Numbered from the stretch's first letter, positions 1 through 64,000 are shown. The stretch: 64,000 nucleotides of DNA from an uncultured Candidatus Melainabacteria bacterium (GCA_949841365.1 CATKZI010000006.1:62001-126000); one strand, 5' to 3'. The notes: a model not told the origin generated them from the letters alone. A program made the numbers and translations.

Positions 1-735
<735 letters not shown>

Positions 736-880
736 TTATATTTCTCCTTTACAAAACGGATTATATCAAAAACATATCCTTATAATCCTTCTTTGTAAAA
801 ATTTGTTAATAATATTATATATTATAACAAAATTTTTCCTTTAGTTGAGTTATAACTGGAGAAGGTAAGGAGTTGTCCAC

Positions 881-3800
881 GTGAAAATCAGTCTAAATTT
901 AAACCGGTCGAAAACAAATAATAACGTACAATTTGAAGGCTATAAGCCGGTTAAATCCAATACAGGTTCAAGAGAATTCGAGTTTAACTATGTTTATGAT
1001 GAAGATAAAAAAGACTGTTATTTAGAAATCTTCTTACTTGACAAAGATGCTGACGGCAACTGGTTTGTTACAGGTAAAAAAGACCCGTACGGCAACATAA
1101 AACCTCTGGAAAACACAAAGCATGAAGCTGAAGTATTACTTGAAAAAGGCAAAGCTACAAAAATTAATCTTGCTAAAGAATACGGAATCAGACCTGACCA
1201 GCCCTTCGCTTACCACTACAAACTTGTTCCGAAAGGACAAAAGAACGGAACTCCCGAATACAAAATCGACCCCGGAAATATAATCAATGATAAAGCTTCA
1301 AGCAACCGAGCTCACGAGATTTATAACTTTGTAACAGACAAACTTTCAACATCTACAAAAGCGGGAGCAATGAAACTTATTGTGCCCGACTTTAACAATG
1401 TAAGCTGGGTTTATGACGAAAACAACAAAATAGTACCTAACAAAGATATTGAACGTGCAAGAAAAACAAACAAAAACACCGCAAATAAAATCGGCGGTTC
1501 TCTTGCAGGTATTGAAAAAGACCTTGATAACGGCAAACTCGACAATTTCACAAGAATTATTACAACCCCTCTATTTACCGACGACAGCCTTTCAGCCCAT
1601 GCCTATTGGAACAAAAACAACTTTCAAATGGCACAAAGTTTAGGCAATATTAACAACTACGCTTCACTTCAAAGAAAACTGTTTGCCAAAGGTATCAACC
1701 TTGTATCAGACGGCGCTTATGTAAACGAAGGTCTTGAAGGCGTTCACTTCAAACATATTCTTCAGTGGGGTGAAAAATCACCTTACTTTAACTGGTTCAA
1801 AATTTCAGGACTTCAAGACAGCCCTTTGAATATGGGTGTATTCGGCAAAAGACTTGAACATGTAACTCACAGAATTGTTAACCCGAAATACGATATTAAA
1901 CAATCTCCTGACGGAACAATTAGAATTAATCCAAACAAAAACTATAAATCAAATCAGCCGACATATATTCAAATTTATGACGACAGACTTGTTGATGCCA
2001 CAAACCTTAGCGACAAACAATTAATCAGAGCTTACAACAAACTTGTTAAAAATAATCTTGAAATCAACAATCACAATGACACTGTTATTCCTTACAGCTT
2101 CCGTATTAATAATGAAACATACAAAAACAACGTAGAACATTTAATCGAATATAACAAAAGCGTTCCGAAAGAAAAACAATTAAAACTATATAGCGGTGAA
2201 GGTACTCGTGCGGTTTCTCAATTTGAATACTTCGGACTTGACGGCAAACACGAAAGCGGATTTGAAACCTGGGATGCAAACCCAGATATCGCAAAATTAA
2301 GTTTTGTTCAATCACATTCGGAAACTCAATCTTTGAAAAATATTAAAGACCCTGAAAAACGCGCAGAAATGAAAAAACTTCTAATTCAAAAAAATATGGA
2401 AGTTCAAGACTATGCAATTTCTTCAGCAAAATTCTGGACAAAGAAAACAAATCAGATTTTAACATTGAATGTCGCACAACATCTTCAAAATGTTGACGGA
2501 AAAAGTGCTAATGAAATTTACAACACAATTAAATCACTCTCTGACGGTAAAGTTTTACCTAAAAATCTTGATGTTAACGAACAAATCGTAAAAAATGTTT
2601 TAAGAAACAGATATAACCTTGCAAAATCAACTACTGACAGCAACTACAAAAACGCAATTTTACAGGGTTTGATGGATGTTCCTTTAGATTCAATTGAAGT
2701 CGGTGATGATATCGTATCAGTTCTTGCATCACCTTATATGACAAAAAGAGCAACAAAATATTCGCAAATCGGTGCTTCAAGATATGACATGTATAAAGAC
2801 GGCAACAAACACCTGACAGATGAATACAAAAAAGCATACAAAATGACTGATGACTTATACAAAAATGAAATGTCACAATTTGCCGTAAAAATTTTAGACG
2901 ATGTAGAAAAATCACTGCCAAAAGATAAAAAATTTCATGACGACAAAGGCAATACTACCGAATTCGGTAAATACGCAATCCCGCTTTTAACAGCAGAAAT
3001 CGCTAAATTTGCTATAATTAAAGGGGTTTCTCCTGACGCAAAACTCACATACAACCAAACAACAGGTGAAATCTCATATAAATATAATGAACTAAAAAAT
3101 ACCTCATTAATGGAAATGGGTATCATTGCTGACAGTCCTGAGGATGAAGCTGTTTCACTTGTAAAACACCTAAGACACAATATTAATAATATTAAAGATA
3201 CTGAAGATCTTAAAAAAGCATTAAAACAAACAATTAAAGGCACAAGCGCAGAAAGTTTCAAACTCGCAGAAATGATTGTAAGCCGTGCCCAAGGCGGTCT
3301 TGACTGGAGAATTGACGCAACAAAAGACATTGCAGATATTGAATCTTTGAGAAACGGTAAAACAAACTTTGAATTTACCTGGAACCAAATTATTAAATTT
3401 TGGACAAAATTCAGCGAAAACGTAAAACAATACCACCCTGATGCATATATCGCAGCTGAAATTACAGATGAAGATGATATATTCAATAAAGGCGGCGGCA
3501 GTACTGCAAGATTTTCATCTTCTAAAGAAGCTGTTAAAAAACTTATTAATGAAGCAGGTTTTACAACAACAGCAAACTACACATATTTATCATCAGGAAT
3601 TAACGAAATTTTCGGTAAACTATTCGATTTTGACGGCGAAAACAGCCCCGACAAAGGTTTAGAAAAAGGCGGAAAAGTTACAGATCAACTTGCAGGCTTC
3701 TTAACTTCAGGTCCGCTTGAATCAATAATCTATTCATACATATTTGCCGGTAACCACGATAAATGCCGCGCATTAGACGGTTATGCAATGGATATGGATA

Positions 3801-4990
3801 TGGTTTATGCCGACTTGACCGACAAAGGCAATTATAACTTGCGCCAAAGAGCATACAAAATACTTAATGCAGTTCCGTATGGAACAGAGCCGAATGCAGA
3901 CTCAGTTAACGGAGCTGATATGAGTAGAATCAGCCCGCTTGCTATCGCAAGATGCGAATCAATTTCAAGCGGTATGGGCAAAGCTATTAACCATATCGGA
4001 CTTGATCAAGGAAGAATTGATTATGTTTACGGCTTAATGTTAAAATCATTAAAAAACATTTCAAACAGCAAACATCTTGGTAAAGTTTTCGAAGCTGAAG
4101 GATTTGGTACAAAAGATTATCCTACAGCACTTAATATTGTTTTGGATGAAATGGCATATATTGCAGACAGTGAAGGTGACGGCAGATTAACAGATGAAGA
4201 AAGACAAAAACTCAAAAAACTTTCACTTGAAAAAATCATTGACCCTGCAATGTCAAAACTTTTGGGACATACAAAATTTTTAACAGCACTGACAGGAAAC
4301 CCGACACTTTATGCAGGTGATGAATACGGTGCAACAGGTTTTGAACATACAACCAAAAATATTACCGTACAAAACCGTAACATTATCCACGAAGAATGGG
4401 CAGATCCTGACAGCCCGGAATATCTTGACTTTGTAAAAAGATTTAAAGATTATATGGATTACCAATACAACCTTCGTACACGTCCTGAATTAGAGCCGTT
4501 GAATAACGGTACTCCATTTGTACTCAACAAACAAAAAGCAAAATTAAACGAAAAAGAAGTTGAAGTTTCTGCACTTCTCAGACAAAGTCCTGACGGAAGA
4601 ATGACAGTAACGGTATTCAATACGGAAGGTTTGACCCATAAATATGATGAATATTACTCTCCATCCGAAATTAAATTAAAATACATCGACCTTAACGGCG
4701 GTTCTGCCGATAAAGAAATGCAAAACGGCGGTTTGAAATCAGGCTTGGAATTCAAAGATGCTGTTACAGGCAAATCATATTGGGTAAATGATAAAAACCA
4801 GATTACAGGTCCTGACCAACAAGCAATAACAATTAATGACAGCGTGATGACTCTTTATCTTGTAAAAAAAGAACCGACATTCACAGGCAGACGCGTAATG
4901 TATAACCCGCAATACAATTTTGTATCAAGCCCTTATGCTCAAAAACAGGAAATTGTTTCAGGGTCAAAATTATCACTTGCAAATGTATAA
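881..4990 (+). CDS. Very large GH13 (alpha-amylase family)-like protein
   Basis: 1369 residues starting at GTG, with AAGGAG eight bases upstream. Alpha-amylase-type motifs are present but widely spaced: a region-I-like segment with D277 (LVSDGAYVNEG), the nucleophile region WRIDATKD with D812, the acid/base region AAEITDEDD with E860, and NPTLYAGDEYG near 1147. Usual GH13 enzymes have 100-150 residues between the first two; here more than 500 are inserted. There is no signal peptide, so a cytosolic role on stored or imported alpha-glucan is inferred. The N-terminus carries a VQFEG motif resembling the TFKG motifs of the 811-residue protein at 16528. Substrate and product are unknown. The GH13 relationship is fairly sure, the precise activity is not. 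Confidence 0.75.
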   Translation: MKISLNLNRSKTNNNVQFEGYKPVKSNTGSREFEFNYVYDEDKKDCYLEIFLLDKDADGNWFVTGKKDPYGNIKPLENTKHEAEVLLEKGKATKINLAKEYGIRPDQPFAYHYKLVPKGQKNGTPEYKIDPGNIINDKASSNRAHEIYNFVTDKLSTSTKAGAMKLIVPDFNNVSWVYDENNKIVPNKDIERARKTNKNTANKIGGSLAGIEKDLDNGKLDNFTRIITTPLFTDDSLSAHAYWNKNNFQMAQSLGNINNYASLQRKLFAKGINLVSDGAYVNEGLEGVHFKHILQWGEKSPYFNWFKISGLQDSPLNMGVFGKRLEHVTHRIVNPKYDIKQSPDGTIRINPNKNYKSNQPTYIQIYDDRLVDATNLSDKQLIRAYNKLVKNNLEINNHNDTVIPYSFRINNETYKNNVEHLIEYNKSVPKEKQLKLYSGEGTRAVSQFEYFGLDGKHESGFETWDANPDIAKLSFVQSHSETQSLKNIKDPEKRAEMKKLLIQKNMEVQDYAISSAKFWTKKTNQILTLNVAQHLQNVDGKSANEIYNTIKSLSDGKVLPKNLDVNEQIVKNVLRNRYNLAKSTTDSNYKNAILQGLMDVPLDSIEVGDDIVSVLASPYMTKRATKYSQIGASRYDMYKDGNKHLTDEYKKAYKMTDDLYKNEMSQFAVKILDDVEKSLPKDKKFHDDKGNTTEFGKYAIPLLTAEIAKFAIIKGVSPDAKLTYNQTTGEISYKYNELKNTSLMEMGIIADSPEDEAVSLVKHLRHNINNIKDTEDLKKALKQTIKGTSAESFKLAEMIVSRAQGGLDWRIDATKDIADIESLRNGKTNFEFTWNQIIKFWTKFSENVKQYHPDAYIAAEITDEDDIFNKGGGSTARFSSSKEAVKKLINEAGFTTTANYTYLSSGINEIFGKLFDFDGENSPDKGLEKGGKVTDQLAGFLTSGPLESIIYSYIFAGNHDKCRALDGYAMDMDMVYADLTDKGNYNLRQRAYKILNAVPYGTEPNADSVNGADMSRISPLAIARCESISSGMGKAINHIGLDQGRIDYVYGLMLKSLKNISNSKHLGKVFEAEGFGTKDYPTALNIVLDEMAYIADSEGDGRLTDEERQKLKKLSLEKIIDPAMSKLLGHTKFLTALTGNPTLYAGDEYGATGFEHTTKNITVQNRNIIHEEWADPDSPEYLDFVKRFKDYMDYQYNLRTRPELEPLNNGTPFVLNKQKAKLNEKEVEVSALLRQSPDGRMTVTVFNTEGLTHKYDEYYSPSEIKLKYIDLNGGSADKEMQNGGLKSGLEFKDAVTGKSYWVNDKNQITGPDQQAITINDSVMTLYLVKKEPTFTGRRVMYNPQYNFVSSPYAQKQEIVSGSKLSLANV

Positions 4991-5027
4991 TATTCCATGT
5001 TAATATCTTTAACGGAGGTATATTAAT

Positions 5028-5755
5028 ATGTTAATGAAAAAAGCTCAAAACTGCCCCCCCCCCGCAAGCTTCGCATTATAAGCGCGTTTACACTTGCTGA
5101 AGTCCTTATTACTTTAGGGATTATCGGTGTTGTTGCAGCAATGACCATTCCTAATATAGTTGCAAATTATCAAAAAAAAGTTACTGTTGAACAATTAAAA
5201 GCTGCATATAATATTTTTTCTAATGCAATTGCACAAGCTGAAGAAGATTATTTATCTCCTATCATTGTCCCTAGCGACATAGGAAACTACACAACTAAAA
5301 TGTCTGCATTGTATTTTGAGCCATATATAAAAGGTATAAGTCCATACCCTAAAAAAGTGATTATAGTAAAATGTCCTGATAAAAAAACAAGAGCTCTGGG
5401 GTTTTCAGGAGGGAGTTACGAAGATCCGAAATGTTTGGCAAATGGAATCTGTTATAAAATGTATCGCCATGCTACAGGTTATATAACTTTATATATAGAT
5501 TTAAACGGTCCAAAAGGTCCAAACATTATGGGTAGAGATAATTTTATATTTGACATGACAGCTCCTTACTCCACAAAATGTGTTTATGGCGGTGGATATC
5601 ATTGCATAGTCGCACCGCATCCATATGTTGAAGGAAGTTGGTCAGCATTCGGCAGAACAATAGATGGGAATTGTAGCAAAAATTCTGACGGGAGCACCTG
5701 CGCATCAAAAATAATCCTTGACGGCTGGCAGATTGCTCCGGATTACCCATGGTAA
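5028..5755 (+). CDS. Pilin-like protein with the reading frame broken at a C10 tract
   Basis: A type IV pilin/pseudopilin-like protein in two frames. Initiation signals are good: GGAGG at 5014-5018, then ATG at 5028. That frame gives a leader MLMKKAQNC, prolines from C10 at 5054-5063, then stops at TAA 5079. The pilin frame begins SAFTLAEVLITLGIIG at 5081 and runs to 5755 without any ATG, GTG or TTG before 5141, which is too late to include the membrane helix. One extra C, two fewer, or a -1 ribosomal slip joins them. The mature part has a prepilin site (SA before F), Glu5, DLNGPKGPN and a C-terminal Cys pair ending in DGWQI. It may be phase-variable, recoded or a fresh mutation. Confidence 0.8.
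5054..5063 (+). repeat. C10 homopolymer in pilin leader
   Basis: A run of ten C, the longest C run noticed in this AT-rich window, lies between a good SD/ATG and the prepilin motif. Its flanks match the block at 59184-59207 in the second frame-broken pilin gene. Confidence 0.9.
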
Positions 5756-5805
5756 AATATCATCAAAACTTTTCGGCAGGGCGAAAAAACGATTATCCGT
5801 GGTAA
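5741..5805 (+). repeat. Short direct repeat of the pilin 3' end
   Basis: The last five codons of the pilin gene (DYPW and stop, 5741-5755) recur at 5791-5805 with 13 of 15 bases matching, ending directly at the ychF stop. The second copy is not in frame with the first. It may be the remnant of a duplicated pilin gene end; chance is not excluded. Confidence 0.45.
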
Positions 5806-6903
5806 TTAAACCGCAAATCTGAAATGAACCAAATCTCCGTCTTGAACAATGTAATCTTTGCCCTCGAGACGCGTTACACCTTTATCTTTGCAGGCTGTAT
5901 ATGAGCCGTTTTTAACAAATTCCTCATAAGGTGTAATTTCAGCTCTGATAAATCCTTTTTCAAAATCAGTATGGATTACACCTGCAGCCTGCGGTGCTTT
6001 TGCACCGGCAGGTATAGTCCATGCGTGGACCTCTTTTTCACCCGCAGTGATAAATGTTCTCAAATTCAAAAGTTTGTATACGGATTTAATCATTCTGTTA
6101 ATTCCGCTATCGTCAATTCCAAGCTCTGATAAATATTCTTTAGCTTCATCTGCACCAAGTTCGGCAAGTTCTTCTTCAATTTTCGCAGAAATTAAAACAA
6201 CTTCGGCATTATGTTTTGACGCGTATTCTTTAACCTGTTGAGTGTATGCATTTCCGTCTTTCAAATCATACTCGGATACATTTGCCGCATAAATAACGGG
6301 TTTAGTTGACATCAGGTTAAGCTGTTTTACAACAGGGATTTCATCCTCGTCAAAATAATCTTTCACATTAATAAATGAGGCATTTTCAAGAAGTTTTTGC
6401 ATTTTTTCCAAAACAGAAAGCAACAGAAGCGCATTTTTATCTCCCGATTTTGCGGTTTTTGAAACTTTTGCGATTTGTTTTTCGACAGATGCCATATCCG
6501 CAAGTGCAAGTTCTGTATTAATAACTTCAATATCATCAAGCGGATTTACTTTACCTGCAACGTGAATGGTATTCGGATCGTCAAAACATCTTACAACCTG
6601 AATAATAGCATCAACTTCTCTGATATTGTGCAAGAATTGGTTTCCCAAGCCTTCACCTTTGCTTGCGCCCTTAACAAGACCTGCAATGTCGACAAATTCA
6701 ATTGCTGTCGGAATAATCACATCTGTTTTACAAAGTTTTGCAAGTATATCAAGTCTTTCATCAGGCACATTAACAACGCCGACATTAGGTTCTATCGTAC
6801 AAAACGGGTAATTTGCACTCTGCGCGTTTTTTGCACTTGTTAAAGCATTAAATAAAGTTGATTTTCCGACATTCGGAAGTCCTACTATTCCTGTTCTAAG
6901 CAT
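5806..6903 (-). CDS. ychF: Redox-regulated ATPase YchF (Obg-like GTPase family)
   Basis: A ribosome-associated P-loop ATPase of the Obg superfamily that prefers ATP and is linked to translation and oxidative-stress control. The protein is 365 residues, normal for the family. It opens MLRTGIVGLPNVGKSTLFNAL with the Walker A motif, followed by YPFCTIEPNVG and FVDIAGLVKGASKGEGLGNQFL, and ends with the TGS-like part (YIVQDGDLVHFRF). The start at 6903 is preferred over upstream possibilities because AAGGAAA lies just upstream and it matches the family N-terminus. Its start is two bases after the aroF stop, so the two are co-transcribed and its SD lies inside aroF. Confidence 0.96.
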   Translation of the reverse strand: MLRTGIVGLPNVGKSTLFNALTSAKNAQSANYPFCTIEPNVGVVNVPDERLDILAKLCKTDVIIPTAIEFVDIAGLVKGASKGEGLGNQFLHNIREVDAIIQVVRCFDDPNTIHVAGKVNPLDDIEVINTELALADMASVEKQIAKVSKTAKSGDKNALLLLSVLEKMQKLLENASFINVKDYFDEDEIPVVKQLNLMSTKPVIYAANVSEYDLKDGNAYTQQVKEYASKHNAEVVLISAKIEEELAELGADEAKEYLSELGIDDSGINRMIKSVYKLLNLRTFITAGEKEVHAWTIPAGAKAPQAAGVIHTDFEKGFIRAEITPYEEFVKNGSYTACKDKGVTRLEGKDYIVQDGDLVHFRFAV

Positions 6904-6905
6904 AT

Positions 6906-7964
6906 TTATATTTCCTTTACTACATTTGCAGACAAGCATTCTTTTTCATAATGAAGTCTGTCCGTTAATTCGTTAATCCTTCCCATAACCTCTTTAAACA
7001 TAGGTATCGGTAAACTTTGTTTTCCATCAGACAAGGCATTTTCAGGGTCATGGTGAACCTCAATCATTACACCGTCTGCCCCGACAATCAATCCCGCTTT
7101 TGCCATAGGTTCAATCAAATATCTCTGACCTGTACCGTGGCTCGGGTCAACAATTATCGGAAGATGTGAGTATTTTTTAATAACGGGAATTGAAGCAATA
7201 TCCATAACGTTGCGCGTAAATGCACTGTCAAAACTTCTGATACCGCGTTCACAAAGGATTACATTATGATTTCCGTTATACATAATGTGTTCCGCCGCAA
7301 GAAGAAATTCTCTGATTGTACTTGCCAAACCGCGTTTTAATATTACAGGCTTATTACATTTGCCAACAGCGTGAAGAAGCTTAAAGTTTTGAACATTTCT
7401 TGCACCGATTTGCAAAACATCAATATAGTCACACATCAAATCCAAATCTGATGCGTCCATAACCTCAGATACAGTAAGCAAGCCTGTTTCGTCAGCAGCA
7501 TTTCTCATATATTTGAGAGCTTTTTCGCCGTAACCCTGAAAATCATAAGGAGAAGTTCTGGGCTTAAACGCACCGCCTCTTAAGAATTGGCATCCCATTT
7601 CTTTTGCGGCATAAGCTACTTTCAACAAACCGTCATAATCTTCTTCGATTGAACATGGTCCAACCATTGCAACCGGCTTATTATTCCCGCCGATTTTCAC
7701 ACCGTTAGAAAACTCAATTACCGTATCTTCAGATTTTAAATCGCGGGAAGCAAGTCTGAACGGTTCTCTTATAACCTTAACTTCTTTTACACCGTCAAAT
7801 GCAGCAATTCTTCCGGGAGTAACTGTTGTTTTATCGCCGAGTGCATCGATAACAGTATGTACCTCTCCGCGGTTAAATCTTATTTCAAATCCGTTTGATT
7901 TTAAAAATTCTATTACTCTTTGAACTTGAGCTTCTGAAGCCTTTGGCTCCATAATTATAATCAT
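6906..7964 (-). CDS. aroF: 3-deoxy-7-phosphoheptulonate synthase (DAHP synthase)
   Basis: Condenses phosphoenolpyruvate with erythrose 4-phosphate in the first step of the shikimate pathway. 352 residues from ATG at 7964, with AAGGAG nine bases upstream. An N-terminal ferredoxin-like regulatory domain (about 1-75) precedes the barrel with [45 protein letters not shown] and DPSHGTGQ. This is the type I AroA-beta layout seen in Thermotoga and many Firmicutes; the N-terminal domain usually mediates aromatic amino-acid feedback. It leads the minus-strand pair with ychF. Confidence 0.95.
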
Positions 7965-8005
7965 ACTTATCTCCTTGTACAAGAAGCATAACACAAACCT
8001 GCAGG

Positions 8006-8518
8006 TTAAGCAATTTTGCTCATCATATCAAGTGCAGGGAAATATTTCGGAAGAATTTGAAGGCAGTCTTCTGCAGATTTGCGAGCCATTTCAAAATCGC
8101 CTTTATTATAATAAATATATGCAAGCAGATAATGCAGTTCGGGATCATGCCAGAAATAACTTTTGGCTTTTTCCAGAAAAAACAATGCTTGGGGTTCAAG
8201 TTTATTATTATATAGAACACGTCCGATAAACTTATAAACCTCCGGATTTATCGTAAACATAAAGTCACAGTAGCGTATAACCTTTTCAACATATTCACCC
8301 TTAAAATGCTGTATCAAAATATTCAAATCTATTTCAAGAAAATTTCTAATCTGGAAATAAGTAGGATATTCTCTTACATCTCCCTTTATCAGGGAAATCA
8401 TAAACAATGCCCAACTTGCACGGGTATCCTGCTCTTTTATAAGTTGAAAATTTTTCGCTGCTTCTTCCAAATCTTCATTAATCAAACAGTTATATGCATT
8501 TTCAAGAATATTTTTCAT
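8006..8518 (-). CDS. Tetratricopeptide-repeat protein
   Basis: 170 residues, no signal peptide. Helical TPR-like repeats are visible: an N-terminal pair (ENAYNCLINEDLEEAAKNFQ), then LEKAKSYFWHDPELHYLLAYIYYNKGDFEMARKSAEDCLQILP, split here only for reading, which has the classical YY-KG-A spacing. The ATG at 8518 follows the TGA of the upstream TPR gene by one base, so translation is probably coupled. Cytosolic scaffold is likely; no enzymatic motif seen. The partner is probably the secreted TPR protein encoded just upstream. Confidence 0.75.
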   Translation of the reverse strand: MKNILENAYNCLINEDLEEAAKNFQLIKEQDTRASWALFMISLIKGDVREYPTYFQIRNFLEIDLNILIQHFKGEYVEKVIRYCDFMFTINPEVYKFIGRVLYNNKLEPQALFFLEKAKSYFWHDPELHYLLAYIYYNKGDFEMARKSAEDCLQILPKYFPALDMMSKIA

Positions 8519-8519
8519 A

Positions 8520-9482
8520 TCAATATCTGTTGTTGTTATTACCGTTAAAATCCAAATCAGACATCATTGAATTCATCATCATAGCCTGCATAAAACGCGG
8601 GTCTATATTTTCACCGTTCTGCGCTTTTGTCATAAGAATGGGGAGCACATTCATCATACTGTTATTATTGTTGTTATTGTTTCCGAGAAGCATACTCATT
8701 TCAGCCATTCGCGGATCTTGATATTGCGCGAATTGAGCATAAGGATTATCTTGCTGAACCGTAAGGTTAAGTCCTGCGTCTTTAAGAGTTTTAACAGCCT
8801 GAAGAATTTCTTCATCGCTTACCATTGCAATTTTTTCGGTTTCTTCAACATATGATTGATTATTATGTTTAGTATCAAATTCTTTAATTTTTTCAATATC
8901 TTTATGTTCCAAATCTTCTTTTTTATTAATTGTTTCTTTAATATTATTCAATTCTTTTTGCTTAACTTCACCGTTAAGTTGAGGGGACAAACCGTTACCG
9001 TAAGGTGAATTAATAAATTTATCCAATTCATCTTGTTCTTCTGTATTTTCTGCCTGACATTTAGGTCCGCCCGTCAAACAGTCTCTGCCTTTTTCCGCAT
9101 AATCATATAAATATGAATTAGGGTTAAGGGCAAGAACTTTTTCATAAGCTTCAACAGCTTCGTTCTGCATATCAACATGAGTATAAGCCATTGCCATGTA
9201 ATAATATGCAACCGCATTTGACGGTTGTTTTTTTACAAGAGAAAACAACTCTTGCAAACATCCCGAATAGTTTCCTGCATTGTATTTAGAAACTGCACTT
9301 TTTATATTCGCATTCGGATAATAAATTGTATCTTTATCCAATCCTGACACTGTTTTTTGTTCTTGTTCCTGTTCCTGTTTTTGTGCTTCAAGACGTTTCG
9401 CACGTTTTGAGTTATCTGCACTATATGCACAAAGTGAGTTTAAAACTAATGTAAATGCTATTAAAAAAACTATTTTTTTCAT
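8520..9482 (-). CDS. Secreted TPR protein with asparagine runs
   Basis: 320 residues from ATG at 9482 (AAGGA upstream). The signal peptide is KKIVFLIAFTLVLNSLCAYSA, with probable cleavage near SA-DN. A Q/E/K stretch (QKQEQEQEQ) follows, then TPR repeats around residues 50-115 (YYYMAMAYTHVDMQNEAVEAYE). The middle is charged, and the C-terminal quarter is M/N-rich with a run of six Asn (NNNNNNS) and an NNNN end. It is probably periplasmic and forms an operon with the next TPR gene. Function unknown. The Asn runs are encoded by slip-prone AAT/AAC repeats near 8660-8690. Confidence 0.7.
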   Translation of the reverse strand: MKKIVFLIAFTLVLNSLCAYSADNSKRAKRLEAQKQEQEQEQKTVSGLDKDTIYYPNANIKSAVSKYNAGNYSGCLQELFSLVKKQPSNAVAYYYMAMAYTHVDMQNEAVEAYEKVLALNPNSYLYDYAEKGRDCLTGGPKCQAENTEEQDELDKFINSPYGNGLSPQLNGEVKQKELNNIKETINKKEDLEHKDIEKIKEFDTKHNNQSYVEETEKIAMVSDEEILQAVKTLKDAGLNLTVQQDNPYAQFAQYQDPRMAEMSMLLGNNNNNNNSMMNVLPILMTKAQNGENIDPRFMQAMMMNSMMSDLDFNGNNNNRY

Positions 9483-9606
9483 ATCCTGTTCCTTATTAAT
9501 TATTATTTTAATTAAGTCAAGTATATAATTATTCTTTGAAAAATTCATAATATAAATATATGATTTATCTTACCTGACAATATAATAAAACAAATTTATA
9601 CAAAGC

Positions 9607-10158
9607 CTAATGTCGCGGGTGGAGCGGCACGCTCCATTTGCATCCGCAATAATGCTGTCTGTATAAATTCAACTCTTTAGAAATTCTATTTGTTTTCAAA
9701 AAACCGTCTTTCTTCTTAAAATCAACAGCCAAATATTCTATTCCCGTTTCCGATGCAATTTTTTCACCTATTGAGGTAAGTTTTGAAAAGTTTTTATGCG
9801 GACTTATAACAATTGATGTTGTAAATTTATCAACGCCGATTGACTTTGCGAACTCCGCAGTTTTTCTTAATCTCAATTCAAAACATTTATCACATCTTAA
9901 ACCTTTTTCAGGCTCATTTTCAAACCCTTTGACAAAATTATAGTAATCATCGGGGTTATATTCACCCTCAACAAGCTCACATCCAAAATGTTCACATAAA
10001 ATTTTCTGAGCCTCAAGACGTCTTTGATATTCCTCACAAGGGTAAATATTAGGATTATAAAAATACACACAAACCTGATATCCCATATCATTTAAATAAG
10101 ATATGGGATATCCCGAACATATTGCACAGCAGGCATGCAAAACTATCTTTTCGCCCAT
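9607..10158 (-). CDS. queH: Epoxyqueuosine reductase QueH
   Basis: Reduces epoxyqueuosine to queuosine in tRNA; it is the cobalamin-independent alternative to QueG. The 183 residues carry the family cysteines in order: HACCAICSGY at the N-terminus, RCDKCFELRL in the middle and QHYCGCKWS near the C-terminus, fitting the Fe-S and metal ligands of QueH. The start overlaps the VKOR-DsbA gene by 16 nt, so the two share a transcript. A B12-independent enzyme fits an organism whose nrdDG lies behind a cobalamin riboswitch. Confidence 0.92.
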   Translation of the reverse strand: MGEKIVLHACCAICSGYPISYLNDMGYQVCVYFYNPNIYPCEEYQRRLEAQKILCEHFGCELVEGEYNPDDYYNFVKGFENEPEKGLRCDKCFELRLRKTAEFAKSIGVDKFTTSIVISPHKNFSKLTSIGEKIASETGIEYLAVDFKKKDGFLKTNRISKELNLYRQHYCGCKWSVPLHPRH

Positions 10159-11300
10159 TGCACGTAATCCTTATATGGCTTAATTCCAACGTAAGCATTG
10201 TTATTAATCATAGTTGTCGGAGTTCCGTTGATACCTCTTTTATAGGCATCGTCAATTTCCGCTTTAATCTGTTTTGAAGTTTCGACACTGTTTGCATCTT
10301 CTTGCAGTTTTTCGATATCAAAATCTTTTTTCTCAATAAGTTTTAATATTTCGGCTTCTGTTTTTGGTTTATTTTGGAAAAGAATATCATTCATTTCCCA
10401 GAATTTTCCCTGTTTTTCAGCCGCAATTGCATATTTTGCGTCAATACAAGAACCTTGATGGAAGGGGGATTGCAAGTAAGCATTACAATCCGTATCAAGC
10501 GGAAGATTTTTATGAATAATCTTAATTCCTTTAACTTCTTTAGCCAGTTTATGCATCATAATATTGTGCGCATAACATATCGGGCACTGGTAATCCGAAT
10601 AAACATATACAATTTTTTTCGCATCTTTATCACCGAGAATATTGCCTTTTACGGCATATTTATTATGTTTGGCTTTTACAAATTCTTTAAATTGAAGTTG
10701 TTTTTTAACCTGCGGAGCAAATTTAAACGAAGTTGCAGTATAAGTCAAAAAGCCCATTGCAGCAACCATAACCGCAACAAATGCTATAAAATATTTTTTA
10801 ATCTTAATTGCATCCATAAAATCTGCAAAACTTTGTTTTATAGCACTGATAAAATGTCCTTCAGATGCAATCCAACCTATAGAAAGGTTCAAAATATATG
10901 TAAATGCGCAGAGAATACAGAGTTTTTTAATCTCAAATAAACTTACACATAATAAAATCATAGAAATCGTAAATGAAATTAATCCAAGCGCACCGATATA
11001 TGAAAACGGATTTTTAAACACTTCTAAAAATTTCAACAACTTGATGTTTTTGAGTTTATCAACAAACAACATCAACAGAATAAATGCATATAAGAACATT
11101 CCCCAGTATGCTAAAGGAATTCCCAAGAACTGCGATTCGGTTGTTTTTGCAATATTATCACAATCTATAAAATCGTTTACCGAACAGAAACTTGGCAGTG
11201 CATAAGGATTAAAGTTTGCATTGTAATAAATAACCGCAAGTTTAATTGTTGTAATAATTCCTATTAACGCCAAAACAGTTATTAAAATCTTTTTCTTCAT
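10143..11300 (-). CDS. VKOR-DsbA fusion (disulfide-forming membrane protein)
   Basis: A complete periplasmic disulfide-forming machine in one chain. The N-terminal half has about five membrane segments of a vitamin K epoxide reductase homologue, with loop cysteines (PSFCSVNDFIDCDN) and the quinone-linked pair C128-x-x-C131 (LCILC). From about residue 215 a thioredoxin/DsbA domain follows with YQCPIC (C239, C242) and a cis-Pro loop GINGTPTTMI. The fusion is typical of cyanobacteria and some anaerobes. SD AGGAG lies upstream of ATG at 11300. Likely substrates include secreted proteins with paired cysteines, such as the pilins in this window; that link is inference. Confidence 0.92.
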   Translation of the reverse strand: MKKKILITVLALIGIITTIKLAVIYYNANFNPYALPSFCSVNDFIDCDNIAKTTESQFLGIPLAYWGMFLYAFILLMLFVDKLKNIKLLKFLEVFKNPFSYIGALGLISFTISMILLCVSLFEIKKLCILCAFTYILNLSIGWIASEGHFISAIKQSFADFMDAIKIKKYFIAFVAVMVAAMGFLTYTATSFKFAPQVKKQLQFKEFVKAKHNKYAVKGNILGDKDAKKIVYVYSDYQCPICYAHNIMMHKLAKEVKGIKIIHKNLPLDTDCNAYLQSPFHQGSCIDAKYAIAAEKQGKFWEMNDILFQNKPKTEAEILKLIEKKDFDIEKLQEDANSVETSKQIKAEIDDAYKRGINGTPTTMINNNAYVGIKPYKDYVQWAKR

Positions 11301-11324
11301 CTCTTTCTTCTCCTATTTATATTA

Positions 11325-11353
11325 ATAATACAATTTTCAAGTCCATAAATCAA
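11325..11353 (-). promoter_or_regulatory. Promoter of the VKOR-DsbA/queH transcript
   Basis: Reading on the minus strand, TTGATT and TATTAT are separated by 17 bases, about 25 bases before the start codon and upstream of the SD. It is the best match to a sigma-70 site in this gap. Confidence 0.6.
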
Positions 11354-11406
11354 TAGCACAAAGATGAATAAATATATCCGTCAATAGTATAATAAAAATT
11401 ACAGTC

Positions 11407-11435
11407 TTGAATTATTTTCTAATTTAAGTTATAAT
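11407..11435 (+). promoter_or_regulatory. Promoter of the GspE-N-like gene
   Basis: TTGAAT and TATAAT with a 17-base spacer, 28 bases before the TTG start at 11464. Confidence 0.7.
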
Positions 11436-11463
11436 AAGAAATATATCTTGCGAGGAAAAAATT

Positions 11464-12210
11464 TTGCGAAACAATATCTTTACTCTATTTTTGAATAAAG
11501 TATTAAATGTACCGTTTTGGGTTAAACAAGTTATGTATCTCAAACTTTCGGACGAGATGCGTGAATATGCTTGCGAAGATTTTTTAAGAAACAGTGATCG
11601 TAACAATATTTTTTCAACATTTGTACCGACAATAACTTTCAAAGGCAAAACAGAACTCGCAGAAAGAAAATGCGGATTTGACAATAACACTTATAACTTT
11701 TTAAGATTTTGCGCAGAAAATTTAAGCATGCTTGAAATCTCCGTTAATACCTTCCTTTCTATGGAAGAAATTGCAAAATATTACCAGCTTTGTCTTGAAC
11801 AAAACTTTATAAAAAATCCTAATTCGCCCGAAATTCATGCAATGGCAGGATATATCTCAGGGAAATTCAGAATTGGCGAGTACTTTAAACAAAAAGGAAT
11901 TCTTGATATTGACCAATTAAGACAGGCAATATTAAAATACGAAAGTTCAAATGATAAGAAATTCGGGGAAATACTTGTAGAACTCGGTTACGTTACCGAA
12001 AATGACTTGAAGGCAATATTATTACTTAAAGAAGAATCTAAGAAAAGATTTATTCTTGATCATAGTGTTATGCCAAAATCAGAAACAACATTCTCTGATG
12101 ACGGACAAAAATATCAAGATGAGATTAAAACTTTAAAAGATGAAAATCTGAAACTTAAGCAAAAATTGCTTAAATTATTGGAGTTGGTAAAGAAAAATGC
12201 TCAATCCTGA
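11464..12210 (+). CDS. GspE/PilB N-terminal-domain-like protein
   Basis: 248 residues starting at TTG, preceded by GAGGAAA. The first 100 residues are not recognised and contain the motif ITFKGK. Residues about 135-200 (RIGEYFKQKGILDIDQL, then FGEILVELGYVTENDLKAILL) resemble the MshEN/GspE N-terminal domain found in type IV pilus and type II secretion ATPases, which binds cyclic-di-GMP in some members. No ATPase domain follows; the C-terminal 40 residues form a charged coiled coil. It could be a stand-alone regulator of the pilus or secretion machinery serving the pilins here (inference). It overlaps the asparaginase gene by 14 nt. Confidence 0.65.
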   Translation: MRNNIFTLFLNKVLNVPFWVKQVMYLKLSDEMREYACEDFLRNSDRNNIFSTFVPTITFKGKTELAERKCGFDNNTYNFLRFCAENLSMLEISVNTFLSMEEIAKYYQLCLEQNFIKNPNSPEIHAMAGYISGKFRIGEYFKQKGILDIDQLRQAILKYESSNDKKFGEILVELGYVTENDLKAILLLKEESKKRFILDHSVMPKSETTFSDDGQKYQDEIKTLKDENLKLKQKLLKLLELVKKNAQS

Positions 12211-13129
12211 AATTCTGGTTAAATATGAGAGAGACGGACTTATTGAACAGGAACACAGAGGATTTATTGTTCTTGCAGATAAAGAGCACGCATTTGATTT
12301 TACGGGCGACAGTAAGGGATATCCGTTTTATCTGCGCTCCTGTGCAAAACCTTTGCAGGCAAGTTTAATTGTCGACTACAATCTTGATTTGACGGAAGAT
12401 GAAATCGCCATTTGCTGTGCTTCACATGCAGGTGAAGATATTCATGTTAATCTTGCAAAACAAATTTTAAATAAGTTTGATTTGAATGAATGTATGCTTA
12501 AATGCGGACTGCACAAACCGCTTTCTAAAACAAAGCAAAAAGAAATGTTTCTCAAAGGCGAAGCTGAGAATGTCCTGCAAAACAACTGTTCGGGCAAACA
12601 CGTTATGATGCTTGCTCTGTGCAAAGTAAACGGCTGGGATTTAACAGATTACGACCAGCCCGAACACCCACTTCAAATCGCAATAAAAAATAAAATCTAT
12701 GAGCTTTGCAAAGTTCCCAAAGAATATCCGATAACCAAAGACGGCTGCGGAGTTCCGATAATGTCAATGCCTTTGGAAAACATGCTTTACGGATATTTGA
12801 ACGTATTTTGCAATCCGAAATACGAAAAAATCAAAAACGCATTTTTAAACCACCCCTACATCATAGGCGGAGAGGACAGAACAGATTCATTTATTATGCA
12901 AAACTCAAACGGACTGATTGCAAAAGTCGGTGCAGGCGGACTCTGCATTGTAGTAAACACACAAGAAAAACAGGCATTTGTCGTAAAAATTTCCGACTGC
13001 GATATGAAAGCACGCGAACTTGTAGTATGCCAAGTCCTGAAAAACCTCAAATGGGCAGATATTGAATTGGACAAGACAATAAAAACCCTTCACGGTGATG
13101 TTGTTGGTAAAATTTTCGTTACTCCTTAA
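12197..13129 (+). CDS. L-asparaginase II family protein
   Basis: 310 residues of the Asparaginase_II family, distinct from the classical AnsA/AnsB fold. It hydrolyses asparagine to aspartate and ammonia. Conserved segments are RSCAKPLQA, CASHAGED, NNCSGKH and DGCGVPIMSMPL. No signal peptide, so cytosolic. It starts inside the preceding gene (14-nt overlap) and converges with the AbrB-like gene, overlapping it by 11 nt. Catalytic details of this family are less settled than for type I enzymes. Confidence 0.88.
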   Translation: MLNPEILVKYERDGLIEQEHRGFIVLADKEHAFDFTGDSKGYPFYLRSCAKPLQASLIVDYNLDLTEDEIAICCASHAGEDIHVNLAKQILNKFDLNECMLKCGLHKPLSKTKQKEMFLKGEAENVLQNNCSGKHVMMLALCKVNGWDLTDYDQPEHPLQIAIKNKIYELCKVPKEYPITKDGCGVPIMSMPLENMLYGYLNVFCNPKYEKIKNAFLNHPYIIGGEDRTDSFIMQNSNGLIAKVGAGGLCIVVNTQEKQAFVVKISDCDMKARELVVCQVLKNLKWADIELDKTIKTLHGDVVGKIFVTP

Positions 13130-13271
13130 CTGCTTTTGTAATTTTCACAACATTATTTTCGACTTTTACCTCAAGCAAATCCTCCTCAGGATTAACATCA
13201 ATAAGCTCCAGTAAAGTCTTTGGCATAAACAAAGCCCATCCGCTTCCCGATCGGGATAATTTTTTCTTCAT
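13119..13271 (-). CDS. AbrB/MazE-like DNA-binding protein
   Basis: 50 residues from ATG at 13271, with GGAG 13 bases and AAGG four bases upstream. The sequence KKKLSRSGSGWALFMPKTLLELIDVNPEEDLLEVKVENN has the SpoVT-AbrB swapped-hairpin pattern (polar beta strand, W-x-L-x-x-P-K, then hydrophobic strands). Such proteins are antitoxins or transition regulators; no toxin gene is adjacent. An 11-bp inverted repeat lies just upstream and is a likely autoregulatory site. Confidence 0.75.
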   Translation of the reverse strand: MKKKLSRSGSGWALFMPKTLLELIDVNPEEDLLEVKVENNVVKITKAVKE

Positions 13272-13283
13272 CCTTATTTCTCC

Positions 13284-13318
13284 ATGATTTTGTAGATATA
13301 AACACTTTACAAAATCAT
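13284..13318. promoter_or_regulatory. Inverted repeat between the AbrB-like gene and a pilin gene
   Basis: A perfect 11-bp inverted repeat (ATGATTTTGTA at 13284-13294 with its complement at 13308-13318), 13 bases apart. It lies upstream of the minus-strand AbrB-like gene, overlaps its probable promoter, and is 50 bases from the divergent pilin gene. An operator for the AbrB-like protein is the simplest reading. Confidence 0.55.
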
Positions 13319-13367
13319 TCAATTAAGTTATACTTTAATATTATAAGTATTATATAAGGATAAAATC

Positions 13368-14045
13368 ATGAAAAAATCAGGGTTTACTCTAGCTGAAGTA
13401 TTGATAACACTTGGAATTATCGGTATTGTTGCGGCAATAACCCTACCAAATTTCATTGTTAAATATCAAAATCATGTAACAATTAGCCGTTTAAAAAAAT
13501 GTTATAACCAATTGTCGCAATCTGCCTTATATGCAATACAAGACACCATAAATTATTCAGATTTACTTGGTTATTCGGACGGAGCTCAACCGGGATTTTG
13601 GTATAAAATATTTTCAGACAAAATGCAAATAACAAAAACTTGCATTAATAAAGCCGGCTGTTGGAATAATTCGACAAAATGTTTAAATGACAAAGCACCG
13701 GCATATTATAGGGGCAATATAGGTATTGGAAATGATATAATAATCTTTAATACAACAGATAATTATACATACAATCTTGACGGGTATTCAATCGCAGATA
13801 CAAAAAATCTATTTGGCGTAAATTCTAAATATAATTCATTAATTATATTTGTAGATATCAATGGGAAAAATAAACCTAATATTATAGGAAAAGATATTTT
13901 TGTATTTGTCTTTAGCGATAAAGGTTTTGTACCAGCAGGACATGACCAAACCGATAATATTGTAAACAATAACTGCAGTAGTTCTGGAAACGGCTATTTT
14001 TGTCTTGAAAAAATAATAAGGAACAGTTGGGAAATTAAGTATTAA
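13368..14045 (+). CDS. Pilin-like protein (intact frame)
   Basis: 225 residues with prepilin start MKKSG before FTLAEVLITLGIIGIVAAITLPNFI: a short basic leader, Gly at -1, Phe at +1 and Glu at +5, so a class III-type prepilin cut and methylated by PilD. The C-terminal part has DINGKNKPNIIGKDIFVF, which resembles the calcium-loop region of pseudopilins, and a Cys pair (NNCSSSGNGYFC) before RNSWEIKY. Ribosome site AAGGAT precedes ATG at 13368. It stands alone between regulatory and housekeeping genes and converges with upp with an 11-nt overlap. Minor pilin or type II secretion pseudopilin cannot be distinguished. Confidence 0.85.
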   Translation: MKKSGFTLAEVLITLGIIGIVAAITLPNFIVKYQNHVTISRLKKCYNQLSQSALYAIQDTINYSDLLGYSDGAQPGFWYKIFSDKMQITKTCINKAGCWNNSTKCLNDKAPAYYRGNIGIGNDIIIFNTTDNYTYNLDGYSIADTKNLFGVNSKYNSLIIFVDINGKNKPNIIGKDIFVFVFSDKGFVPAGHDQTDNIVNNNCSSSGNGYFCLEKIIRNSWEIKY

Positions 14046-14679
14046 AAATTCTGTCTCCGGCATCACCCATGCCTGGAACAATATAACCTTTTTCGTTTAA
14101 ACCTTCATCAACCGATGCCGTGATAATTTCAACATCGGGGAAGTTTTTGTGAATATTTTCAATCCCCTGAGGTGCTGCGATTATACAAAGACATTTTATA
14201 TTTTCAAGCGGAATACCTTTATCGGCATATAATCTTATAGCCTCAAGGAGAGAATTTCCCGTTGCAAGCATCGGATCTGTAATATAAATATAAAATTTTT
14301 CGGGATTTGGCGCATCCATAGGAACTTTATTGTAATACCAAACAGGTTTTAAAGTTTCCTCATCTCTGTACATTCCGATATGACGAATGCAGGCTTGCGG
14401 AAGAATATCTATTGCTTCATCGGTAAAAATTAATCCTGCACGCAAAATCGGAGAGATAATCAAATTAATATCAGGATCAACAGTTTTTGCCTTGAAGGTT
14501 TTCAAAGGAGTTGTTACATCACGTTCTACAAGCGGAAGGTTTTTTGCAGCTTCATACAAAAGACATCTTGTAATCTTTCTTGTCGCAATTCTAACCCCTT
14601 GGCTGTCGGTGTTTTTATCGCGCATTGTACATAAATTCAATAACACTACAGGATTATTTATAACTCTTACATTGTTCAT
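14035..14679 (-). CDS. upp: Uracil phosphoribosyltransferase
   Basis: Salvages uracil to UMP using PRPP in the cytosol. 214 residues, family-typical. Motifs: PILRAGLIFTDEA, the PRPP loop TDPMLATGNS (GNS where many members have GGS) and the C-terminal uracil-binding GDAGDRIFNT. The start overlaps the stop of the MCE gene in an ATGA arrangement, so the genes are co-transcribed though functionally unrelated. Confidence 0.95.
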   Translation of the reverse strand: MNNVRVINNPVVLLNLCTMRDKNTDSQGVRIATRKITRCLLYEAAKNLPLVERDVTTPLKTFKAKTVDPDINLIISPILRAGLIFTDEAIDILPQACIRHIGMYRDEETLKPVWYYNKVPMDAPNPEKFYIYITDPMLATGNSLLEAIRLYADKGIPLENIKCLCIIAAPQGIENIHKNFPDVEIITASVDEGLNEKGYIVPGMGDAGDRIFNT

Positions 14680-15251
14680 TTTTCTCTCCTCTTTATCATA
14701 TTATCAAACATATTCATATTGCTTTGAATATCTTCTACACCTTTACTCATATCATTAATATCTGCTTCATTTGCAAAAAACGACATTCTGCCCATAATTG
14801 AATCAATTTTATCAAACATTTCGTTCAAAAGACTTAAAGAATCGTGCAATCTTTTTGGGGATTCAACTGCGATAATTTTTTTAGAAGCAATACTTTCTTT
14901 TGTAGGCGGATAAACTTCTAAAGACTTTGACCCGCCCATTCCGTTGAATTCAACCGTTGCAATTGAACCTTTAGGCAGTGTAACATCTTTAGCAGTAATA
15001 ACAATTTTTAAATAAACATCATTTGAAATAATTTTGATTTTATCCACATACCCGACCTGAACTCCCATAAATTTAACGGGTGAACCTGCAATAATTCCGT
15101 CAATATCAGGCATAAACAATTGATAAGTCACAAGTTCCTTAGCCTTGTTATGGCGATGAATTCTCACACCCGTAACAACCAAACACAAAATAAAAAACCA
15201 TATTATAAATTCTAAACGGATATATTTATGAATATCATTAAATTTTTCCAT
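14676..15251 (-). CDS. MCE/MlaD-family lipid-transport substrate-binding protein
   Basis: 191 residues from ATG at 15251. One N-terminal membrane anchor (IIWFFILCLVVTGV) is followed by a single MCE domain with GIIAGSPVKFMGVQVGYVDKI and VEFNGMGGSKSLEV. MlaD-type proteins form rings that carry phospholipids between membranes, normally with an MlaE permease and MlaF ATPase; neither is in this window, although an MlaA-like domain is encoded at 27428. No SD is seen; a TATAAT six bases before the ATG suggests a leaderless transcript. Confidence 0.85.
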   Translation of the reverse strand: MEKFNDIHKYIRLEFIIWFFILCLVVTGVRIHRHNKAKELVTYQLFMPDIDGIIAGSPVKFMGVQVGYVDKIKIISNDVYLKIVITAKDVTLPKGSIATVEFNGMGGSKSLEVYPPTKESIASKKIIAVESPKRLHDSLSLLNEMFDKIDSIMGRMSFFANEADINDMSKGVEDIQSNMNMFDNMIKRREK

Positions 15252-15257
15252 AAACCG

Positions 15258-15263
15258 ATTATA
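15258..15263 (-). promoter_or_regulatory. -10 element placed for a leaderless MCE transcript
   Basis: TATAAT on the minus strand six bases before the ATG; the -35 region is weak. No Shine-Dalgarno is present. Confidence 0.45.
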
Positions 15264-15278
15264 ACACATAATTACTAC

Positions 15279-15307
15279 TTGCGAAAAATTTTTTTGTATT
15301 ATATGAT
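15279..15307 (+). promoter_or_regulatory. rpoZ promoter
   Basis: TTGCGA and TATGAT with a 17-base spacer, 29 bases before the rpoZ start. Confidence 0.65.
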
Positions 15308-15336
15308 AAAAAGAAAAAGAATGAGGTAAAAATTTT

Positions 15337-15579
15337 ATGATGGATCAAATAATAAGAGTTGCTTGGGATTTAAACGAAAATACCGAAAACAGATACCAAC
15401 TTGTTTACGAAATCGCAGAACTCGCAAAAAAATTAGTAGATGAAAACCAAGCTAAAAAAGCTCACGATGATTTCAATTTTGAAGAAAATTTTGACACATC
15501 TTACAAAAAAGAAAATCCTGTCGAACACGCTATTATGGTTAAAGCTGCAGAAGCAGACGACGACCGTTTGGTAGGTTAG
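15337..15579 (+). CDS. rpoZ: Probable RNA polymerase omega subunit
   Basis: 80 residues. The pattern ENRYQLVYEIAELAKKL followed after a charged spacer by ENPVEHAIMVKAAE matches the omega core, especially cyanobacterial omega (NRYRLT...ANRAK, then KPVLRAI). Omega stabilises the beta-prime subunit. SD GAGG precedes ATG at 15337. The strong promoter, size and position fit. It is small and divergent, so another small acidic protein remains possible. Confidence 0.62.
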   Translation: MMDQIIRVAWDLNENTENRYQLVYEIAELAKKLVDENQAKKAHDDFNFEENFDTSYKKENPVEHAIMVKAAEADDDRLVG

Positions 15580-15580
15580 T

Positions 15581-15594
15581 GCTACGCACGTAGC
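15581..15594 (+). other. Small perfect inverted repeat after rpoZ
   Basis: GCTACG-CA-CGTAGC immediately after the rpoZ stop; possible 3' hairpin stabilising the transcript. Confidence 0.4.
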
Positions 15595-15620
15595 CACTTG
15601 GACTACGGACAGATTTTACC

Positions 15621-15647
15621 AAAAGTTAGAGGCAACTCTAACTTTTT
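15621..15647 (+). terminator. Intrinsic terminator between rpoZ and punA
   Basis: A perfect 11-bp stem (AAAAGTTAGAG with its complement) around a GCAA loop, ending in five T. It lies 17 bases before the punA ATG, so it may act as an attenuator rather than a full stop. Confidence 0.65.
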
Positions 15648-15663
15648 GATTAGGGAGTTTAAT

Positions 15664-16467
15664 ATGAAAAACACAATCGCATTTTTAAACGAAAAAACTG
15701 ACAATTTCAAACCTGAAATCGGGATTATTTTAGGTTCGGGACTTGGTGAACTTGCTGATGAATACTGCGATTATGCCGTACCGTATAACGAAATTCCCGG
15801 TTTTATCAAATCTACCGTAAAAGGGCACAAAGGCAGACTTGTTTTTGCAGAAATCAACGGCAAAAAAGCAGTTATGATGCAAGGCAGAAACCATTATTAC
15901 GAAGGTCATTCAATGCAGGAAATCACATATCCCGTAAAGGTTATGAAAGCATTGGGCGTAAAAACTCTTATATTGACTAACGCAGCAGGAGCAGTTAATG
16001 AAAGTTTCTCGCCTTCAGACTTGATGATTATCACAGACCACATAAATCATACAGGTTCAAATCCTCTTATCGGAGCTAATGACGAAACTATGGGCGAAAG
16101 ATTTCCCGATATGACGGAAGTTTACAGAAAATACCTCATTGAACTTGCAGAAAAATGCGCGCAAAAACTCGGCATAGATATCCAAAAAGGTGTATACTGG
16201 GCAAATTCAGGTCCGTCATACGAAACACCTGCCGAAATTAATATGATAAGAACACTTGGCGCAGATGCTGTCGGCATGTCAACAGTTCCCGAAGCAATCG
16301 TTGCAAACTGGTGCGGTTTAAATATCTTAGGAATTAGCTGTATAACAAATTCGGCAAGCTCTATAACAGGAGAAAAATTGTCACATGAAGAAGTTATTGA
16401 TGCTGCAAACAATGCTAAAACTAAATTCAAATCATTAATTTTAGAAATTGTTCGTAATATTTCTTAA
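15664..16467 (+). CDS. punA: Purine nucleoside phosphorylase
   Basis: Phosphorolyses purine nucleosides to free base and (deoxy)ribose 1-phosphate in salvage; cytosolic trimeric family. 267 residues from ATG at 15664, chosen because AGGGAG lies eight bases upstream and the family N-terminus begins there. Motifs: IILGSGLGELAD (phosphate loop), VKGHKGRLVFAEINGK, MQGRNHYYEGHSMQEITYPV, TNAAGAVN, and the base-binding GPSYETPAEI and GMSTVPEAIVA. It lies downstream of rpoZ behind a hairpin terminator. Confidence 0.95.
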   Translation: MKNTIAFLNEKTDNFKPEIGIILGSGLGELADEYCDYAVPYNEIPGFIKSTVKGHKGRLVFAEINGKKAVMMQGRNHYYEGHSMQEITYPVKVMKALGVKTLILTNAAGAVNESFSPSDLMIITDHINHTGSNPLIGANDETMGERFPDMTEVYRKYLIELAEKCAQKLGIDIQKGVYWANSGPSYETPAEINMIRTLGADAVGMSTVPEAIVANWCGLNILGISCITNSASSITGEKLSHEEVIDAANNAKTKFKSLILEIVRNIS

Positions 16468-16527
16468 CCATGGGGTTGTCAAAAATTTTTGTTTGATTAA
16501 AAATGAACGACGGGAAGGACTAAAAAG

Positions 16528-18963
16528 ATGTTAGTAGGAAAATTAACATACGATACTGTCAAACAACGACAAAAGGAGAAATTATCTCCAAATCATGTTC
16601 CTTCCGAGTTCATGTCTTTAAAAAATAATCTAAATATCGAGAGACCTTTAAAAAGTAATTCACAGAATTCAACTTTTAAAGGTCTTTCTTTTAAGGGAGA
16701 CAATAAGAAAAAAGACGATAAAATGAAACCCGTTCTTGCTACACTGGGTGTTCTTGCAGGAACAGGTCTTGCATTAAGACTCGCTCCCGCTTATAAAAAA
16801 GTCGGCGAATACAGCATTTCGGAATTTAACAAATTTATAAAAGAAAAATCCGGTATTGAACATTCAATCGTTGACGGTTTGTTAAATCACGTTAAGAAAT
16901 CAGATTTGACAAAGAAAATGGTTAAAATTGAAGGTGATAAAATCATCTTCAGTAAAAAAACAGTTCCGCAGTTAATCTGGGACGGACTTGTTTATCCGTT
17001 CAAAATTCTACCGGCAGACATTTTAAACGGCACAGTCGGTTTAATCGGGAAAATTAAACCTTTCAAAAAATGGGCTGATAAAACTTTAGAAACTCCTTTT
17101 TTCAAAAGTATCAGACAGCGTTCAAAAGTAGATGCTCAGGTTAACGCTTTGCGCGGACTTTTTGAAACTGCAAAAGATTTGAAAGGCAAACCTGCAGACA
17201 ATGTTGCATCAAAAATGTTCCAACAGTCCGTAAAAATGTTTGACCCGAAAACAGGAAACTACGATACAAAACATGAACGTTCATTAAACAGACTGGTTTC
17301 AGGTTTACCACCTGCAATTTTCCTTGCAAACGATGCATATAACCTATCACGTATGATGGACGATGATAAAAAAGCCGCAACACATGAACAAAAAACAAGA
17401 TTTAGACAAGAAGCTGCAAGAATTGGTTTCAACGCATATATAACCTTAATCACTCTTGGTGCACTTCAAAAATATATTAACAACTCGGCAATGGGTATTA
17501 TGTTAATGACAGGAGCTACAACTCTTACTACAGAAGCATTCTCAAGATTGATTAACGGCAAACACATTACAAGATTAACCCCTGAAGAAGCTCGTGCGGA
17601 AAACGCAAAAAACAATGCTCCCGAAGCAAAAATCGAACCTCAAAAGCCAACGTTTAAAGCATCAGAAAATAAAGAAGAAAAAGAAAAACATCAAAAACCG
17701 CTTCTTTCATTCGGAACAATAATGAAGGCATCAGCAGCAATTATCGCAGGCGGTTTTGCAGTAAAAGGACTCAGAAAAATCGACGTTATAGAAAAACAAT
17801 GGAAAGCATTCTCAGGCTTCTTTAAAAAACAATACAAAAATATGACAGAAACTGCACACTATACAGTTTCTAAAAAAGAACTCGATAAAATTACACAAGT
17901 ATTAGAACAAAATCATTTTACGGAACTTGCATCAAAATATAAAAAAGTGGCACAAACAGCAACAAACGGTGAAACTATCAGCTTAGGCGCAAAAGATAAA
18001 AAGATTAAACCGCTTGTAAACTTTATAATTGCTCCGTTCAAATTTGCCTGGAACACAGTAACACTTCCATACAACTTAGTAATGAAAGTTGTTAATGTAT
18101 TTGTTAAAAAGCCGAAAACATTGAGTTTTGCAATAAATGATAAAGGTACTTTAGAAACCATAATGAATAATTTTGCAAAAGAACGCAATATTTCGACAAC
18201 CGAACTTAAAAAATTTATCAAAGATGTTCAAGCCAAGAAAATCGCTAAAGATGCTAAATTAACAGATGCTCAACAAGGTTTGATGAACAGAATTTCAGAC
18301 GTATCATCACTGGCAAAAAGTATTGAAAACATAGGTAAAGAAGCATCTAAGAAAAATCTTTCACCCGAAAAATTTCAATCATACGTAAGAGATAATATCT
18401 TGAAAGCCTTCAACGTTGATACAATGTCAAACATTTCCAACAGCGAACTTTCAAACCTTGCAAAAACAGCAGCATCAATCGCAACAATCTGGTTCTTGAT
18501 GACAGATAACTACAATATGGTAATGTTAAAATCAAACGGTAATGATGTTGAAGGTGCAAAAACAAAATTCACCGAAAGATTTGTACAGGAAGGTTCAAGA
18601 TTATTCTATCAAACATTATTGATTGACCTGTTCAACAGCACATTCAGAAGCCAATACAACAAATCACTGTTCGGAATGAGCTGGATTACATTAACAAACA
18701 CAACAATGGGTGAATGGCTTACAAGAAAATCAGTAGGAGTACCGGTAGGAACACATTCACGCGATGAATTAATAAAACTTGAAGAACAGCAGGAAAATGC
18801 AAAAGGCTTCAAAAAATCTTACTACAACTTTATGAAACGCCTTACAGGCAAACGCTCAATCAAATCATACGAAATAAAAAACAACGAGTCGAAACCTGCA
18901 GAAACTGTACAAACAATCAATTTCACAAATAACAGCCCGTTGAATAAAATGATTAAAAATTAG
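16528..18963 (+). CDS. Unrecognised 811-residue protein with an internal duplication
   Basis: Not recognised. The protein consists of two related modules. Module 1 (about 47-345) and module 2 (about 374-735) each begin with a TFK motif (STFKGLSFKGD; KPTFKASENK), then a Lys-rich stretch, a small-residue hydrophobic segment (LATLGVLAGTGLA; MKASAAIIAGGFA), a YPFKILP/APFKFAW segment and a conserved end in which RFRQEAARIGF and RFVQEGSRLFY precede a hydrophobic region (LMTGATTLTTEAFSRL; ITLTNTTMGEWLTRK). No signal peptide; both modules have hydrophobic helices. It may sit at the membrane or in a large assembly. GGAAGG precedes the ATG. Confidence 0.6.
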   Translation: MLVGKLTYDTVKQRQKEKLSPNHVPSEFMSLKNNLNIERPLKSNSQNSTFKGLSFKGDNKKKDDKMKPVLATLGVLAGTGLALRLAPAYKKVGEYSISEFNKFIKEKSGIEHSIVDGLLNHVKKSDLTKKMVKIEGDKIIFSKKTVPQLIWDGLVYPFKILPADILNGTVGLIGKIKPFKKWADKTLETPFFKSIRQRSKVDAQVNALRGLFETAKDLKGKPADNVASKMFQQSVKMFDPKTGNYDTKHERSLNRLVSGLPPAIFLANDAYNLSRMMDDDKKAATHEQKTRFRQEAARIGFNAYITLITLGALQKYINNSAMGIMLMTGATTLTTEAFSRLINGKHITRLTPEEARAENAKNNAPEAKIEPQKPTFKASENKEEKEKHQKPLLSFGTIMKASAAIIAGGFAVKGLRKIDVIEKQWKAFSGFFKKQYKNMTETAHYTVSKKELDKITQVLEQNHFTELASKYKKVAQTATNGETISLGAKDKKIKPLVNFIIAPFKFAWNTVTLPYNLVMKVVNVFVKKPKTLSFAINDKGTLETIMNNFAKERNISTTELKKFIKDVQAKKIAKDAKLTDAQQGLMNRISDVSSLAKSIENIGKEASKKNLSPEKFQSYVRDNILKAFNVDTMSNISNSELSNLAKTAASIATIWFLMTDNYNMVMLKSNGNDVEGAKTKFTERFVQEGSRLFYQTLLIDLFNSTFRSQYNKSLFGMSWITLTNTTMGEWLTRKSVGVPVGTHSRDELIKLEEQQENAKGFKKSYYNFMKRLTGKRSIKSYEIKNNESKPAETVQTINFTNNSPLNKMIKN

Positions 18964-19565
18964 CGTACCTTGTTTTCCTCGCCTTTAATAAGTCTTTGAA
19001 TATTTGAACGGTGAAGCCAGATAATATACAAAGCACCCAGTGCGCAGTACGCAATGTATGCAACAGGAGCTTTAAATGCCCACATTAAAAACGGCGAAAT
19101 TGCAAGTGCTACAATTGAGCCGACAGAAACGTATCTTGTAAAGAAAGTTACCACTGACCAGATAAGTGCGATAATCAAACCAACCTGCCAGTTTAAAGCT
19201 AAGATAGTTCCGACACCTGATGCAACAGATTTTCCGCCGGTAAATTTAAGGAATATTGATTTACTGTGTCCTAAAATTACCGCAACCGCCGCCAATACAG
19301 GAAGCAAACCGACACCTGTAAAAGTTTTTGCAAACATTGCTGCCAAAACAACAGGAAGTGCACCTTTGAAAGCATCCAACAATAATGTTATAAAGAACCA
19401 TTTTTTGCCCATAACACGTTTAACATTTGTCGCACCTGTAGAGCCTGAACCAATAGTTCTTATATCCTGCCCTGTGAATGCTTTTACAATAATGTATCCT
19501 GTAGGGATTGAGCCGATAATATATGCGCTTAATACAACGGCAAACAGTTCAAAAATCTTTTCCAT
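18960..19565 (-). CDS. plsY: Acyl-phosphate:glycerol-3-phosphate acyltransferase
   Basis: Integral membrane enzyme that puts the first acyl chain on glycerol 3-phosphate from acyl-phosphate in phospholipid synthesis. 201 residues, about five membrane helices. The three PlsY motifs are present: GSIPTGYI with GSGSTGATNVKRVMGKK, then GHSKSIFLKFTGGKSVASGVGT, and a later YVSVGSI. SD GGAGAGAG lies upstream. It converges with the 811-residue gene, overlapping by 4 nt. PlsX is not in the window. Confidence 0.96.
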   Translation of the reverse strand: MEKIFELFAVVLSAYIIGSIPTGYIIVKAFTGQDIRTIGSGSTGATNVKRVMGKKWFFITLLLDAFKGALPVVLAAMFAKTFTGVGLLPVLAAVAVILGHSKSIFLKFTGGKSVASGVGTILALNWQVGLIIALIWSVVTFFTRYVSVGSIVALAISPFLMWAFKAPVAYIAYCALGALYIIWLHRSNIQRLIKGEENKVR

Positions 19566-19604
19566 TTCTCTCTCCTTTTTATGGAAAGAATTATAACAGA
19601 CATA

Positions 19605-19632
19605 TTGTAATAATTCAATAATCTATTATAAT
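19605..19632 (+). promoter_or_regulatory. Promoter of a leaderless transcript
   Basis: TTGTAA and TATAAT with a 16-base spacer; the -10 ends seven bases before the ATG at 19640, and no SD can fit. Confidence 0.65.
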
Positions 19633-19639
19633 AATAGTA

Positions 19640-20425
19640 ATGAAAAAGATATTATCAGTTTTGCTAATCTTGAATATACTATGTGCTCCGGTTCTTGCCG
19701 AATACGACTTTTCGGATGAGGCGCAGGCTGAATTTGACAGAAATAATAAAATTCAGATAAAAGATAATTTTTCAAAAGCAAAACAGAAAAAAGAACAGGT
19801 TGAAGAACGGACCAACTATGAGCCGTCACCGCTTTTATACGAACCGACACCTCATCAAAGGCCGCTTCTTTATGGTTCTATAGTCACTGTACCTGCAGGT
19901 ACAAGTTTCAGCGTAACTTTTGATTCGGGGATAAGTTCGGGAAGTTTGGAAAAAGACGACAGATTAACTGTGCGCCTAACCAATGATTTTATTTATAACG
20001 GAAAATTAATCGCACCTGCAGGAAGCCTTGTTTACGGTTCGGCATCAGATGCAAAAAATGCAGGATATGCCTACGGCAATGCTGAAATTGAATTAAATTT
20101 TAATGAGATTTTAACTCCTGACGGTAATATGCTAAAAATATCTACTGAAAATATTTATATGAAAACCAAAAGCGAACGTGCAGTAAAAATGACACGTGAC
20201 GTTGTAATAGGTGCTTTGGGCAGTATGCTTATCGGTGCAGCATTCACGGCACTCGGCGGCGGAAACAGCGAGGATTGGGTTCGGAATATGGCAATTTACG
20301 GCGGAATGGGAGCTGCTGCAGGCGGTGTAAGAGGTGCAATGCAGCGCGGTCAGGAAGTAAATATCCCTGACGGTACGACAATTCAGGTAAAATTAACGCA
20401 TCCGTTGGATGTCGCGGGGTTTTAA
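19640..20425 (+). CDS. Secreted protein with TrbI/VirB10-like beta domain and glycine-rich helix
   Basis: 261 residues with signal peptide MKKILSVLLILNILCAPVLA. A charged, Pro-containing linker precedes a beta-rich domain (about 78-170: TVPAGTSFSVTFDSGISSG, LIAPAGSLVYGSAS) resembling the periplasmic domain of VirB10/TrbI conjugation proteins or FlgA-like folds. A Gly/Ala-rich hydrophobic stretch (about 190-235) follows, then a repeated barrel-like ending (VNIPDGTTIQVKLTHPL). It is probably an envelope protein. It is immediately upstream of the vWA operon but separated from it by a converging LuxR-type gene that overlaps its end by 33 nt. Assignment to a fold is tentative. Confidence 0.6.
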   Translation: MKKILSVLLILNILCAPVLAEYDFSDEAQAEFDRNNKIQIKDNFSKAKQKKEQVEERTNYEPSPLLYEPTPHQRPLLYGSIVTVPAGTSFSVTFDSGISSGSLEKDDRLTVRLTNDFIYNGKLIAPAGSLVYGSASDAKNAGYAYGNAEIELNFNEILTPDGNMLKISTENIYMKTKSERAVKMTRDVVIGALGSMLIGAAFTALGGGNSEDWVRNMAIYGGMGAAAGGVRGAMQRGQEVNIPDGTTIQVKLTHPLDVAGF

Positions 20426-20701
20426 GTTATACTTAGCTTGAACTCTATACATCATATCAAAAGTAAAAATTCCGTGTTGCAGAGCTTTTACAACTGCATA
20501 GGTTCTATCATCAACACAAAGTTTATCAAAAATATCTTTAATGTTCTTTTTGAACATTCCTTTTGAAACATTAATTATTTTTGCGCCATCGGAATTTGTG
20601 TATCCGAACGAGATAATTGATAAACATTCCGTCTCTCTTTCCGTTAATACACAATTTTCTGACAAAACATAATTTAACTTTATGCTTTTCGCTTCTGACA
20701 T
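20393..20701 (-). CDS. LuxR/GerE-type helix-turn-helix protein
   Basis: 102 residues. The segment LTERETECLSIISFGYTNSDGAKIINVSKGMFKKNIKDIF matches the GerE HTH (the LTERE start, recognition helix and VKTH-like position occupied by FKKNI). There is no receiver or ligand domain, so it is a stand-alone regulator like short GerE proteins. It has no SD; a TATTAT six bases before the ATG suggests a leaderless transcript. It lies back to back with the vWA operon and is a candidate regulator of it. Confidence 0.75.
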   Translation of the reverse strand: MSEAKSIKLNYVLSENCVLTERETECLSIISFGYTNSDGAKIINVSKGMFKKNIKDIFDKLCVDDRTYAVVKALQHGIFTFDMMYRVQAKYNLKPRDIQRMR

Positions 20702-20707
20702 GAGAAA

Positions 20708-20736
20708 ATAATATCAATGAAATAAAAGCAAGTCTA
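20708..20736 (-). promoter_or_regulatory. Promoter of the LuxR-type gene
   Basis: Reading the minus strand, TAGACT, 17 bases, TATTAT, then six bases to ATG. Confidence 0.5.
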
Positions 20737-20770
20737 TTAGCCAATCGGCTACTTTTTATAAATGTGAATT

Positions 20771-20799
20771 TTGCATTTTTCACAAAAATATGCTATATT
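20771..20799 (+). promoter_or_regulatory. Promoter of the vWA/FHA/TonB operon
   Basis: TTGCAT, 17 bases, TATATT, then six bases to the ATG at 20806. Leaderless arrangement; divergent from the LuxR-type gene 105 bases away. Confidence 0.65.
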
Positions 20800-20805
20800 A
20801 CTTCT

Positions 20806-21480
20806 ATGAAGTTAAATAAAAGATTAGTTACATTAGGTTTAATATTATTAGTATTATCGGTAGCTGTAAGGTTTGTTTGGGCGGGATTAAGACAAATTAA
20901 AGTTGATGATTTCCACCCTGCAGCAGTAATTTTTGTAGTGGACAGTTCAGCATCAAACCAAAAACGCCTGCCTGAGCAGAAAAAAGTTTTAAGACAGATT
21001 TGCAACTTGCTTGATCCTGAAGATCAGATAAAAATATTGAGAGTTTCAGAGGATGCTTACCTTATCTATGAAGGCACACCAATGAACGGAAGCGGGATTA
21101 CAAAATCAATGGACGCTTTTACTCAATACGATTCAAAGGATTACGGAACCGCATACGGTGTGGGGTTAAAAAAAGCTTTTTCTCACGCATTGACAATGAA
21201 AAAAGACGGATATGTTCCCGCAATCGTTGTTATCGGCGATTTGGAAAACGAAGGCGCTGTTGAAAAACAGATTAACTGGGAAACTCTGCCTTCTAATGTC
21301 CAAAACGTAAAAAAATATGCGCCCGATATTTCTATGATGTTTTTGGATGCGCATCCTGCGAAATTGGATTTGGCAAAAGAAAAACTTACACCTGTTCTTG
21401 GCGAAGCTCATTTAATAGTTTCTCCCGAACAGAATATCGATAAATCAATCAGAAGATTTCTTCATGCGTTAGGAAGGTAA
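20806..21480 (+). CDS. Membrane-anchored von Willebrand factor A domain protein
   Basis: 224 residues from ATG at 20806; an upstream GTG at 20764 lies before the -35 and is rejected. One membrane anchor (LVTLGLILLVLSVAVRFVW) is followed by a vWA domain beginning AVIFVVDSSASNQ with the metal-site D46-x-S48-x-S50. IVVIGDLENEG fits the later conserved strand and acidic loop. vWA domains bind partner proteins through a divalent metal. First gene of a tight operon (three bases to the next), so its partner is likely the polytopic FHA-like protein. Confidence 0.78.
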   Translation: MKLNKRLVTLGLILLVLSVAVRFVWAGLRQIKVDDFHPAAVIFVVDSSASNQKRLPEQKKVLRQICNLLDPEDQIKILRVSEDAYLIYEGTPMNGSGITKSMDAFTQYDSKDYGTAYGVGLKKAFSHALTMKKDGYVPAIVVIGDLENEGAVEKQINWETLPSNVQNVKKYAPDISMMFLDAHPAKLDLAKEKLTPVLGEAHLIVSPEQNIDKSIRRFLHALGR

Positions 21481-21483
21481 AAA

Positions 21484-23085
21484 ATGACGATTACAATTTC
21501 AACATCACAAGGCGAAAAAACTTTTAACAAAGATGTAATAAATATCGGTACAAACCCAAACTGTGACGTAGTTTTGAATTTGGGCTACGACATTTTGCTC
21601 ACCCTACAGTATGCTAACGGCAAATGCACTATTGTAAATAATTTTCAAAGCGACAAAGTACTTTTTAAAGGTCAGCCGATAAAAAAAGTTGAAGTAACAA
21701 ATGTTTGCAAACTTATGTTTGCCGAAACTGACGAGTTTGTAAGTTTAAAAGTTACTGCAAACGCACCTGCAGTTAAAACCATTACTTCAATAGGTAATGA
21801 GGATTTAACAGAAGAAGATATTAAAGGCTTATACGGCAAAGACGTTAATGCCGTTACAAAGGTTAAGCTCGAAAAACAGAAAGAGGATTTGGAAAGCGCA
21901 CGTGTTTCTATAACAAAACAGGTTGCGTTCCATATTAACGACTTGAAACAAAAGCTTTCAAACAACTCAAAAACAAGCATATTTTTACATATTGCGATGT
22001 TTTTCAGCTCAATGGTCTGCGCATTCGGAGTTTCAAATTACCTTATGGGATTGAATATCAAAGAATCCGCAAACTTCCTGCATTTGCCGACAAATATTAA
22101 AGTTTGGGCAATTTACACAATATTGATTTACGGAATTTGCTTATTGTTAAAACAGGGAGTTTACCTGTATCTCCAAAGCAATGTGCAGAAAGAAATGTCA
22201 CGCTCGGCAAAACTCGGGCAAAGCTTTATGCTTATTTTCTCATTGATTTTTGTGCTCGGAATTTATGTTGTAAACCTCGTTTATTATATGAATTTGAATG
22301 ACTTTATGACATTTGCAATATTTATTTCATTCTTTTTCTCAGGGATTATGGCTGTTCTTGCAATATCTTGCGGATATTTCAAATGCAACACAACAGAATG
22401 GACTATATTACTTGACAAATACGAGTACAGAGAAGATTTTGAAAGCGTTATAAAATCTTACAGACAATGGATTGAAAGATATATAAACAGTTTGAGCAAT
22501 TCAAAAATTCAGTATATTAAAGACAAAATGTTTAATTTGCAGTTAAAATCTGTCGGCGAAATGGTTGTCGGAATTTTAACAGCACCATTTTTGGCTTACG
22601 GTGTTTCAAACACTTTAGCAATGTGTTTCCCTGAAGCTGCTGGCTGGGTAAGAATTTCGGGATTAAGAATAAGCCCTGTATTTTTAACTCTTGCAACTTT
22701 CTTGATTATTTTTGCGTTCTTTTCATTTGTAAACGCATTTTTATGCACTAAAAAAATTCAAGGTTCGCAGGTAATCAAACAGGACGGATTTTCTGACTAT
22801 CAACACCACGGTGTAACAATTTACGGGCTTGAGGGTGTAAGACGTTTGGAAAGCGAAAGACGCCGTTCTCTGGCAATCGCTTGCGCAATTATATTTATTG
22901 AATTTGCAATGAACATTTCATATTTTATGACCGAAATCGGCGGTGATATGCAGGGAATGTTTTTAAGTTTAGTTGCGGCACTTGTTCCGACAGCACTTTT
23001 GATTGCCGAAACAATGATGTTAAGTCAGACAAAATTTGATATTTACGCGTGTGACGAACTGTTAGCAAAAGTAGATAAAGATTAA
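21484..23085 (+). CDS. Polytopic membrane protein with N-terminal FHA-like domain
   Basis: 533 residues. Residues 1-95 have the strand order of a forkhead-associated domain (KDVINIGTNPNCDVVLN, then VLFKGQPIKK), but the phosphothreonine-binding Arg of IGR is Thr and no SxxH is seen, so phosphopeptide binding is doubtful. A charged coiled coil (about 110-160) leads to about eight membrane segments, with a cytosolic loop between TM4 and TM5 (EYREDFESVIKSYRQWIERY). Tightly spaced between the vWA and TonB-like genes. No homologue with a known activity is recognised; it is probably the central membrane component of the operon's complex. Confidence 0.65.
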   Translation: MTITISTSQGEKTFNKDVINIGTNPNCDVVLNLGYDILLTLQYANGKCTIVNNFQSDKVLFKGQPIKKVEVTNVCKLMFAETDEFVSLKVTANAPAVKTITSIGNEDLTEEDIKGLYGKDVNAVTKVKLEKQKEDLESARVSITKQVAFHINDLKQKLSNNSKTSIFLHIAMFFSSMVCAFGVSNYLMGLNIKESANFLHLPTNIKVWAIYTILIYGICLLLKQGVYLYLQSNVQKEMSRSAKLGQSFMLIFSLIFVLGIYVVNLVYYMNLNDFMTFAIFISFFFSGIMAVLAISCGYFKCNTTEWTILLDKYEYREDFESVIKSYRQWIERYINSLSNSKIQYIKDKMFNLQLKSVGEMVVGILTAPFLAYGVSNTLAMCFPEAAGWVRISGLRISPVFLTLATFLIIFAFFSFVNAFLCTKKIQGSQVIKQDGFSDYQHHGVTIYGLEGVRRLESERRRSLAIACAIIFIEFAMNISYFMTEIGGDMQGMFLSLVAALVPTALLIAETMMLSQTKFDIYACDELLAKVDKD

Positions 23086-23087
23086 TT

Positions 23088-23906
23088 ATGGATTTTTTAA
23101 AAGTTGCGGTAGTAGTTTTATTTGTGGTTCTGACCATCTTGACTATAAAAATACATCCTGAAATACATCAGCCGATGTTAATTGAGGATGCGGATTTTCA
23201 ACTTGTCAGAATAAGCGACACCATCCAAAATACACCGGTTACTGTTGCGCAAACTCAACCTAAAATAGTTACACAGCCTGTATCGCAACCCGTTGAAGTA
23301 AAAGTTCGGGAAGTCGCTCCGCAACCTCAACCTGTTGAAACAAAACCAATCAAAATTAAATTCCCTAAAAAAGAAGTTCCCGTCGAAACTCAAACTCCGC
23401 AAGAGTCGCAGATGGAACTTTTACAGAAACTTTTGAATACTGATATTGAAGATACAAAGGCACTACAAGAAAACGCACAAAAACTTGCCCAAACAATACA
23501 AAAACCTCAGCAGGTTCAAAAGCCCGCATCTCAAAACCCTTATATGACAGAGCAGGAAGAACTTATCGCCTGGGGAAAATGGAGAAGTAACATTCATAAT
23601 CAAATTATGAAAGATTCTGACATCGGTTATGCTCCTTATGGTGTTGTTTTTACTTTTAACTTCCTTGTAGATAAATACGGAAATGTTTCTAACATAAAAG
23701 TTGAAGCTATACCCTCACAATATATGGATATAGCCCGCAACGGCGTTAAACCGGCAATTTCACGCTTACAGAAAAAAGCTATATTGAATTTCCCGAGAGG
23801 TACACGCCGAACTTCAACAGTTGTAAACGGTTCATTCGCTATTGGAGTTCAAAACGTATTCTCAACTCCTGACCAATTTAGAGATATTGAAAGGGTGGTA
23901 CATTAA
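23088..23906 (+). CDS. TonB-like energy-transduction protein
   Basis: 272 residues: an N-terminal membrane anchor (VAVVVLFVVLTILTI), a long Pro/Gln/Val-rich periplasmic spacer (about 60-165, PQPQPVETKP type), and a C-terminal TonB-type domain (about 170-255) with WRSNIHNQI, FNFLVDKYGNVSNIKVEAIPS. TonB proteins carry proton-motive energy from an ExbB/ExbD motor to outer-membrane receptors; no ExbB/D is seen here. The stop overlaps the next ATG by one base. Confidence 0.75.
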   Translation: MDFLKVAVVVLFVVLTILTIKIHPEIHQPMLIEDADFQLVRISDTIQNTPVTVAQTQPKIVTQPVSQPVEVKVREVAPQPQPVETKPIKIKFPKKEVPVETQTPQESQMELLQKLLNTDIEDTKALQENAQKLAQTIQKPQQVQKPASQNPYMTEQEELIAWGKWRSNIHNQIMKDSDIGYAPYGVVFTFNFLVDKYGNVSNIKVEAIPSQYMDIARNGVKPAISRLQKKAILNFPRGTRRTSTVVNGSFAIGVQNVFSTPDQFRDIERVVH

Positions 23907-24040
23907 TGAACAAAATTGTTATTATTTCACTCATTACAATTGCGGTATTAATCTGCGCAACAGCTGCAACACTTGTGTTAAAACCTCAGATGCACAAAAC
24001 AATCCAAATGGAACAAATAATCTTTAAGAGGGTAAAATAA
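23906..24040 (+). CDS. Micro-membrane protein A
   Basis: 44 residues in the TAATG overlap between its neighbours: a hydrophobic segment (VIISLITIAVLICATAATLVL) followed by a short basic tail ending FKRVK. Not recognised. The exact one-base overlaps on both sides show it is translated as part of the operon. The size and topology suit a small subunit or assembly factor of a membrane complex. Confidence 0.7.
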   Translation: MNKIVIISLITIAVLICATAATLVLKPQMHKTIQMEQIIFKRVK

Positions 24041-24204
24041 TGCTTAAAATTATTTTTATTACACTGTTTGCACTTCTTGAAATTCCGTTTTTTATCAAGT
24101 TTTTAAAAGCACACAGAGAATGCGAGCTTACCCGCGAAGTTGCAATTTTAATTATTATGGCAATTATTGCACTTATTATTTTCGGAATTTTTATGATAGG
24201 ATAA
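24040..24204 (+). CDS. Micro-membrane protein B
   Basis: 54 residues with two hydrophobic segments (IIFITLFALLEIPFFIKFL and AILIIMAIIALIIFGIFMI) joined by a short polar loop HRECELTRE. Not recognised. It starts within the previous stop codon (TAATG) and is followed four bases later by the zinc-ribbon gene. A hairpin membrane protein is predicted. Confidence 0.7.
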   Translation: MLKIIFITLFALLEIPFFIKFLKAHRECELTREVAILIIMAIIALIIFGIFMIG

Positions 24205-24208
24205 ACTT

Positions 24209-25006
24209 ATGTACAGATGTAAAGAATGTAATGCCGAATACAAAATAAAACCCGATTACTGCGACTGCGGTAATGATACTTTTGATTATATCGAAGAAAA
24301 ACAACCCATTACGCTTGAACAAAAAGCTGAAATTGTTTCAAGAATTTTCTTTGCATTATGTCTTCTTATTGCAATCGGTGTCTGGTTTATTCCAATGAGT
24401 AAAAAAACTCCCGAGCATAAACAGATAACAAAAACCAAACCGATTACAAATATTCCGAATATAAATAAAATTTGGAACGATACCCCGATATATCAACCGA
24501 AACCCGAACCAAGAACAGAACCTATAATACTGACTCCGACAGAGCCTGTTCAAAAAAAAAATCTAGTTCCGCCCAAGGTTATTACGCCTAAACAAGCTCC
24601 CGTTATAAAACCTGTTGAGCCAGTTAAACCTGCGCCTGTCGTAAAACCTGTTGTAAAAACCGAACCGATAATAAAATTAGAACCCGCTAAACCTGTTTAC
24701 AACCCAAACAGCCCCGCTATGATTGATTATAAAACCAAACTCAGAGCTAAACTGTTTTCAAAATTTGCAGTAGGAAGCATTCAAGGTTCTGGTTCTTGTT
24801 CAATAAGTTTTGCCGTAGATAAATCAGGCAAACTTATAAACCGCAAATTCATCAAAGAATCCGATAACAAAAGTCTAAACGATACAGTTTATTATATGCT
24901 TATGAGTGTACCTTATTTTACAGCCCCGCCTGCAGAGTACAACGGAAGTGCCATAAATATGACGTTCTCAATAAATAATGGCAACTATGCCATAACTATA
25001 AACTGA
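24209..25006 (+). CDS. Zinc-ribbon, single-TM, TonB-like protein
   Basis: 265 residues with an unusual order: an N-terminal cytosolic zinc ribbon (YRCKECNAEY, then DYCDCGNDTF; four Cys), a membrane helix (about 50-70, IFFALCLLIAIGVWFIP), a Pro/Lys-rich spacer (about 75-170, KPVEPVKPAPVVKPVV) and a C-terminal TonB-type domain (FAVDKSGKLINRKFIKES). It is a second TonB-like protein in one operon. The gene contains a ten-A run that stays in frame. The zinc ribbon could couple the protein to a cytosolic partner. Confidence 0.72.
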   Translation: MYRCKECNAEYKIKPDYCDCGNDTFDYIEEKQPITLEQKAEIVSRIFFALCLLIAIGVWFIPMSKKTPEHKQITKTKPITNIPNINKIWNDTPIYQPKPEPRTEPIILTPTEPVQKKNLVPPKVITPKQAPVIKPVEPVKPAPVVKPVVKTEPIIKLEPAKPVYNPNSPAMIDYKTKLRAKLFSKFAVGSIQGSGSCSISFAVDKSGKLINRKFIKESDNKSLNDTVYYMLMSVPYFTAPPAEYNGSAINMTFSINNGNYAITIN

Positions 25007-25020
25007 AGCGTGACGCTTCA
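25004..25020 (+). other. Hairpin at the end of the vWA/FHA/TonB operon
   Basis: TGAAGCG-TGA-CGCTTCA, a perfect 7-bp stem that includes the stop codon. No T run follows, so it is an mRNA 3' structure rather than a proven terminator. Confidence 0.5.
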
Positions 25021-25053
25021 CCCGCCACCTGAGTATTGGATAGATTTACAAAA

Positions 25054-25794
25054 TCATAGTGAAAAATTAAAATTCAAAATAATCGTCAACTCCTCATTAA
25101 AGAAGTTTTCAGGAAACGGTTTGAAAGGCGATGCTGACTTAATCGCTTCTCCCGCATTGTTATCAAGTTCTTTGATTTTTGACGATTTTAATATTCTGCA
25201 TTTTTTAACCGTTCCGTCTTTATTCAACGTCAAAGCCATTTGAACAAGCAAATCTTTCTGACCTTTTGCTAAAATATCAATATGTTTTCTCGGCGGAACT
25301 TTCCAGGCTTTTTTAACTTTTCCCTGCACTTCATTCACATAAGGCGCATAGTTAACATATTTGCCGTCAGGTGAAAATACAAAAGATTCCTTGTCTGATA
25401 CAAAAATCTGTACGGCATGAAGTTTGCCCGACGGGTAATCATAAATTATTCTGCATTTTTGAAGCTCAGGACGGCGGAAAGTAACATATTTAAGCTCATT
25501 TGTATCAGAATTATAAACCAGTTCCGCACCGTAATTTTTCACATATAAATAAGCATTGTTCTGTGTTCCGTCATTAGGAATAAGAGTGTAATCGTGATAA
25601 TATTTCGGATATTTATCCGTTCTCACATACGGTTTAATTCTGTTAAAAATTATAGCAAGAGTTTCATTCACTTTTTCATAACTTGATGTTTGAGCAGGAG
25701 TCAAAAACTGCGGTTCAACCTTAACATAAGAAGCCGCAAAAGCCTGCGAAACAGACATAAACACTATAAAACATAAAATTAAAAACTTTTTCAT
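25054..25794 (-). CDS. Secreted protein with TonB-like C-terminal domain
   Basis: 246 residues from ATG at 25794 (AGGG upstream), with signal peptide KKFLILCFIVFMSVSQAFA. The middle part (YLYVKNYGAELVYN, VTFRRPELQKCRIIYDYPSG) repeats beta strands resembling antitoxin-like or MORN-like sheets. The C-terminal 90 residues (VPPRKHIDILAKGQ, MALTLNKDGTVKKCRIL) resemble the TonB domain of its converging neighbours, without any membrane anchor. It lies 47 bases from the operon end; a soluble periplasmic partner is plausible. Confidence 0.62.
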   Translation of the reverse strand: MKKFLILCFIVFMSVSQAFAASYVKVEPQFLTPAQTSSYEKVNETLAIIFNRIKPYVRTDKYPKYYHDYTLIPNDGTQNNAYLYVKNYGAELVYNSDTNELKYVTFRRPELQKCRIIYDYPSGKLHAVQIFVSDKESFVFSPDGKYVNYAPYVNEVQGKVKKAWKVPPRKHIDILAKGQKDLLVQMALTLNKDGTVKKCRILKSSKIKELDNNAGEAIKSASPFKPFPENFFNEELTIILNFNFSL

Positions 25795-25944
25795 AATAAA
25801 CCCTAATAAAATATTAACATAAACATGAAGAAATGTAAAACTTCTGCCCAAAACCTTAAAGTTTTCTCCAAATCATGCCGATATAAAAAATATGATTGAC
25901 ATTTAAAAAAAAATTATTAAATTGAAATCAGAAAGGATGTATGT

Positions 25945-26250
25945 ATGCCGTCAATCAATTCTATATCACATATCCCGACATTCATGATGACATCAAATGA
26001 TGGGCCTTTAAAGCAGTCCACAATAGAGCGTCTGCTTGCACTGGGTATAGATCCGACGACAGTTACAACCGAAGCACAGGCACAGAACTTAATAGCGCAG
26101 GCGGAGGCTGCGAAGAACGAGAACAACAATCCTGAACAAGAAGAAGGAGGAAAGCAACAGGAGAAACATAAGGCTGAGCTAATACAACAAAATATTTATA
26201 ATACGATGGATATGATATCCACAAGCAACAAGTTAATTTTAGGGCTATAA
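25945..26250 (+). CDS. Small unrecognised acidic/Gln-rich protein
   Basis: 101 residues. Not recognised. The N-terminus (PSINSISHIPTFMM) resembles the start of an export or substrate tag but has no signal peptide. A helical segment (STIERLLALGIDPTTVTTEAQAQNLIAQAEAAK) is followed by an E/Q/N-rich linker and a short C-terminal helix. Its codons are more GC-rich than those of its neighbours. AAAGGATG precedes ATG, and a bidirectional terminator follows. Confidence 0.6.
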   Translation: MPSINSISHIPTFMMTSNDGPLKQSTIERLLALGIDPTTVTTEAQAQNLIAQAEAAKNENNNPEQEEGGKQQEKHKAELIQQNIYNTMDMISTSNKLILGL

Positions 26251-26262
26251 GCCAAAAAATAG

Positions 26263-26289
26263 AAAAGGCGGAATTTATTTCCGTCTTTT
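26263..26289. terminator. Bidirectional intrinsic terminator
   Basis: AAAAGGCGGAA pairs with TTCCGTCTTTT (one G-U) around a five-base loop, with T-rich sequence on one side and A-rich on the other. It serves the two converging genes. Confidence 0.8.
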
Positions 26290-26294
26290 AGTTT

Positions 26295-26510
26295 TTATTT
26301 TTGCTTTTCACGAATAACAAGCTCATAACCAAGAAAGTCAAGAATTTCCTGAACCGTTTCAAATCTTACGCGCTTTCTGCGAAATTGATTTGACAGACCA
26401 CTATCCTTTGGAACATCAAAACCATTCTCACGCAAAAGACTAGCTAACTTTCTCATTGAAAGTCCTCTTTTAAGCAAACAAATTCCAACTTCTTCCCTAA
26501 TATTCATCAT
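26295..26510 (-). CDS. Small helix-turn-helix-like regulator
   Basis: 71 residues from the double ATG at 26510. The sequence REEVGICLLKRGLSMRKLASLLRENGFDVPKDSGLSNQFRRKRVRFETVQEILDFLGYEL, read in parts, fits a compact Cro/XRE-type HTH (R-KLA-LL turn, SNQFRRKRVRFETV recognition and third helix). Its -10 lies six bases before the start with no SD. It is divergent from a small gene across a 16-bp perfect palindrome, the usual layout for an autoregulated repressor. Confidence 0.68.
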   Translation of the reverse strand: MMNIREEVGICLLKRGLSMRKLASLLRENGFDVPKDSGLSNQFRRKRVRFETVQEILDFLGYELVIREKQK

Positions 26511-26516
26511 ACAAAT

Positions 26517-26546
26517 ATTGTAATTTATGTTTATTAAGCTTGACAA
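26517..26546 (-). promoter_or_regulatory. Promoter of the small HTH gene
   Basis: On the minus strand TTGTCA, 18 bases, TACAAT, then six bases to ATG. The -35 overlaps the plus-strand TTGACA of the divergent promoter. Confidence 0.6.
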
Positions 26547-26568
26547 TTTTATAAATCAATGACATTAT
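26540..26568 (+). promoter_or_regulatory. Divergent promoter overlapping the palindrome
   Basis: TTGACA, 17 bases, CATTAT. The spacer and -10 lie inside the inverted repeat, so binding there would block it. Confidence 0.5.
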
Positions 26569-26588
26569 ATAGATGTCATTGATTTATA
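26550..26588. promoter_or_regulatory. 16-bp perfect palindrome, probable operator
   Basis: Arms TATAAATCAATGACAT (26550-26565) and its exact complement (26573-26588) flank TATATAG. It sits between the divergent HTH gene and small gene. Confidence 0.7.
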
Positions 26589-26607
26589 ATAGGAGTTATT
26601 GCTTAAC

Positions 26608-26784
26608 ATGAATATAGATGAAACTTCCGACGATATTATTTTGCCGGATACATATTGGGGAGAATTACAATATATTATAGCCTGCCTAAAAGATATCTTG
26701 CACAACAAATCTGAGCGCAAAATCCTTTTTACAAGACTTATAAGGCAAATTAAAATTCACCATAAATGGATGAAAGTTAAATAA
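26608..26784 (+). CDS. Small unrecognised protein paired with the HTH regulator
   Basis: 58 residues from ATG at 26608; a TTG at 26599 could add three residues, and AGGAG at 26591 lies between ideal spacings for both. The N-terminal third is acidic (NIDETSDDIILPD), followed by a helix (YWGELQYIIACLKDIL) and a basic C-terminus (LIRQIKIHHKWMKVK). Not recognised; the size and partner suggest a toxin-antitoxin-like or regulator/effector pair, without direct proof. Confidence 0.5.
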   Translation: MNIDETSDDIILPDTYWGELQYIIACLKDILHNKSERKILFTRLIRQIKIHHKWMKVK

Positions 26785-26787
26785 TCA

Positions 26788-27342
26788 CTATTTATTTTCT
26801 TTTATCACCCTGCAAGGGTTTCCTACAGCAACCGTATTCGCAGGTATAGACTTTGTCACAACACTGCCCGCACCGATTACGACATTATCACCTATCGTAA
26901 CATTCGGCAAAACAGTCACACCGCCACCAATCCAGACATTATTACCGACTTTTATCGGTTTTGCAAATTCAAGACCGCTGTTTCTTGTCTCAAAATCCAG
27001 AGGATGACCAGCAGTATAAAACCCGCAATTCGGAGCAATAAACACATTATCGCCAAAAGTTATTTTGGCACAATCAAGCATTACACAATTGTGGTTTACA
27101 TAAAAATTCTCGCCGATTTCAATATTATAACCGTAATCGCACCGGAAATTCTGCTCAATCAAAAAGTTATCACCTGTTTTACCCAAAATTTGTTTCATAA
27201 GATTTTTTCTCTCATCAACCAATTCAGGTGACAATAAATTATACTGATGACACAGATATTTGCATCTTTCGCGCTCTGTTATAAGTTCCTCATCAGCGGC
27301 ATTATACATCTGCCCGCTCAACATTTTTTCCTTTTCGCTCAT
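26788..27342 (-). CDS. Maltose/galactoside O-acetyltransferase family protein
   Basis: Transfers acetyl from acetyl-CoA to a sugar hydroxyl. 184 residues, family-typical length. N-terminal Mac domain (MLSGQMYNAADEELITERERCK) and a left-handed beta-helix of hexapeptide repeats (NIEIGENFYVNHNCVM, AKITFGDNVFIAPN) with the catalytic-loop HPLDFETRNSG and the end GSVVTKSIPANTVAVGNPCRVI. The sugar substrate cannot be read from the sequence. It is divergent from the MlaA-hydrolase gene. Confidence 0.9.
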   Translation of the reverse strand: MSEKEKMLSGQMYNAADEELITERERCKYLCHQYNLLSPELVDERKNLMKQILGKTGDNFLIEQNFRCDYGYNIEIGENFYVNHNCVMLDCAKITFGDNVFIAPNCGFYTAGHPLDFETRNSGLEFAKPIKVGNNVWIGGGVTVLPNVTIGDNVVIGAGSVVTKSIPANTVAVGNPCRVIKENK

Positions 27343-27427
27343 AGAAATATATTACCACAAATCCCCCTCACGGGGAGTAAAATTCTGTGAAAATTTTTCT
27401 AAAAATAAAAGTGAAATGAGGATTTAC

Positions 27428-29533
27428 ATGAAAAAAACAATTATTTTAACTATTGCAATATTTTGCCTTTTCAATAATGCAACAGCAGAAGAACTCGTAA
27501 AACAACAATCCAAATACCCCGATTATGGTTATATGTATCTTGGGCCTGATAAATTTGAAAAAATGAACAGAAAAATTTTCAATTTTAATCTGGGCTTAAA
27601 CAAATACGCAATCCGCCCCGTTCACATTCTATGGTCATCTATAATGCCCGAATACGGTATTGACAGAATTCAAAGCGCATACAGAAACATTGAATATCCA
27701 AAAAGATTAGTAAGCAGTTTAATCCAAAAAGACTTCAAGACCTCAGGCACTGAAACCGTAAGATTTTTAACAAATACAACCCTTGGTTTAGGAGGATTGT
27801 ATGACCCTGCCAAAAGTCTTTTTCACATAGAGCCGACAACTGAGGATATGGAACAGGCTTTGACAAAATGCAAATGTAATTCAGGGCCTTATATTGTTTT
27901 GCCGGTAATGAACGGAACTACAACCCGCGCAATTGCAGGAAAACTTCTTGACACTTCGCTAAACCCCACAACCTATGTCGGAACTCCAGTTCTTGCAATG
28001 GTTAAGGCAGGTTTGACCGTCAACAGAACCTCATATATGCAGCCTTTGATTAAAATGATTGAATCCACTTACGCAGATCCTTATGAAATCGCAAGAAAAA
28101 TGTACGGACTTGACAATTATATAAAATGCGAAAACCTTGACCGAAAAGAAACTCTTGAAAAAGGTTTTCAAAATCTTGAACCGATTAATGATTTACCGCC
28201 TGACGTAAATCCCGAACTTGTCCTTGATACCCGCGAACCAAAAGAAGAAATTTTGACTGTCGCTGAAATTATGAAAGGCGGCGCAAATATTGACAATATC
28301 ATCCTGAAAAATTACGGCACAAACAACAACGCAAAACTTCTTGCAGATAAAGTTTTATTCGATTACAACCCTCAAAATCCTGTCGTAGATTCAATGAGAA
28401 CTGCATTATTTGACCTTCCGGATATTGATGATTCTATATGGAATGAACTTTCAATATGGAACAGAAGTTTTTCCAAAAAGATTAAAACCTCATCTGTAAG
28501 CATTACGCCCGACAAAGAAAATTACAAGTTCCGCTACATAATGCAAAAGGATAAAAATTCCCCGCTTGCAATAATCTATCCCTCAATCGGCGAAGGTGTT
28601 CAATCTCATCACGCGGTTGTAATGGCAAAAATGTTTTACGACGAAGGTTATTCTGTCATAATTCAGGGAAGCCATTTTCAATGGGAATTTGTCAAAAGCA
28701 TGCCTGACAGCTATCACCCCGGAGTTCCTACACAAGATATAAAATATTTGAAAAACGTAACCGCAAAAATCATTGATAAACTCGAAACAAAATATGAATG
28801 TAAATTCCCGCAAAAAACCGTTATGGGGACATCTATGGGCGCAATGGCAGCACTTTTTCTTGCGAATAGCGAATATAAAGACGATACATTAGGCATTACA
28901 AAATACATTTCAGTCTGCCCACCGATTGAACTTACCTATGCAATGGAACAATTTGACAGAAACAGCGAAGAATGGAGCAAGAACCCGAACAATCTGAAAA
29001 ACCGTGTTGCCGAAACCGCATCAAAAATTGTTCAACTTGTGAATATGAAAGACGAGAAAAAAGATTTTACAATCGGCAAACTCCCGTTCACTGAAGATGA
29101 AGGTAAACTTATAACAGGATTTGTAATGCATCAGAAGCTTTCCGATTTAGTTTTTACGCTTGAAAAAACTCCGAAAAACAAAGCTGCGGGCATTTACGAA
29201 ACCTTAAATAATATGAATTACAGAGATTATATGGAAAAATATATTTTGAGCGACAATTATAACATGGATGATTTGACTGATGACACAAGCCTTTTGTCAC
29301 TCGCAAACTTCTTACAAAACAGTGATAATTACAAAATTTACCATTCTGTAGACGATTATCTTGTAAACCAAACCCAATTAAAAAAATTAAAAGTCTGCTC
29401 AGGCAAAAAAACAGTCCTTTTTAGCAATGGCGCACACTTAGGGTTTATGTATACTCCCGAATTTCTTGAAGATTTGAGAAAAGAAATTGCACTTACTGAA
29501 AAAACTGCGCTTCATGATATAATAAAACCATGA
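27428..29533 (+). CDS. MlaA (VacJ) domain fused to an alpha/beta hydrolase
   Basis: 702 residues from ATG at 27428 (GAGG upstream). The signal peptide (TIILTIAIFCLFNNATA) has no lipobox Cys, unlike classical MlaA lipoproteins. Residues about 40-230 are MlaA-like: DKFEKMNRKIFNFNLGLNKYAIRPV, RFLTNTTLGLGGLYDPAKS. From about 400 a serine hydrolase follows with nucleophile elbow GTSMG (S469) and a late SNGAHLGF with H670. MlaA removes misplaced phospholipid from the outer leaflet of the outer membrane; the hydrolase could act on a lipid. The stop overlaps the SGNH hydrolase start (ATGA). Confidence 0.82.
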   Translation: MKKTIILTIAIFCLFNNATAEELVKQQSKYPDYGYMYLGPDKFEKMNRKIFNFNLGLNKYAIRPVHILWSSIMPEYGIDRIQSAYRNIEYPKRLVSSLIQKDFKTSGTETVRFLTNTTLGLGGLYDPAKSLFHIEPTTEDMEQALTKCKCNSGPYIVLPVMNGTTTRAIAGKLLDTSLNPTTYVGTPVLAMVKAGLTVNRTSYMQPLIKMIESTYADPYEIARKMYGLDNYIKCENLDRKETLEKGFQNLEPINDLPPDVNPELVLDTREPKEEILTVAEIMKGGANIDNIILKNYGTNNNAKLLADKVLFDYNPQNPVVDSMRTALFDLPDIDDSIWNELSIWNRSFSKKIKTSSVSITPDKENYKFRYIMQKDKNSPLAIIYPSIGEGVQSHHAVVMAKMFYDEGYSVIIQGSHFQWEFVKSMPDSYHPGVPTQDIKYLKNVTAKIIDKLETKYECKFPQKTVMGTSMGAMAALFLANSEYKDDTLGITKYISVCPPIELTYAMEQFDRNSEEWSKNPNNLKNRVAETASKIVQLVNMKDEKKDFTIGKLPFTEDEGKLITGFVMHQKLSDLVFTLEKTPKNKAAGIYETLNNMNYRDYMEKYILSDNYNMDDLTDDTSLLSLANFLQNSDNYKIYHSVDDYLVNQTQLKKLKVCSGKKTVLFSNGAHLGFMYTPEFLEDLRKEIALTEKTALHDIIKP

Positions 29534-30087
29534 CAAAAGTTTTATGCTTTGGTGACAGCAACACATACGGCTATATTCCCTCAACAGGCGGACGATACGA
29601 CAAAAATATCCGCTGGACGGGAATTTTATCAAATTATTTTGAAATAATTGAAGCGGGCGCAAATAACAGAAATGCATTCTCTGACAGTCCAAAGCTTTTA
29701 ATCGAGTATATGAAAACCAACCCTGACATCGTAATTTTGGCAATCGGAATAAATGATACACAAAAATTTTTCAACACCGATATTAAAGACGCAATTGAAA
29801 AACTCATTAATATTGCATTACCGACGCCTATAATTCTTGTCGCACCTTCAATTCTTGGTGAAAACATTCTAAAACATCCGATTTTTTCCACAATGTTTGA
29901 TGAAACTTCTATCGAAAAATCTAAAAAATTACCCGACATCTATTCACAAATTGCCCAAAATAAAGGCTGTAAATTTCTAAATCTCAATACCCTTATACAG
30001 CCGTCCGAAATTGACGGGCTTCACTATGAACCAGAACAGCACAAAATCATTGCAGAAAAAATTTATGAATTACTTCTAAACCCATAA
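29530..30087 (+). CDS. SGNH/GDSL-family hydrolase
   Basis: 185 residues, no signal peptide. Block I is CFGDSNTYGY with the nucleophile Ser, block III is AIGINDTQKFF, and block V is DGLHYEPEQH with the Asp/His pair. Most similar in outline to arylesterase or acyl-hydrolase members acting on esters. It overlaps the MlaA-hydrolase fusion by 4 nt (ATGA), suggesting joint work on lipid or carbohydrate esters. Converges with hydE, overlapping it by 25 nt. Confidence 0.85.
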   Translation: MTKVLCFGDSNTYGYIPSTGGRYDKNIRWTGILSNYFEIIEAGANNRNAFSDSPKLLIEYMKTNPDIVILAIGINDTQKFFNTDIKDAIEKLINIALPTPIILVAPSILGENILKHPIFSTMFDETSIEKSKKLPDIYSQIAQNKGCKFLNLNTLIQPSEIDGLHYEPEQHKIIAEKIYELLLNP

Positions 30088-31040
30088 CCTTTTGAAATTG
30101 TTCTGCCAATTGATTTTATTATTCGTTCGGCCTCATCTCTGTCGCTTAATGAACTTTTATCAGGATAAATCTCATATTTTGAACTGAATTTTTCCGTTGT
30201 AACATTAGGCATCACAACATTTGCCCCGCTTTGAAGTGCAATTATTCTGCCATTTGGATTTAATGTTTCCATAGCTGTTGTTGCAGGTATATTAACATTT
30301 TTGAGAAGAACTCTAGTAAGCGCCATGACTTTTAAAGCAAGTGTAAAATTACCGTTTTCACAATCTTTCAGAGGTGTTTCGGGATGCGCAATAAACGGAC
30401 CAATACCAATCATATCCGCACCTATTTCTTTAAAAAACAAAATATCATCAGCAAGAGATTCTATAGTCTGCTCGGGCAAACCCACAAGACAACCCGTCCC
30501 AACCTCATAACCTAAGGTTTTCAAATCTTTCAAACATCTTACGCGGTTGTCAAAATCCATATTTGGGTGCATCTTCTTATAAAGTTCCCTGTCAGTGGTT
30601 TCAATACGGATTAAGTATCTGTCAGCACCACAATCCTTGAACGCCTTGTAATCCTCAAAACTTCTTTCCCCAATACTCAAAGTCAAGGCACAGTCAAATT
30701 CCTTAATCCCTTTTATAATCTTACACATCACATCACGGGAATAAAATTCGTCCTCACCCGATTGAAGAACTATAGTTTTATAGCCCAATTCAACTGCCTT
30801 TTCAGCACAAGAAATAACATCATCAGGTTCAATTCTATATCTGTCAATATTTTTATTCGGGGAACGAAGCCCGCAATATTTACACATGCATTTGCATATA
30901 TTTGAAAACTCAATCAGCCCTCTCAAATGCACTTCATCGCCGACATTTTCTCTGCGCACCTTATCTGCAAGCTCAAAAAGCCAGTCATTTTGACTATCGT
31001 CTTTTAGAATATTAATAATTTCTTGTTTTGAAAAGTTCAT
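30063..31040 (-). CDS. hydE: [FeFe]-hydrogenase maturase HydE-type radical SAM protein
   Basis: Radical SAM enzyme helping build the H-cluster of [FeFe] hydrogenase. 325 residues. The cluster motif is C-M-C-K-Y-C within EFSNICKCMCKYCGLRSPN; LQSGEDEFYSRD, TLSIGERS, RYLIRIETT and GCLVGLPEQT match HydE. The start at 31040 follows AGGAAG. Extending the frame further upstream would translate a terminator and tRNA-Gln, so it is rejected. HydF, HydG and a hydrogenase are not here; if absent elsewhere, a related radical SAM role should be considered. It implies hydrogen-producing fermentation. Confidence 0.85.
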   Translation of the reverse strand: MNFSKQEIINILKDDSQNDWLFELADKVRRENVGDEVHLRGLIEFSNICKCMCKYCGLRSPNKNIDRYRIEPDDVISCAEKAVELGYKTIVLQSGEDEFYSRDVMCKIIKGIKEFDCALTLSIGERSFEDYKAFKDCGADRYLIRIETTDRELYKKMHPNMDFDNRVRCLKDLKTLGYEVGTGCLVGLPEQTIESLADDILFFKEIGADMIGIGPFIAHPETPLKDCENGNFTLALKVMALTRVLLKNVNIPATTAMETLNPNGRIIALQSGANVVMPNVTTEKFSSKYEIYPDKSSLSDRDEAERIIKSIGRTISKGYGFRSNS

Positions 31041-31053
31041 AACACTTCCTACT

Positions 31054-31082
31054 AAAAAAGACCCCTTAACGAGGTCTTTTTT
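31054..31082 (-). terminator. Intrinsic terminator after tRNA-Gln
   Basis: On the minus strand AAAAAAGACC pairs with GGTCTTTTTT around a nine-base loop, seven bases after the tRNA 3' end and before hydE. Confidence 0.85.
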
Positions 31083-31089
31083 ATAAATT

Positions 31090-31161
31090 CTGGGATGGAA
31101 GGACTCGAACCTCCGAATGTCTGGACCAAAACCAGATGCCTTACCACTTGGCGACATCCCA
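31090..31161 (-). tRNA. tRNA-Gln (anticodon TTG)
   Basis: 72 nt. Acceptor stem TGGGATG pairs with CATCCCA, with G as discriminator. D-arm GCCAAGTGGTAAGGC, anticodon stem TCTGG/CCAGA with loop TTTTGGT giving anticodon TTG, and T-arm GGAGGTTCGAGTCCTTCC are all present. The U1-A72 start is typical of bacterial tRNA-Gln. The CCA end is not encoded. Confidence 0.95.
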
Positions 31162-31194
31162 ATACGGTTACATCCTTATTATAGGTGCTCAATC

Positions 31195-31875
31195 TTATTT
31201 GTCAATATTTATAAACGGACTTTTTTCATCCGCATAGACAAATTCTGCATCAATAATTCGTTCAAACACAGGCAGTACAAGAATTTCACTTTCAAAATGT
31301 CCGATATCAAATACAACAATCGGACTTTCTAATGCTGTATGGAATTTCAAATCACCCGTAACAAACGCATCTGCTCCGTTGTCATATGCCTCTTGTATAA
31401 ATTCAGAGCCTGACCCTGCACAAAAAGCTATCTTTTTAAACATTATCACACCATGATTATTCACGTAACGAAGATTTGGCGAAATCTTTTTTAACTTTTT
31501 AAGCAAATCCTGCAAAGAAATTTCAGCATCAACATACCGAACAAATTCCTGCGCTTCAGAAATTTTAAAACCAAGAGTTTCAATAAGTGTGTCTGTCGTT
31601 CCGCCATGCGCCTTATCAAGATTTGTATGAGCACAGTAAACATCAATATCGCGCCATTGTAAAGGTACATAAAATAACGGATGATGAGAAATTATCAGAT
31701 TACAATTCTGCTCTTTTGCCTGACGGACAATGTCATTTGTTACCGTCAAACACAGCATAATTTTCTTAATTTCTGTTTGCGAGGTTTCAACAAGCCAACC
31801 CGAGCAATCCCATTTTTCCTGAGTTTCAAGAGGCGCAAAAGCTTCAATCTTTTTGACAATCTTACTCTTTTCCAT
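31195..31875 (-). CDS. Nif3-like dinuclear metal-centre protein
   Basis: 226 residues from ATG at 31875 (GAGG upstream). NIF3/YqfO family: metal-ligand segments ISHHPLFY, AHTNLDKAHGG, and a late DIGHFESE where the H and E ligands occur. It lacks the PII-like insert of longer YqfO proteins. The family's biochemical role is unsettled. Overlaps the end of coaBC by 14 nt. Confidence 0.9.
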   Translation of the reverse strand: MEKSKIVKKIEAFAPLETQEKWDCSGWLVETSQTEIKKIMLCLTVTNDIVRQAKEQNCNLIISHHPLFYVPLQWRDIDVYCAHTNLDKAHGGTTDTLIETLGFKISEAQEFVRYVDAEISLQDLLKKLKKISPNLRYVNNHGVIMFKKIAFCAGSGSEFIQEAYDNGADAFVTGDLKFHTALESPIVVFDIGHFESEILVLPVFERIIDAEFVYADEKSPFINIDK

Positions 31876-33031
31876 AAATTTCCTCAAAAATTTTGTAAGC
31901 AATTGTCATTTTGTCTGCTCTTTCAAGTTTTTTCATTCCGCCGTTTTTATCTAAAATCGTAACTTCGTTATAATCACTTGAAAAGCCTATGTCTTTGCGG
32001 GAAATATCATTTGCAATTAAGTAATCACAGCCTTTCTTTGCAATTTTTTCTTTGGCATGCTCAATTAAATTTTCACTTTCTGCACAAAAACCTACAACAA
32101 TCTGCTTCTCTTTTTTAGCAGAAATTTCTTTCAAAATATCAGGATTTTTCACTAACGTAAGATTAATTTCATCGTCATCAGTTTTTTTCATTTTCTGTGG
32201 AGCAGTTTCTTTTACTCTGTAATCAGCTACCGCCGCCGCCATAATAACACAATCGGCATTACAAAATTCTTTTTCAACAGCGGATTTCATATCCAGTGCA
32301 GATTTCACCTTAACAATATTATATTTTTTAGAAACATCTTTTGTCGTAATCAATGTAACATCCGCACCTAAATTTTTTGCCACATCAGCAAGTGCAACAC
32401 CCATTTTGCCTGACGAATAATTTGAAATATATCGGACAGGATCAATATCCTCAATTGTTCCGCCTGATGTTATTACAATTTTTTTACCTGTAAGAGGTTT
32501 ATAATTTAAAAGTTCAACAGTTTTGTCAAATATCTTATCAATCTTGCATAATCTGCCTTTTCCCAAATATCCGCAAGCAAGATATCCGCTTTCAGGCTCA
32601 AGAATTGTATATGAGAGTTTGCGCAAATTCTCCTGTATAATCGGATTTTCCCACATATTACAATTCATTGCGGGCGCAATAATCACAGGTTTTGTAAACG
32701 CGCAGGCAATTGAAGTCAGCAAATTATCTGCCACACCTGTTGCAATTTTTGAAATCGTATTGGCTGTAGCAGGTGCAATAACCATAATATCGGCTTTATC
32801 CGCAAAACTTATATGTTCGGGATTATAATTTTTTATGTCAAATTCTTCTACCGCGACATTATTCTTACTCAAAGTCTGCAAAGTAAGTTTGGTCACAAAA
32901 TTCAAGGCATTCGGCGTGCAAACAACTTGAACATCAGCGTTTGCGCGTTTGTACATTCTTATAAGCTCACAAATCTTGTAAGATGCAATTCCACCCGTAA
33001 TCCCGAGCAGTATTGTTTTTCCGCTAAGCAT
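31862..33031 (-). CDS. coaBC: Bifunctional phosphopantothenoylcysteine decarboxylase/synthetase
   Basis: Makes 4'-phosphopantetheine in coenzyme A synthesis: CoaB joins phosphopantothenate and cysteine, CoaC decarboxylates it. 389 residues from ATG at 33031 (GGAG upstream). The flavin-binding CoaC half has GITGGIASYK, the catalytic CoaC motif PAMNCNMW and the lid SGYLACGYLGKGR. The CoaB half begins at about 180 with KIVITSGGTIEDIDPVRYISNYSSGKMG and has VADYR. Overlaps the gmk end by 8 nt. Confidence 0.96.
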   Translation of the reverse strand: MLSGKTILLGITGGIASYKICELIRMYKRANADVQVVCTPNALNFVTKLTLQTLSKNNVAVEEFDIKNYNPEHISFADKADIMVIAPATANTISKIATGVADNLLTSIACAFTKPVIIAPAMNCNMWENPIIQENLRKLSYTILEPESGYLACGYLGKGRLCKIDKIFDKTVELLNYKPLTGKKIVITSGGTIEDIDPVRYISNYSSGKMGVALADVAKNLGADVTLITTKDVSKKYNIVKVKSALDMKSAVEKEFCNADCVIMAAAVADYRVKETAPQKMKKTDDDEINLTLVKNPDILKEISAKKEKQIVVGFCAESENLIEHAKEKIAKKGCDYLIANDISRKDIGFSSDYNEVTILDKNGGMKKLERADKMTIAYKIFEEIYGKE

Positions 33032-33575
33032 TTTTAATCTCCGCTTCAAGTTCTGCAATTGCTCTTTCTAAATCATCGTTGATAATTGTTTTATCAAAGC
33101 TTTTAGCACGTTCAAGCTCAACTTTAACTTCATTCAAGCGTTTTTGAATAGTTGCCTCATCTTCAGTATGGCGACCGCGCAAACGTGCTTCCAAAGCCTC
33201 TAATGACGGTGGAGCAATAAAAATCAATACGGCTTCTGGCATTTGTTTTTTAACCTGCAAAGCGCCCTTTGTATCAATTTCAAGAATAATATCTTTGCCG
33301 TCCGCAAGACATTGATTAATATATTTTTTCTTAGTCCCGTAACGGTTTCCTGCAAATTCTGCCCATTCTAAAAATTTATCATTATCTATACAATTTTGAA
33401 ATTCCTCTTTAGACAGAAAGAAATAATTTACGCCGTCCGCTTCACCCGGACGAGGTGCTCTTGTTGTGCAGGAAATCGATAGCATAAAACTGGGATTTCT
33501 ATCCATAAATCCTTTTAGTACTGTGCCTTTACCTACACCTGATGAACCTGATATTACGTATAATTTCTTGTTCAC
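33024..33575 (-). CDS. gmk: Guanylate kinase
   Basis: Phosphorylates GMP to GDP. 183 residues with P-loop SGSSGVGKGTV, SCTTRAPRPGEADGVNYFF for GMP binding, FLEWAEFAGNRYGT and the lid RGRHTEDEATIQKRL. Next to coaBC, an order (gmk-coaBC, usually with rpoZ between) found in many bacteria; here rpoZ lies elsewhere, at 15337. It abuts the transporter stop at 33576 without a gap. Confidence 0.96.
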   Translation of the reverse strand: MNKKLYVISGSSGVGKGTVLKGFMDRNPSFMLSISCTTRAPRPGEADGVNYFFLSKEEFQNCIDNDKFLEWAEFAGNRYGTKKKYINQCLADGKDIILEIDTKGALQVKKQMPEAVLIFIAPPSLEALEARLRGRHTEDEATIQKRLNEVKVELERAKSFDKTIINDDLERAIAELEAEIKNA

Positions 33576-34979
33576 TTATGCACGCTTCCTCATTTTTTCG
33601 TAAACATACAATATTGTGCAAATCACAACACAGATTACTGTAGAAATCATCCAGAAACCGATTGCACCGTTCCAGCCGAATTTGTCAACAACAAAACCCG
33701 TACCGCTGGCAGAAAGTGCAGCACCTACATATCCGAATACACCGGTAAACCCGATTGATGCTGATGCAACTTTTTTAGAGCTGCTTTCTACTGCACAAAG
33801 TCCGCCGATTAACATCTGAGGTCCTGCCGTAAACACACCAATCATTGCGGCATATACGTAATCAAGGATTTCAAAAACAGGTTTTCCTGACGGATTTGTT
33901 GCAAATAAATACAAACTTACAATCAACATAATCAAAAAAATTATATTAACGGGAGTTCTGTTGCCTTTGAATAATTTATCGGAAACAACACCTGCCATAA
34001 TTGCCCCTGCAGAACCTACAAGCGCCAAAGTACTTAATTTCGCACTCGCAATGGTTAAAGCATTTCCTTTAACTTCTACAAGATATTTAACAAGCCAATC
34101 TTCTGTACCAAATCTAATAATATAAACAAATATATAAGCTATAGCTAACATCCAAATAATCGGGTTGCATAAAATATGTTCTTTGAAAATTTGGAAATAT
34201 GATCTGTCATCTTTTTCTTCATCGGGCTCTTCACATTTAACAGGTTCTTCTCTGAATTTTTCAACATCAGGAAGTCCCAAAGTCTGCGGTTTATCTCTCA
34301 ATCTGTCGAATAACCAGAAACCTGTAACAATACAAATAATTGCTGGTACATAAAATGCAGCCATCCAACCAAATTTTTCAATTACAAATCCTGATAAAGC
34401 AACTGCCGCAAATACACCAATCTGATGAGATGTTGACCAGATTGACCATTTTGTACCACGTTCTGAATTTGAGAACCAGTATGACAAACTTTTAGCAACA
34501 GGAGGAAATCCGCAAGATTGAAACCATCCGTTAGCACCCCAGAAAAATGCCATTACCCACAACAAAACAGTTGCAGACGGAAGTCCGAAGAATGAAACAT
34601 GTCCGGGAGTTATAAACAAAGCACTCAATGCAAAACAGATATTACAAATTGCAGACAAAATTAATGCTGTAGGCAAAAATGTTCTTACATTGGCTTTATC
34701 GGCTATAACACCGTTAATAAATTTACCGATACCGTAAGTTACATATAAAGTTGAGCCTAAAAGACCAAGTTCAGTATTTGAAAGGTTCAAAGCCTCACCC
34801 ATTGAAGGCAATGCTACCGCAATATTTTTACGACAGATATGGAAAACTACATAAGCAATAAAACTTGAATAAAAAATTCGCCATCTAAAATGAGCATAAG
34901 TCTTTTTAACTTCATCTTCACTCATAGTAACAGGTTTAGCCTGCGGTTCTTTAAAAAATTCAATAAATTTATTTGTCAT
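33576..34979 (-). CDS. Organophosphate:phosphate antiporter (GlpT/UhpT/UhpC family)
   Basis: 467 residues, 12 membrane segments in the MFS fold. An N-terminal FSSF/SSFIAYVVFHICRKNIAVALPSM segment, the YGIGKFINGVIADK loop and FFWGANGWFQSCGFPPVAKSLSYWFSNSERG match the OPA family that swaps glycerol 3-phosphate or hexose phosphates for phosphate. The acidic central loop (EEPDEEKDD) is unusually charged. Transporter versus UhpC-like sensor cannot be decided; no two-component genes are nearby. Shares one base with the upstream exonuclease stop. Confidence 0.88.
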   Translation of the reverse strand: MTNKFIEFFKEPQAKPVTMSEDEVKKTYAHFRWRIFYSSFIAYVVFHICRKNIAVALPSMGEALNLSNTELGLLGSTLYVTYGIGKFINGVIADKANVRTFLPTALILSAICNICFALSALFITPGHVSFFGLPSATVLLWVMAFFWGANGWFQSCGFPPVAKSLSYWFSNSERGTKWSIWSTSHQIGVFAAVALSGFVIEKFGWMAAFYVPAIICIVTGFWLFDRLRDKPQTLGLPDVEKFREEPVKCEEPDEEKDDRSYFQIFKEHILCNPIIWMLAIAYIFVYIIRFGTEDWLVKYLVEVKGNALTIASAKLSTLALVGSAGAIMAGVVSDKLFKGNRTPVNIIFLIMLIVSLYLFATNPSGKPVFEILDYVYAAMIGVFTAGPQMLIGGLCAVESSSKKVASASIGFTGVFGYVGAALSASGTGFVVDKFGWNGAIGFWMISTVICVVICTILYVYEKMRKRA

Positions 34980-35896
34980 TACTTCCCTGCCTTAATTATT
35001 TGAACATTTCTTGTTTCAGTAATTTCATGACGAGCTTCTTTGATAATTTCACGTTTATCCTCATCAAGTCTACATCCGCCAACCAATCTGTCAATAAATC
35101 CCGTATTAAGCTTAACAGCCTTTTCAAAAGCACCAACTTCTTCAAGGACATCTTTAATCTGGTGCAAATCGTACCCGAACGACTGTTTTGAATTATAAAC
35201 AAGAGTTTCGCCCGACTGAGAAATAATCGGTTCGCCGCCCTGTTCAAAATAAAGCTTAAACACGGATTTCAAATCCTGCAATTCTGATTGTAAAGTAGTC
35301 ACAGTCTGCTGAATTCTCAAAAATCTTTCAAAAAGATATTCTACATTATCAAGCTGTTTAACTTCCCAATCATATTTTTGCAAATAAAGTTTTTTTAATT
35401 TCGGATAAGCAAGTGCAAGCCCCATAGTATCAGCCATTGCTCTGTGATGATTTTTCAGCTCTACCTTGAATTTCGTAGTCAAAGCTTCCAAACCATGTGA
35501 GAACAAATCAGGATAAACTTCTTTAAACATTTGCTGTGAATCAATTCTCGGGTTATTTAATTCTTTGCCTGTAACTCTCAAAGAAGCCTCATTCAAAAAA
35601 GAATAATCAAAAATACAATTGTGAGCTACAATCGGATAATCTCCGATAAATTCAAGAATTTTCGGCATAGCTTCACTTTCTGTCGGAGCATCCTCAACCA
35701 TTTCAGGAGTAATTCCGTGAATTGCAATACTTGACTTTCTGATATGCTGCTCGGGGTTAATAAGTGTTTGAAACTCGTCTTTAATCTTGCCGTTCTCTAA
35801 TCTGACAGCGGCAAACTCAACCATCTTTTCTTTTGTATAATCCAATCCCGTAGTCTCTGTATCGAGAACAATTTCAATTACTTTTTTTCTTGCCAT
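34979..35896 (-). CDS. DnaQ-like 3'-5' exonuclease
   Basis: 305 residues. The N-terminal 175 residues are a DEDDh exonuclease: EIVLDTETTGLD (Exo I), HNCIFDYSFLNEA (Exo II), and HHRAMADTMGLALAY (Exo III with His and Asp). The C-terminal 130 residues are a helical, coiled-coil-prone tail with no recognised domain. It could be a proofreading epsilon-like subunit or an independent repair nuclease. Its stop overlaps the transporter ATG by one base. Confidence 0.85.
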   Translation of the reverse strand: MARKKVIEIVLDTETTGLDYTKEKMVEFAAVRLENGKIKDEFQTLINPEQHIRKSSIAIHGITPEMVEDAPTESEAMPKILEFIGDYPIVAHNCIFDYSFLNEASLRVTGKELNNPRIDSQQMFKEVYPDLFSHGLEALTTKFKVELKNHHRAMADTMGLALAYPKLKKLYLQKYDWEVKQLDNVEYLFERFLRIQQTVTTLQSELQDLKSVFKLYFEQGGEPIISQSGETLVYNSKQSFGYDLHQIKDVLEEVGAFEKAVKLNTGFIDRLVGGCRLDEDKREIIKEARHEITETRNVQIIKAGK

Positions 35897-35982
35897 TTTC
35901 TTATCCTATAGAACTCTGTTAAGATAATAGCACAAAAAAAATTTCTGTGTTAGAATAAAAACGTAAAAAAAGGAGATATGTG

Positions 35983-36300
35983 ATGGCAATTGATATTAAT
36001 GATTCAAGTTTTGAACAAGAAGTTTTGAACTGCGAACAACCTGTGGTTGTAGATTTTTGGGCACCATGGTGCGGACCTTGCAGAAAATTAGGACCTATTT
36101 TGGACGAAGTTGCAAATGAATTTTCAGACAAAGTTAAATTTGTAAAAGTTAACACGGATGAAAATCTAAAAACTGCTCAAGATTATTCAATCAGCGGGCT
36201 TCCAAGTCTTTTGGTTTTCAAAAACGGAAAAGCTTTGGAAAGATTAGTAGGTTTAATGCCAAAATCAACAATAATTTCTAATATAGAAAAACATTTGTAA
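35983..36300 (+). CDS. trxA: Thioredoxin
   Basis: General cytosolic disulfide reductase. 105 residues: VVVDFWAPWCGPCRKLGPIL with the redox pair, FVKVNTDEN, and the cis-Pro loop SGLPSLLVF. AAAGGAG precedes. An overlapping ATG at 35978 is followed at once by TGA and cannot be used; ATG at 35983 is the start. No thioredoxin reductase is near. Confidence 0.97.
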   Translation: MAIDINDSSFEQEVLNCEQPVVVDFWAPWCGPCRKLGPILDEVANEFSDKVKFVKVNTDENLKTAQDYSISGLPSLLVFKNGKALERLVGLMPKSTIISNIEKHL

Positions 36301-36336
36301 GTTTACATTTATTAACAAATACTGTAATTTATTAAA

Positions 36337-36389
36337 GAAAAATCCTTTATTTACCGATAAAAAATACAAAGGGTAAAAAAGGATTTTTC
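36337..36389 (+). promoter_or_regulatory. Long hairpin covering the ribosome-binding site of the 1668-residue gene
   Basis: GAAAAATCCTTT (36337-36348) is the exact complement of 36378-36389, and TTTACC (36350-36355) pairs with 36372-36377, one base bulged. The right arm contains AAAGGA and ends two bases before the ATG. It may sequester the SD, or terminate trxA transcripts. Confidence 0.65.
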
Positions 36390-36390
36390 T

Positions 36391-39300
36391 ATGCAAATAA
36401 GCGGTATGCCAAATAAATTTGAAATATTCCAAGATTTTTACTACATGATGAATGGAGTACAAATCTCTTACAGTGAAGCATTACGCCTTTTTGCTCAAAT
36501 GGATGCTGATACAATTGCAGACTTTGAAAAATATTACCAAGATGAAACAGGCTATGAAATCATTGTTTCAGGCGGTTTTAATCTTGACCCTGATTTAGGA
36601 GCTCCAAAAGAAAACGGAACTAAAACTGTTAAAAGAAAACAAGTACAAGCTGACGGTTCAATTAAATGGGTAGATACAACAGTAAAAACATGGACTATGA
36701 GCAGAACTCTTGCTGACGGTACTGTTGTTGACGGTTTTAGACCACAAACTACACAAAACGCTATTAATACAAAATATACCCTTGATGCATACGCAAAGGA
36801 AAATGGTTTAGTGCTTGACCCTCAATGGGCAGTGTATTCTGCTGAAGAAATTTTGCAGATGGTAGACGAAGGTGTAAATGTTCCTCAAGATGTAGTAGAT
36901 ATTGCAAACACAATCATGCAGTCAACAGCTTCTGCAGACCAAGCTGTAGAAGGCGAAGAAGGTCAAGAAGATACTACTTTATCTTTCCTTGAATTAATCC
37001 CTGTTGCAGAAAAGAAAATTGAAAAATGTGACAAAAACAACGAAAAAATTGAAAAAGAAATCCAAGACCTTTTACCCGAACAACAAAAAAGAAAAAGAAA
37101 CATCGACGACCAGATGAAAGAACAAAGACGTTCTCTTAAAGAATACGAAGCTTTCGTAAGAGAATGGAACCATATTCAAACAAAAATCAATAACGGTGAA
37201 GCTCTTTCAACATCAGAAGCAAGACGTTATGCTGATTTGATGGGAATGTTTGAAGACAAAAAATCAGGCAATGACAAAGGTTTTTCATTAGACAAACGCG
37301 AAATCGCAAAATCAATGAATGACATCAACATCCTAGCTATTTTAGGCGAAAAACTTGCTGATGAAACTATCGAAATCGGTGATACTTTAGCTGATTACAC
37401 TTCACAAGCTAACTACAAAACAACTCGCAATCAAGCTCAAGGCGAAATCGGTTTCTTAAGAGCAATCGTTGCAATGGCTCAAGGTAAAGCTCTTGCAAAA
37501 GAAGCAAACATAATAGGTAACGATACAAAAGATTTTACAGACGAAACTCAACATTCAGTAAATGATATCGCATCAGTTCTTGATATCGGCGATATGATTG
37601 CAGGTAAAGACGAAGTTCTCGGCACTCAAGAAGTTAAACCTGAAGCAACAGGCAGTGATGAAGCAGTTCAAGACGGTCAATCTCAACCTGTTGAAACAAC
37701 TGATTCTGCTCAAGGCGAAGAAAAGAACCCTGAAGTTACAGAACAAGAAGATTTCGTTATTAACGACAAAAACGTTAAAGAACTCATCAAAGAAGCTGCT
37801 GACATCAATGTTGATTTGGCAAAACAAACAATCAGCGCAGTTAAATCAATCAAAGTAGCAAAAGATGACAGAAAATTCGCTCAAATTGCAGGTGTTAAAG
37901 TAACTAAACTTGTTAAAGAATTCCAAAAACAAGAAGAAGAACGTCAAGCAAGAATTCAAACAATGGAACAAGAAAATAAAGAAGCAAACCAAGAACTTGA
38001 AAACTTGACAGGCAAATCAGCAGACGAACTTAACGAAGAACAACCTACAGAAAAACCTGAAAAAGAAGAAGGCGAACAAGAAACTGATAAAACAGACAAA
38101 GAAAAAGTTACAGAATTAAGACAAAAAATCGCATCAAACAACGAAGAAATTGAAAATATTAAAGCTGAATCTGAAGCTTCAAAAGGTGAATTCGCAAACG
38201 CAACAGCAAAAGAAAGCGAAATCATTTCAGAAGCAATTCCTGCTGAAGCTGAAGCTTTGAAAAAAGATACAGAATACAAAGAAGAAATTATCCCTGCAGC
38301 AAAAGAAAGATTAGACTTCACAGATGCAAGCGGTGAAACACTTTCAAAAATCGGTGTTTACCGTATTGAATTAGGTATGATGCAAATTATGGCTTGGCAG
38401 TTTGAAAAAGGTCTTAAAAATGTTGCATTGGGTACAATCAGCACAGGAATCGGTCTTGCAGCTCAAGTTGTAGGCGATACTCCGCTTGATACAATCGCAG
38501 AAAAAGCAACTGATAAAGCAGTAAAAGAAGAAGATGGCGCAATTAATGATTTAACAACATTGGAAGCTGAAATAATCTCAGTAACAGGCGAAGACGCAAC
38601 TCAAGTTCCTGTAGAAGAAGATACAGAAAACGAAGAAGATGTTGAAGGTGCTGAAAACAATGAAGAAACAACACCTGTTGAAGGTGAAGAAGGCGAAGTT
38701 CCTGAAGTTGTTGAAGAAACAGTAACAGAAACTGAAAAGACTACAGAAGCAGTTAGTGTTGAGCCAACTGCTGTTGAAGAACCAACAACAGAAAATCCGA
38801 CAGAAACGACAACTCCTGCAGAAACTCCTGCAGAAGAACCAACTGTTGAAGAGCCTGTAGTAGAAGAGCCCACTGCTGAAAATACAGAATCTACAGAAAG
38901 TTCAGATGGACCTAAAGAAGAAGAAAAAGAACAATCTCCAGAAGCAATGGCTGATAATGCAGAAAAACAAGAAAAACAAATAACAAAACAAACAGACAAA
39001 CAGGAAGATGTTGTTAAAGCCGGAGCTAGAACCGCTAAAGATGCAGGCAAAGAATCTAAAAAAATTGAAAAAGATGAAAAGAAAGATGCAAAACAACTTG
39101 AAAAAGAAGCAAAAAGATTAGAAAAACAAATTAAAAAAGAAGAAGAAGAAGCTATTAAATTAACTCAAGAATCTCAAAAAGCAGTAGCAAAACAACAAGA
39201 AATTTTAGTTGAATACGAAGCTCTAACTGCTGAAAACGAAAAAATGGCTGCAGAAGATGAAGCTAAACAAATGAGTGCACCTAAACAACCTGCTCCACAA

Positions 39301-41397
39301 CAAAAAGATGGAGAACAAGGCGGTGCTTTAGCTTCAAATAGTTTCTCAATTATAAGTACATCTGACGGCACAGATAATCAAAGCAAATTAGCTCAAAATG
39401 ACATGAGAATTAACGAATTAGGCGTTGAATTCAAAAGTCAAGACAGAATTGTAGTAAGAAACAGAGCAAAAATTGTAAACATTCAGGAATCTGTAAAAAC
39501 TAAAACTGCAAAATTTGAAAAAAAATTAAAACTTAAAGACAAAAAAATTAAAGAAACCGAAAAGAAAGAAAAAGAAAAACAAAAGAAATTAAACAAAATT
39601 TTCGGTGCAATCGGTATTGCTGAAAACATTTTCTCAATTACTTCAACAACAGGTTTAGTATTAATTCAGGTTGGTACTCCAATGGAAGCTTCAGGTACTG
39701 CATTGATTACTGCTGGTACTATCCAAATTTCAATAGGTACAGCCTTATTAAGCAACCCGTTTACTGCAGCCGCAGGTGCAGCATTAGTTTCAGCAGGTAC
39801 AGCACAAGTTACAACAGGAACATCATTAGAAACAAGTGGTATCACTTTACAAACTGTCGGCGGAGTATTAAAAGTTGTCGGTCTTGTTGGAAGTGCAGCC
39901 TGCGGTGTTACTAAAGGTATCATAAATATTGCTAACGGCAACTTGGCTGCAGGTTTGATGGCAATCGGAGCTACAGCAGTATCAGTAGCAACAAGTTTCG
40001 CAGGCGGCGGAGCTGCTGCAGGAAGTGCATTAAACTATGTATCAGAAGGTTTGAGCATCGTTTCTTCATCAGCAGAACTTGTTAATAACGTAAGAGCAGT
40101 TCAAGGCAAAGAAGCTAATGGTGTAATGAGCAAAATTTCAACAATTGCAGGTGTTGGTTCTGCAGCAACAGGAGCAGCATCAAGCTTAGGCAATATGGGC
40201 GGACAAAACACATTAGGTAAAATCGCTACAATTACAAGCGCAGTCGGAACTGCATTATCTTCAACAAGCCAGATTATGACTGAATTTGGCGGTGACGAAA
40301 AAACTGCAAATCTTTTAGGTACAATTGGTGGAGGCTTGCAAACATTAGGTTCTATCGGTCAATTAGCAAATAAAAACAATAATACAGAAAACAAAGACGA
40401 AAAAGAAACAAAAGATGAAACTAATGTTGATGATAAAGTTAACGAAACAATTGACAATGATAAAAATTTAACACCGGAACAAAAAGCTGAAGCTAAAGCT
40501 GCTGTTGATAAATTTAAAAATGATCCTGAATTTAGAGCTCAAGTAGAAGGAACAAGAGATTCTTTAATCGATCAAAAACTTAATGAAATGGGCTTAAGCG
40601 ACAAACAAAAAGCTCAAGTAAAACAAAAACTTCAACAATCAGGCAACTACAGTAAACCTCAAGAAACACAACAACCAGCTCAACCGGAAACAACTACACC
40701 TGCAACTACACAACCGGCAACAGAAACTGACGAAGGTGCACCTAAAACTCCGACAACTAATGAAAAACCGGCAGATGAAACTGAATTAAGAACAGGTGAC
40801 TTATCTGAAGAGCAAGTTGCAGAAGCTACAGAAACATTGAGAAGCGACGACCCTGCTGCAGAATCCGAGGATGAACTTCCAACATTCACAGAAGAAGAAT
40901 TAGCTGCTATGGAAAATCCTGATTCAAATTCTAATACAACAGATACACAACCGGAAACTCCTGAACAAAAAGAACAAAGAGAAGCTGATTTCAGAAAGAA
41001 AAACATTGAAGAAAACGGTGCATCAGAAGAATTTGCAGATCTTGATGACGACCTTCTTGAAGATTTCAGACAAGAAGCAATGGGACAAGGCGATGATGAA
41101 GCTGTTGCTAAATATGAAGAAGAACAAACAAAACGTGCTGAATTCAAAAAAACTAAAGCAAAAGAAGCTAAAACTAAAAAAATTGAACAAATCCTTGACA
41201 TCACAGGTCAGGTTGCAAATACTGCAATGTCAGTTGCAGGAATGTTCATGGCACAAAATCAAGAAGGCGAAATCAAAAAGAAACACGCAGCTCCCGGTAA
41301 ATTAACTAAACGCACTAAAGAAATCATGAGAAAAAATGCTCAATACCGTCAAAGACGTGTTCAAGCTTTGGCTAGAGCTCAAAGATATTACGCTTAA
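36391..41397 (+). CDS. Giant (1668-residue) coiled-coil and low-complexity protein
   Basis: Not recognised as a whole. The N-terminal ~190 residues look folded (DFYYMMNGVQISYSEALRLF). Residues about 200-720 are charged coiled coils. About 735-865 is acidic and Thr/Pro/Glu-rich (VEEPVVEEPTAE type), and 865-960 is Lys/Glu coiled coil. About 1070-1323 is a long Gly/Ala/Thr hydrophobic region (IGIAENIFSITSTTGLVLI, AAGAALVSAGTAQVTTG), and the end is acidic, then basic. No signal peptide. The architecture resembles secreted translocator or contact proteins, where a hydrophobic region enters membranes; that is only an analogy. Convergent with the GH13 gene, no gap. Confidence 0.6.
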   Translation: MQISGMPNKFEIFQDFYYMMNGVQISYSEALRLFAQMDADTIADFEKYYQDETGYEIIVSGGFNLDPDLGAPKENGTKTVKRKQVQADGSIKWVDTTVKTWTMSRTLADGTVVDGFRPQTTQNAINTKYTLDAYAKENGLVLDPQWAVYSAEEILQMVDEGVNVPQDVVDIANTIMQSTASADQAVEGEEGQEDTTLSFLELIPVAEKKIEKCDKNNEKIEKEIQDLLPEQQKRKRNIDDQMKEQRRSLKEYEAFVREWNHIQTKINNGEALSTSEARRYADLMGMFEDKKSGNDKGFSLDKREIAKSMNDINILAILGEKLADETIEIGDTLADYTSQANYKTTRNQAQGEIGFLRAIVAMAQGKALAKEANIIGNDTKDFTDETQHSVNDIASVLDIGDMIAGKDEVLGTQEVKPEATGSDEAVQDGQSQPVETTDSAQGEEKNPEVTEQEDFVINDKNVKELIKEAADINVDLAKQTISAVKSIKVAKDDRKFAQIAGVKVTKLVKEFQKQEEERQARIQTMEQENKEANQELENLTGKSADELNEEQPTEKPEKEEGEQETDKTDKEKVTELRQKIASNNEEIENIKAESEASKGEFANATAKESEIISEAIPAEAEALKKDTEYKEEIIPAAKERLDFTDASGETLSKIGVYRIELGMMQIMAWQFEKGLKNVALGTISTGIGLAAQVVGDTPLDTIAEKATDKAVKEEDGAINDLTTLEAEIISVTGEDATQVPVEEDTENEEDVEGAENNEETTPVEGEEGEVPEVVEETVTETEKTTEAVSVEPTAVEEPTTENPTETTTPAETPAEEPTVEEPVVEEPTAENTESTESSDGPKEEEKEQSPEAMADNAEKQEKQITKQTDKQEDVVKAGARTAKDAGKESKKIEKDEKKDAKQLEKEAKRLEKQIKKEEEEAIKLTQESQKAVAKQQEILVEYEALTAENEKMAAEDEAKQMSAPKQPAPQQKDGEQGGALASNSFSIISTSDGTDNQSKLAQNDMRINELGVEFKSQDRIVVRNRAKIVNIQESVKTKTAKFEKKLKLKDKKIKETEKKEKEKQKKLNKIFGAIGIAENIFSITSTTGLVLIQVGTPMEASGTALITAGTIQISIGTALLSNPFTAAAGAALVSAGTAQVTTGTSLETSGITLQTVGGVLKVVGLVGSAACGVTKGIINIANGNLAAGLMAIGATAVSVATSFAGGGAAAGSALNYVSEGLSIVSSSAELVNNVRAVQGKEANGVMSKISTIAGVGSAATGAASSLGNMGGQNTLGKIATITSAVGTALSSTSQIMTEFGGDEKTANLLGTIGGGLQTLGSIGQLANKNNNTENKDEKETKDETNVDDKVNETIDNDKNLTPEQKAEAKAAVDKFKNDPEFRAQVEGTRDSLIDQKLNEMGLSDKQKAQVKQKLQQSGNYSKPQETQQPAQPETTTPATTQPATETDEGAPKTPTTNEKPADETELRTGDLSEEQVAEATETLRSDDPAAESEDELPTFTEEELAAMENPDSNSNTTDTQPETPEQKEQREADFRKKNIEENGASEEFADLDDDLLEDFRQEAMGQGDDEAVAKYEEEQTKRAEFKKTKAKEAKTKKIEQILDITGQVANTAMSVAGMFMAQNQEGEIKKKHAAPGKLTKRTKEIMRKNAQYRQRRVQALARAQRYYA

Positions 41398-42945
41398 TTA
41401 CTTGACTTCCAAATCATCCAGAGCAAGCACAATTGTTTCACCGGGTTTTAATAACACCTTAAAACCACCGCGCTGAGTTACCGGAACACTGTCTATTTTA
41501 ATAGGCAACACCATATTGTCAGCAGTAAGTTTCGGCACAGAAACTATTGTATCCGAATTTTGTCTGAAATTAAGATTACCCATAACAATTATGCTTTTTC
41601 CGTTATAGCTTATGGCATAAGCAAATACCGCAGGATTAGAAGACTTTAACGGCACAAATTTACCGTTATTAATCATTGTTACAAATCCGCGTTTCATTCG
41701 GTTTGCCACAATAAAAGTTTTTAAAAGTTCATCATTCTTTGCACCGGGAGCTCGAGAAAAATTGAATATATCAATCTTTCCGCGGTGAACAAAATAATAA
41801 TCATCATCGGTAAAAGTTCTGAATGCTTCTTTATTAGCCCACAAATAAATATAATTATCACCTGTGTCGAAACCGTCTACAAAATAAGAGTTTACAGGTA
41901 AAGTGGCATTAAGCCAAATTATCATTTCAGAAAATTTTGTACCGTTAAGCAAAACGGGGCTCATTTCATCATGTGTTGTGAAACTTCCGATTACGGCTTT
42001 TGGAGATGAATAACCGTTTAAATTTGCACGTGTAGTTTGAACAAGGTTAGTTAACTCTTTTCCTGTTTTAAAATTTTTCAAATTGAAATAACTTCCATAA
42101 TAGCCGTCAAATCCCGCTTCAAGAAGTTTATTGTATGGTGTAAATACAGCATTTGCGCTAACAGGCTCTGTCCAGCTTTCGGAAGCTTCCGCAAGCCACA
42201 AGAATTGCGGATCTTTCATTCGAGAATAATCAATCAAATCTTTCCAGAATTTTGCGGGTTTATTTGTTGCAACATCAGCTCTAATTCCGTCCGCACCGAT
42301 ATTTACGGCCATATCCACAAACTCTTTATAAAGAGTATAAACATCATTATTTACGGCAATTTCACTTCCCGCATCGAATAATCTTACATCCGTCCAATCA
42401 GCAGGAACAACAGATTGTCCTGTTTTATCTTTTAAAAAGAGTTCGGGACGCTGCATATACAAATCATAAGAACCGCATGACGGCAAATCTATAATTACGC
42501 GAAGATTTCTCTTATGCGCTTCATCAATAAATTTTATTGCCTGAGATTTAAGAGATAAAGCAGTATCTTTGCTTCCGAGCTGAGGATTTAAAGAATTAAA
42601 ACTCAAAGCGGCATATAATGAACCTGCAGTACCCAGAGCTTTAGTTTTTCCGACAGGGGTAATCGGTAAAACATGGAGTGTATTAATACCCTTTTGTCTT
42701 AATTCATCAAGTTTTGGGATTGCGTTAAGAAAAGTTCCGTTTTCTTCGCCTTCGTCAAAATCAATAATACCGTTTTTATTAATATCCTGAGCACCAAATG
42801 TTCTTAAATTTATTTCATAAATCACGGCAGAATTATTCAAGAAAATCCTTCTTAAATCATTTACCCATACATCAGCGCTAAATGCACATTGTGCGGTTAA
42901 TGCGGTTAAAATTACAGCAGTAAAGATTTTGTTTTTCAATCCCAT
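41398..42945 (-). CDS. Secreted GH13 alpha-amylase family protein
   Basis: 515 residues with signal peptide KIFTAVILTALTAQCAFSA, so periplasmic or extracellular. The barrel includes VIYEINLRTFG, an EF-hand-like loop DINKNGIIDFDE (about 54-65), LHVLPITPVG, IIDLPSCGS (region I), GIRADVATNK with nucleophile D224, WLAEASES with acid/base E253, and SFTTHDE (region IV). A C-terminal beta domain follows. GGAGGGG precedes the ATG. Likely cleaves or rearranges alpha-glucans, feeding the ROK sugar kinase encoded divergently next door. Confidence 0.88.
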   Translation of the reverse strand: MGLKNKIFTAVILTALTAQCAFSADVWVNDLRRIFLNNSAVIYEINLRTFGAQDINKNGIIDFDEGEENGTFLNAIPKLDELRQKGINTLHVLPITPVGKTKALGTAGSLYAALSFNSLNPQLGSKDTALSLKSQAIKFIDEAHKRNLRVIIDLPSCGSYDLYMQRPELFLKDKTGQSVVPADWTDVRLFDAGSEIAVNNDVYTLYKEFVDMAVNIGADGIRADVATNKPAKFWKDLIDYSRMKDPQFLWLAEASESWTEPVSANAVFTPYNKLLEAGFDGYYGSYFNLKNFKTGKELTNLVQTTRANLNGYSSPKAVIGSFTTHDEMSPVLLNGTKFSEMIIWLNATLPVNSYFVDGFDTGDNYIYLWANKEAFRTFTDDDYYFVHRGKIDIFNFSRAPGAKNDELLKTFIVANRMKRGFVTMINNGKFVPLKSSNPAVFAYAISYNGKSIIVMGNLNFRQNSDTIVSVPKLTADNMVLPIKIDSVPVTQRGGFKVLLKPGETIVLALDDLEVK

Positions 42946-42985
42946 AATACCCCTCCAATATTATGCTAGCAAATAAAATAACTTT

Positions 42986-43014
42986 TTGCAAATTATAAAA
43001 TTTTTATATATAAT
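42986..43014 (+). promoter_or_regulatory. Promoter of the ROK kinase gene
   Basis: TTGCAA, 17 bases, TATAAT, then eight bases to ATG with no SD: near-leaderless. Confidence 0.65.
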
Positions 43015-43022
43015 TATGGTAT

Positions 43023-43958
43023 ATGAAAAAGTATTCTATCGGAATTGATTTAGGCGGAACAAAAATTCTTATTGCACTGGTAGAGCGCGAAAGCGGTAAA
43101 GTTATTGAGTGTATAAAAAAGAAAACAAAAAAAGATAAAGGTCCTAAAAATATAACAAAAAAAATGATTGAGGGAATAAAAGAACTCAATATTGATTTTT
43201 CTGAAATTCAATCAATCGGTATAGGTTCTGCGGGGCAGATAGACAGAGAACACGGAATTATTCTTGCAGCACCTAACTTAGATTGTTATGACCTTAATCT
43301 TAAAAAGATTTTAACCGAACATTTTAATTTACCTGTGTATGTCGGTAACGATGTTGAAGTTGCGGCTCTTGGCGAACAAAAGTTCGGAGCGGGAAAAGGC
43401 TGTAATGATTTTGTATGTATATTTGTCGGAACAGGTGTCGGCTCTGCTATCGTCAAAGACGGGAAAATAATTCGCGGAGCAACAGGAACTGCGGGTGAAA
43501 TCGGACACATGATAGTTGATTTAAACGGCAGACAGTGTGCCTGCGGAGGACACGGATGCCTGGAAGCTTACGCATCACGCTCGGCAATCGAAACAAGAAT
43601 TGAGGGGGCATTAAAAAAAGGTAGAAAATCTTGTATCTTAGAATATTTAGAAACAGGTAAATCAATAACATCAAGCATGATTCAAAAATCAATTGAAAGA
43701 GAAGATGAACTCGTTTTGCAATATGTAACCGAAGCTTCAGAATACCTGTCAGGCGGAATTGCAAGCATAATAAACTTTATAAACCCTGAGCTTGTAATAC
43801 TCGGTGGTGGTTTGATTGAAGCGGTTGATTATTTCTACGAAAAAACAATTAAAAAAGCCCGTACAAAGTCATTACCGATTCCTGCAGAAAAAATAAGATT
43901 CAGCAAGGCAAAACTCGGAGATTACTCTGGTGTAATCGGAGCGGCATTCTTAGAATAA
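43023..43958 (+). CDS. ROK-family sugar kinase (probable glucokinase)
   Basis: 311 residues. ATP site SIGIDLGGTKILIALVE, the acceptor-site Asp in VGNDVEVAALGE, VGTGVGSAIV, and the ROK zinc motif CACGGHGCLEAYAS preceded by GEIGHM. The sugar is not fixed by sequence, but glucose is most common for this arrangement. Adjacent to the secreted GH13 enzyme, with which it could form a glucan-use pair. Confidence 0.88.
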   Translation: MKKYSIGIDLGGTKILIALVERESGKVIECIKKKTKKDKGPKNITKKMIEGIKELNIDFSEIQSIGIGSAGQIDREHGIILAAPNLDCYDLNLKKILTEHFNLPVYVGNDVEVAALGEQKFGAGKGCNDFVCIFVGTGVGSAIVKDGKIIRGATGTAGEIGHMIVDLNGRQCACGGHGCLEAYASRSAIETRIEGALKKGRKSCILEYLETGKSITSSMIQKSIEREDELVLQYVTEASEYLSGGIASIINFINPELVILGGGLIEAVDYFYEKTIKKARTKSLPIPAEKIRFSKAKLGDYSGVIGAAFLE

Positions 43959-43963
43959 TCCGC

Positions 43964-43991
43964 TTGTAAAATTTCTAACATAGTGTATAAT
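43964..43991 (+). promoter_or_regulatory. Promoter of the GGDEF/HD-GYP-like gene
   Basis: TTGTAA, 16 bases, TATAAT, then six bases to the ATG at 43998; no SD. Confidence 0.65.
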
Positions 43992-43997
43992 ATATAT

Positions 43998-45884
43998 ATG
44001 GATTTCTTCAAAAATTTAAAAGATATTTATAAAAAAGTTTCAGAAGTTGAAAACACTATATATAGCGGCAAACAAGACTATCTGGAAATTTATGAACGAA
44101 ATCTCCAGCTAGAAAAAGAAATTGAAGAACGTACACGAGAATTAAATATCGCAAACAAAAGAATGCTTACACTACAGCACATCTGGGATATGATGAATGC
44201 TTCACGACCTTTGCAGAGCGTTCTTGAAACAATAGTAAACAGTATTCAGGGTGAACTCGGATATCTGCACTGCAATATCATAAAAAAATGCGAGGATGAA
44301 AACGGAGTTTATCTTACAGTACTTGCCCAATCAAACGATACATCAATCAAACGCGTAGATAAACTTATTAAAGGTCCTATCCAAACACGCAAACTTGTTT
44401 ATAATGACAACAGTATTTACGCAAAAACTGCAAAATCAAAACAAATTGAACTTACTCTTGATATCGGCGGAACATTAAAATCAGTAATCCCCGAAATTCC
44501 TGATGATGTATTGAAAGAAGTAGTTGACGGAAGCCCGAGCAAAGCAATAATTAATATTCCATTGTTTGCCAGAGGTACGCATTTCGGGTGGTTTAACGTA
44601 TTTTCGTCACGAAAAGAACTCACAGCAGGCGAAACCGACTTTTTAAATATGTTTGCCCAACAGATTGAAATGGCAATAACTATTGCGGGTTTGTTCGAGG
44701 AAGTTAAGGCTCAAGCTGTCACAGACGGACTTACCGGACTTTATAACCGAAGATATTTTGAGGAATATTTGAAAAAAGAAGTTACGCGTGCACTCCGTCA
44801 AAAACAACCGTTCAGCATAATCGGACTTGACTTAGACCACCTTAAACAAATTAATGACAAATTCGGACATGCTTACGGTGATTTGGCAATTAAAACAGTT
44901 GCTGAAGTCTTAAAAAGAAACGCGCGTTCAATTGATACCGCTGCACGTATGGGCGGTGAGGAGTTTAATGTAATTCTCCCCGGAGTTGACTCAAAGGGTG
45001 CAATGATTGCCGCAGAAAGAATTCGCAAGGCACTTGAAAGCGAAAAGCTGGATACAATCAAACGTATCACAGCAAGTATCGGGGTTGCAACTTTCTTGGA
45101 ACATTCTGATAATATTGAGGATATTTTAGAACTTACCGATCAGGCAATGTATCAGTCAAAACGCAACGGCAGAAACAGAGTTACGCTTGCTAAACCGATA
45201 TCCGAAACTAGTTGGCAGGAAATTGCTATTAATACGTTTATGGATATTCTAAACAAGCATAATAAACAAATCGGAAATGAAATTTCTGAAAATATTAAAA
45301 GCAAGCTTCAAACAGAAGTTCCGAAAGAAGCACTGTATACAGTTGCCGATATGCTTACACAAACCTACAATCCGCTTCATCAAAACGGGGTTGTAAAATC
45401 TAAAGTTCTGCTTGCAGTAAGCCTTGCAAAACGTTTTGACCTGCCAAAAGACGAAATTGACAAACTTAAAATTGCAATACTTCTTTATGATATCGGAAAC
45501 CTTATGTTACCGCAGGAACTTCTGCAAAAAACAACACCGTTAACAGATGCGGAAAGACAGCAAATTAAAGAACACCCACTTATTGCGGCAAGAGAAATTC
45601 TCAAACCGATAAGCGCAGTTCAAGATATTATTCCGATTATTGAACACCACCACGAAAACTGGGACGGAAGCGGATACCCGTCACAAATCGCACGAGAAGA
45701 AATCCCGATGACATCACAAATCATCTTGATTGTAGATGCTTATTATGCTTTAATAGAACCGAGAACTTACAGAGCGGAACTCACTCCAAAACAAGCCGTA
45801 GAAGTTATCAAACAAGATGCGGGCAAAAAATGGAATTCGGCTCTTGTTCAGGAATTTGTTACTATTATTGATATTGATGCATAA
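43998..45884 (+). CDS. GAF-GGDEF-HD-GYP-like cyclic-di-GMP regulator
   Basis: 628 residues, soluble. A coiled coil (about 25-55) is followed by a GAF-like sensor (about 70-230), a diguanylate cyclase domain with TDGLTGLYNRRYFEE and an intact GGEEF (319-323), and an HD-GYP-like output domain (about 410-628). In the last, the expected His-Asp metal pair is Tyr-Asp (LLYDIGN, Y497-D498) although HHHENWDGSGYP is kept. The cyclase is probably active; phosphodiesterase activity is doubtful. The start at 43998 is preferred over a GTG at 43983, which precedes the -10. The stop overlaps thiL by one base. Confidence 0.88.
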   Translation: MDFFKNLKDIYKKVSEVENTIYSGKQDYLEIYERNLQLEKEIEERTRELNIANKRMLTLQHIWDMMNASRPLQSVLETIVNSIQGELGYLHCNIIKKCEDENGVYLTVLAQSNDTSIKRVDKLIKGPIQTRKLVYNDNSIYAKTAKSKQIELTLDIGGTLKSVIPEIPDDVLKEVVDGSPSKAIINIPLFARGTHFGWFNVFSSRKELTAGETDFLNMFAQQIEMAITIAGLFEEVKAQAVTDGLTGLYNRRYFEEYLKKEVTRALRQKQPFSIIGLDLDHLKQINDKFGHAYGDLAIKTVAEVLKRNARSIDTAARMGGEEFNVILPGVDSKGAMIAAERIRKALESEKLDTIKRITASIGVATFLEHSDNIEDILELTDQAMYQSKRNGRNRVTLAKPISETSWQEIAINTFMDILNKHNKQIGNEISENIKSKLQTEVPKEALYTVADMLTQTYNPLHQNGVVKSKVLLAVSLAKRFDLPKDEIDKLKIAILLYDIGNLMLPQELLQKTTPLTDAERQQIKEHPLIAAREILKPISAVQDIIPIIEHHHENWDGSGYPSQIAREEIPMTSQIILIVDAYYALIEPRTYRAELTPKQAVEVIKQDAGKKWNSALVQEFVTIIDIDA

Positions 45885-46762
45885 TGAAAGAAAAAGAATT
45901 TATCCAAATAATTAAATCAACCCTGAATTCCGAATATATAGGAGATGATTGTGCTTACCTCAAAAGTCTGGGAATTGTAATAACTCAAGACAGTCTGGTC
46001 GAAGATGTGCATTTTAAGATGGATTATATGACACCTTATCAGCTCGGGTATAAGTCCGTAATGGTTAATATAAGCGACATTTGTGCATCAGGGGCAAAAC
46101 CTGAATATCTTACAATTTCACTTTCACTGCCCAAACATATTGACAAAGATTTTATCAAAAATTTTTATGAAGGAGCAAAAGAAGCCTGCCAAGATGTTGA
46201 AATTGTCGGCGGAGACTTGACAGGAAGTGACAAAATTTTTGTATCCGTAACAGCAATCGGTTCAACCAAAGGCAGAAAGATTTCATCACGATCCAACGCA
46301 AAAGAAGGCTATAAAGTAATTGTTTCAGGCGAACACGGCAACAGCGCGAAAGGTTTAGAACTTCTTTTAAACGGGAAAACAGAACCTGACAAATTCATAA
46401 ATGCACATATCATGCCTGTTGCTCAAAGAGAATTTTCAAAACAAATTGCCTCTAACGCGGATTATGATTATGCAATGATGGACACATCCGACGGACTGGC
46501 AGATGCCTTAATGCAAATTGCAAAAGCAAGCGGAGTAACAATTTCCGTTGATACATCAAAAATCCCGCATGACCCTTCGGTTGATATGGAGACAGTTTTA
46601 TATGGCGGAGAGGATTACGGACTTGTTGCAGTTGTTCCCGACAGCGGTAATTTCACCTGCATTGGCGAAGTTACAAGCGGAAAAACTGGTATTATAATCG
46701 ACGGGATATTCTATTCCGACATAGACGACAAATTATACAAACATTTTGAGGAAAATAAATGA
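45884..46762 (+). CDS. thiL: Thiamine-monophosphate kinase
   Basis: Phosphorylates thiamine monophosphate to the active diphosphate. 292 residues with IGDDCAYL, TQDSLVEDVHF, MVNISDICASGAKPEY, VGGDLTGS and the late MDTSDGLADAL and GGEDYGLVAVVP. No other thi genes nearby. It shares a base with the preceding stop and overlaps ispD by 4 nt, so it is translated from the regulator's transcript. Confidence 0.94.
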   Translation: MKEKEFIQIIKSTLNSEYIGDDCAYLKSLGIVITQDSLVEDVHFKMDYMTPYQLGYKSVMVNISDICASGAKPEYLTISLSLPKHIDKDFIKNFYEGAKEACQDVEIVGGDLTGSDKIFVSVTAIGSTKGRKISSRSNAKEGYKVIVSGEHGNSAKGLELLLNGKTEPDKFINAHIMPVAQREFSKQIASNADYDYAMMDTSDGLADALMQIAKASGVTISVDTSKIPHDPSVDMETVLYGGEDYGLVAVVPDSGNFTCIGEVTSGKTGIIIDGIFYSDIDDKLYKHFEENK

Positions 46763-47403
46763 AAATTAACGCAATAATTCCCGCAGGCGGAACATCATCA
46801 AGATTTGGAAATACAAACAAACTGCTTAAAAAAATTAACGACAAAGAGGTTATCAGATACACCGTTGAAGCCTTTGATGCTTCTAATGTCGACGAAATCA
46901 TAATCTGCGCAAACATTTCAATTATGGATGAATTAAAAAAGATTTTTGCAGACATAAAAAAAGTAAAAATTATAGAAGGCGGTCAAACCCGTCAAGCATC
47001 AGTCTATAACGGGCTTAAAGCTTCCGTTTGCGATTACGTTCTAATCCATGACGGAGCACGTCCGATGATTACAACAGACTTGATTAACAGTGCAATAGAT
47101 ATGGTTAAAGATAAAAAAGCTCTTACTGTTGCTACAAAAACAATTGATACAATAAAAGAAGTTGTTGACGGAAAAATTATCAGAACAATAGACCGCTCAA
47201 AACTCTACAATACACAAACCCCGCAGGCATTTGAATATAATTTGATAATGAATGCACATCAAAAACTTATAGGACAAAACTTTACCGATGATGCGGGAAT
47301 GCTTGAGGAACTCGGATATGATGTTTATATCCTCAACGGTAGCTACAAAAACATCAAAATCACTACCCAAAATGATATTGATATAGCAAAAATATATTTA
47401 TAA
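46759..47403 (+). CDS. ispD: 2-C-methyl-D-erythritol 4-phosphate cytidylyltransferase
   Basis: Third step of the non-mevalonate (MEP) isoprenoid pathway, joining CTP and MEP. 214 residues. Nucleotide loop AIIPAGGTSSRFG, then EGGQTRQASVYNGL, VLIHDGARPMIT, TIKEVVDGKIIRTIDRS and the end TDDAGMLEELG with KITTQNDI. Last gene of the transcript, followed by a strong terminator. Confidence 0.95.
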   Translation: MKINAIIPAGGTSSRFGNTNKLLKKINDKEVIRYTVEAFDASNVDEIIICANISIMDELKKIFADIKKVKIIEGGQTRQASVYNGLKASVCDYVLIHDGARPMITTDLINSAIDMVKDKKALTVATKTIDTIKEVVDGKIIRTIDRSKLYNTQTPQAFEYNLIMNAHQKLIGQNFTDDAGMLEELGYDVYILNGSYKNIKITTQNDIDIAKIYL

Positions 47404-47405
47404 TA

Positions 47406-47437
47406 AAAAGGGACTTTGAATTTTCCAAAGTCCTTTT
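47406..47437. terminator. Bidirectional intrinsic terminator after ispD
   Basis: GGACTTTG (47411-47418) pairs with CAAAGTCC (47426-47433), flanked by A and T runs on both sides; it also serves the converging minus-strand gene. Confidence 0.88.
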
Positions 47438-47520
47438 CCTACTTTCTACCTAACCATAATAGTGCTCACTTCTTCCTTTTACCACTATGAGGAATCAATT
47501 TAAGAGATATAAAATTTTTC

Positions 47521-49014
47521 TTATGCTTTAGGATTTCTAACTAAAACATCTTCAACGGACAAGTTGTTTCTTTCAATTGCAAGAGCTAACTCTTGATAAG
47601 TTTGTCCTGTTACTTTAACTTTACCGTTTTGAGTATTTATTTCAATTGAATAACCTGTGAATTCGCCGTTATCATCAGTTTCAATTTTCAAAGCTGAAGC
47701 CAATTGAGGAACATCATCTAATTTCAATGCATCTTTCAATTTATTAGCGATTTCATTTTTCTTTTCAGTTATTACTTCCTGTTTTCTTTCATTAACTTTA
47801 GTTTCGTTTTCAGATTTCTTGTTATCAATAGCTTCTTTAGCACCTGTTTTGTTAGCTGCTTCTTTTTCTACAATTTTGTCATATATTGCCATTAAGTTTT
47901 TTGAACAAATACCATCAGAAATATTACAATCACCTAATTCTTTAGTAATATTAGTTACATATTGATCAATTTCATCGTCTATACCAAGTGCTTCTGCACG
48001 TGTTTGAAGTGCATTCAATAACATTGGAACATATTTTTTCTTTTGTCCATGTCCCAGATCATCAAGTAATCTTCTAATCATTCCTTGGTCTCCGGAGCCA
48101 TAGTTTTTATCCCAATAAGAAATTACTTCAACAATATTTGATTCAGTTAAGCCCGGAACTGTAGCTTCAATTACATCATTCTTGGTACCACATCCATCAA
48201 TTGCATCAAAAATAGTTGCACAGAATTGACGGCATTCAGATTTAGACGGAGCCTCGCCTATTTTAGTAGATCTTCCTGTTTCAGGATCAATATTTTCATA
48301 ATCTGTACCTGTCAAATCTGCAGTATCAGAACTTGAAGAGCTTGATGAATCAGATGAAGAACTTGAAGATGAACCTGATGATGCAGATGAACCGTTACCT
48401 GCTTCATTTACTTCAGCTCTGATTTTATCAGCAGCTTCGCTGACTTTTTTCTGAAGATCTTGAACTTCTTTTTGCATATCAATTACTTCATCTTGTGTCG
48501 GATTTTTAGCTTTTAATTGTTGTTCAATTTTAGATTTCAAAGCTTTAACTTCTTCAAGAAGTCCTTTTAATTCAGCTTTTTGAGCATTTGTTAAATTATC
48601 TGATTTGATAATATTTGACAAACTGCTTTCCATAGAGTTCAATGCACCTGCAATGCCTTGGATTGCCTGTTGGATTTGCATTTGCTGAACCATATTTGCA
48701 CCCCATTGAAAAGCACTCATTTGACCTTGTTGTGTTAAAAACGGATTAGTTGTACCATTTGACAAATTCATACCAATCAACATAGGATTCCAGTTGCTGA
48801 TATGGTTTGGATCTGTAAAGTTTTGTGCCAAATCATACATAAATTGAGGACGACCCATCGGATAAGTTACGTATTGGGTAGCTTCACCAAAGTTTCTTGT
48901 TGTTCCGTTAGGAAGTGACCAGAATGTATCTAAATTAACTGGAAATTTAGTTACTCCGTATCCCGGAACTATAGTATCATTTAAAACTCCTGGTCCATAA
49001 ATTGAGCCAAACAT
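47521..49014 (-). CDS. Protein with coiled coil, Ser-rich linker and annexin-like helical domain
   Basis: 497 residues, no signal peptide. The N-terminus is Gly/Pro/Asn-rich (FGSIYGPGVLNDTIVPGYG), and 110-200 is helical coiled coil. A serine-rich linker (about 206-226) precedes a four-to-five-helix segment at about 258-345 (FCATIFDAIDGCGTKNDVI, then VISYWDKNYGSGDQGMIRRLLDDLGHG), whose G-x-GT loop and YG-L-x-D-x-G spacing resemble an annexin repeat. The C-terminus has a Lys/Glu helix and a small beta region (IEINTQNGKVKVTGQTYQEL). GGGGATAA precedes the ATG. Role unknown. Confidence 0.6.
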   Translation of the reverse strand: MFGSIYGPGVLNDTIVPGYGVTKFPVNLDTFWSLPNGTTRNFGEATQYVTYPMGRPQFMYDLAQNFTDPNHISNWNPMLIGMNLSNGTTNPFLTQQGQMSAFQWGANMVQQMQIQQAIQGIAGALNSMESSLSNIIKSDNLTNAQKAELKGLLEEVKALKSKIEQQLKAKNPTQDEVIDMQKEVQDLQKKVSEAADKIRAEVNEAGNGSSASSGSSSSSSSDSSSSSSSDTADLTGTDYENIDPETGRSTKIGEAPSKSECRQFCATIFDAIDGCGTKNDVIEATVPGLTESNIVEVISYWDKNYGSGDQGMIRRLLDDLGHGQKKKYVPMLLNALQTRAEALGIDDEIDQYVTNITKELGDCNISDGICSKNLMAIYDKIVEKEAANKTGAKEAIDNKKSENETKVNERKQEVITEKKNEIANKLKDALKLDDVPQLASALKIETDDNGEFTGYSIEINTQNGKVKVTGQTYQELALAIERNNLSVEDVLVRNPKA

Positions 49015-49091
49015 CTTGTTATCCCCTTAAGTTATTCCCCGTATTTATATAAAGTATTTTTGTTTTTAAAAATTGCCTGAAACGTTAAATT

Positions 49092-49739
49092 TTAGTTAAC
49101 ATTTCGTAATACTTCAACAATATTTTCTTTCTTTAATGCGGGGTTAATCTCTTTAATAGAGATTATTGAGGACGTATCTACTTTTTCTTTAAAAACTTTT
49201 TCTAACAATTCTCTATCATAATCATAAAGAATTGAACCGTGTTGTAAAATATACCCTTCACGGCGAAATTGCGCAGAACCTATCAATTTTCTGCCTTGAT
49301 AACACAAATCTGCACCTGTTGAAACAAGCATACAAAAATTTCCGTGAGCTTTCGGTTTACCACCAAAATCAAGTTCGATATCAAGTTTTTTAAAAGCATC
49401 AATTAAAATTTGCGAGATTTCTTTGTAGGAAGAAACAACATTTTCACCGTTTTTTAAATAAGATACGGGACAGACAAAACTGTATGTAATTTCGACATGA
49501 TGTAAAAGTGCACGTCCTCCTGTTAAACGACGTACAATATCAATATTATTTTCTTTCAAGAAATTTTCATCAATAAAATCATTTTTTTGGTTTCGTCCTA
49601 AAGAAACACAGGCAGGCGACCAGCCATAAAGCCTGAAAACTGCATCCGAACTTTGCTTTGCAATAGCGTTTTCCAGCAAATCACAATCAATTTGCATATT
49701 TTCGACACCTGTTTTTATTTCGTAAGGAATAAATTTCAT
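49092..49739 (-). CDS. Lipoate ligase/octanoyltransferase family protein (LipM-like)
   Basis: Attaches octanoyl or lipoyl groups to carrier-protein lysines. 215 residues. SLGRNQKNDF, VRRLTGGRALLHH and the substrate loop GRKLIGSAQFRR with QHGSIL are conserved. A Cys precedes that loop (GNFCMLVSTGADLC), as in the acyl-cysteine intermediate of LipM; LplA ligases lack it. The C-terminal ATP-ligase accessory domain is absent, favouring transferase. The start overlaps the preceding gene by 4 nt. Confidence 0.85.
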   Translation of the reverse strand: MKFIPYEIKTGVENMQIDCDLLENAIAKQSSDAVFRLYGWSPACVSLGRNQKNDFIDENFLKENNIDIVRRLTGGRALLHHVEITYSFVCPVSYLKNGENVVSSYKEISQILIDAFKKLDIELDFGGKPKAHGNFCMLVSTGADLCYQGRKLIGSAQFRREGYILQHGSILYDYDRELLEKVFKEKVDTSSIISIKEINPALKKENIVEVLRNVN

Positions 49740-50614
49740 TTTTCTTCGCGTTTCTTTAAATCTTGTTCAAACTGTGCAAAAACTTCGTTACCTACAAACT
49801 GTTCTAAAGATGCGCGTTTTGCAAAAAATTCCGAACGGGCTTTCATCTGATTATCAAGAGCTGTTCTGTAGTATGCATCTGTAATCAGTATAACCTCTCT
49901 TGACATATTTTGAGCATACTCGTAATTTTTTTTGCGTTCTGCAACAATTTTATCAAGCATTTTAAGTTTTTTGCGGGAAGTCATATAATTATAATAAAGG
50001 TCAACAGTTCTCTGCTGTAAATCTTCAATTTTTCTGACCAATATAATCATATCCGCATCGGTAACTTTAGTATATTTATAGTTTAAAGCCTTTGTATCCT
50101 GTGACATAATCCCGAGGACATTGCTTCCGATTAAAGAACCCGCCGCAACAACAGGGTTTCCCATAGTTGCACCCGCAAGAGTTGACATACTTGCAATCGT
50201 CGTAAGCACTTTTTTAACAGATTTTTCATCGGGCTTATCTTCGTCAGGATTTGCAAGCTTATAAAGTGCGAAATTTATCGTATCACTTTGTGACGCAGCC
50301 CCTTGCCACAATATAGATAAATCTCCGACCATATCTTCCTGATCAAGTTCCAAATCCGCAGACACTTCTCTTGATATCTGCTTAATGCTTAAATCAGCAA
50401 AGGTTAAATCATTAACATCAAACTGCTGTGCCTCTTTTTTTACGTATTCCTGATGCAGAACATTTTGAGCTTTTGCTTCAAAATATTCTTTTTCGGGTTC
50501 TTCTGACAAACCGGTGCGATAAGCGTGTTCTTTTGGAGTTTGTAAATCCTCATAGTTGACGGCAAACACAGGTAAAGCAAATAATATTAAACTTATAGTC
50601 AATAATTTTTTCAT
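49736..50614 (-). CDS. Secreted protein, paralogue of its upstream neighbour
   Basis: 292 residues with signal peptide KKLLTISLILFALPVFA. Not recognised. A core shared with the next gene upstream: DLSILWQGAASQSDTINFALYKLANP, a small-residue hydrophobic segment (LAGATMGNPVVAAGSLIGS), then helices (LVRKIEDLQQRTVDLYYNY). The order (helix, hairpin-like small-residue segment, long coiled coil) suggests a periplasmic or membrane-inserted helical protein. An AAGGGGG site precedes. It overlaps both neighbours by 4 nt. Confidence 0.6.
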   Translation of the reverse strand: MKKLLTISLILFALPVFAVNYEDLQTPKEHAYRTGLSEEPEKEYFEAKAQNVLHQEYVKKEAQQFDVNDLTFADLSIKQISREVSADLELDQEDMVGDLSILWQGAASQSDTINFALYKLANPDEDKPDEKSVKKVLTTIASMSTLAGATMGNPVVAAGSLIGSNVLGIMSQDTKALNYKYTKVTDADMIILVRKIEDLQQRTVDLYYNYMTSRKKLKMLDKIVAERKKNYEYAQNMSREVILITDAYYRTALDNQMKARSEFFAKRASLEQFVGNEVFAQFEQDLKKREEK

Positions 50615-51420
50615 TTGCCCCCCTTTTCGCCTACAAGAGTTGAGTTGTAATTGAATTGGTACAAATTCAATTTATCAACAACTTTTTTACCCGCAAGCCT
50701 TTGAAGTTCAAGATGATATTTTTTTGCATTTTCCAAATAATAAAATTCTTCCACCCGCATATTGTCATATAAAGATGAAGAAATTGAAATTTCCATCAAA
50801 TCTTCATCATCAAGTGCCTTAGCGTAATTTTTATTATAAAGAAGCAATTTTTGTCGCGTTTCTTTTAACTGTGAAAGCGAACTTTTGTAATTATAATATG
50901 CAGTAATAATTTTATCCTGCAAATTTTCAACAAGTCCTGCAAGTTCAATTAATTCGGTATCGGTCAAAGGAATTTCTGTCGGCATATTTTTTCTGTTAAT
51001 AAGATTTTGTGCCAATCTGCCCGCAGCAAACGCACCCGATTGAACCGCATAATCCGCACCGATTAAAGACGGTGCAAAAGACGCTCCCGCAACAACTGCC
51101 GACAATGTCTTTGCCATAAGAGATGAATGAATTCTGCGTTGGCTTTCAGGGGTTGCAAGTTTTTTCAGAGCAAATCCGATAACCTGATTATTTTCAACAG
51201 TCCCTTTCCAAAGATTTTCAATATCTTCCAAATCTTTTTCTTTCTGGCGGTTGATAAGTTCTGTCAACACCTGTTCATCATTAATAAGCAAAGATTGCTT
51301 TTGATTAATCTTAGTTTGCGGAAGCTGAATTGACTGTGTTTCCACCCCGCGAAGCATAATTTCGTCTGCAAAAACAGGCATTGCACAAAATATTAATAAA
51401 CCAACCAAATACTTTTTCAT
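50611..51420 (-). CDS. Secreted protein, paralogue of its downstream neighbour
   Basis: 269 residues with signal peptide KKYLVGLLIFCAMPVFA. Aligns with the following gene: DIENLWKGTVENNQVIGFALKKLATP, a hydrophobic small-residue stretch (LSAVVAGASFAPSLIGADYA), and LAGLVENLQDKIITAYYNYKSS. The two arose by tandem duplication and probably work together. No SD: TATAAA lies six bases before the ATG, suggesting a leaderless message. Function unknown. Confidence 0.6.
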   Translation of the reverse strand: MKKYLVGLLIFCAMPVFADEIMLRGVETQSIQLPQTKINQKQSLLINDEQVLTELINRQKEKDLEDIENLWKGTVENNQVIGFALKKLATPESQRRIHSSLMAKTLSAVVAGASFAPSLIGADYAVQSGAFAAGRLAQNLINRKNMPTEIPLTDTELIELAGLVENLQDKIITAYYNYKSSLSQLKETRQKLLLYNKNYAKALDDEDLMEISISSSLYDNMRVEEFYYLENAKKYHLELQRLAGKKVVDKLNLYQFNYNSTLVGEKGGK

Positions 51421-51522
51421 AACAACTTTATATCACAATCACAATAATAAATCCAATGATTGATAAAGTTCTACATCAAACGGATGTTCATCAAATTTCG
51501 AAAAAAAACTATGATTAGACTA

Positions 51523-52239
51523 ATGAACACTAAAAAATATAACACTCTGAATAATTTTTATGAAAAAGCAAATGCCCTGCGACTTGATAACTTATATAAA
51601 GAGGCAGTGCAGAATTATCTTAACGCGATTTTGATAGACAGAAATAACGCAGAAAGTTATTTCGGGCTTGGAGTTTGCTATAAAAACTTAAAACAGTATT
51701 CAAAAGCAATCAAATATCTTGATATGGCAACGCAAATAAAAGAAGATTACTACGATGCATTTTTTGAACTCGGCATCTGCCATCAGCTTGAAGGAGAAAA
51801 TTGCGGGGCTATCAAAAATTTCATCCGTGCAATACAAATTAACCCCGAAAACCCTAATGCGATTTTACAGCTTGGAATTTCTCACGAATTGTGCGAAGAA
51901 TACGATTTAGCATTAATGATTTATCAAAAATTAATAGAAAATTCTCCGGGATTTTTGAAAGCTTACGAACAAAAATCAACACTTTTAATGAAGCTTAACA
52001 GATATAGAGATGCTTTGGAAATATTAAATCTGCTGATTAAACGCAATCCCGAATATTACAAAGCTTATGCGGGTCTTGGTGTATGTTTTGAAAAACTCGG
52101 CAAATTTTCAACCGCACAAAGATATTACAGAAAATTTCTTACCCTAAAACCGTTCTCGTCACAGACTGAATTTGTAAAAGACAGATTTAAAGAACTTGTG
52201 AACAGAAAATTTGATAACAAACATCTGAAAATATTGTAG
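51523..52239 (+). CDS. Tetratricopeptide-repeat protein
   Basis: 238 residues from ATG at 51523; TATGAT seven bases before it and no SD fit a leaderless start. An earlier ATG (51484) or TTG (51460) in frame is possible. Six consecutive TPR units cover nearly the whole chain (AVQNYLNAILIDRNNAESYFGLG, AIKYLDMATQIKEDYYDAFFELG and so on). Cytosolic scaffold, partner unknown. Divergent from the secreted paralogue pair. Confidence 0.82.
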   Translation: MNTKKYNTLNNFYEKANALRLDNLYKEAVQNYLNAILIDRNNAESYFGLGVCYKNLKQYSKAIKYLDMATQIKEDYYDAFFELGICHQLEGENCGAIKNFIRAIQINPENPNAILQLGISHELCEEYDLALMIYQKLIENSPGFLKAYEQKSTLLMKLNRYRDALEILNLLIKRNPEYYKAYAGLGVCFEKLGKFSTAQRYYRKFLTLKPFSSQTEFVKDRFKELVNRKFDNKHLKIL

Positions 52240-52296
52240 ATTTAAAATTTTCGTGCTAACATAAGAGCGTGTAGCAAGTAAAAGAGGTAAAATTAT

Positions 52297-52956
52297 ATGC
52301 AGGCGCGCAGAGCAGCAAGAGAATTAGCATTCATCCTGTTTTCACAGTTTGAAAAAAATATAACAAATTATACAAGAGAAAATTTACAAGATATTATTCT
52401 TAAATCAGTAAGAATTTTGACAAGCAGTGCAAGTGACGAACTTAAAATTGCATTGGGTTCATTGATTGCAATGAGAGATCAAATTGATAATTACGAAGCT
52501 GATTCGGAAGTTAACCTAAACCGTCCGATAGGTGTTGCCAATATTCCCGTACCAATTCCGATGACATCAGATATGACAGGCAGAATTAACGAAATGATTG
52601 ACATTGCGGAAAAATCACTTCTTGCATTGGAAATTGCAGAATTTACAACATTGGATTCACAACATGATGTTAAAAATTATGCTATCCAAATTGCAGAATT
52701 TTTCCAAAAAAATCATAAAGAAGTTGACGACACAATCCAAAAATATGCTAAAAACTGGGATCTGGGCAGATTGGTCAAAATGGACAAAGATATTTTACGT
52801 ATCGCAATCGTTGAACTTTTATATATCAAAGACGCTCCAATGAAAGTTGTTGTTGACGAAGCTTTGGAACTTGCTAAAAAATATTCGACAGATGACAGTG
52901 CATCATTCATTAACGGAATTTTGGCAAAAGTTATCGTTGACTATGGTATTCAATAG
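52297..52956 (+). CDS. nusB: Transcription antitermination factor NusB
   Basis: Binds boxA RNA with NusE (S10) in rRNA transcription. 219 residues, longer than the usual 130-160: an extra segment (about 65-105, including GVANIPVPIPMTSDM) is inserted. N-terminal RRAARELAFILFSQFE and C-terminal NWDLGRLVKMDKDILRIAIVELLY and VVVDEALELAKKYSTDDSASFINGILAKV are family hallmarks. AGAGG precedes. ftsY starts two bases after its stop. Confidence 0.93.
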   Translation: MQARRAARELAFILFSQFEKNITNYTRENLQDIILKSVRILTSSASDELKIALGSLIAMRDQIDNYEADSEVNLNRPIGVANIPVPIPMTSDMTGRINEMIDIAEKSLLALEIAEFTTLDSQHDVKNYAIQIAEFFQKNHKEVDDTIQKYAKNWDLGRLVKMDKDILRIAIVELLYIKDAPMKVVVDEALELAKKYSTDDSASFINGILAKVIVDYGIQ

Positions 52957-52958
52957 TT

Positions 52959-53858
52959 ATGTTCGGATTTTTTAAAGACAAATTTAATAACCTGAAAAAT
53001 ACAGCTCAGGCGCTTGTCGGAAATGTTGTTAATGTCGTCGAAAATGAAGCTGAATTTTCCGATTTTGTTCTTGATGATATGGAAGACACCCTTATCAGTG
53101 CTGATTTGGGCGTAAATTACGCATCAGAACTTGTTGATAATCTTAGGGGGCAGTCAAAAATTAAACCCTCTGAAGTGAAAGAATACCTTCGCACGGAATT
53201 TTTAAAAACCTTAAAATCTGCAGGCGACAACAAGTTAAATTATAAAGACGGACTGAATATCTATTTTATAACAGGTGTTAACGGCGCGGGAAAAACGACA
53301 TTAATTGGGAAACTTGCATACAAATTCAAATGTGAAGGCAAACGTGTTCTAATCGTCTGCGGAGATACTTTCCGCGCTGCAGCTGAGGAACAACTCGACA
53401 TTTGGTCAAAACGTGCAGGAGCTGATATTGTCCGCAGAGATAAAGCAGACCCCGCATCTGTTGTTTTTGAAGCAATTGAAAAAGCCCAAAAAGAAAATTA
53501 TGACGTACTTTTGGTCGACACCGCAGGACGTTTGCAAAACAAATTCAACCTTATGGAAGAATTAAAAAAGATTAAATCGGTAATTGACAAAAAAGCACCT
53601 GAAGCTTTGCGCGAATGTATTCTGGTACTTGATGCAAATACAGGTCAAAACGGACTTCAGCAGGCAAAAGTTTTCACAGAAGCCGTAAATCTTACATCAG
53701 TTGCCCTCACAAAACTTGACGGTTCTGCAAAGGGTGCAATAGTTTTAGCCGTTGCACGCGATATGAAATTACCCGTAAAACTTGTCGGAATAGGCGAGAA
53801 AATGGAAGATTTGAAAGAATTTAATTCGGAAGAATTTATAGAGGCGCTTTTTGAATAG
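52959..53858 (+). CDS. ftsY: Signal recognition particle receptor FtsY
   Basis: GTPase that docks SRP-ribosome complexes at the membrane. 299 residues: only the NG core, lacking the long acidic A domain. Motifs: GVNGAGKTTLIGKLA (G1), DTFRAAAEEQL, LVDTAGRLQ (G3), TKLDGSAKG (G4) and GIGEKMEDL. The N-terminal helix (FKDKFNNLKNTAQALVG) is amphipathic and may anchor it. Overlaps the M14 peptidase by 8 nt. Confidence 0.96.
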   Translation: MFGFFKDKFNNLKNTAQALVGNVVNVVENEAEFSDFVLDDMEDTLISADLGVNYASELVDNLRGQSKIKPSEVKEYLRTEFLKTLKSAGDNKLNYKDGLNIYFITGVNGAGKTTLIGKLAYKFKCEGKRVLIVCGDTFRAAAEEQLDIWSKRAGADIVRRDKADPASVVFEAIEKAQKENYDVLLVDTAGRLQNKFNLMEELKKIKSVIDKKAPEALRECILVLDANTGQNGLQQAKVFTEAVNLTSVALTKLDGSAKGAIVLAVARDMKLPVKLVGIGEKMEDLKEFNSEEFIEALFE

Positions 53859-54456
53859 AACAACAAAACTCGGAAATAAAATAGAACTTATCGGAGAAGG
53901 CAAAACTCTTATTATCGGAGTTTTTCACGGCGACGAACCTCAGGGAAAATTTTTAATTGAAAAATATATGAAAACCAACGGCTTGATGTTCATACCATGC
54001 CTGAACCCTGACGGAATACAGTTGGGCAGAAGGACAAACGCAAACGGTGTTGATTTAAACAGAAATTTTCCGACAAAAAATTGGGGTGAAGATACATCTC
54101 TTGCAGGTGACAACCCTTCTGATTATTTTGGCGGAGCATCTGCAGGCAGTGAGATTGAAACTCAATTTGTTATTGATGTAATCGAAAAATACAAACCCGA
54201 ACTTATAATTACGCTTCATGCACCTTACAAAGTCGTCAACTACGACGGTCCTGCGCGTGAAATTGCCGAAAAGATTTCAGAGATTATAAAATATCCTGTT
54301 GAAGCAAGCATCGGCTATCCGACCCCCGGAAGTTTCGGAACTTATGCAGGCGTAGAAAGACAAATTCCAACAATAACATTAGAATTAGACGAAACCTGCC
54401 CGATTGAAAATTTAATAGAACCCGTTCACAAAATTTTTGATTTATTTTTGTGTTAA
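53851..54456 (+). CDS. M14-family zinc carboxypeptidase-like protein (MpaA-like)
   Basis: 201 residues starting at TTG with GAGG upstream, inside the ftsY end. Zinc-ligand HGDE, substrate-binding NPDGIQLGRRTNANGVDLNRNFP, the third ligand in LHAP and the catalytic Glu in TITLELDE are visible. This compact form resembles murein peptide amidase MpaA, which trims tripeptides from recycled wall. No signal peptide, so cytosolic recycling is likely. Confidence 0.85.
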   Translation: MNRTTKLGNKIELIGEGKTLIIGVFHGDEPQGKFLIEKYMKTNGLMFIPCLNPDGIQLGRRTNANGVDLNRNFPTKNWGEDTSLAGDNPSDYFGGASAGSEIETQFVIDVIEKYKPELIITLHAPYKVVNYDGPAREIAEKISEIIKYPVEASIGYPTPGSFGTYAGVERQIPTITLELDETCPIENLIEPVHKIFDLFLC

Positions 54457-54483
54457 AATTTAAACAAAAGAGGGATTTTTTAT

Positions 54484-55857
54484 ATGAAATTACACAATTC
54501 TTATTCAAACACAATTGAGGAGTTCACTCCAATTCAAGATAACAAAGTTAAAATGTACGTTTGCGGTCCGACTGTTTACGATTTTGCGCATTTGGGACAC
54601 GCAAGATGCTATATAACTTGGGATGTTTTATACAGATATTTGAAATTCAAAGGTTATGACGTGACTTATTGCCGTAACGTAACCGATGTTGACGATAAAA
54701 TTCTCAAAAAAGCCGAAAAAGAAGGGAAAACTCCCGAAGAAGTTTCACAATACTGGTATAAACAATTTGCAAATTCTATGCAGGCGCTAAACACTCTAAA
54801 ACCCGACATTGAACCTTTTGCAACCAAAACATTAGGCGAAATGATTGCTATTGTAAAAGATTTGATTAACAAAGGATATGCTTACGAAGCAAACGGTGAT
54901 GTATATTTCAGGGTTAAAAAATTTGATAAATACGGATATCTTTCAAAACAACCTATCGACCAGCTTGAAAGCGGTGCAAGAATTGAAGTAGGCGATATGA
55001 AAGAAGATCCGCTTGATTTTGCTCTATGGAAAAAAGACGAAAAATTCGGCTACAAATCGCCTTGGGGTGTTGGAAGACCGGGCTGGCACATTGAGTGTTC
55101 AGCAATGAGCAGAAAGTATTTAGGCAAAACCATAGATATTCACGCAGGCGGTGCGGATTTGATTTTCCCTCACCACGAAAATGAAATCGCACAATCTGAA
55201 TGTGCAAACGGATGCAAATTCGTAAACTACTGGCTTCACAACGGTTTTGTAACTATCAATAAAGAAAAAATGTCAAAATCTTTAGGCAATTTCTTAACTA
55301 TTGACGAACTTTTGAAAAAATATGACAGCAATACAATAAGATTTTTCATTCTTACAAACCACTACAGAATGCCTGTAGAGTTCTCGGATGATGCGCTGAC
55401 ATCTGCTCAAGCAGGCGTAAAACGTATGCTGAATGCAAAACAAACAAAGGTAAATGAAGATTTGGACATAACTCAAACTGAAGAATATAAACAGTTTGTA
55501 GAAGCAATGGATGACGATTTAAACACATCAAAAGCTCTTGCGGTTCTTTTTGAACTTACCAACAAAGCTAACAAAGACGACAAAGACGCTTTTACAATTT
55601 TGTATAAACTGGCAACAACTCTCGGCTTCACATTTGAAAAACCGACATTAAGCGAAGAAGAACTTTCAAATGCCGTAAAACACGTTTCTGAAAAACTCGG
55701 TAAAGATTTTAGTTCAATGGAAGAAATCATTGCATACAGAAAAGAAGCCCGCGATGCCAAAAACTGGGATATCGCAGACAAAATCAGAGTTGCATTTGAC
55801 GAAGTTGATATTGTGCTTAAAGATTCAAAAGAAGGTACAACTTGGGAAGTAAAATAA
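54484..55857 (+). CDS. cysS: Cysteinyl-tRNA synthetase
   Basis: Charges tRNA-Cys. 457 residues. MYVCGPTVYDFAHLGHAR (zinc Cys and HIGH-like HLGH), WGVGRPGWHIECSAM, DIHAGGADLIFPHHENE (zinc ligands) and the KMSKS signature KEKMSKSLGNFLTI. AGAGGG precedes ATG. It overlaps the SpoIID-like gene by 16 nt. Confidence 0.97.
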   Translation: MKLHNSYSNTIEEFTPIQDNKVKMYVCGPTVYDFAHLGHARCYITWDVLYRYLKFKGYDVTYCRNVTDVDDKILKKAEKEGKTPEEVSQYWYKQFANSMQALNTLKPDIEPFATKTLGEMIAIVKDLINKGYAYEANGDVYFRVKKFDKYGYLSKQPIDQLESGARIEVGDMKEDPLDFALWKKDEKFGYKSPWGVGRPGWHIECSAMSRKYLGKTIDIHAGGADLIFPHHENEIAQSECANGCKFVNYWLHNGFVTINKEKMSKSLGNFLTIDELLKKYDSNTIRFFILTNHYRMPVEFSDDALTSAQAGVKRMLNAKQTKVNEDLDITQTEEYKQFVEAMDDDLNTSKALAVLFELTNKANKDDKDAFTILYKLATTLGFTFEKPTLSEEELSNAVKHVSEKLGKDFSSMEEIIAYRKEARDAKNWDIADKIRVAFDEVDIVLKDSKEGTTWEVK

Positions 55858-57569
55858 AAATATACCTTTTAACACTGGCAATATGCACAACGCTTCCCGT
55901 ATACAGCCAGATACTTCCGCAGATTCCGCAAACAACATTGGAAATTGCGCAATCTGTTGCTGTAACTGAACAAAAACCGTCATCGCAAGTCGTTCGCGTC
56001 GGTATCGGAACAACAAATTTCGGAACTTATCAATACAACGATATCACAATTTTCGGCACAGGTGATACTCAGATTTATGATAACAGAATGTTGATTGCCA
56101 ATATTCCTGCTAACCAAAACATCAGAATTACATACAAAGACGGAATGTTCACAATCACAGCACCGCAGTACACAGAAACTGTATCAGGGCCTGTTCAAAT
56201 CACAAGCAATTACGGGCTTTTGGGCGTAACGGGATTAAAACGCGCAGGAAAACAGGCGCTTTATCATGGAGCTTTTGAACTTATAAAAAATAATAACAAT
56301 ACGTTCAATCTTGTTAATATGATTGAGGTTGAGGAATATTTAAAAGGCGTTGTACCAAACGAAATGCCTGTCCACTTTGGGCTTGAAGCATTAAAAGCAC
56401 AAAGTGTTGCGGCAAGAAACTACGTTCTTTCTCCGCGTACAAAAGCATCACCGAATTATGATGTTGTAGACAGTGTTGCAAGTCAGGTATATTTTGGCGC
56501 AAACACGGAAAAACCGCTTTCAAATCAGGCAGTAGCCGAAACCGAAGGGGTTGTTGCAATTTACAATTGGGATTTAATCCTTGCGCAATATTCATCAACT
56601 GCCGGCGGATATACCGAAAGCTATTCACATGCTTTTTCAGACCCTGTAACAAAAGCCTTTCCGTCACCTGAAAAACCTTACCTAAAGGCAAAACCCGACA
56701 TTATAGGTCAAGAACCGTTAAACAGTGAGGAAAAAGCAAGCGCATATTACAAGTCAAAACCGACAGCTTACGATATTCGCTCACCTTATTTCAGATGGGA
56801 GCGCGAATGGACTGCTGATGAATTAAAAAATGCGTTAGAATTAACACTTCCTGCGCAATCTGCTACAGGATTTGTAAAGCCTGCATTCAAAAAAGGCGAA
56901 AAGCTTGATGATTTAGTCGAAATTAAGGTTTTAAAACGCGGAGATTCGGGCAAAATTGTTGAGATGGAAATTGTAACCCGTTCACAAACCTATAAAGTTT
57001 TCAAAGAACTTGTAATCCGTCGTTTAATGACCAACAACGGTAAAGCATTGCCTTCTGCAAATGTTGTATTTGAAAATGAGCAGGACGAAAACGGTAATCT
57101 CTTATCAGTAAAAGCATACGGCGGCGGTTTTGGACACGGTGTGGGTTTAAGCCAATACGGTGCAGGATTTATGGGCTCGGAACTCCATAAATCTTACGAC
57201 AAAATCCTTCAACACTATTACACAGGAATTACGCTTGCGACAAAACCGATAATTCTATCAACAAATTCTGCGCAAATCTCTGCAGAACAAAGTTTTTATG
57301 CCCCCAAAAAACACGCAAAAGTAATTATTGATAACAAATTTGGAGTAAGTAAACTAATTGTAGATATCAATGGCAGAGAACAATTATTTGAAATGCCGAA
57401 AGACTTTTTAGGTTTTAAACGCAATGTAGAAATTGATATTTCAAAATATATTAAAGTTGGAAGAAACACAGTTAAATTCAGCTCTCCTGATTTAGAAACG
57501 AGCGCATTTAACAAAGGTTTAAGATTATATGTGGAGTTAATCAAAAGAAATGACAACGAATGGGAATAG
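55842..57569 (+). CDS. SpoIID/LytB-domain secreted protein
   Basis: 575 residues starting at TTG inside cysS, with AAGAAGG upstream. Signal peptide IKIYLLTLAICTTLPVYS. The SpoIID domain (about 150-460) has VEEYLKGVVPNEMP, EALKAQSVAARNYVLS, SSTAGGYTES and GGGFGHGVGLSQYGA. SpoIID cleaves the glycan of denuded peptidoglycan (lytic transglycosylase) in sporulators; outside them it acts in cell-wall remodelling. Next to murJ and an M14 peptidase, so a wall role fits. Confidence 0.9.
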   Translation: MGSKIKIYLLTLAICTTLPVYSQILPQIPQTTLEIAQSVAVTEQKPSSQVVRVGIGTTNFGTYQYNDITIFGTGDTQIYDNRMLIANIPANQNIRITYKDGMFTITAPQYTETVSGPVQITSNYGLLGVTGLKRAGKQALYHGAFELIKNNNNTFNLVNMIEVEEYLKGVVPNEMPVHFGLEALKAQSVAARNYVLSPRTKASPNYDVVDSVASQVYFGANTEKPLSNQAVAETEGVVAIYNWDLILAQYSSTAGGYTESYSHAFSDPVTKAFPSPEKPYLKAKPDIIGQEPLNSEEKASAYYKSKPTAYDIRSPYFRWEREWTADELKNALELTLPAQSATGFVKPAFKKGEKLDDLVEIKVLKRGDSGKIVEMEIVTRSQTYKVFKELVIRRLMTNNGKALPSANVVFENEQDENGNLLSVKAYGGGFGHGVGLSQYGAGFMGSELHKSYDKILQHYYTGITLATKPIILSTNSAQISAEQSFYAPKKHAKVIIDNKFGVSKLIVDINGREQLFEMPKDFLGFKRNVEIDISKYIKVGRNTVKFSSPDLETSAFNKGLRLYVELIKRNDNEWE

Positions 57570-57570
57570 T

Positions 57571-59130
57571 ATGAGCGTTTTGCGCGCTGCGTGGGTAATA
57601 GCAGTCGTAACAATTGTAAGCAAATTGATAGGATTCGTTCGCGACATAATTATTGCAAACTACTACGGCGCATCAATGGTATCAGACGCTTACTATTACG
57701 CCTATCAAATCCCGTCACTTTCTTTAATCCTTTTAGGCGGTGTAGGAGGACCTTTCCACAGCGCAACCGTTGCTGTATTTTCAAAACTCATACCTAACCT
57801 GCAAGAAAAACCCTCAGAATGCGTTAATAAATTATATTCAACATTTATGACCGCGACAACGATATTTTTTGTTTTGTTGTCAGGCGTAATGTTTGTGTTT
57901 GCAAAACCGATAATGGGACTAATTATCTCAAGCGGTTCGGCTGAAATGATTTCACTCGCTGCAGAACACTTAAAAATTATGACACCGCTTCTTGTAATCG
58001 GCGGAATTGTCGGAATTTATTACGGCATTTTGATTATCTATAAGCAATTTATGCTCCCGAACCTGTCGCCAATCATAATGAGCGCGGCAATAATCGGGAT
58101 TGTAATGGCAGTTCCATCTGATCAAAAGGGCTATGCACTAGCCTGGGCAACCACAATCGGTGCAATTTTACAGCTTATAATCCAGTATCCGAATGTAAGA
58201 AAACTCGGATTTTTATGGAAACCCAATTTTGATTTTGTAAATAATCCAAATTTTAAAGAGATTACAGAACTTTTATTTCCTGCTGTTTTAAGTTCAACTG
58301 TCGGACAAATCCATATTTACGTCGATATGTTTTTTACATCGTCAATCTCGGAAGGTGCATGGACTGCAATCGGTTATGCAAACAGAGTTTTTCAGTTCCC
58401 TGTCGGAATTTTGGTAACAGCATTTTTAGTACCACTTTTTCCGATTTTTTCAAGACTTGTTGCAGATAAAGACTTAGACGGAATTAAATCATATTTTAAC
58501 AAAGGTGTCGGAGTTCTGTTTTTTGTAGGAATTCCTATTATTATCGGAATTTTGACAGTCGGCTATGATGCCGTAAAACTTGTGTTTGAACGCGGAGCAT
58601 TTGACCAGACTGCAACATTTATGGTAACTGAAGCTTTGTGGTTTTTATCTGTTTCAATTCTGCCGTATGTATTCAGAGACAGCATAACAAGGGTTTATTA
58701 CTCGTTCAATGACTCGAAAACTCCGTTTGTAGTGGCTTTTTCATCAATCGTATTAAAATATTTATTGAACGTAATTTTTATAAGCAAAATGGGAATGGGT
58801 ATCGGAGGAATTACGCTCTCTACCTCACTTGTAACCCTTTTCAATGCAGTCGTTCTCGGGGCTTTGATTTACAAAAAAGTCAGAATGGATTATAAAAGTT
58901 TATTTACAAACCTGTTTAAAATGTGTATTGCAGGCGCAATTACGTTGGGAATTTGTTTTGTATCAGCATTTGCATTTGACAAATTTATAGAGCTTCCGAA
59001 ATACGTATTTGAATTGTGTAAAATCAGCACTGTCGCAGTTGTTTGTTTTGTGGTATACACAGCGCTCAACCTGCTGTTTAGAATGGAATATGCAACAGAG
59101 TTGAAAAACAGAATATTGACAAAAATCTAA
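57571..59130 (+). CDS. murJ: Lipid II flippase MurJ
   Basis: Flips lipid II to the periplasmic face for peptidoglycan synthesis. 519 residues from ATG at 57571, one base after the SpoIID-like stop; an ATG at 57550 would add seven residues. About 14 membrane helices of the MviN family: SVLRAAWVIAVVTIVSKLIGF with the VRD turn, YQIPSLSLILLGGVGGPFHSA, KLVFERGAFDQ and PYVFRDSITRVYYS. The conserved substrate-site Arg/Asp residues near the N-terminus (FVRDI) are kept. Confidence 0.95.
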   Translation: MSVLRAAWVIAVVTIVSKLIGFVRDIIIANYYGASMVSDAYYYAYQIPSLSLILLGGVGGPFHSATVAVFSKLIPNLQEKPSECVNKLYSTFMTATTIFFVLLSGVMFVFAKPIMGLIISSGSAEMISLAAEHLKIMTPLLVIGGIVGIYYGILIIYKQFMLPNLSPIIMSAAIIGIVMAVPSDQKGYALAWATTIGAILQLIIQYPNVRKLGFLWKPNFDFVNNPNFKEITELLFPAVLSSTVGQIHIYVDMFFTSSISEGAWTAIGYANRVFQFPVGILVTAFLVPLFPIFSRLVADKDLDGIKSYFNKGVGVLFFVGIPIIIGILTVGYDAVKLVFERGAFDQTATFMVTEALWFLSVSILPYVFRDSITRVYYSFNDSKTPFVVAFSSIVLKYLLNVIFISKMGMGIGGITLSTSLVTLFNAVVLGALIYKKVRMDYKSLFTNLFKMCIAGAITLGICFVSAFAFDKFIELPKYVFELCKISTVAVVCFVVYTALNLLFRMEYATELKNRILTKI

Positions 59131-59165
59131 AAATCAGAAATAATAAGGCAGGAGGTATTTGTATT

Positions 59166-59863
59166 ATGAAAAAGCTTAGAATCGCCCCTCCCCCGAAGGT
59201 TTCACATTAGCAGAAGTTTTAATTACTTTAGGGATAATTGGTATTGTTGCGGCACTAACTATGCCTACACTTATATCAAGTCATAAAAATAAAGTTACTG
59301 TTTCAAAGCTTAAAAAAGCATATTCAACATTAAGTCAGGCATTTCAGATGTCAGAAAGTGTAAACGGTTCTTCAGCTGATTGGGAAGCACCGGATACTAT
59401 AGGAGCTCAAGCATACTATGAAAAATACTGGAAGCCATATTTCAACAACCCAACCAGATGCAATACATACAGAGAATGCGGGTATCCTAAAATTGTGGCA
59501 TTTCACCATTTAAATGGTGTTGTGGCTTCTATCGGCACTAATGCCGACCCAAATTCTTTAATTGAATTTTATCTTCCTGATGGAACTTTATATATGATAT
59601 ATACAACATTTGGTGGTGATAACGGCAAATTTTACGTTATTTATGTAGATATAAATGGCGGAAAAGGTCCGAATGTATTTGGGAAGGATCTTTTCAAATT
59701 CAGATATATACTAGGAAAAGGCATATACGCTGACGGTCATTATACTACGTCTTCCGGTGCTACCGCTTCTACAAGTGAAATAGAACAAAATTGCAGCAAT
59801 AGCGGCTTAGGTACATACTGCGCAGCTCGAATTATGAACGACGGCTGGAAAATAAAATATTAA
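59166..59863 (+). CDS. Pilin-like protein with frame broken in a C-rich leader block
   Basis: The second pilin gene in which the start and the body are out of frame. AGGAGG (59151) and ATG at 59166 give MKKLRIAPPPKVSH and stop at TAG 59208. The pilin frame reads GFTLAEVLITLGIIG from 59198 and runs to 59863; no ATG, GTG or TTG joins it upstream before 59261. One added base in the tract CCCCTCCCCC (59185-59194), or a -1 slip, gives APPPEGFTLAEV. The mature part has Glu5, DINGGKGPNVFGKDLF and a Cys pair before MNDGWKIKY. Same defect and same direction as the gene at 5028. Confidence 0.8.
59184..59207 (+). repeat. C-rich leader block shared with the pilin at 5028
   Basis: GCCCCTCCCCCG followed by AAGGTTTCACATTA matches the block at 5053-5078 (GCCCCCCCCCCG, then CAAGCTTCGCATTA). 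The C-rich 12-mer differs only by T to C. Confidence 0.7.
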
Positions 59864-60081
59864 GACAAATTAAAATTCAAAAGCTCAATAATATCAATTT
59901 CAAGTGCGCTTGAAATTCGCTGTAATGTGGAAAGCTTTGGATCAATCATTCCACATTCAATCCTGCTTATCGATCTGGTAGTCAAACCTGTCTTTAAAGC
60001 TAAGTCAAGCTGTGACATTTTACGCTTGCCTCTCTCAAATTTAATTTTATAACCCAACTTTAAAAAATCATCCTGCTGCAT
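59860..60081 (-). CDS. XRE-family transcriptional regulator
   Basis: 73 residues, a single Cro/C1-type HTH: LGYKIKFERGKRKMSQLDLALKTGL, TTRSISRIECGMIDPKLSTLQRISSALEI. It lies between two pilin genes: its end overlaps the frame-broken pilin by 4 nt and its promoter region is shared with the intact one, so it is a candidate pilin regulator. TATAAA lies eight bases before the ATG and no SD is seen. Confidence 0.85.
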   Translation of the reverse strand: MQQDDFLKLGYKIKFERGKRKMSQLDLALKTGLTTRSISRIECGMIDPKLSTLQRISSALEIDIIELLNFNLS

Positions 60082-60170
60082 TTTTTAATTTTATATTATT
60101 GACAATCATATTTCGATATATTAAAATACATTTATTAGACATAAAATATATTTTTAAGAAAGGAAGTAGC

Positions 60171-60782
60171 ATGGCTGGGAAATCCGCATTTACTTTAGCC
60201 GAGGTTTTAATAACATTAGGTATTATCGGAGTTGTTGCGGCACTTACTATGCCATCTTTAATTGCAAGTCACCGCGCAAAAGTTTTGGAAACTCAGTTTA
60301 AAAAACGCTACAGTGAACTAAACCAAGCACTTGCTATGCTTCAGAAAGATAATATTACCATATATGGTAATTATAAAACGCAAGATATCGCAAAAGTTTT
60401 AGTAACTTCATTCAAAGATGCAAAACTCGGAAATCCGCAAGATTATTACAACAATTATAAAAATCACAGCAAGGGAGATGCTTTTAATATACGTTCCTTA
60501 GACGACGGACTGATTATTGTTAATCCTGAATTTTTTATTTTTGTAAACAATGATCAACCAAACAACTCAATTGAACTGTTTATTGACATAAACGGAGATA
60601 AAAAACCGAACATTTTCGGATATGATCTTTTTGAGTTCAGTCTTCAAGAGGGTGATAATTTAACAACCATTTATCCAAACAACACCTATTTCTGCAACGA
60701 CACAAATAACAATATTGGAAACGGTGTTTCCTGCAGTTATTTTGCATTAACCGACAAAGATTATTTTAAAAAATTAAAATAG
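60171..60782 (+). CDS. Pilin-like protein (intact frame)
   Basis: 203 residues from ATG at 60171, with GGAAG upstream. Leader MAGKSA, then FTLAEVLITLGIIGVVAAL; Ala at -1 and Glu at +5. The body has EFFIFVNNDQPNN and DINGDKKPNIFGYDLFEF. Its C-terminal cysteines (FCNDTN, VSCSYF) are spaced differently from the other three and the DGWKI-type end is missing. Divergent from the XRE regulator. Confidence 0.85.
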   Translation: MAGKSAFTLAEVLITLGIIGVVAALTMPSLIASHRAKVLETQFKKRYSELNQALAMLQKDNITIYGNYKTQDIAKVLVTSFKDAKLGNPQDYYNNYKNHSKGDAFNIRSLDDGLIIVNPEFFIFVNNDQPNNSIELFIDINGDKKPNIFGYDLFEFSLQEGDNLTTIYPNNTYFCNDTNNNIGNGVSCSYFALTDKDYFKKLK

Positions 60783-60794
60783 TAATTTTTGATG

Positions 60795-60800
60795 TAGAAT
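60795..60800 (+). promoter_or_regulatory. -10 element placed for a leaderless tsaC transcript
   Basis: TAGAAT six bases before the ATG at 60807; no SD and no clear -35. Confidence 0.4.
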
Positions 60801-60806
60801 ATTTGT

Positions 60807-61379
60807 ATGGATAAAGAAAAAATAGCGGAAGTATTAAATAATGACGGCGTAATCGCATTTGTCACAGACACTGTATGGGGTTTGGGGTGTTTGCCTCAAT
60901 CCGAAAAAGCTGTAAAAAAAATCTATGAAATAAAAAAACGCGAAGCGCAAAAGCCTTTGATTTTGATGTCAAATGAAGTTTATCACTTGCTTGAATACGT
61001 TAAACCAATCCCCGAAATCGGATGCCGTTTGATAAAAAAACATTTTCCGGGAGCTTTGACAATCGTTACCGAAAAAAGCGAAAAAACACCGTATTACATA
61101 ACTTCAAACATGGAAACCGTCGGGATACGCGTTCCCGATAATGAAATTTTCAAACAGATTTGCGAAGCTGCAGAAGGTCACGTTCTTGCAACAACAAGTG
61201 CAAACCTTTCGCATCAGCCTTCAGCAAAAACTTACGAGCAGGCAATAGACAATATGCAAGGACTTGCTGATTTCATAATCCCTGATTACGGTCACACCTG
61301 CAAAGGTTTGGAATCAACTGTCGCAGGAGTTATGGGTAATGAGTTACGCATTTTCAGACAGGGTGCGATTATCTTATAA
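60807..61379 (+). CDS. tsaC: L-threonylcarbamoyladenylate synthase (TsaC/YrdC/Sua5 family)
   Basis: Makes the activated intermediate for t6A at tRNA position 37 from threonine, bicarbonate and ATP. 190 residues of the YrdC fold: FVTDTVWGLGC, IYEIKKREAQKPLILM (the K-x-R...KP binding site), FPGALTIVTE, GIRVPDN and LATTSANLSHQPSA. Short YrdC form without a Sua5 domain. Converges with nrdG, overlapping it by 11 nt. Confidence 0.92.
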   Translation: MDKEKIAEVLNNDGVIAFVTDTVWGLGCLPQSEKAVKKIYEIKKREAQKPLILMSNEVYHLLEYVKPIPEIGCRLIKKHFPGALTIVTEKSEKTPYYITSNMETVGIRVPDNEIFKQICEAAEGHVLATTSANLSHQPSAKTYEQAIDNMQGLADFIIPDYGHTCKGLESTVAGVMGNELRIFRQGAIIL

Positions 61380-62043
61380 CCACATTTTCAACATACTCAC
61401 TCAAAATATTTTTAATCTCCTTAAACTCCGCATTTGAATATGTTGTTTCGTTCATCATATTCTCATCAAGCGTTTTTGACGGAACAAATTTTTGCAGATA
61501 ATATTTTTTCGCACCTTTAATAAGTTCACCAATCTGCCTAAAATCCTCATAATTAAGCTGAGATTTTACAACCGTCGTTCTAAACTCATAATCAACTCCG
61601 CTGTTCATAATCAACGAAATGCTTTTTAAGATTTTATCAGGGTTATATTTGGCTATTTCAAAATATTTATCAATAGGAGCTTTAATATCCATTGCAACAT
61701 AATCAATATACGGTAAAGCTTTTTCCAAAACATCAGGAAATGAACCGTTTGTATCAAGTTTTACTAAAAACCCCATATTTTTAATCCGTCTGATAAACTC
61801 AATCAAATCCTTTTGCAGACAGGGTTCACCGCCTGTAATCACAACTCCGTCAAGCTTTCCTTTACGTGTTTCAAGGAATTCGAAAAAGCCGTCAACAGTA
61901 TATGACGGCTCATTTTTTAATACTATCAGCTCGGGATTATGACAATATCCGCATCTGAAATTACAGCCTTGAGTAAAAACAATTGCACTGATTTTATCAG
62001 GGAAATCAAGCAGAGAAGTTTTTTGAACTCCGCCTATTTGCAT
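61369..62043 (-). CDS. nrdG: Anaerobic ribonucleotide reductase activating protein (radical SAM)
   Basis: Generates the glycyl radical on NrdD using SAM and a 4Fe-4S cluster. 224 residues from ATG at 62043, chosen because GGAG is seven bases upstream; an ATG at 62049 is too close. VFTQGCNFRCGYCHNPEL carries the C-x3-C-x2-C motif, with VITGGEP and KLDTNG following. The start overlaps the nrdD stop, so the two are translationally coupled. Confidence 0.93.
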   Translation of the reverse strand: MQIGGVQKTSLLDFPDKISAIVFTQGCNFRCGYCHNPELIVLKNEPSYTVDGFFEFLETRKGKLDGVVITGGEPCLQKDLIEFIRRIKNMGFLVKLDTNGSFPDVLEKALPYIDYVAMDIKAPIDKYFEIAKYNPDKILKSISLIMNSGVDYEFRTTVVKSQLNYEDFRQIGELIKGAKKYYLQKFVPSKTLDENMMNETTYSNAEFKEIKNILSEYVENVVIR

Positions 62044-63884
62044 TGACATTCTCCAATTTTAAACTCGGTTCTGTCTTTAAACTCTTTTTTCTTACCTTTA
62101 TTCCACTGCTGAACAGGTCTTATATAACCTACAACTCGGGAATAAACTTCACATTCCGTTCCGCATTCGGGACAGGTAAAATGTTCGCCTGCAATGTAAC
62201 CGTGGTTCGGGCAGGTGCTAAAAGTCGGTGAGAATGTAAAATAAGGCAGATGATAACCGTTGCAAATCTTTTTCACAAGATTTTTCATTGTTTCAATACT
62301 TTGGATTCTTTCACCCGCATAAATATGAACAACTGTTCCGCCCGTATATTTAGTCTGCAAATCGTCTTGATGATCAAGAACTTCAAAAATATCGTCAGTA
62401 TAATTTACAGGTAGCTGAGTTGAATTTGTATAGTACGGATATTTCTGCTTATCAAGTTTTGCCAATCTGTAAGAAGTTCCTTCGCCCGGAGTTGCTTCAA
62501 GATTGTAGTTGTTGCCTGTTTCTTTCTGGAACTCAGTAATTTTTGCTCTCATAAAGTCCATAACTTCAAGCGCAAACTGTTTTCCTCTAAAGCTTCCGAT
62601 ACCATCTCTCAAAAGGTTCAAACAAGCTTCGTTCATACCAATAAGCCCGATTGTTGAGAAATGATTTTTCCAGTAAACTCCAAAACGCGATTTGATATCT
62701 CTTAAATAGAATTTTGTATAAGGATATAGATTTTTGTCTGTCAAATCCTCAAGAAGTGCACGCTTAATCTCCAAACTTTCTTTTGCAAGTTCCATTTTTT
62801 CGGCAAGTTTTTGCAGGAACTCTCCTTTAGTTTCGGAAGTTTCGGCAATCTTCGGAAGGTTAATTGTTACAACACCGACAGAACCTGTCAGAGGATTTGA
62901 GCCGAATAATCCGCCGCCTCTGTATTCCAATTCCCTGTTATCAATTCTCAATCTACAGCACATAGAACGCGCATCTTCAGGTGACATATCGGAATTAATA
63001 AAGTTTGAGAAGTATGGAATACCGTATTTAGCAGACATTTCCCATAAACCTTCGATATTTTTATTATCCCAGTCAAAATCTTTCGTAATATTATAAGTCG
63101 GTATAGGGAATGTAAACACTCTGCCCGAATTATCACCTTCCATCATAACTTCAAAGAACGCTTTATTCAGCATATCCATTTCGTTTTGAAACTCTTTATA
63201 AGTTTCTTCCATATATTCTCCGCCAATTATAACAGACTGATCCGCATAGTAAGACGGCACTGTCAAGTCCATTGTAATATTGGTAAACGGAGTTTGGAAA
63301 CCTACACGTGTCGGCACATTCATGTTAAATACAAATTCTTGTATTGCCTGTTTTACCTGTGCATAATCCAAATTATCATATTTGATAAACGGAGCAAGAA
63401 GTGTATCAAAATTTGAGAAAGCCTGAGCTCCCGCAGCTTCTCCCTGCATTGTATACATAAAGTTTACAACCTGCCCCAGAGCAGTTCTGAAATGTTTTGC
63501 AGGTGCACTTTCAACTTTGCCTTTAACACCCGTAAAACCTTCTGTTAATAAATCTTTTAAATCCCAGCCGACACAATACACGGAAATAATGTTTAAGTCA
63601 TGAATATGAATATCCCCGTTAACGTGAGCATTTTTAATATCAGCAGGATAAATCTTATTCAGCCAGTATTGTTTGCTGATTTCAGATGCAATGTAATTGT
63701 TCAGCCCCTGAATTGAATAAGACATATTTGAATTTTCGTTCACCTTCCAGTCAAGCTGTTTCAAATAATTATCAACAAGACTAATGTTTGCATCTTTATC
63801 GGATGCCAGAGGATTGGACATAAAGTTTAGTTTAGCTGTGTCCAAATTGACAACTTTGTTGTCATGTAAAATTGTGTTTTTCAT
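62034..63884 (-). CDS. nrdD: Anaerobic (class III) ribonucleoside-triphosphate reductase
   Basis: Oxygen-sensitive glycyl-radical enzyme reducing ribonucleotides to deoxyribonucleotides. 616 residues from ATG at 63884 (GGGAG ten bases upstream). HVNGDIHIHDL, the active-site Cys region MCCRLRIDN, GGGLFGSNPLTGSVGVVTINLP, a C-terminal zinc ribbon (CPNHG, CPECGTEC) and the glycyl-radical site RVVGYIRPV with G586. The N-terminal ATP-cone of many NrdD proteins is missing, so dATP allosteric control may be absent. The leader holds a cobalamin riboswitch. Confidence 0.95.
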   Translation of the reverse strand: MKNTILHDNKVVNLDTAKLNFMSNPLASDKDANISLVDNYLKQLDWKVNENSNMSYSIQGLNNYIASEISKQYWLNKIYPADIKNAHVNGDIHIHDLNIISVYCVGWDLKDLLTEGFTGVKGKVESAPAKHFRTALGQVVNFMYTMQGEAAGAQAFSNFDTLLAPFIKYDNLDYAQVKQAIQEFVFNMNVPTRVGFQTPFTNITMDLTVPSYYADQSVIIGGEYMEETYKEFQNEMDMLNKAFFEVMMEGDNSGRVFTFPIPTYNITKDFDWDNKNIEGLWEMSAKYGIPYFSNFINSDMSPEDARSMCCRLRIDNRELEYRGGGLFGSNPLTGSVGVVTINLPKIAETSETKGEFLQKLAEKMELAKESLEIKRALLEDLTDKNLYPYTKFYLRDIKSRFGVYWKNHFSTIGLIGMNEACLNLLRDGIGSFRGKQFALEVMDFMRAKITEFQKETGNNYNLEATPGEGTSYRLAKLDKQKYPYYTNSTQLPVNYTDDIFEVLDHQDDLQTKYTGGTVVHIYAGERIQSIETMKNLVKKICNGYHLPYFTFSPTFSTCPNHGYIAGEHFTCPECGTECEVYSRVVGYIRPVQQWNKGKKKEFKDRTEFKIGECQCK

Positions 63885-63885
63885 A

Positions 63886-63905
63886 ATAAAAAATCTCCCA
63901 GATTT
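63886..63905 (-). promoter_or_regulatory. Small hairpin holding the nrdD ribosome-binding site
   Basis: On the minus strand AAATCT-GGG-AGATTT followed by T: the SD GGGAG lies in the loop and right arm. Likely the expression platform of the upstream riboswitch. Confidence 0.5.
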
Positions 63906-63924
63906 CCGTGGTAACATTAACTCT

Positions 63925-64000
63925 CATAAGCATTCCGACTTTCTTAACTTAAGATCACGGCTGCGGTCCAGTGTGGGAATTTCACCCATGCTTTCCTTAT
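63925..64000 (-). ncRNA. Cobalamin (B12) riboswitch, 5' end outside the window
   Basis: The minus strand carries the B12-box landmarks in order: GGGTGAAATTCCCACACTGG, then CCGCAGCCGTGATC, then AAAGTCGGAATGC, about 40 bases before the nrdD start. These are conserved core segments of the B12 element. It most likely represses the B12-independent NrdDG when cobalamin is present. Confidence 0.85.

Follow-up and report, generated by a model that had tools for sequence, protein, structure and literature searches.

The window analysed here is a stretch of 64,000 nucleotides (G000:C6:62001-126000) from a Gastranaerophilales genome. It contains six co-directional open reading frames on the plus strand (20806-25006) with junctions of 3, 2, -1, -1 and 4 nt, and all reading frames and junctions of the compact six-gene operon described in an initial annotation (gaps of -1 to 4 nt) were borne out. 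The first gene, vWA (20806-21480), encodes a von Willebrand A domain preceded by a single N-terminal transmembrane (TM) anchor. The protein scored above cut-off with both Pfam VWA_2 (1.8e-7) and VWA, and its MIDAS residues (D46, S48, S50, T115 and D145) are kept, with few exceptions, across 33 aligned members, so that the earlier description of an anchored vWA protein with an intact metal site holds for both the anchor and the complete MIDAS. Three nucleotides downstream, FHATM (21484-23085) encodes a 533-aa protein predicted to combine an FHA fold, a cytoplasmic helix and eight TM helices. It is followed after 2 nt by TonB1 (23088-23906), which consists of a TM anchor with a P-x2-H motif, a Pro/Gln-rich linker and a C-terminal domain of about 120 aa.

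The next two genes encode micro-proteins: mic44 (23906-24040; 44-aa membrane protein) overlaps TonB1 by 1 nt, and mic54 (24040-24204; 54-aa two-TM protein) overlaps mic44 by 1 nt. Both are supported as real genes by their codon statistics, with ratios of synonymous to non-synonymous single-nucleotide codon changes of 1.44 (44 aa) and 1.10 (54 aa). The last gene, ZnTonB (24209-25006), begins 4 nt further on and encodes a zinc ribbon, a TM helix, a proline-rich linker and a TonB C-terminal domain (about 24725-24970). Upstream of the operon, and beyond the interval originally annotated, lies gzip (19640-20425, plus strand), whose product carries a signal-peptide-like N-terminus, a TrbI/VirB10-C-like segment (the TrbI match is below threshold) and a glycine zipper. 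Two minus-strand genes flank the block, a divergent LuxR-type small regulator (20393-20701; GerE 1.9e-6) and a convergent gene for a secreted TonB_2-domain protein (25054-25797; TonB_2 1.3e-10).

Conservation and distribution of the operon

We compared 80 loci drawn from a genome collection at species level; as the best-scoring hits of a single scan, they are biased towards close relatives. Among them, vWA lies directly 5' of FHATM in all 79 testable loci (median gap 20 nt), and TonB1 lies directly 3' of FHATM, again in 79 of 79 (median gap 2 nt). The gene-neighbourhood survey that the initial annotation had proposed thus found homologues that are not scattered, in the strict order vWA-FHATM-TonB1, and with an identical order in 79/79 loci the arrangement is more than chance. 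Further downstream, the block includes ZnTonB in 63 of 71 loci, mic44 in 49 and mic54 in 27, the last within its own genus, and gzip is found upstream of the operon in 41/71 loci. In two loci (L062 and L082) the flanking genes are changed or inverted and the operon block is unbroken; the secreted TonB_2 protein sits elsewhere relative to it in both. The two flanking genes, which had been reported alongside the operon, are indeed present in the window, but neither belongs to its conserved core: the TonB_2 protein is found there mainly in the same genus, and the LuxR-type gene was a neighbour of the operon in no locus other than the window and its nearest relative (L035/L056), for which reason we dropped it as a candidate conserved regulator.

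A core of vWA, FHATM and an arm protein, with exceptions, also occurs in more diverged copies and is recognisable to about 40% FHATM identity. Some sublineages lack vWA beside FHATM and others lack ZnTonB, which indicates that not every lineage needs the full set. Of 382 genomes sampled from the class, 201 carry FHATM; they span 29 of 97 genera, nearly all of one family, and every match listed from a wider phylum sample belongs to that same family. The match outside it comes from G050, a genome of 66% completeness, where it sits on a contig of 8.7 kb; it could be an artefact of binning. Gastranaerophilales are non-photosynthetic gut relatives of cyanobacteria, and the relatives identified through homology carry that name. 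Many genomes have a second, diverged FHATM copy; at two of these (L174 and L176) the neighbouring genes encode secreted vWA proteins in place of the anchored one. The vWA gene is single copy, being present in six of six FHATM-bearing genomes tested and absent from both tested genomes lacking FHATM. A tblastn search of phage and plasmid records returned no match to FHATM, and a phage or plasmid origin of the operon was set aside, as was a role in antiphage defence, for which PADLOC gave no match.

FHATM and its membrane domain

FHATM has eight hydrophobic helices, and its AlphaFold2 model has a pLDDT of 80.5. Residues 1-92 (21484-21759) were modelled as an FHA fold (pLDDT about 80) that resembles FHA-1 of Mycobacterium Rv1747 (6ccd; VIA Z 13.8 over 92 residues, 2.0 Å), although the two share 14% identity and FHATM lacks the phosphate-binding arginine. 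Among 36 diverse members the position of this arginine (residue 23) is Ser in 16, Thr in 15 and Asn in 5, and the phosphothreonine-binding set of residues (Gly-Arg, Ser, Asn) is absent, as judged from sequence. These observations match the earlier reading of an eight-TM protein with a degenerate FHA domain. Mean conservation is 0.48 in the FHA domain versus 0.66-0.88 in TM5-TM8, the most conserved part of FHATM. Four residues, K223, E359, E473 and E509, are invariant in the 36 sequences, down to 40% identity, and the three glutamates are located in membrane helices. The active part of FHATM, if any, would be the membrane domain and not the weakly conserved FHA domain, and the invariant residues fit ion coupling without demonstrating it.

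These features bear on whether the cluster might be a trans-envelope sensor, in which vWA and the TonB-like arms would detect the state of the envelope and FHATM would relay it through its FHA domain. In keeping with this, the predicted topology places the FHA and zinc-ribbon domains in the cytoplasm, and in the window the operon has a LuxR-type regulator as its neighbour. However, the FHA domain is weakly conserved and has lost its phosphate-binding arginine, the adjacency of the LuxR gene is not conserved, and the cluster contains no kinase or phosphatase; we consider a sensor very improbable.

The membrane domain (residues 108-533; 21805-23082), modelled separately, reached a pLDDT of 81.8. 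It matched no Pfam family, with no consistent transporter match; no FHATM member matched PF01618 (MotA/ExbB/TolQ), and a PDB sequence-profile search found no homology to ExbB or a transporter. Foldseek against the PDB gave a best E of 0.12, a weak or missing match of this kind being no proof of a new fold, and the best VIA hit, to a designed bundle, had a Z of 8.6 over 129 residues, which is the noise level for helical bundles. Clear homology to an ExbB or transporter family, named in the initial annotation as one finding that would speak against its reading, was therefore not found by Pfam, PDB profile or fold. No ExbB-like or other known fold emerged from the Foldseek candidates, though one could still exist, and an internal duplication (TM1-4 versus TM5-8) was unsupported (hhalign 8.6%, 38 columns).

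We also considered whether FHATM could be a transporter or exporter, for instance of a lipid or polymer, with the TonB-like arms and gzip forming a periplasmic path to the outer membrane. Its eight TM helices, highly conserved C-terminal half and invariant membrane-embedded charges would suit such a function, as would the gene that precedes the operon in two loci, whose large product (919-927 aa) is of envelope type and matches no Pfam family. A weak resemblance of TM5-TM8 to ABC-exporter helices points the same way, but at a VIA Z of about 7 it is within the noise for helical bundles and we rejected it; nor is there a consistent Pfam transporter match or an ATPase or substrate-binding gene that recurs in the operon loci examined. 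A transporter is thus improbable.

Arms, anchors and the canonical Ton locus

The initial annotation described two TonB-like proteins in the operon. For ZnTonB this is supported by homology: Pfam TonB_2 matched above cut-off (9.8e-6), the TonB domain was found in 30 of 34 members, and Cys4, 7, 18 and 20 of the zinc ribbon (CxxC...CxC) are invariant. For TonB1 the architecture stood but homology did not. In an alignment of 43 sequences its anchor is conserved around P-x2-H and its C-terminal domain is conserved as well, yet TonB1 had no Pfam or PDB match and HMMs of the C-terminal domain alone scored near shuffled decoys. Comparison of this domain with that of ZnTonB gave an hhalign value of 76% over 53 columns, and comparison with canonical TonB gave 2.7%. 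We therefore do not treat TonB1 as a proven TonB homologue; it is TonB-like by architecture only.

The anchor of TonB1 recurs in its neighbour. mic44 aligned with the TonB1 N-terminus (hhalign 97.6%, E 4.8e-12; control against the vWA anchor, 8%), and the two have in common a TM helix and KPxMHK, which on sequence grounds makes mic44 a free-standing copy of the TonB1 membrane anchor. In one locus (L117) the place of mic44 is taken by a 163-aa protein in which this anchor is combined with a TonB1-like head while the linker is missing. In several other genera, gzip is preceded by a gene for an MHKP anchor protein of 59-95 aa. mic54, which is confined to its genus, has conserved E-x-P-F and R-x-x-A-I motifs.

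The operon and its conserved neighbours contain no ExbB/TolQ or ExbD/TolR. The earlier statement that ExbB and ExbD are lacking is accurate within the operon but not for the genome, which has a separate gzip-gzip-TonB (385 aa)-ExbB-ExbD-ExbD locus on contig C2. The closest paralogue of the operon's gzip in this genome is the copy that precedes this canonical Ton locus (E 1.3e-44; next 2.2e-20), which links the operon to Ton-type systems, and gzip is likely to be a periplasmic or outer-membrane partner. The TonB-dependent receptor plug (PF07715) is absent from the window's genome and present in 5 of 26 genomes. An apparent link between the absence of FHATM and extra MotA-type genes (0 of 16 genomes with FHATM versus 8 of 10 without, in a first sample) was gone within genera (g30, g31, g33 and g35 are alike with and without FHATM) and is a lineage effect.

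The canonical locus raises the question of what powers the arms. They could be driven in trans by the housekeeping ExbB-ExbD-ExbD, with FHATM confined to recruiting them as a scaffold or sensor. This would accord with the ExbB-type gene (about 215-225 aa) found in nearly every operon-bearing genome and with the lack of motor homology in FHATM. However, SHLS-type S-x3-H, described as the motor-docking site in PMC12204202, occurs in the anchor of the same genome's canonical TonB and in none of the 43 TonB1 or 34 ZnTonB anchors, as expected if both dock on something else. The TonB1 anchor is conserved instead around P-x2-H, which it has in common with mic44. On balance, we consider housekeeping power in trans rather unlikely.

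Alternatively, it is possible that FHATM is itself the motor, in place of the usual ExbB/ExbD. The missing docking motif in TonB1 and ZnTonB, the lack of ExbB/ExbD in the operon and the invariant E359, E473 and E509 would be in keeping with this, whereas FHATM shows no ExbB-like sequence or clear fold match and the genome's normal ExbB-ExbD-ExbD could serve the operon in trans. In its fullest form, FHATM would be a new type of proton- or ion-driven inner-membrane motor outside the MotA/ExbB/TolQ 5:2 family, with the three glutamates driving TonB-type arms that lack the docking motif and mic44, as a free anchor subunit, tuning the motor, a reading that we regard as quite improbable.

A proposed envelope-spanning complex and comparable known systems

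Taken together, the data lead us to propose an inner-membrane-anchored, envelope-spanning coupling complex of the Ton/Tol/Glt kind, built around FHATM as a lineage-specific hub; we hold the chances of this proposal to be evenly balanced. The architecture supports well the envelope-spanning complex at the centre of the earlier interpretation, which as a whole is supported in part. In the proposed complex, FHATM would reside in the inner membrane with its FHA domain in the cytoplasm, and ZnTonB, and probably TonB1, would be anchored beside it and cross the periplasm through their proline-rich linkers. Their C-terminal domains would be presented to outer-membrane or periplasmic partners, the likeliest being the secreted gzip, and any energy would be coupled through the FHATM glutamates. 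vWA, probably facing the periplasm, could provide metal-dependent (MIDAS) binding to the assembly or its target. As an anchor without arm or head, mic44 probably occupies or seeds the TonB1 docking site on FHATM, and might act as a competitor or as a stoichiometric assembly subunit. Against this coupling complex stand the decoy-level scores of the TonB1 C-terminal domain, the absence of a receptor plug from the window's genome, the normal ExbB/ExbD motor available in trans, and the sublineages without an adjacent vWA or without ZnTonB.

The initial annotation knew of no described system with this set of genes, and we likewise found none in the open-licence literature. The Ton (TonB-ExbB-ExbD) and Tol (TolA-TolQ-TolR) systems resemble it in the anchor, Pro-rich periplasmic linker and TonB C-terminal domain of ZnTonB, in the relative of gzip beside the same genome's canonical Ton locus, and in the host, the Gastranaerophilales being a diderm lineage that has lipid A genes (PMC4040986). 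Unlike these systems, the operon has no ExbB/TolQ or ExbD/TolR, its anchors lack S-x3-H and its genome lacks a receptor plug, whereas it does have the polytopic FHATM, an anchored vWA and a cytoplasmic zinc ribbon. The nearest known combination of FHA, TM and TonB modules is GltG of Myxococcus, in which an FHA domain in the cytosol, a TM helix and a TonB domain form a single protein (PMC3169522). In the operon, as in the Agl-Glt gliding complex to which GltG belongs (GltG, GltJ and AglRQS), FHA, zinc-ribbon and TonB modules occur together in one gene set, but, in this comparison by module content, the operon carries its FHA domain on an eight-TM protein and not on a TonB arm, and has no AglRQS-type motor, TPR proteins or gliding genes. 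GltJ bears a zinc-binding N-terminus. Tethered vWA force transducers, which adjoin tolQ, also place a membrane-anchored vWA in a locus of Ton/Tol-type envelope proteins (PMC12204202). Here, however, tolQ was not seen in the operon loci examined, the vWA anchor (RLVTLGLILLVLSVAVRF) contains neither the SHLS His nor the membrane Asp, and there is no linker of ~100 residues.

The operon is thus read most economically as encoding a trans-envelope complex of Ton/Tol-like type that is organised around a new hub in the inner membrane. mic44 provides a clean case in which a neighbour's membrane anchor has given rise to a micro-protein, with the L117 protein as a plausible intermediate. A single motor family, MotA/ExbB/TolQ, is generally credited with powering contact with the outer membrane. 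In gut Gastranaerophilales, a widespread and conserved operon combines TonB-type arms with another polytopic partner, and whether there is a second way of energising or organising such arms thereby becomes directly testable.

Start of the vWA gene

A promoter-like pair (TTTGCA, 18 nt, TATATT) was found in window positions 20770-20806, upstream of the gene for the anchored vWA protein. Because the pair ends at 20799, so near the ATG at 20806, the vWA transcript may be leaderless. Promoter-like matches are frequent in this AT-rich region (37 observed versus 22.6 expected).

The canonical Ton locus

The genome's own canonical TonB-ExbB-ExbD-ExbD locus (L201; G000:C2:8000-22000) is preceded by two genes of the glycine-zipper/TrbI-like family; on its other side come an FtsH-like gene and FliP/FliQ/FliR-like genes. 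Despite the latter, just one MotA/ExbB-family gene was found in the genome.

Variation among related loci

In several same-genus genomes, ZnTonB (zinc ribbon and TonB domain) is encoded as two overlapping ORFs (L036 4412-5201, L040 8965-9814 and L041 8781-9609), reflecting either a frameshift or an assembly error. An FHA domain of the kind carried by FHATM, the eight-helix membrane protein, occurs in genus g22 (L169-L172) as a stand-alone 99-aa protein lacking the membrane part; in several genomes its gene adjoins a TolC/MarR/HlyD/MFS-type efflux operon.

Upstream of the operon, L123 (3217-5976) and L173 (7636-10419) encode an anchored 919-927-aa protein, which had no Pfam match, and a secreted protein of ~290-300 aa; the two are possibly of an envelope lipid-transport type. 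Secreted vWA proteins with a DYSGSM or DYSSSM motif adjoin the FHATM operon in L117, L130, L173, L174 and L176, and in L174 and L176 they apparently substitute for the anchored vWA protein.
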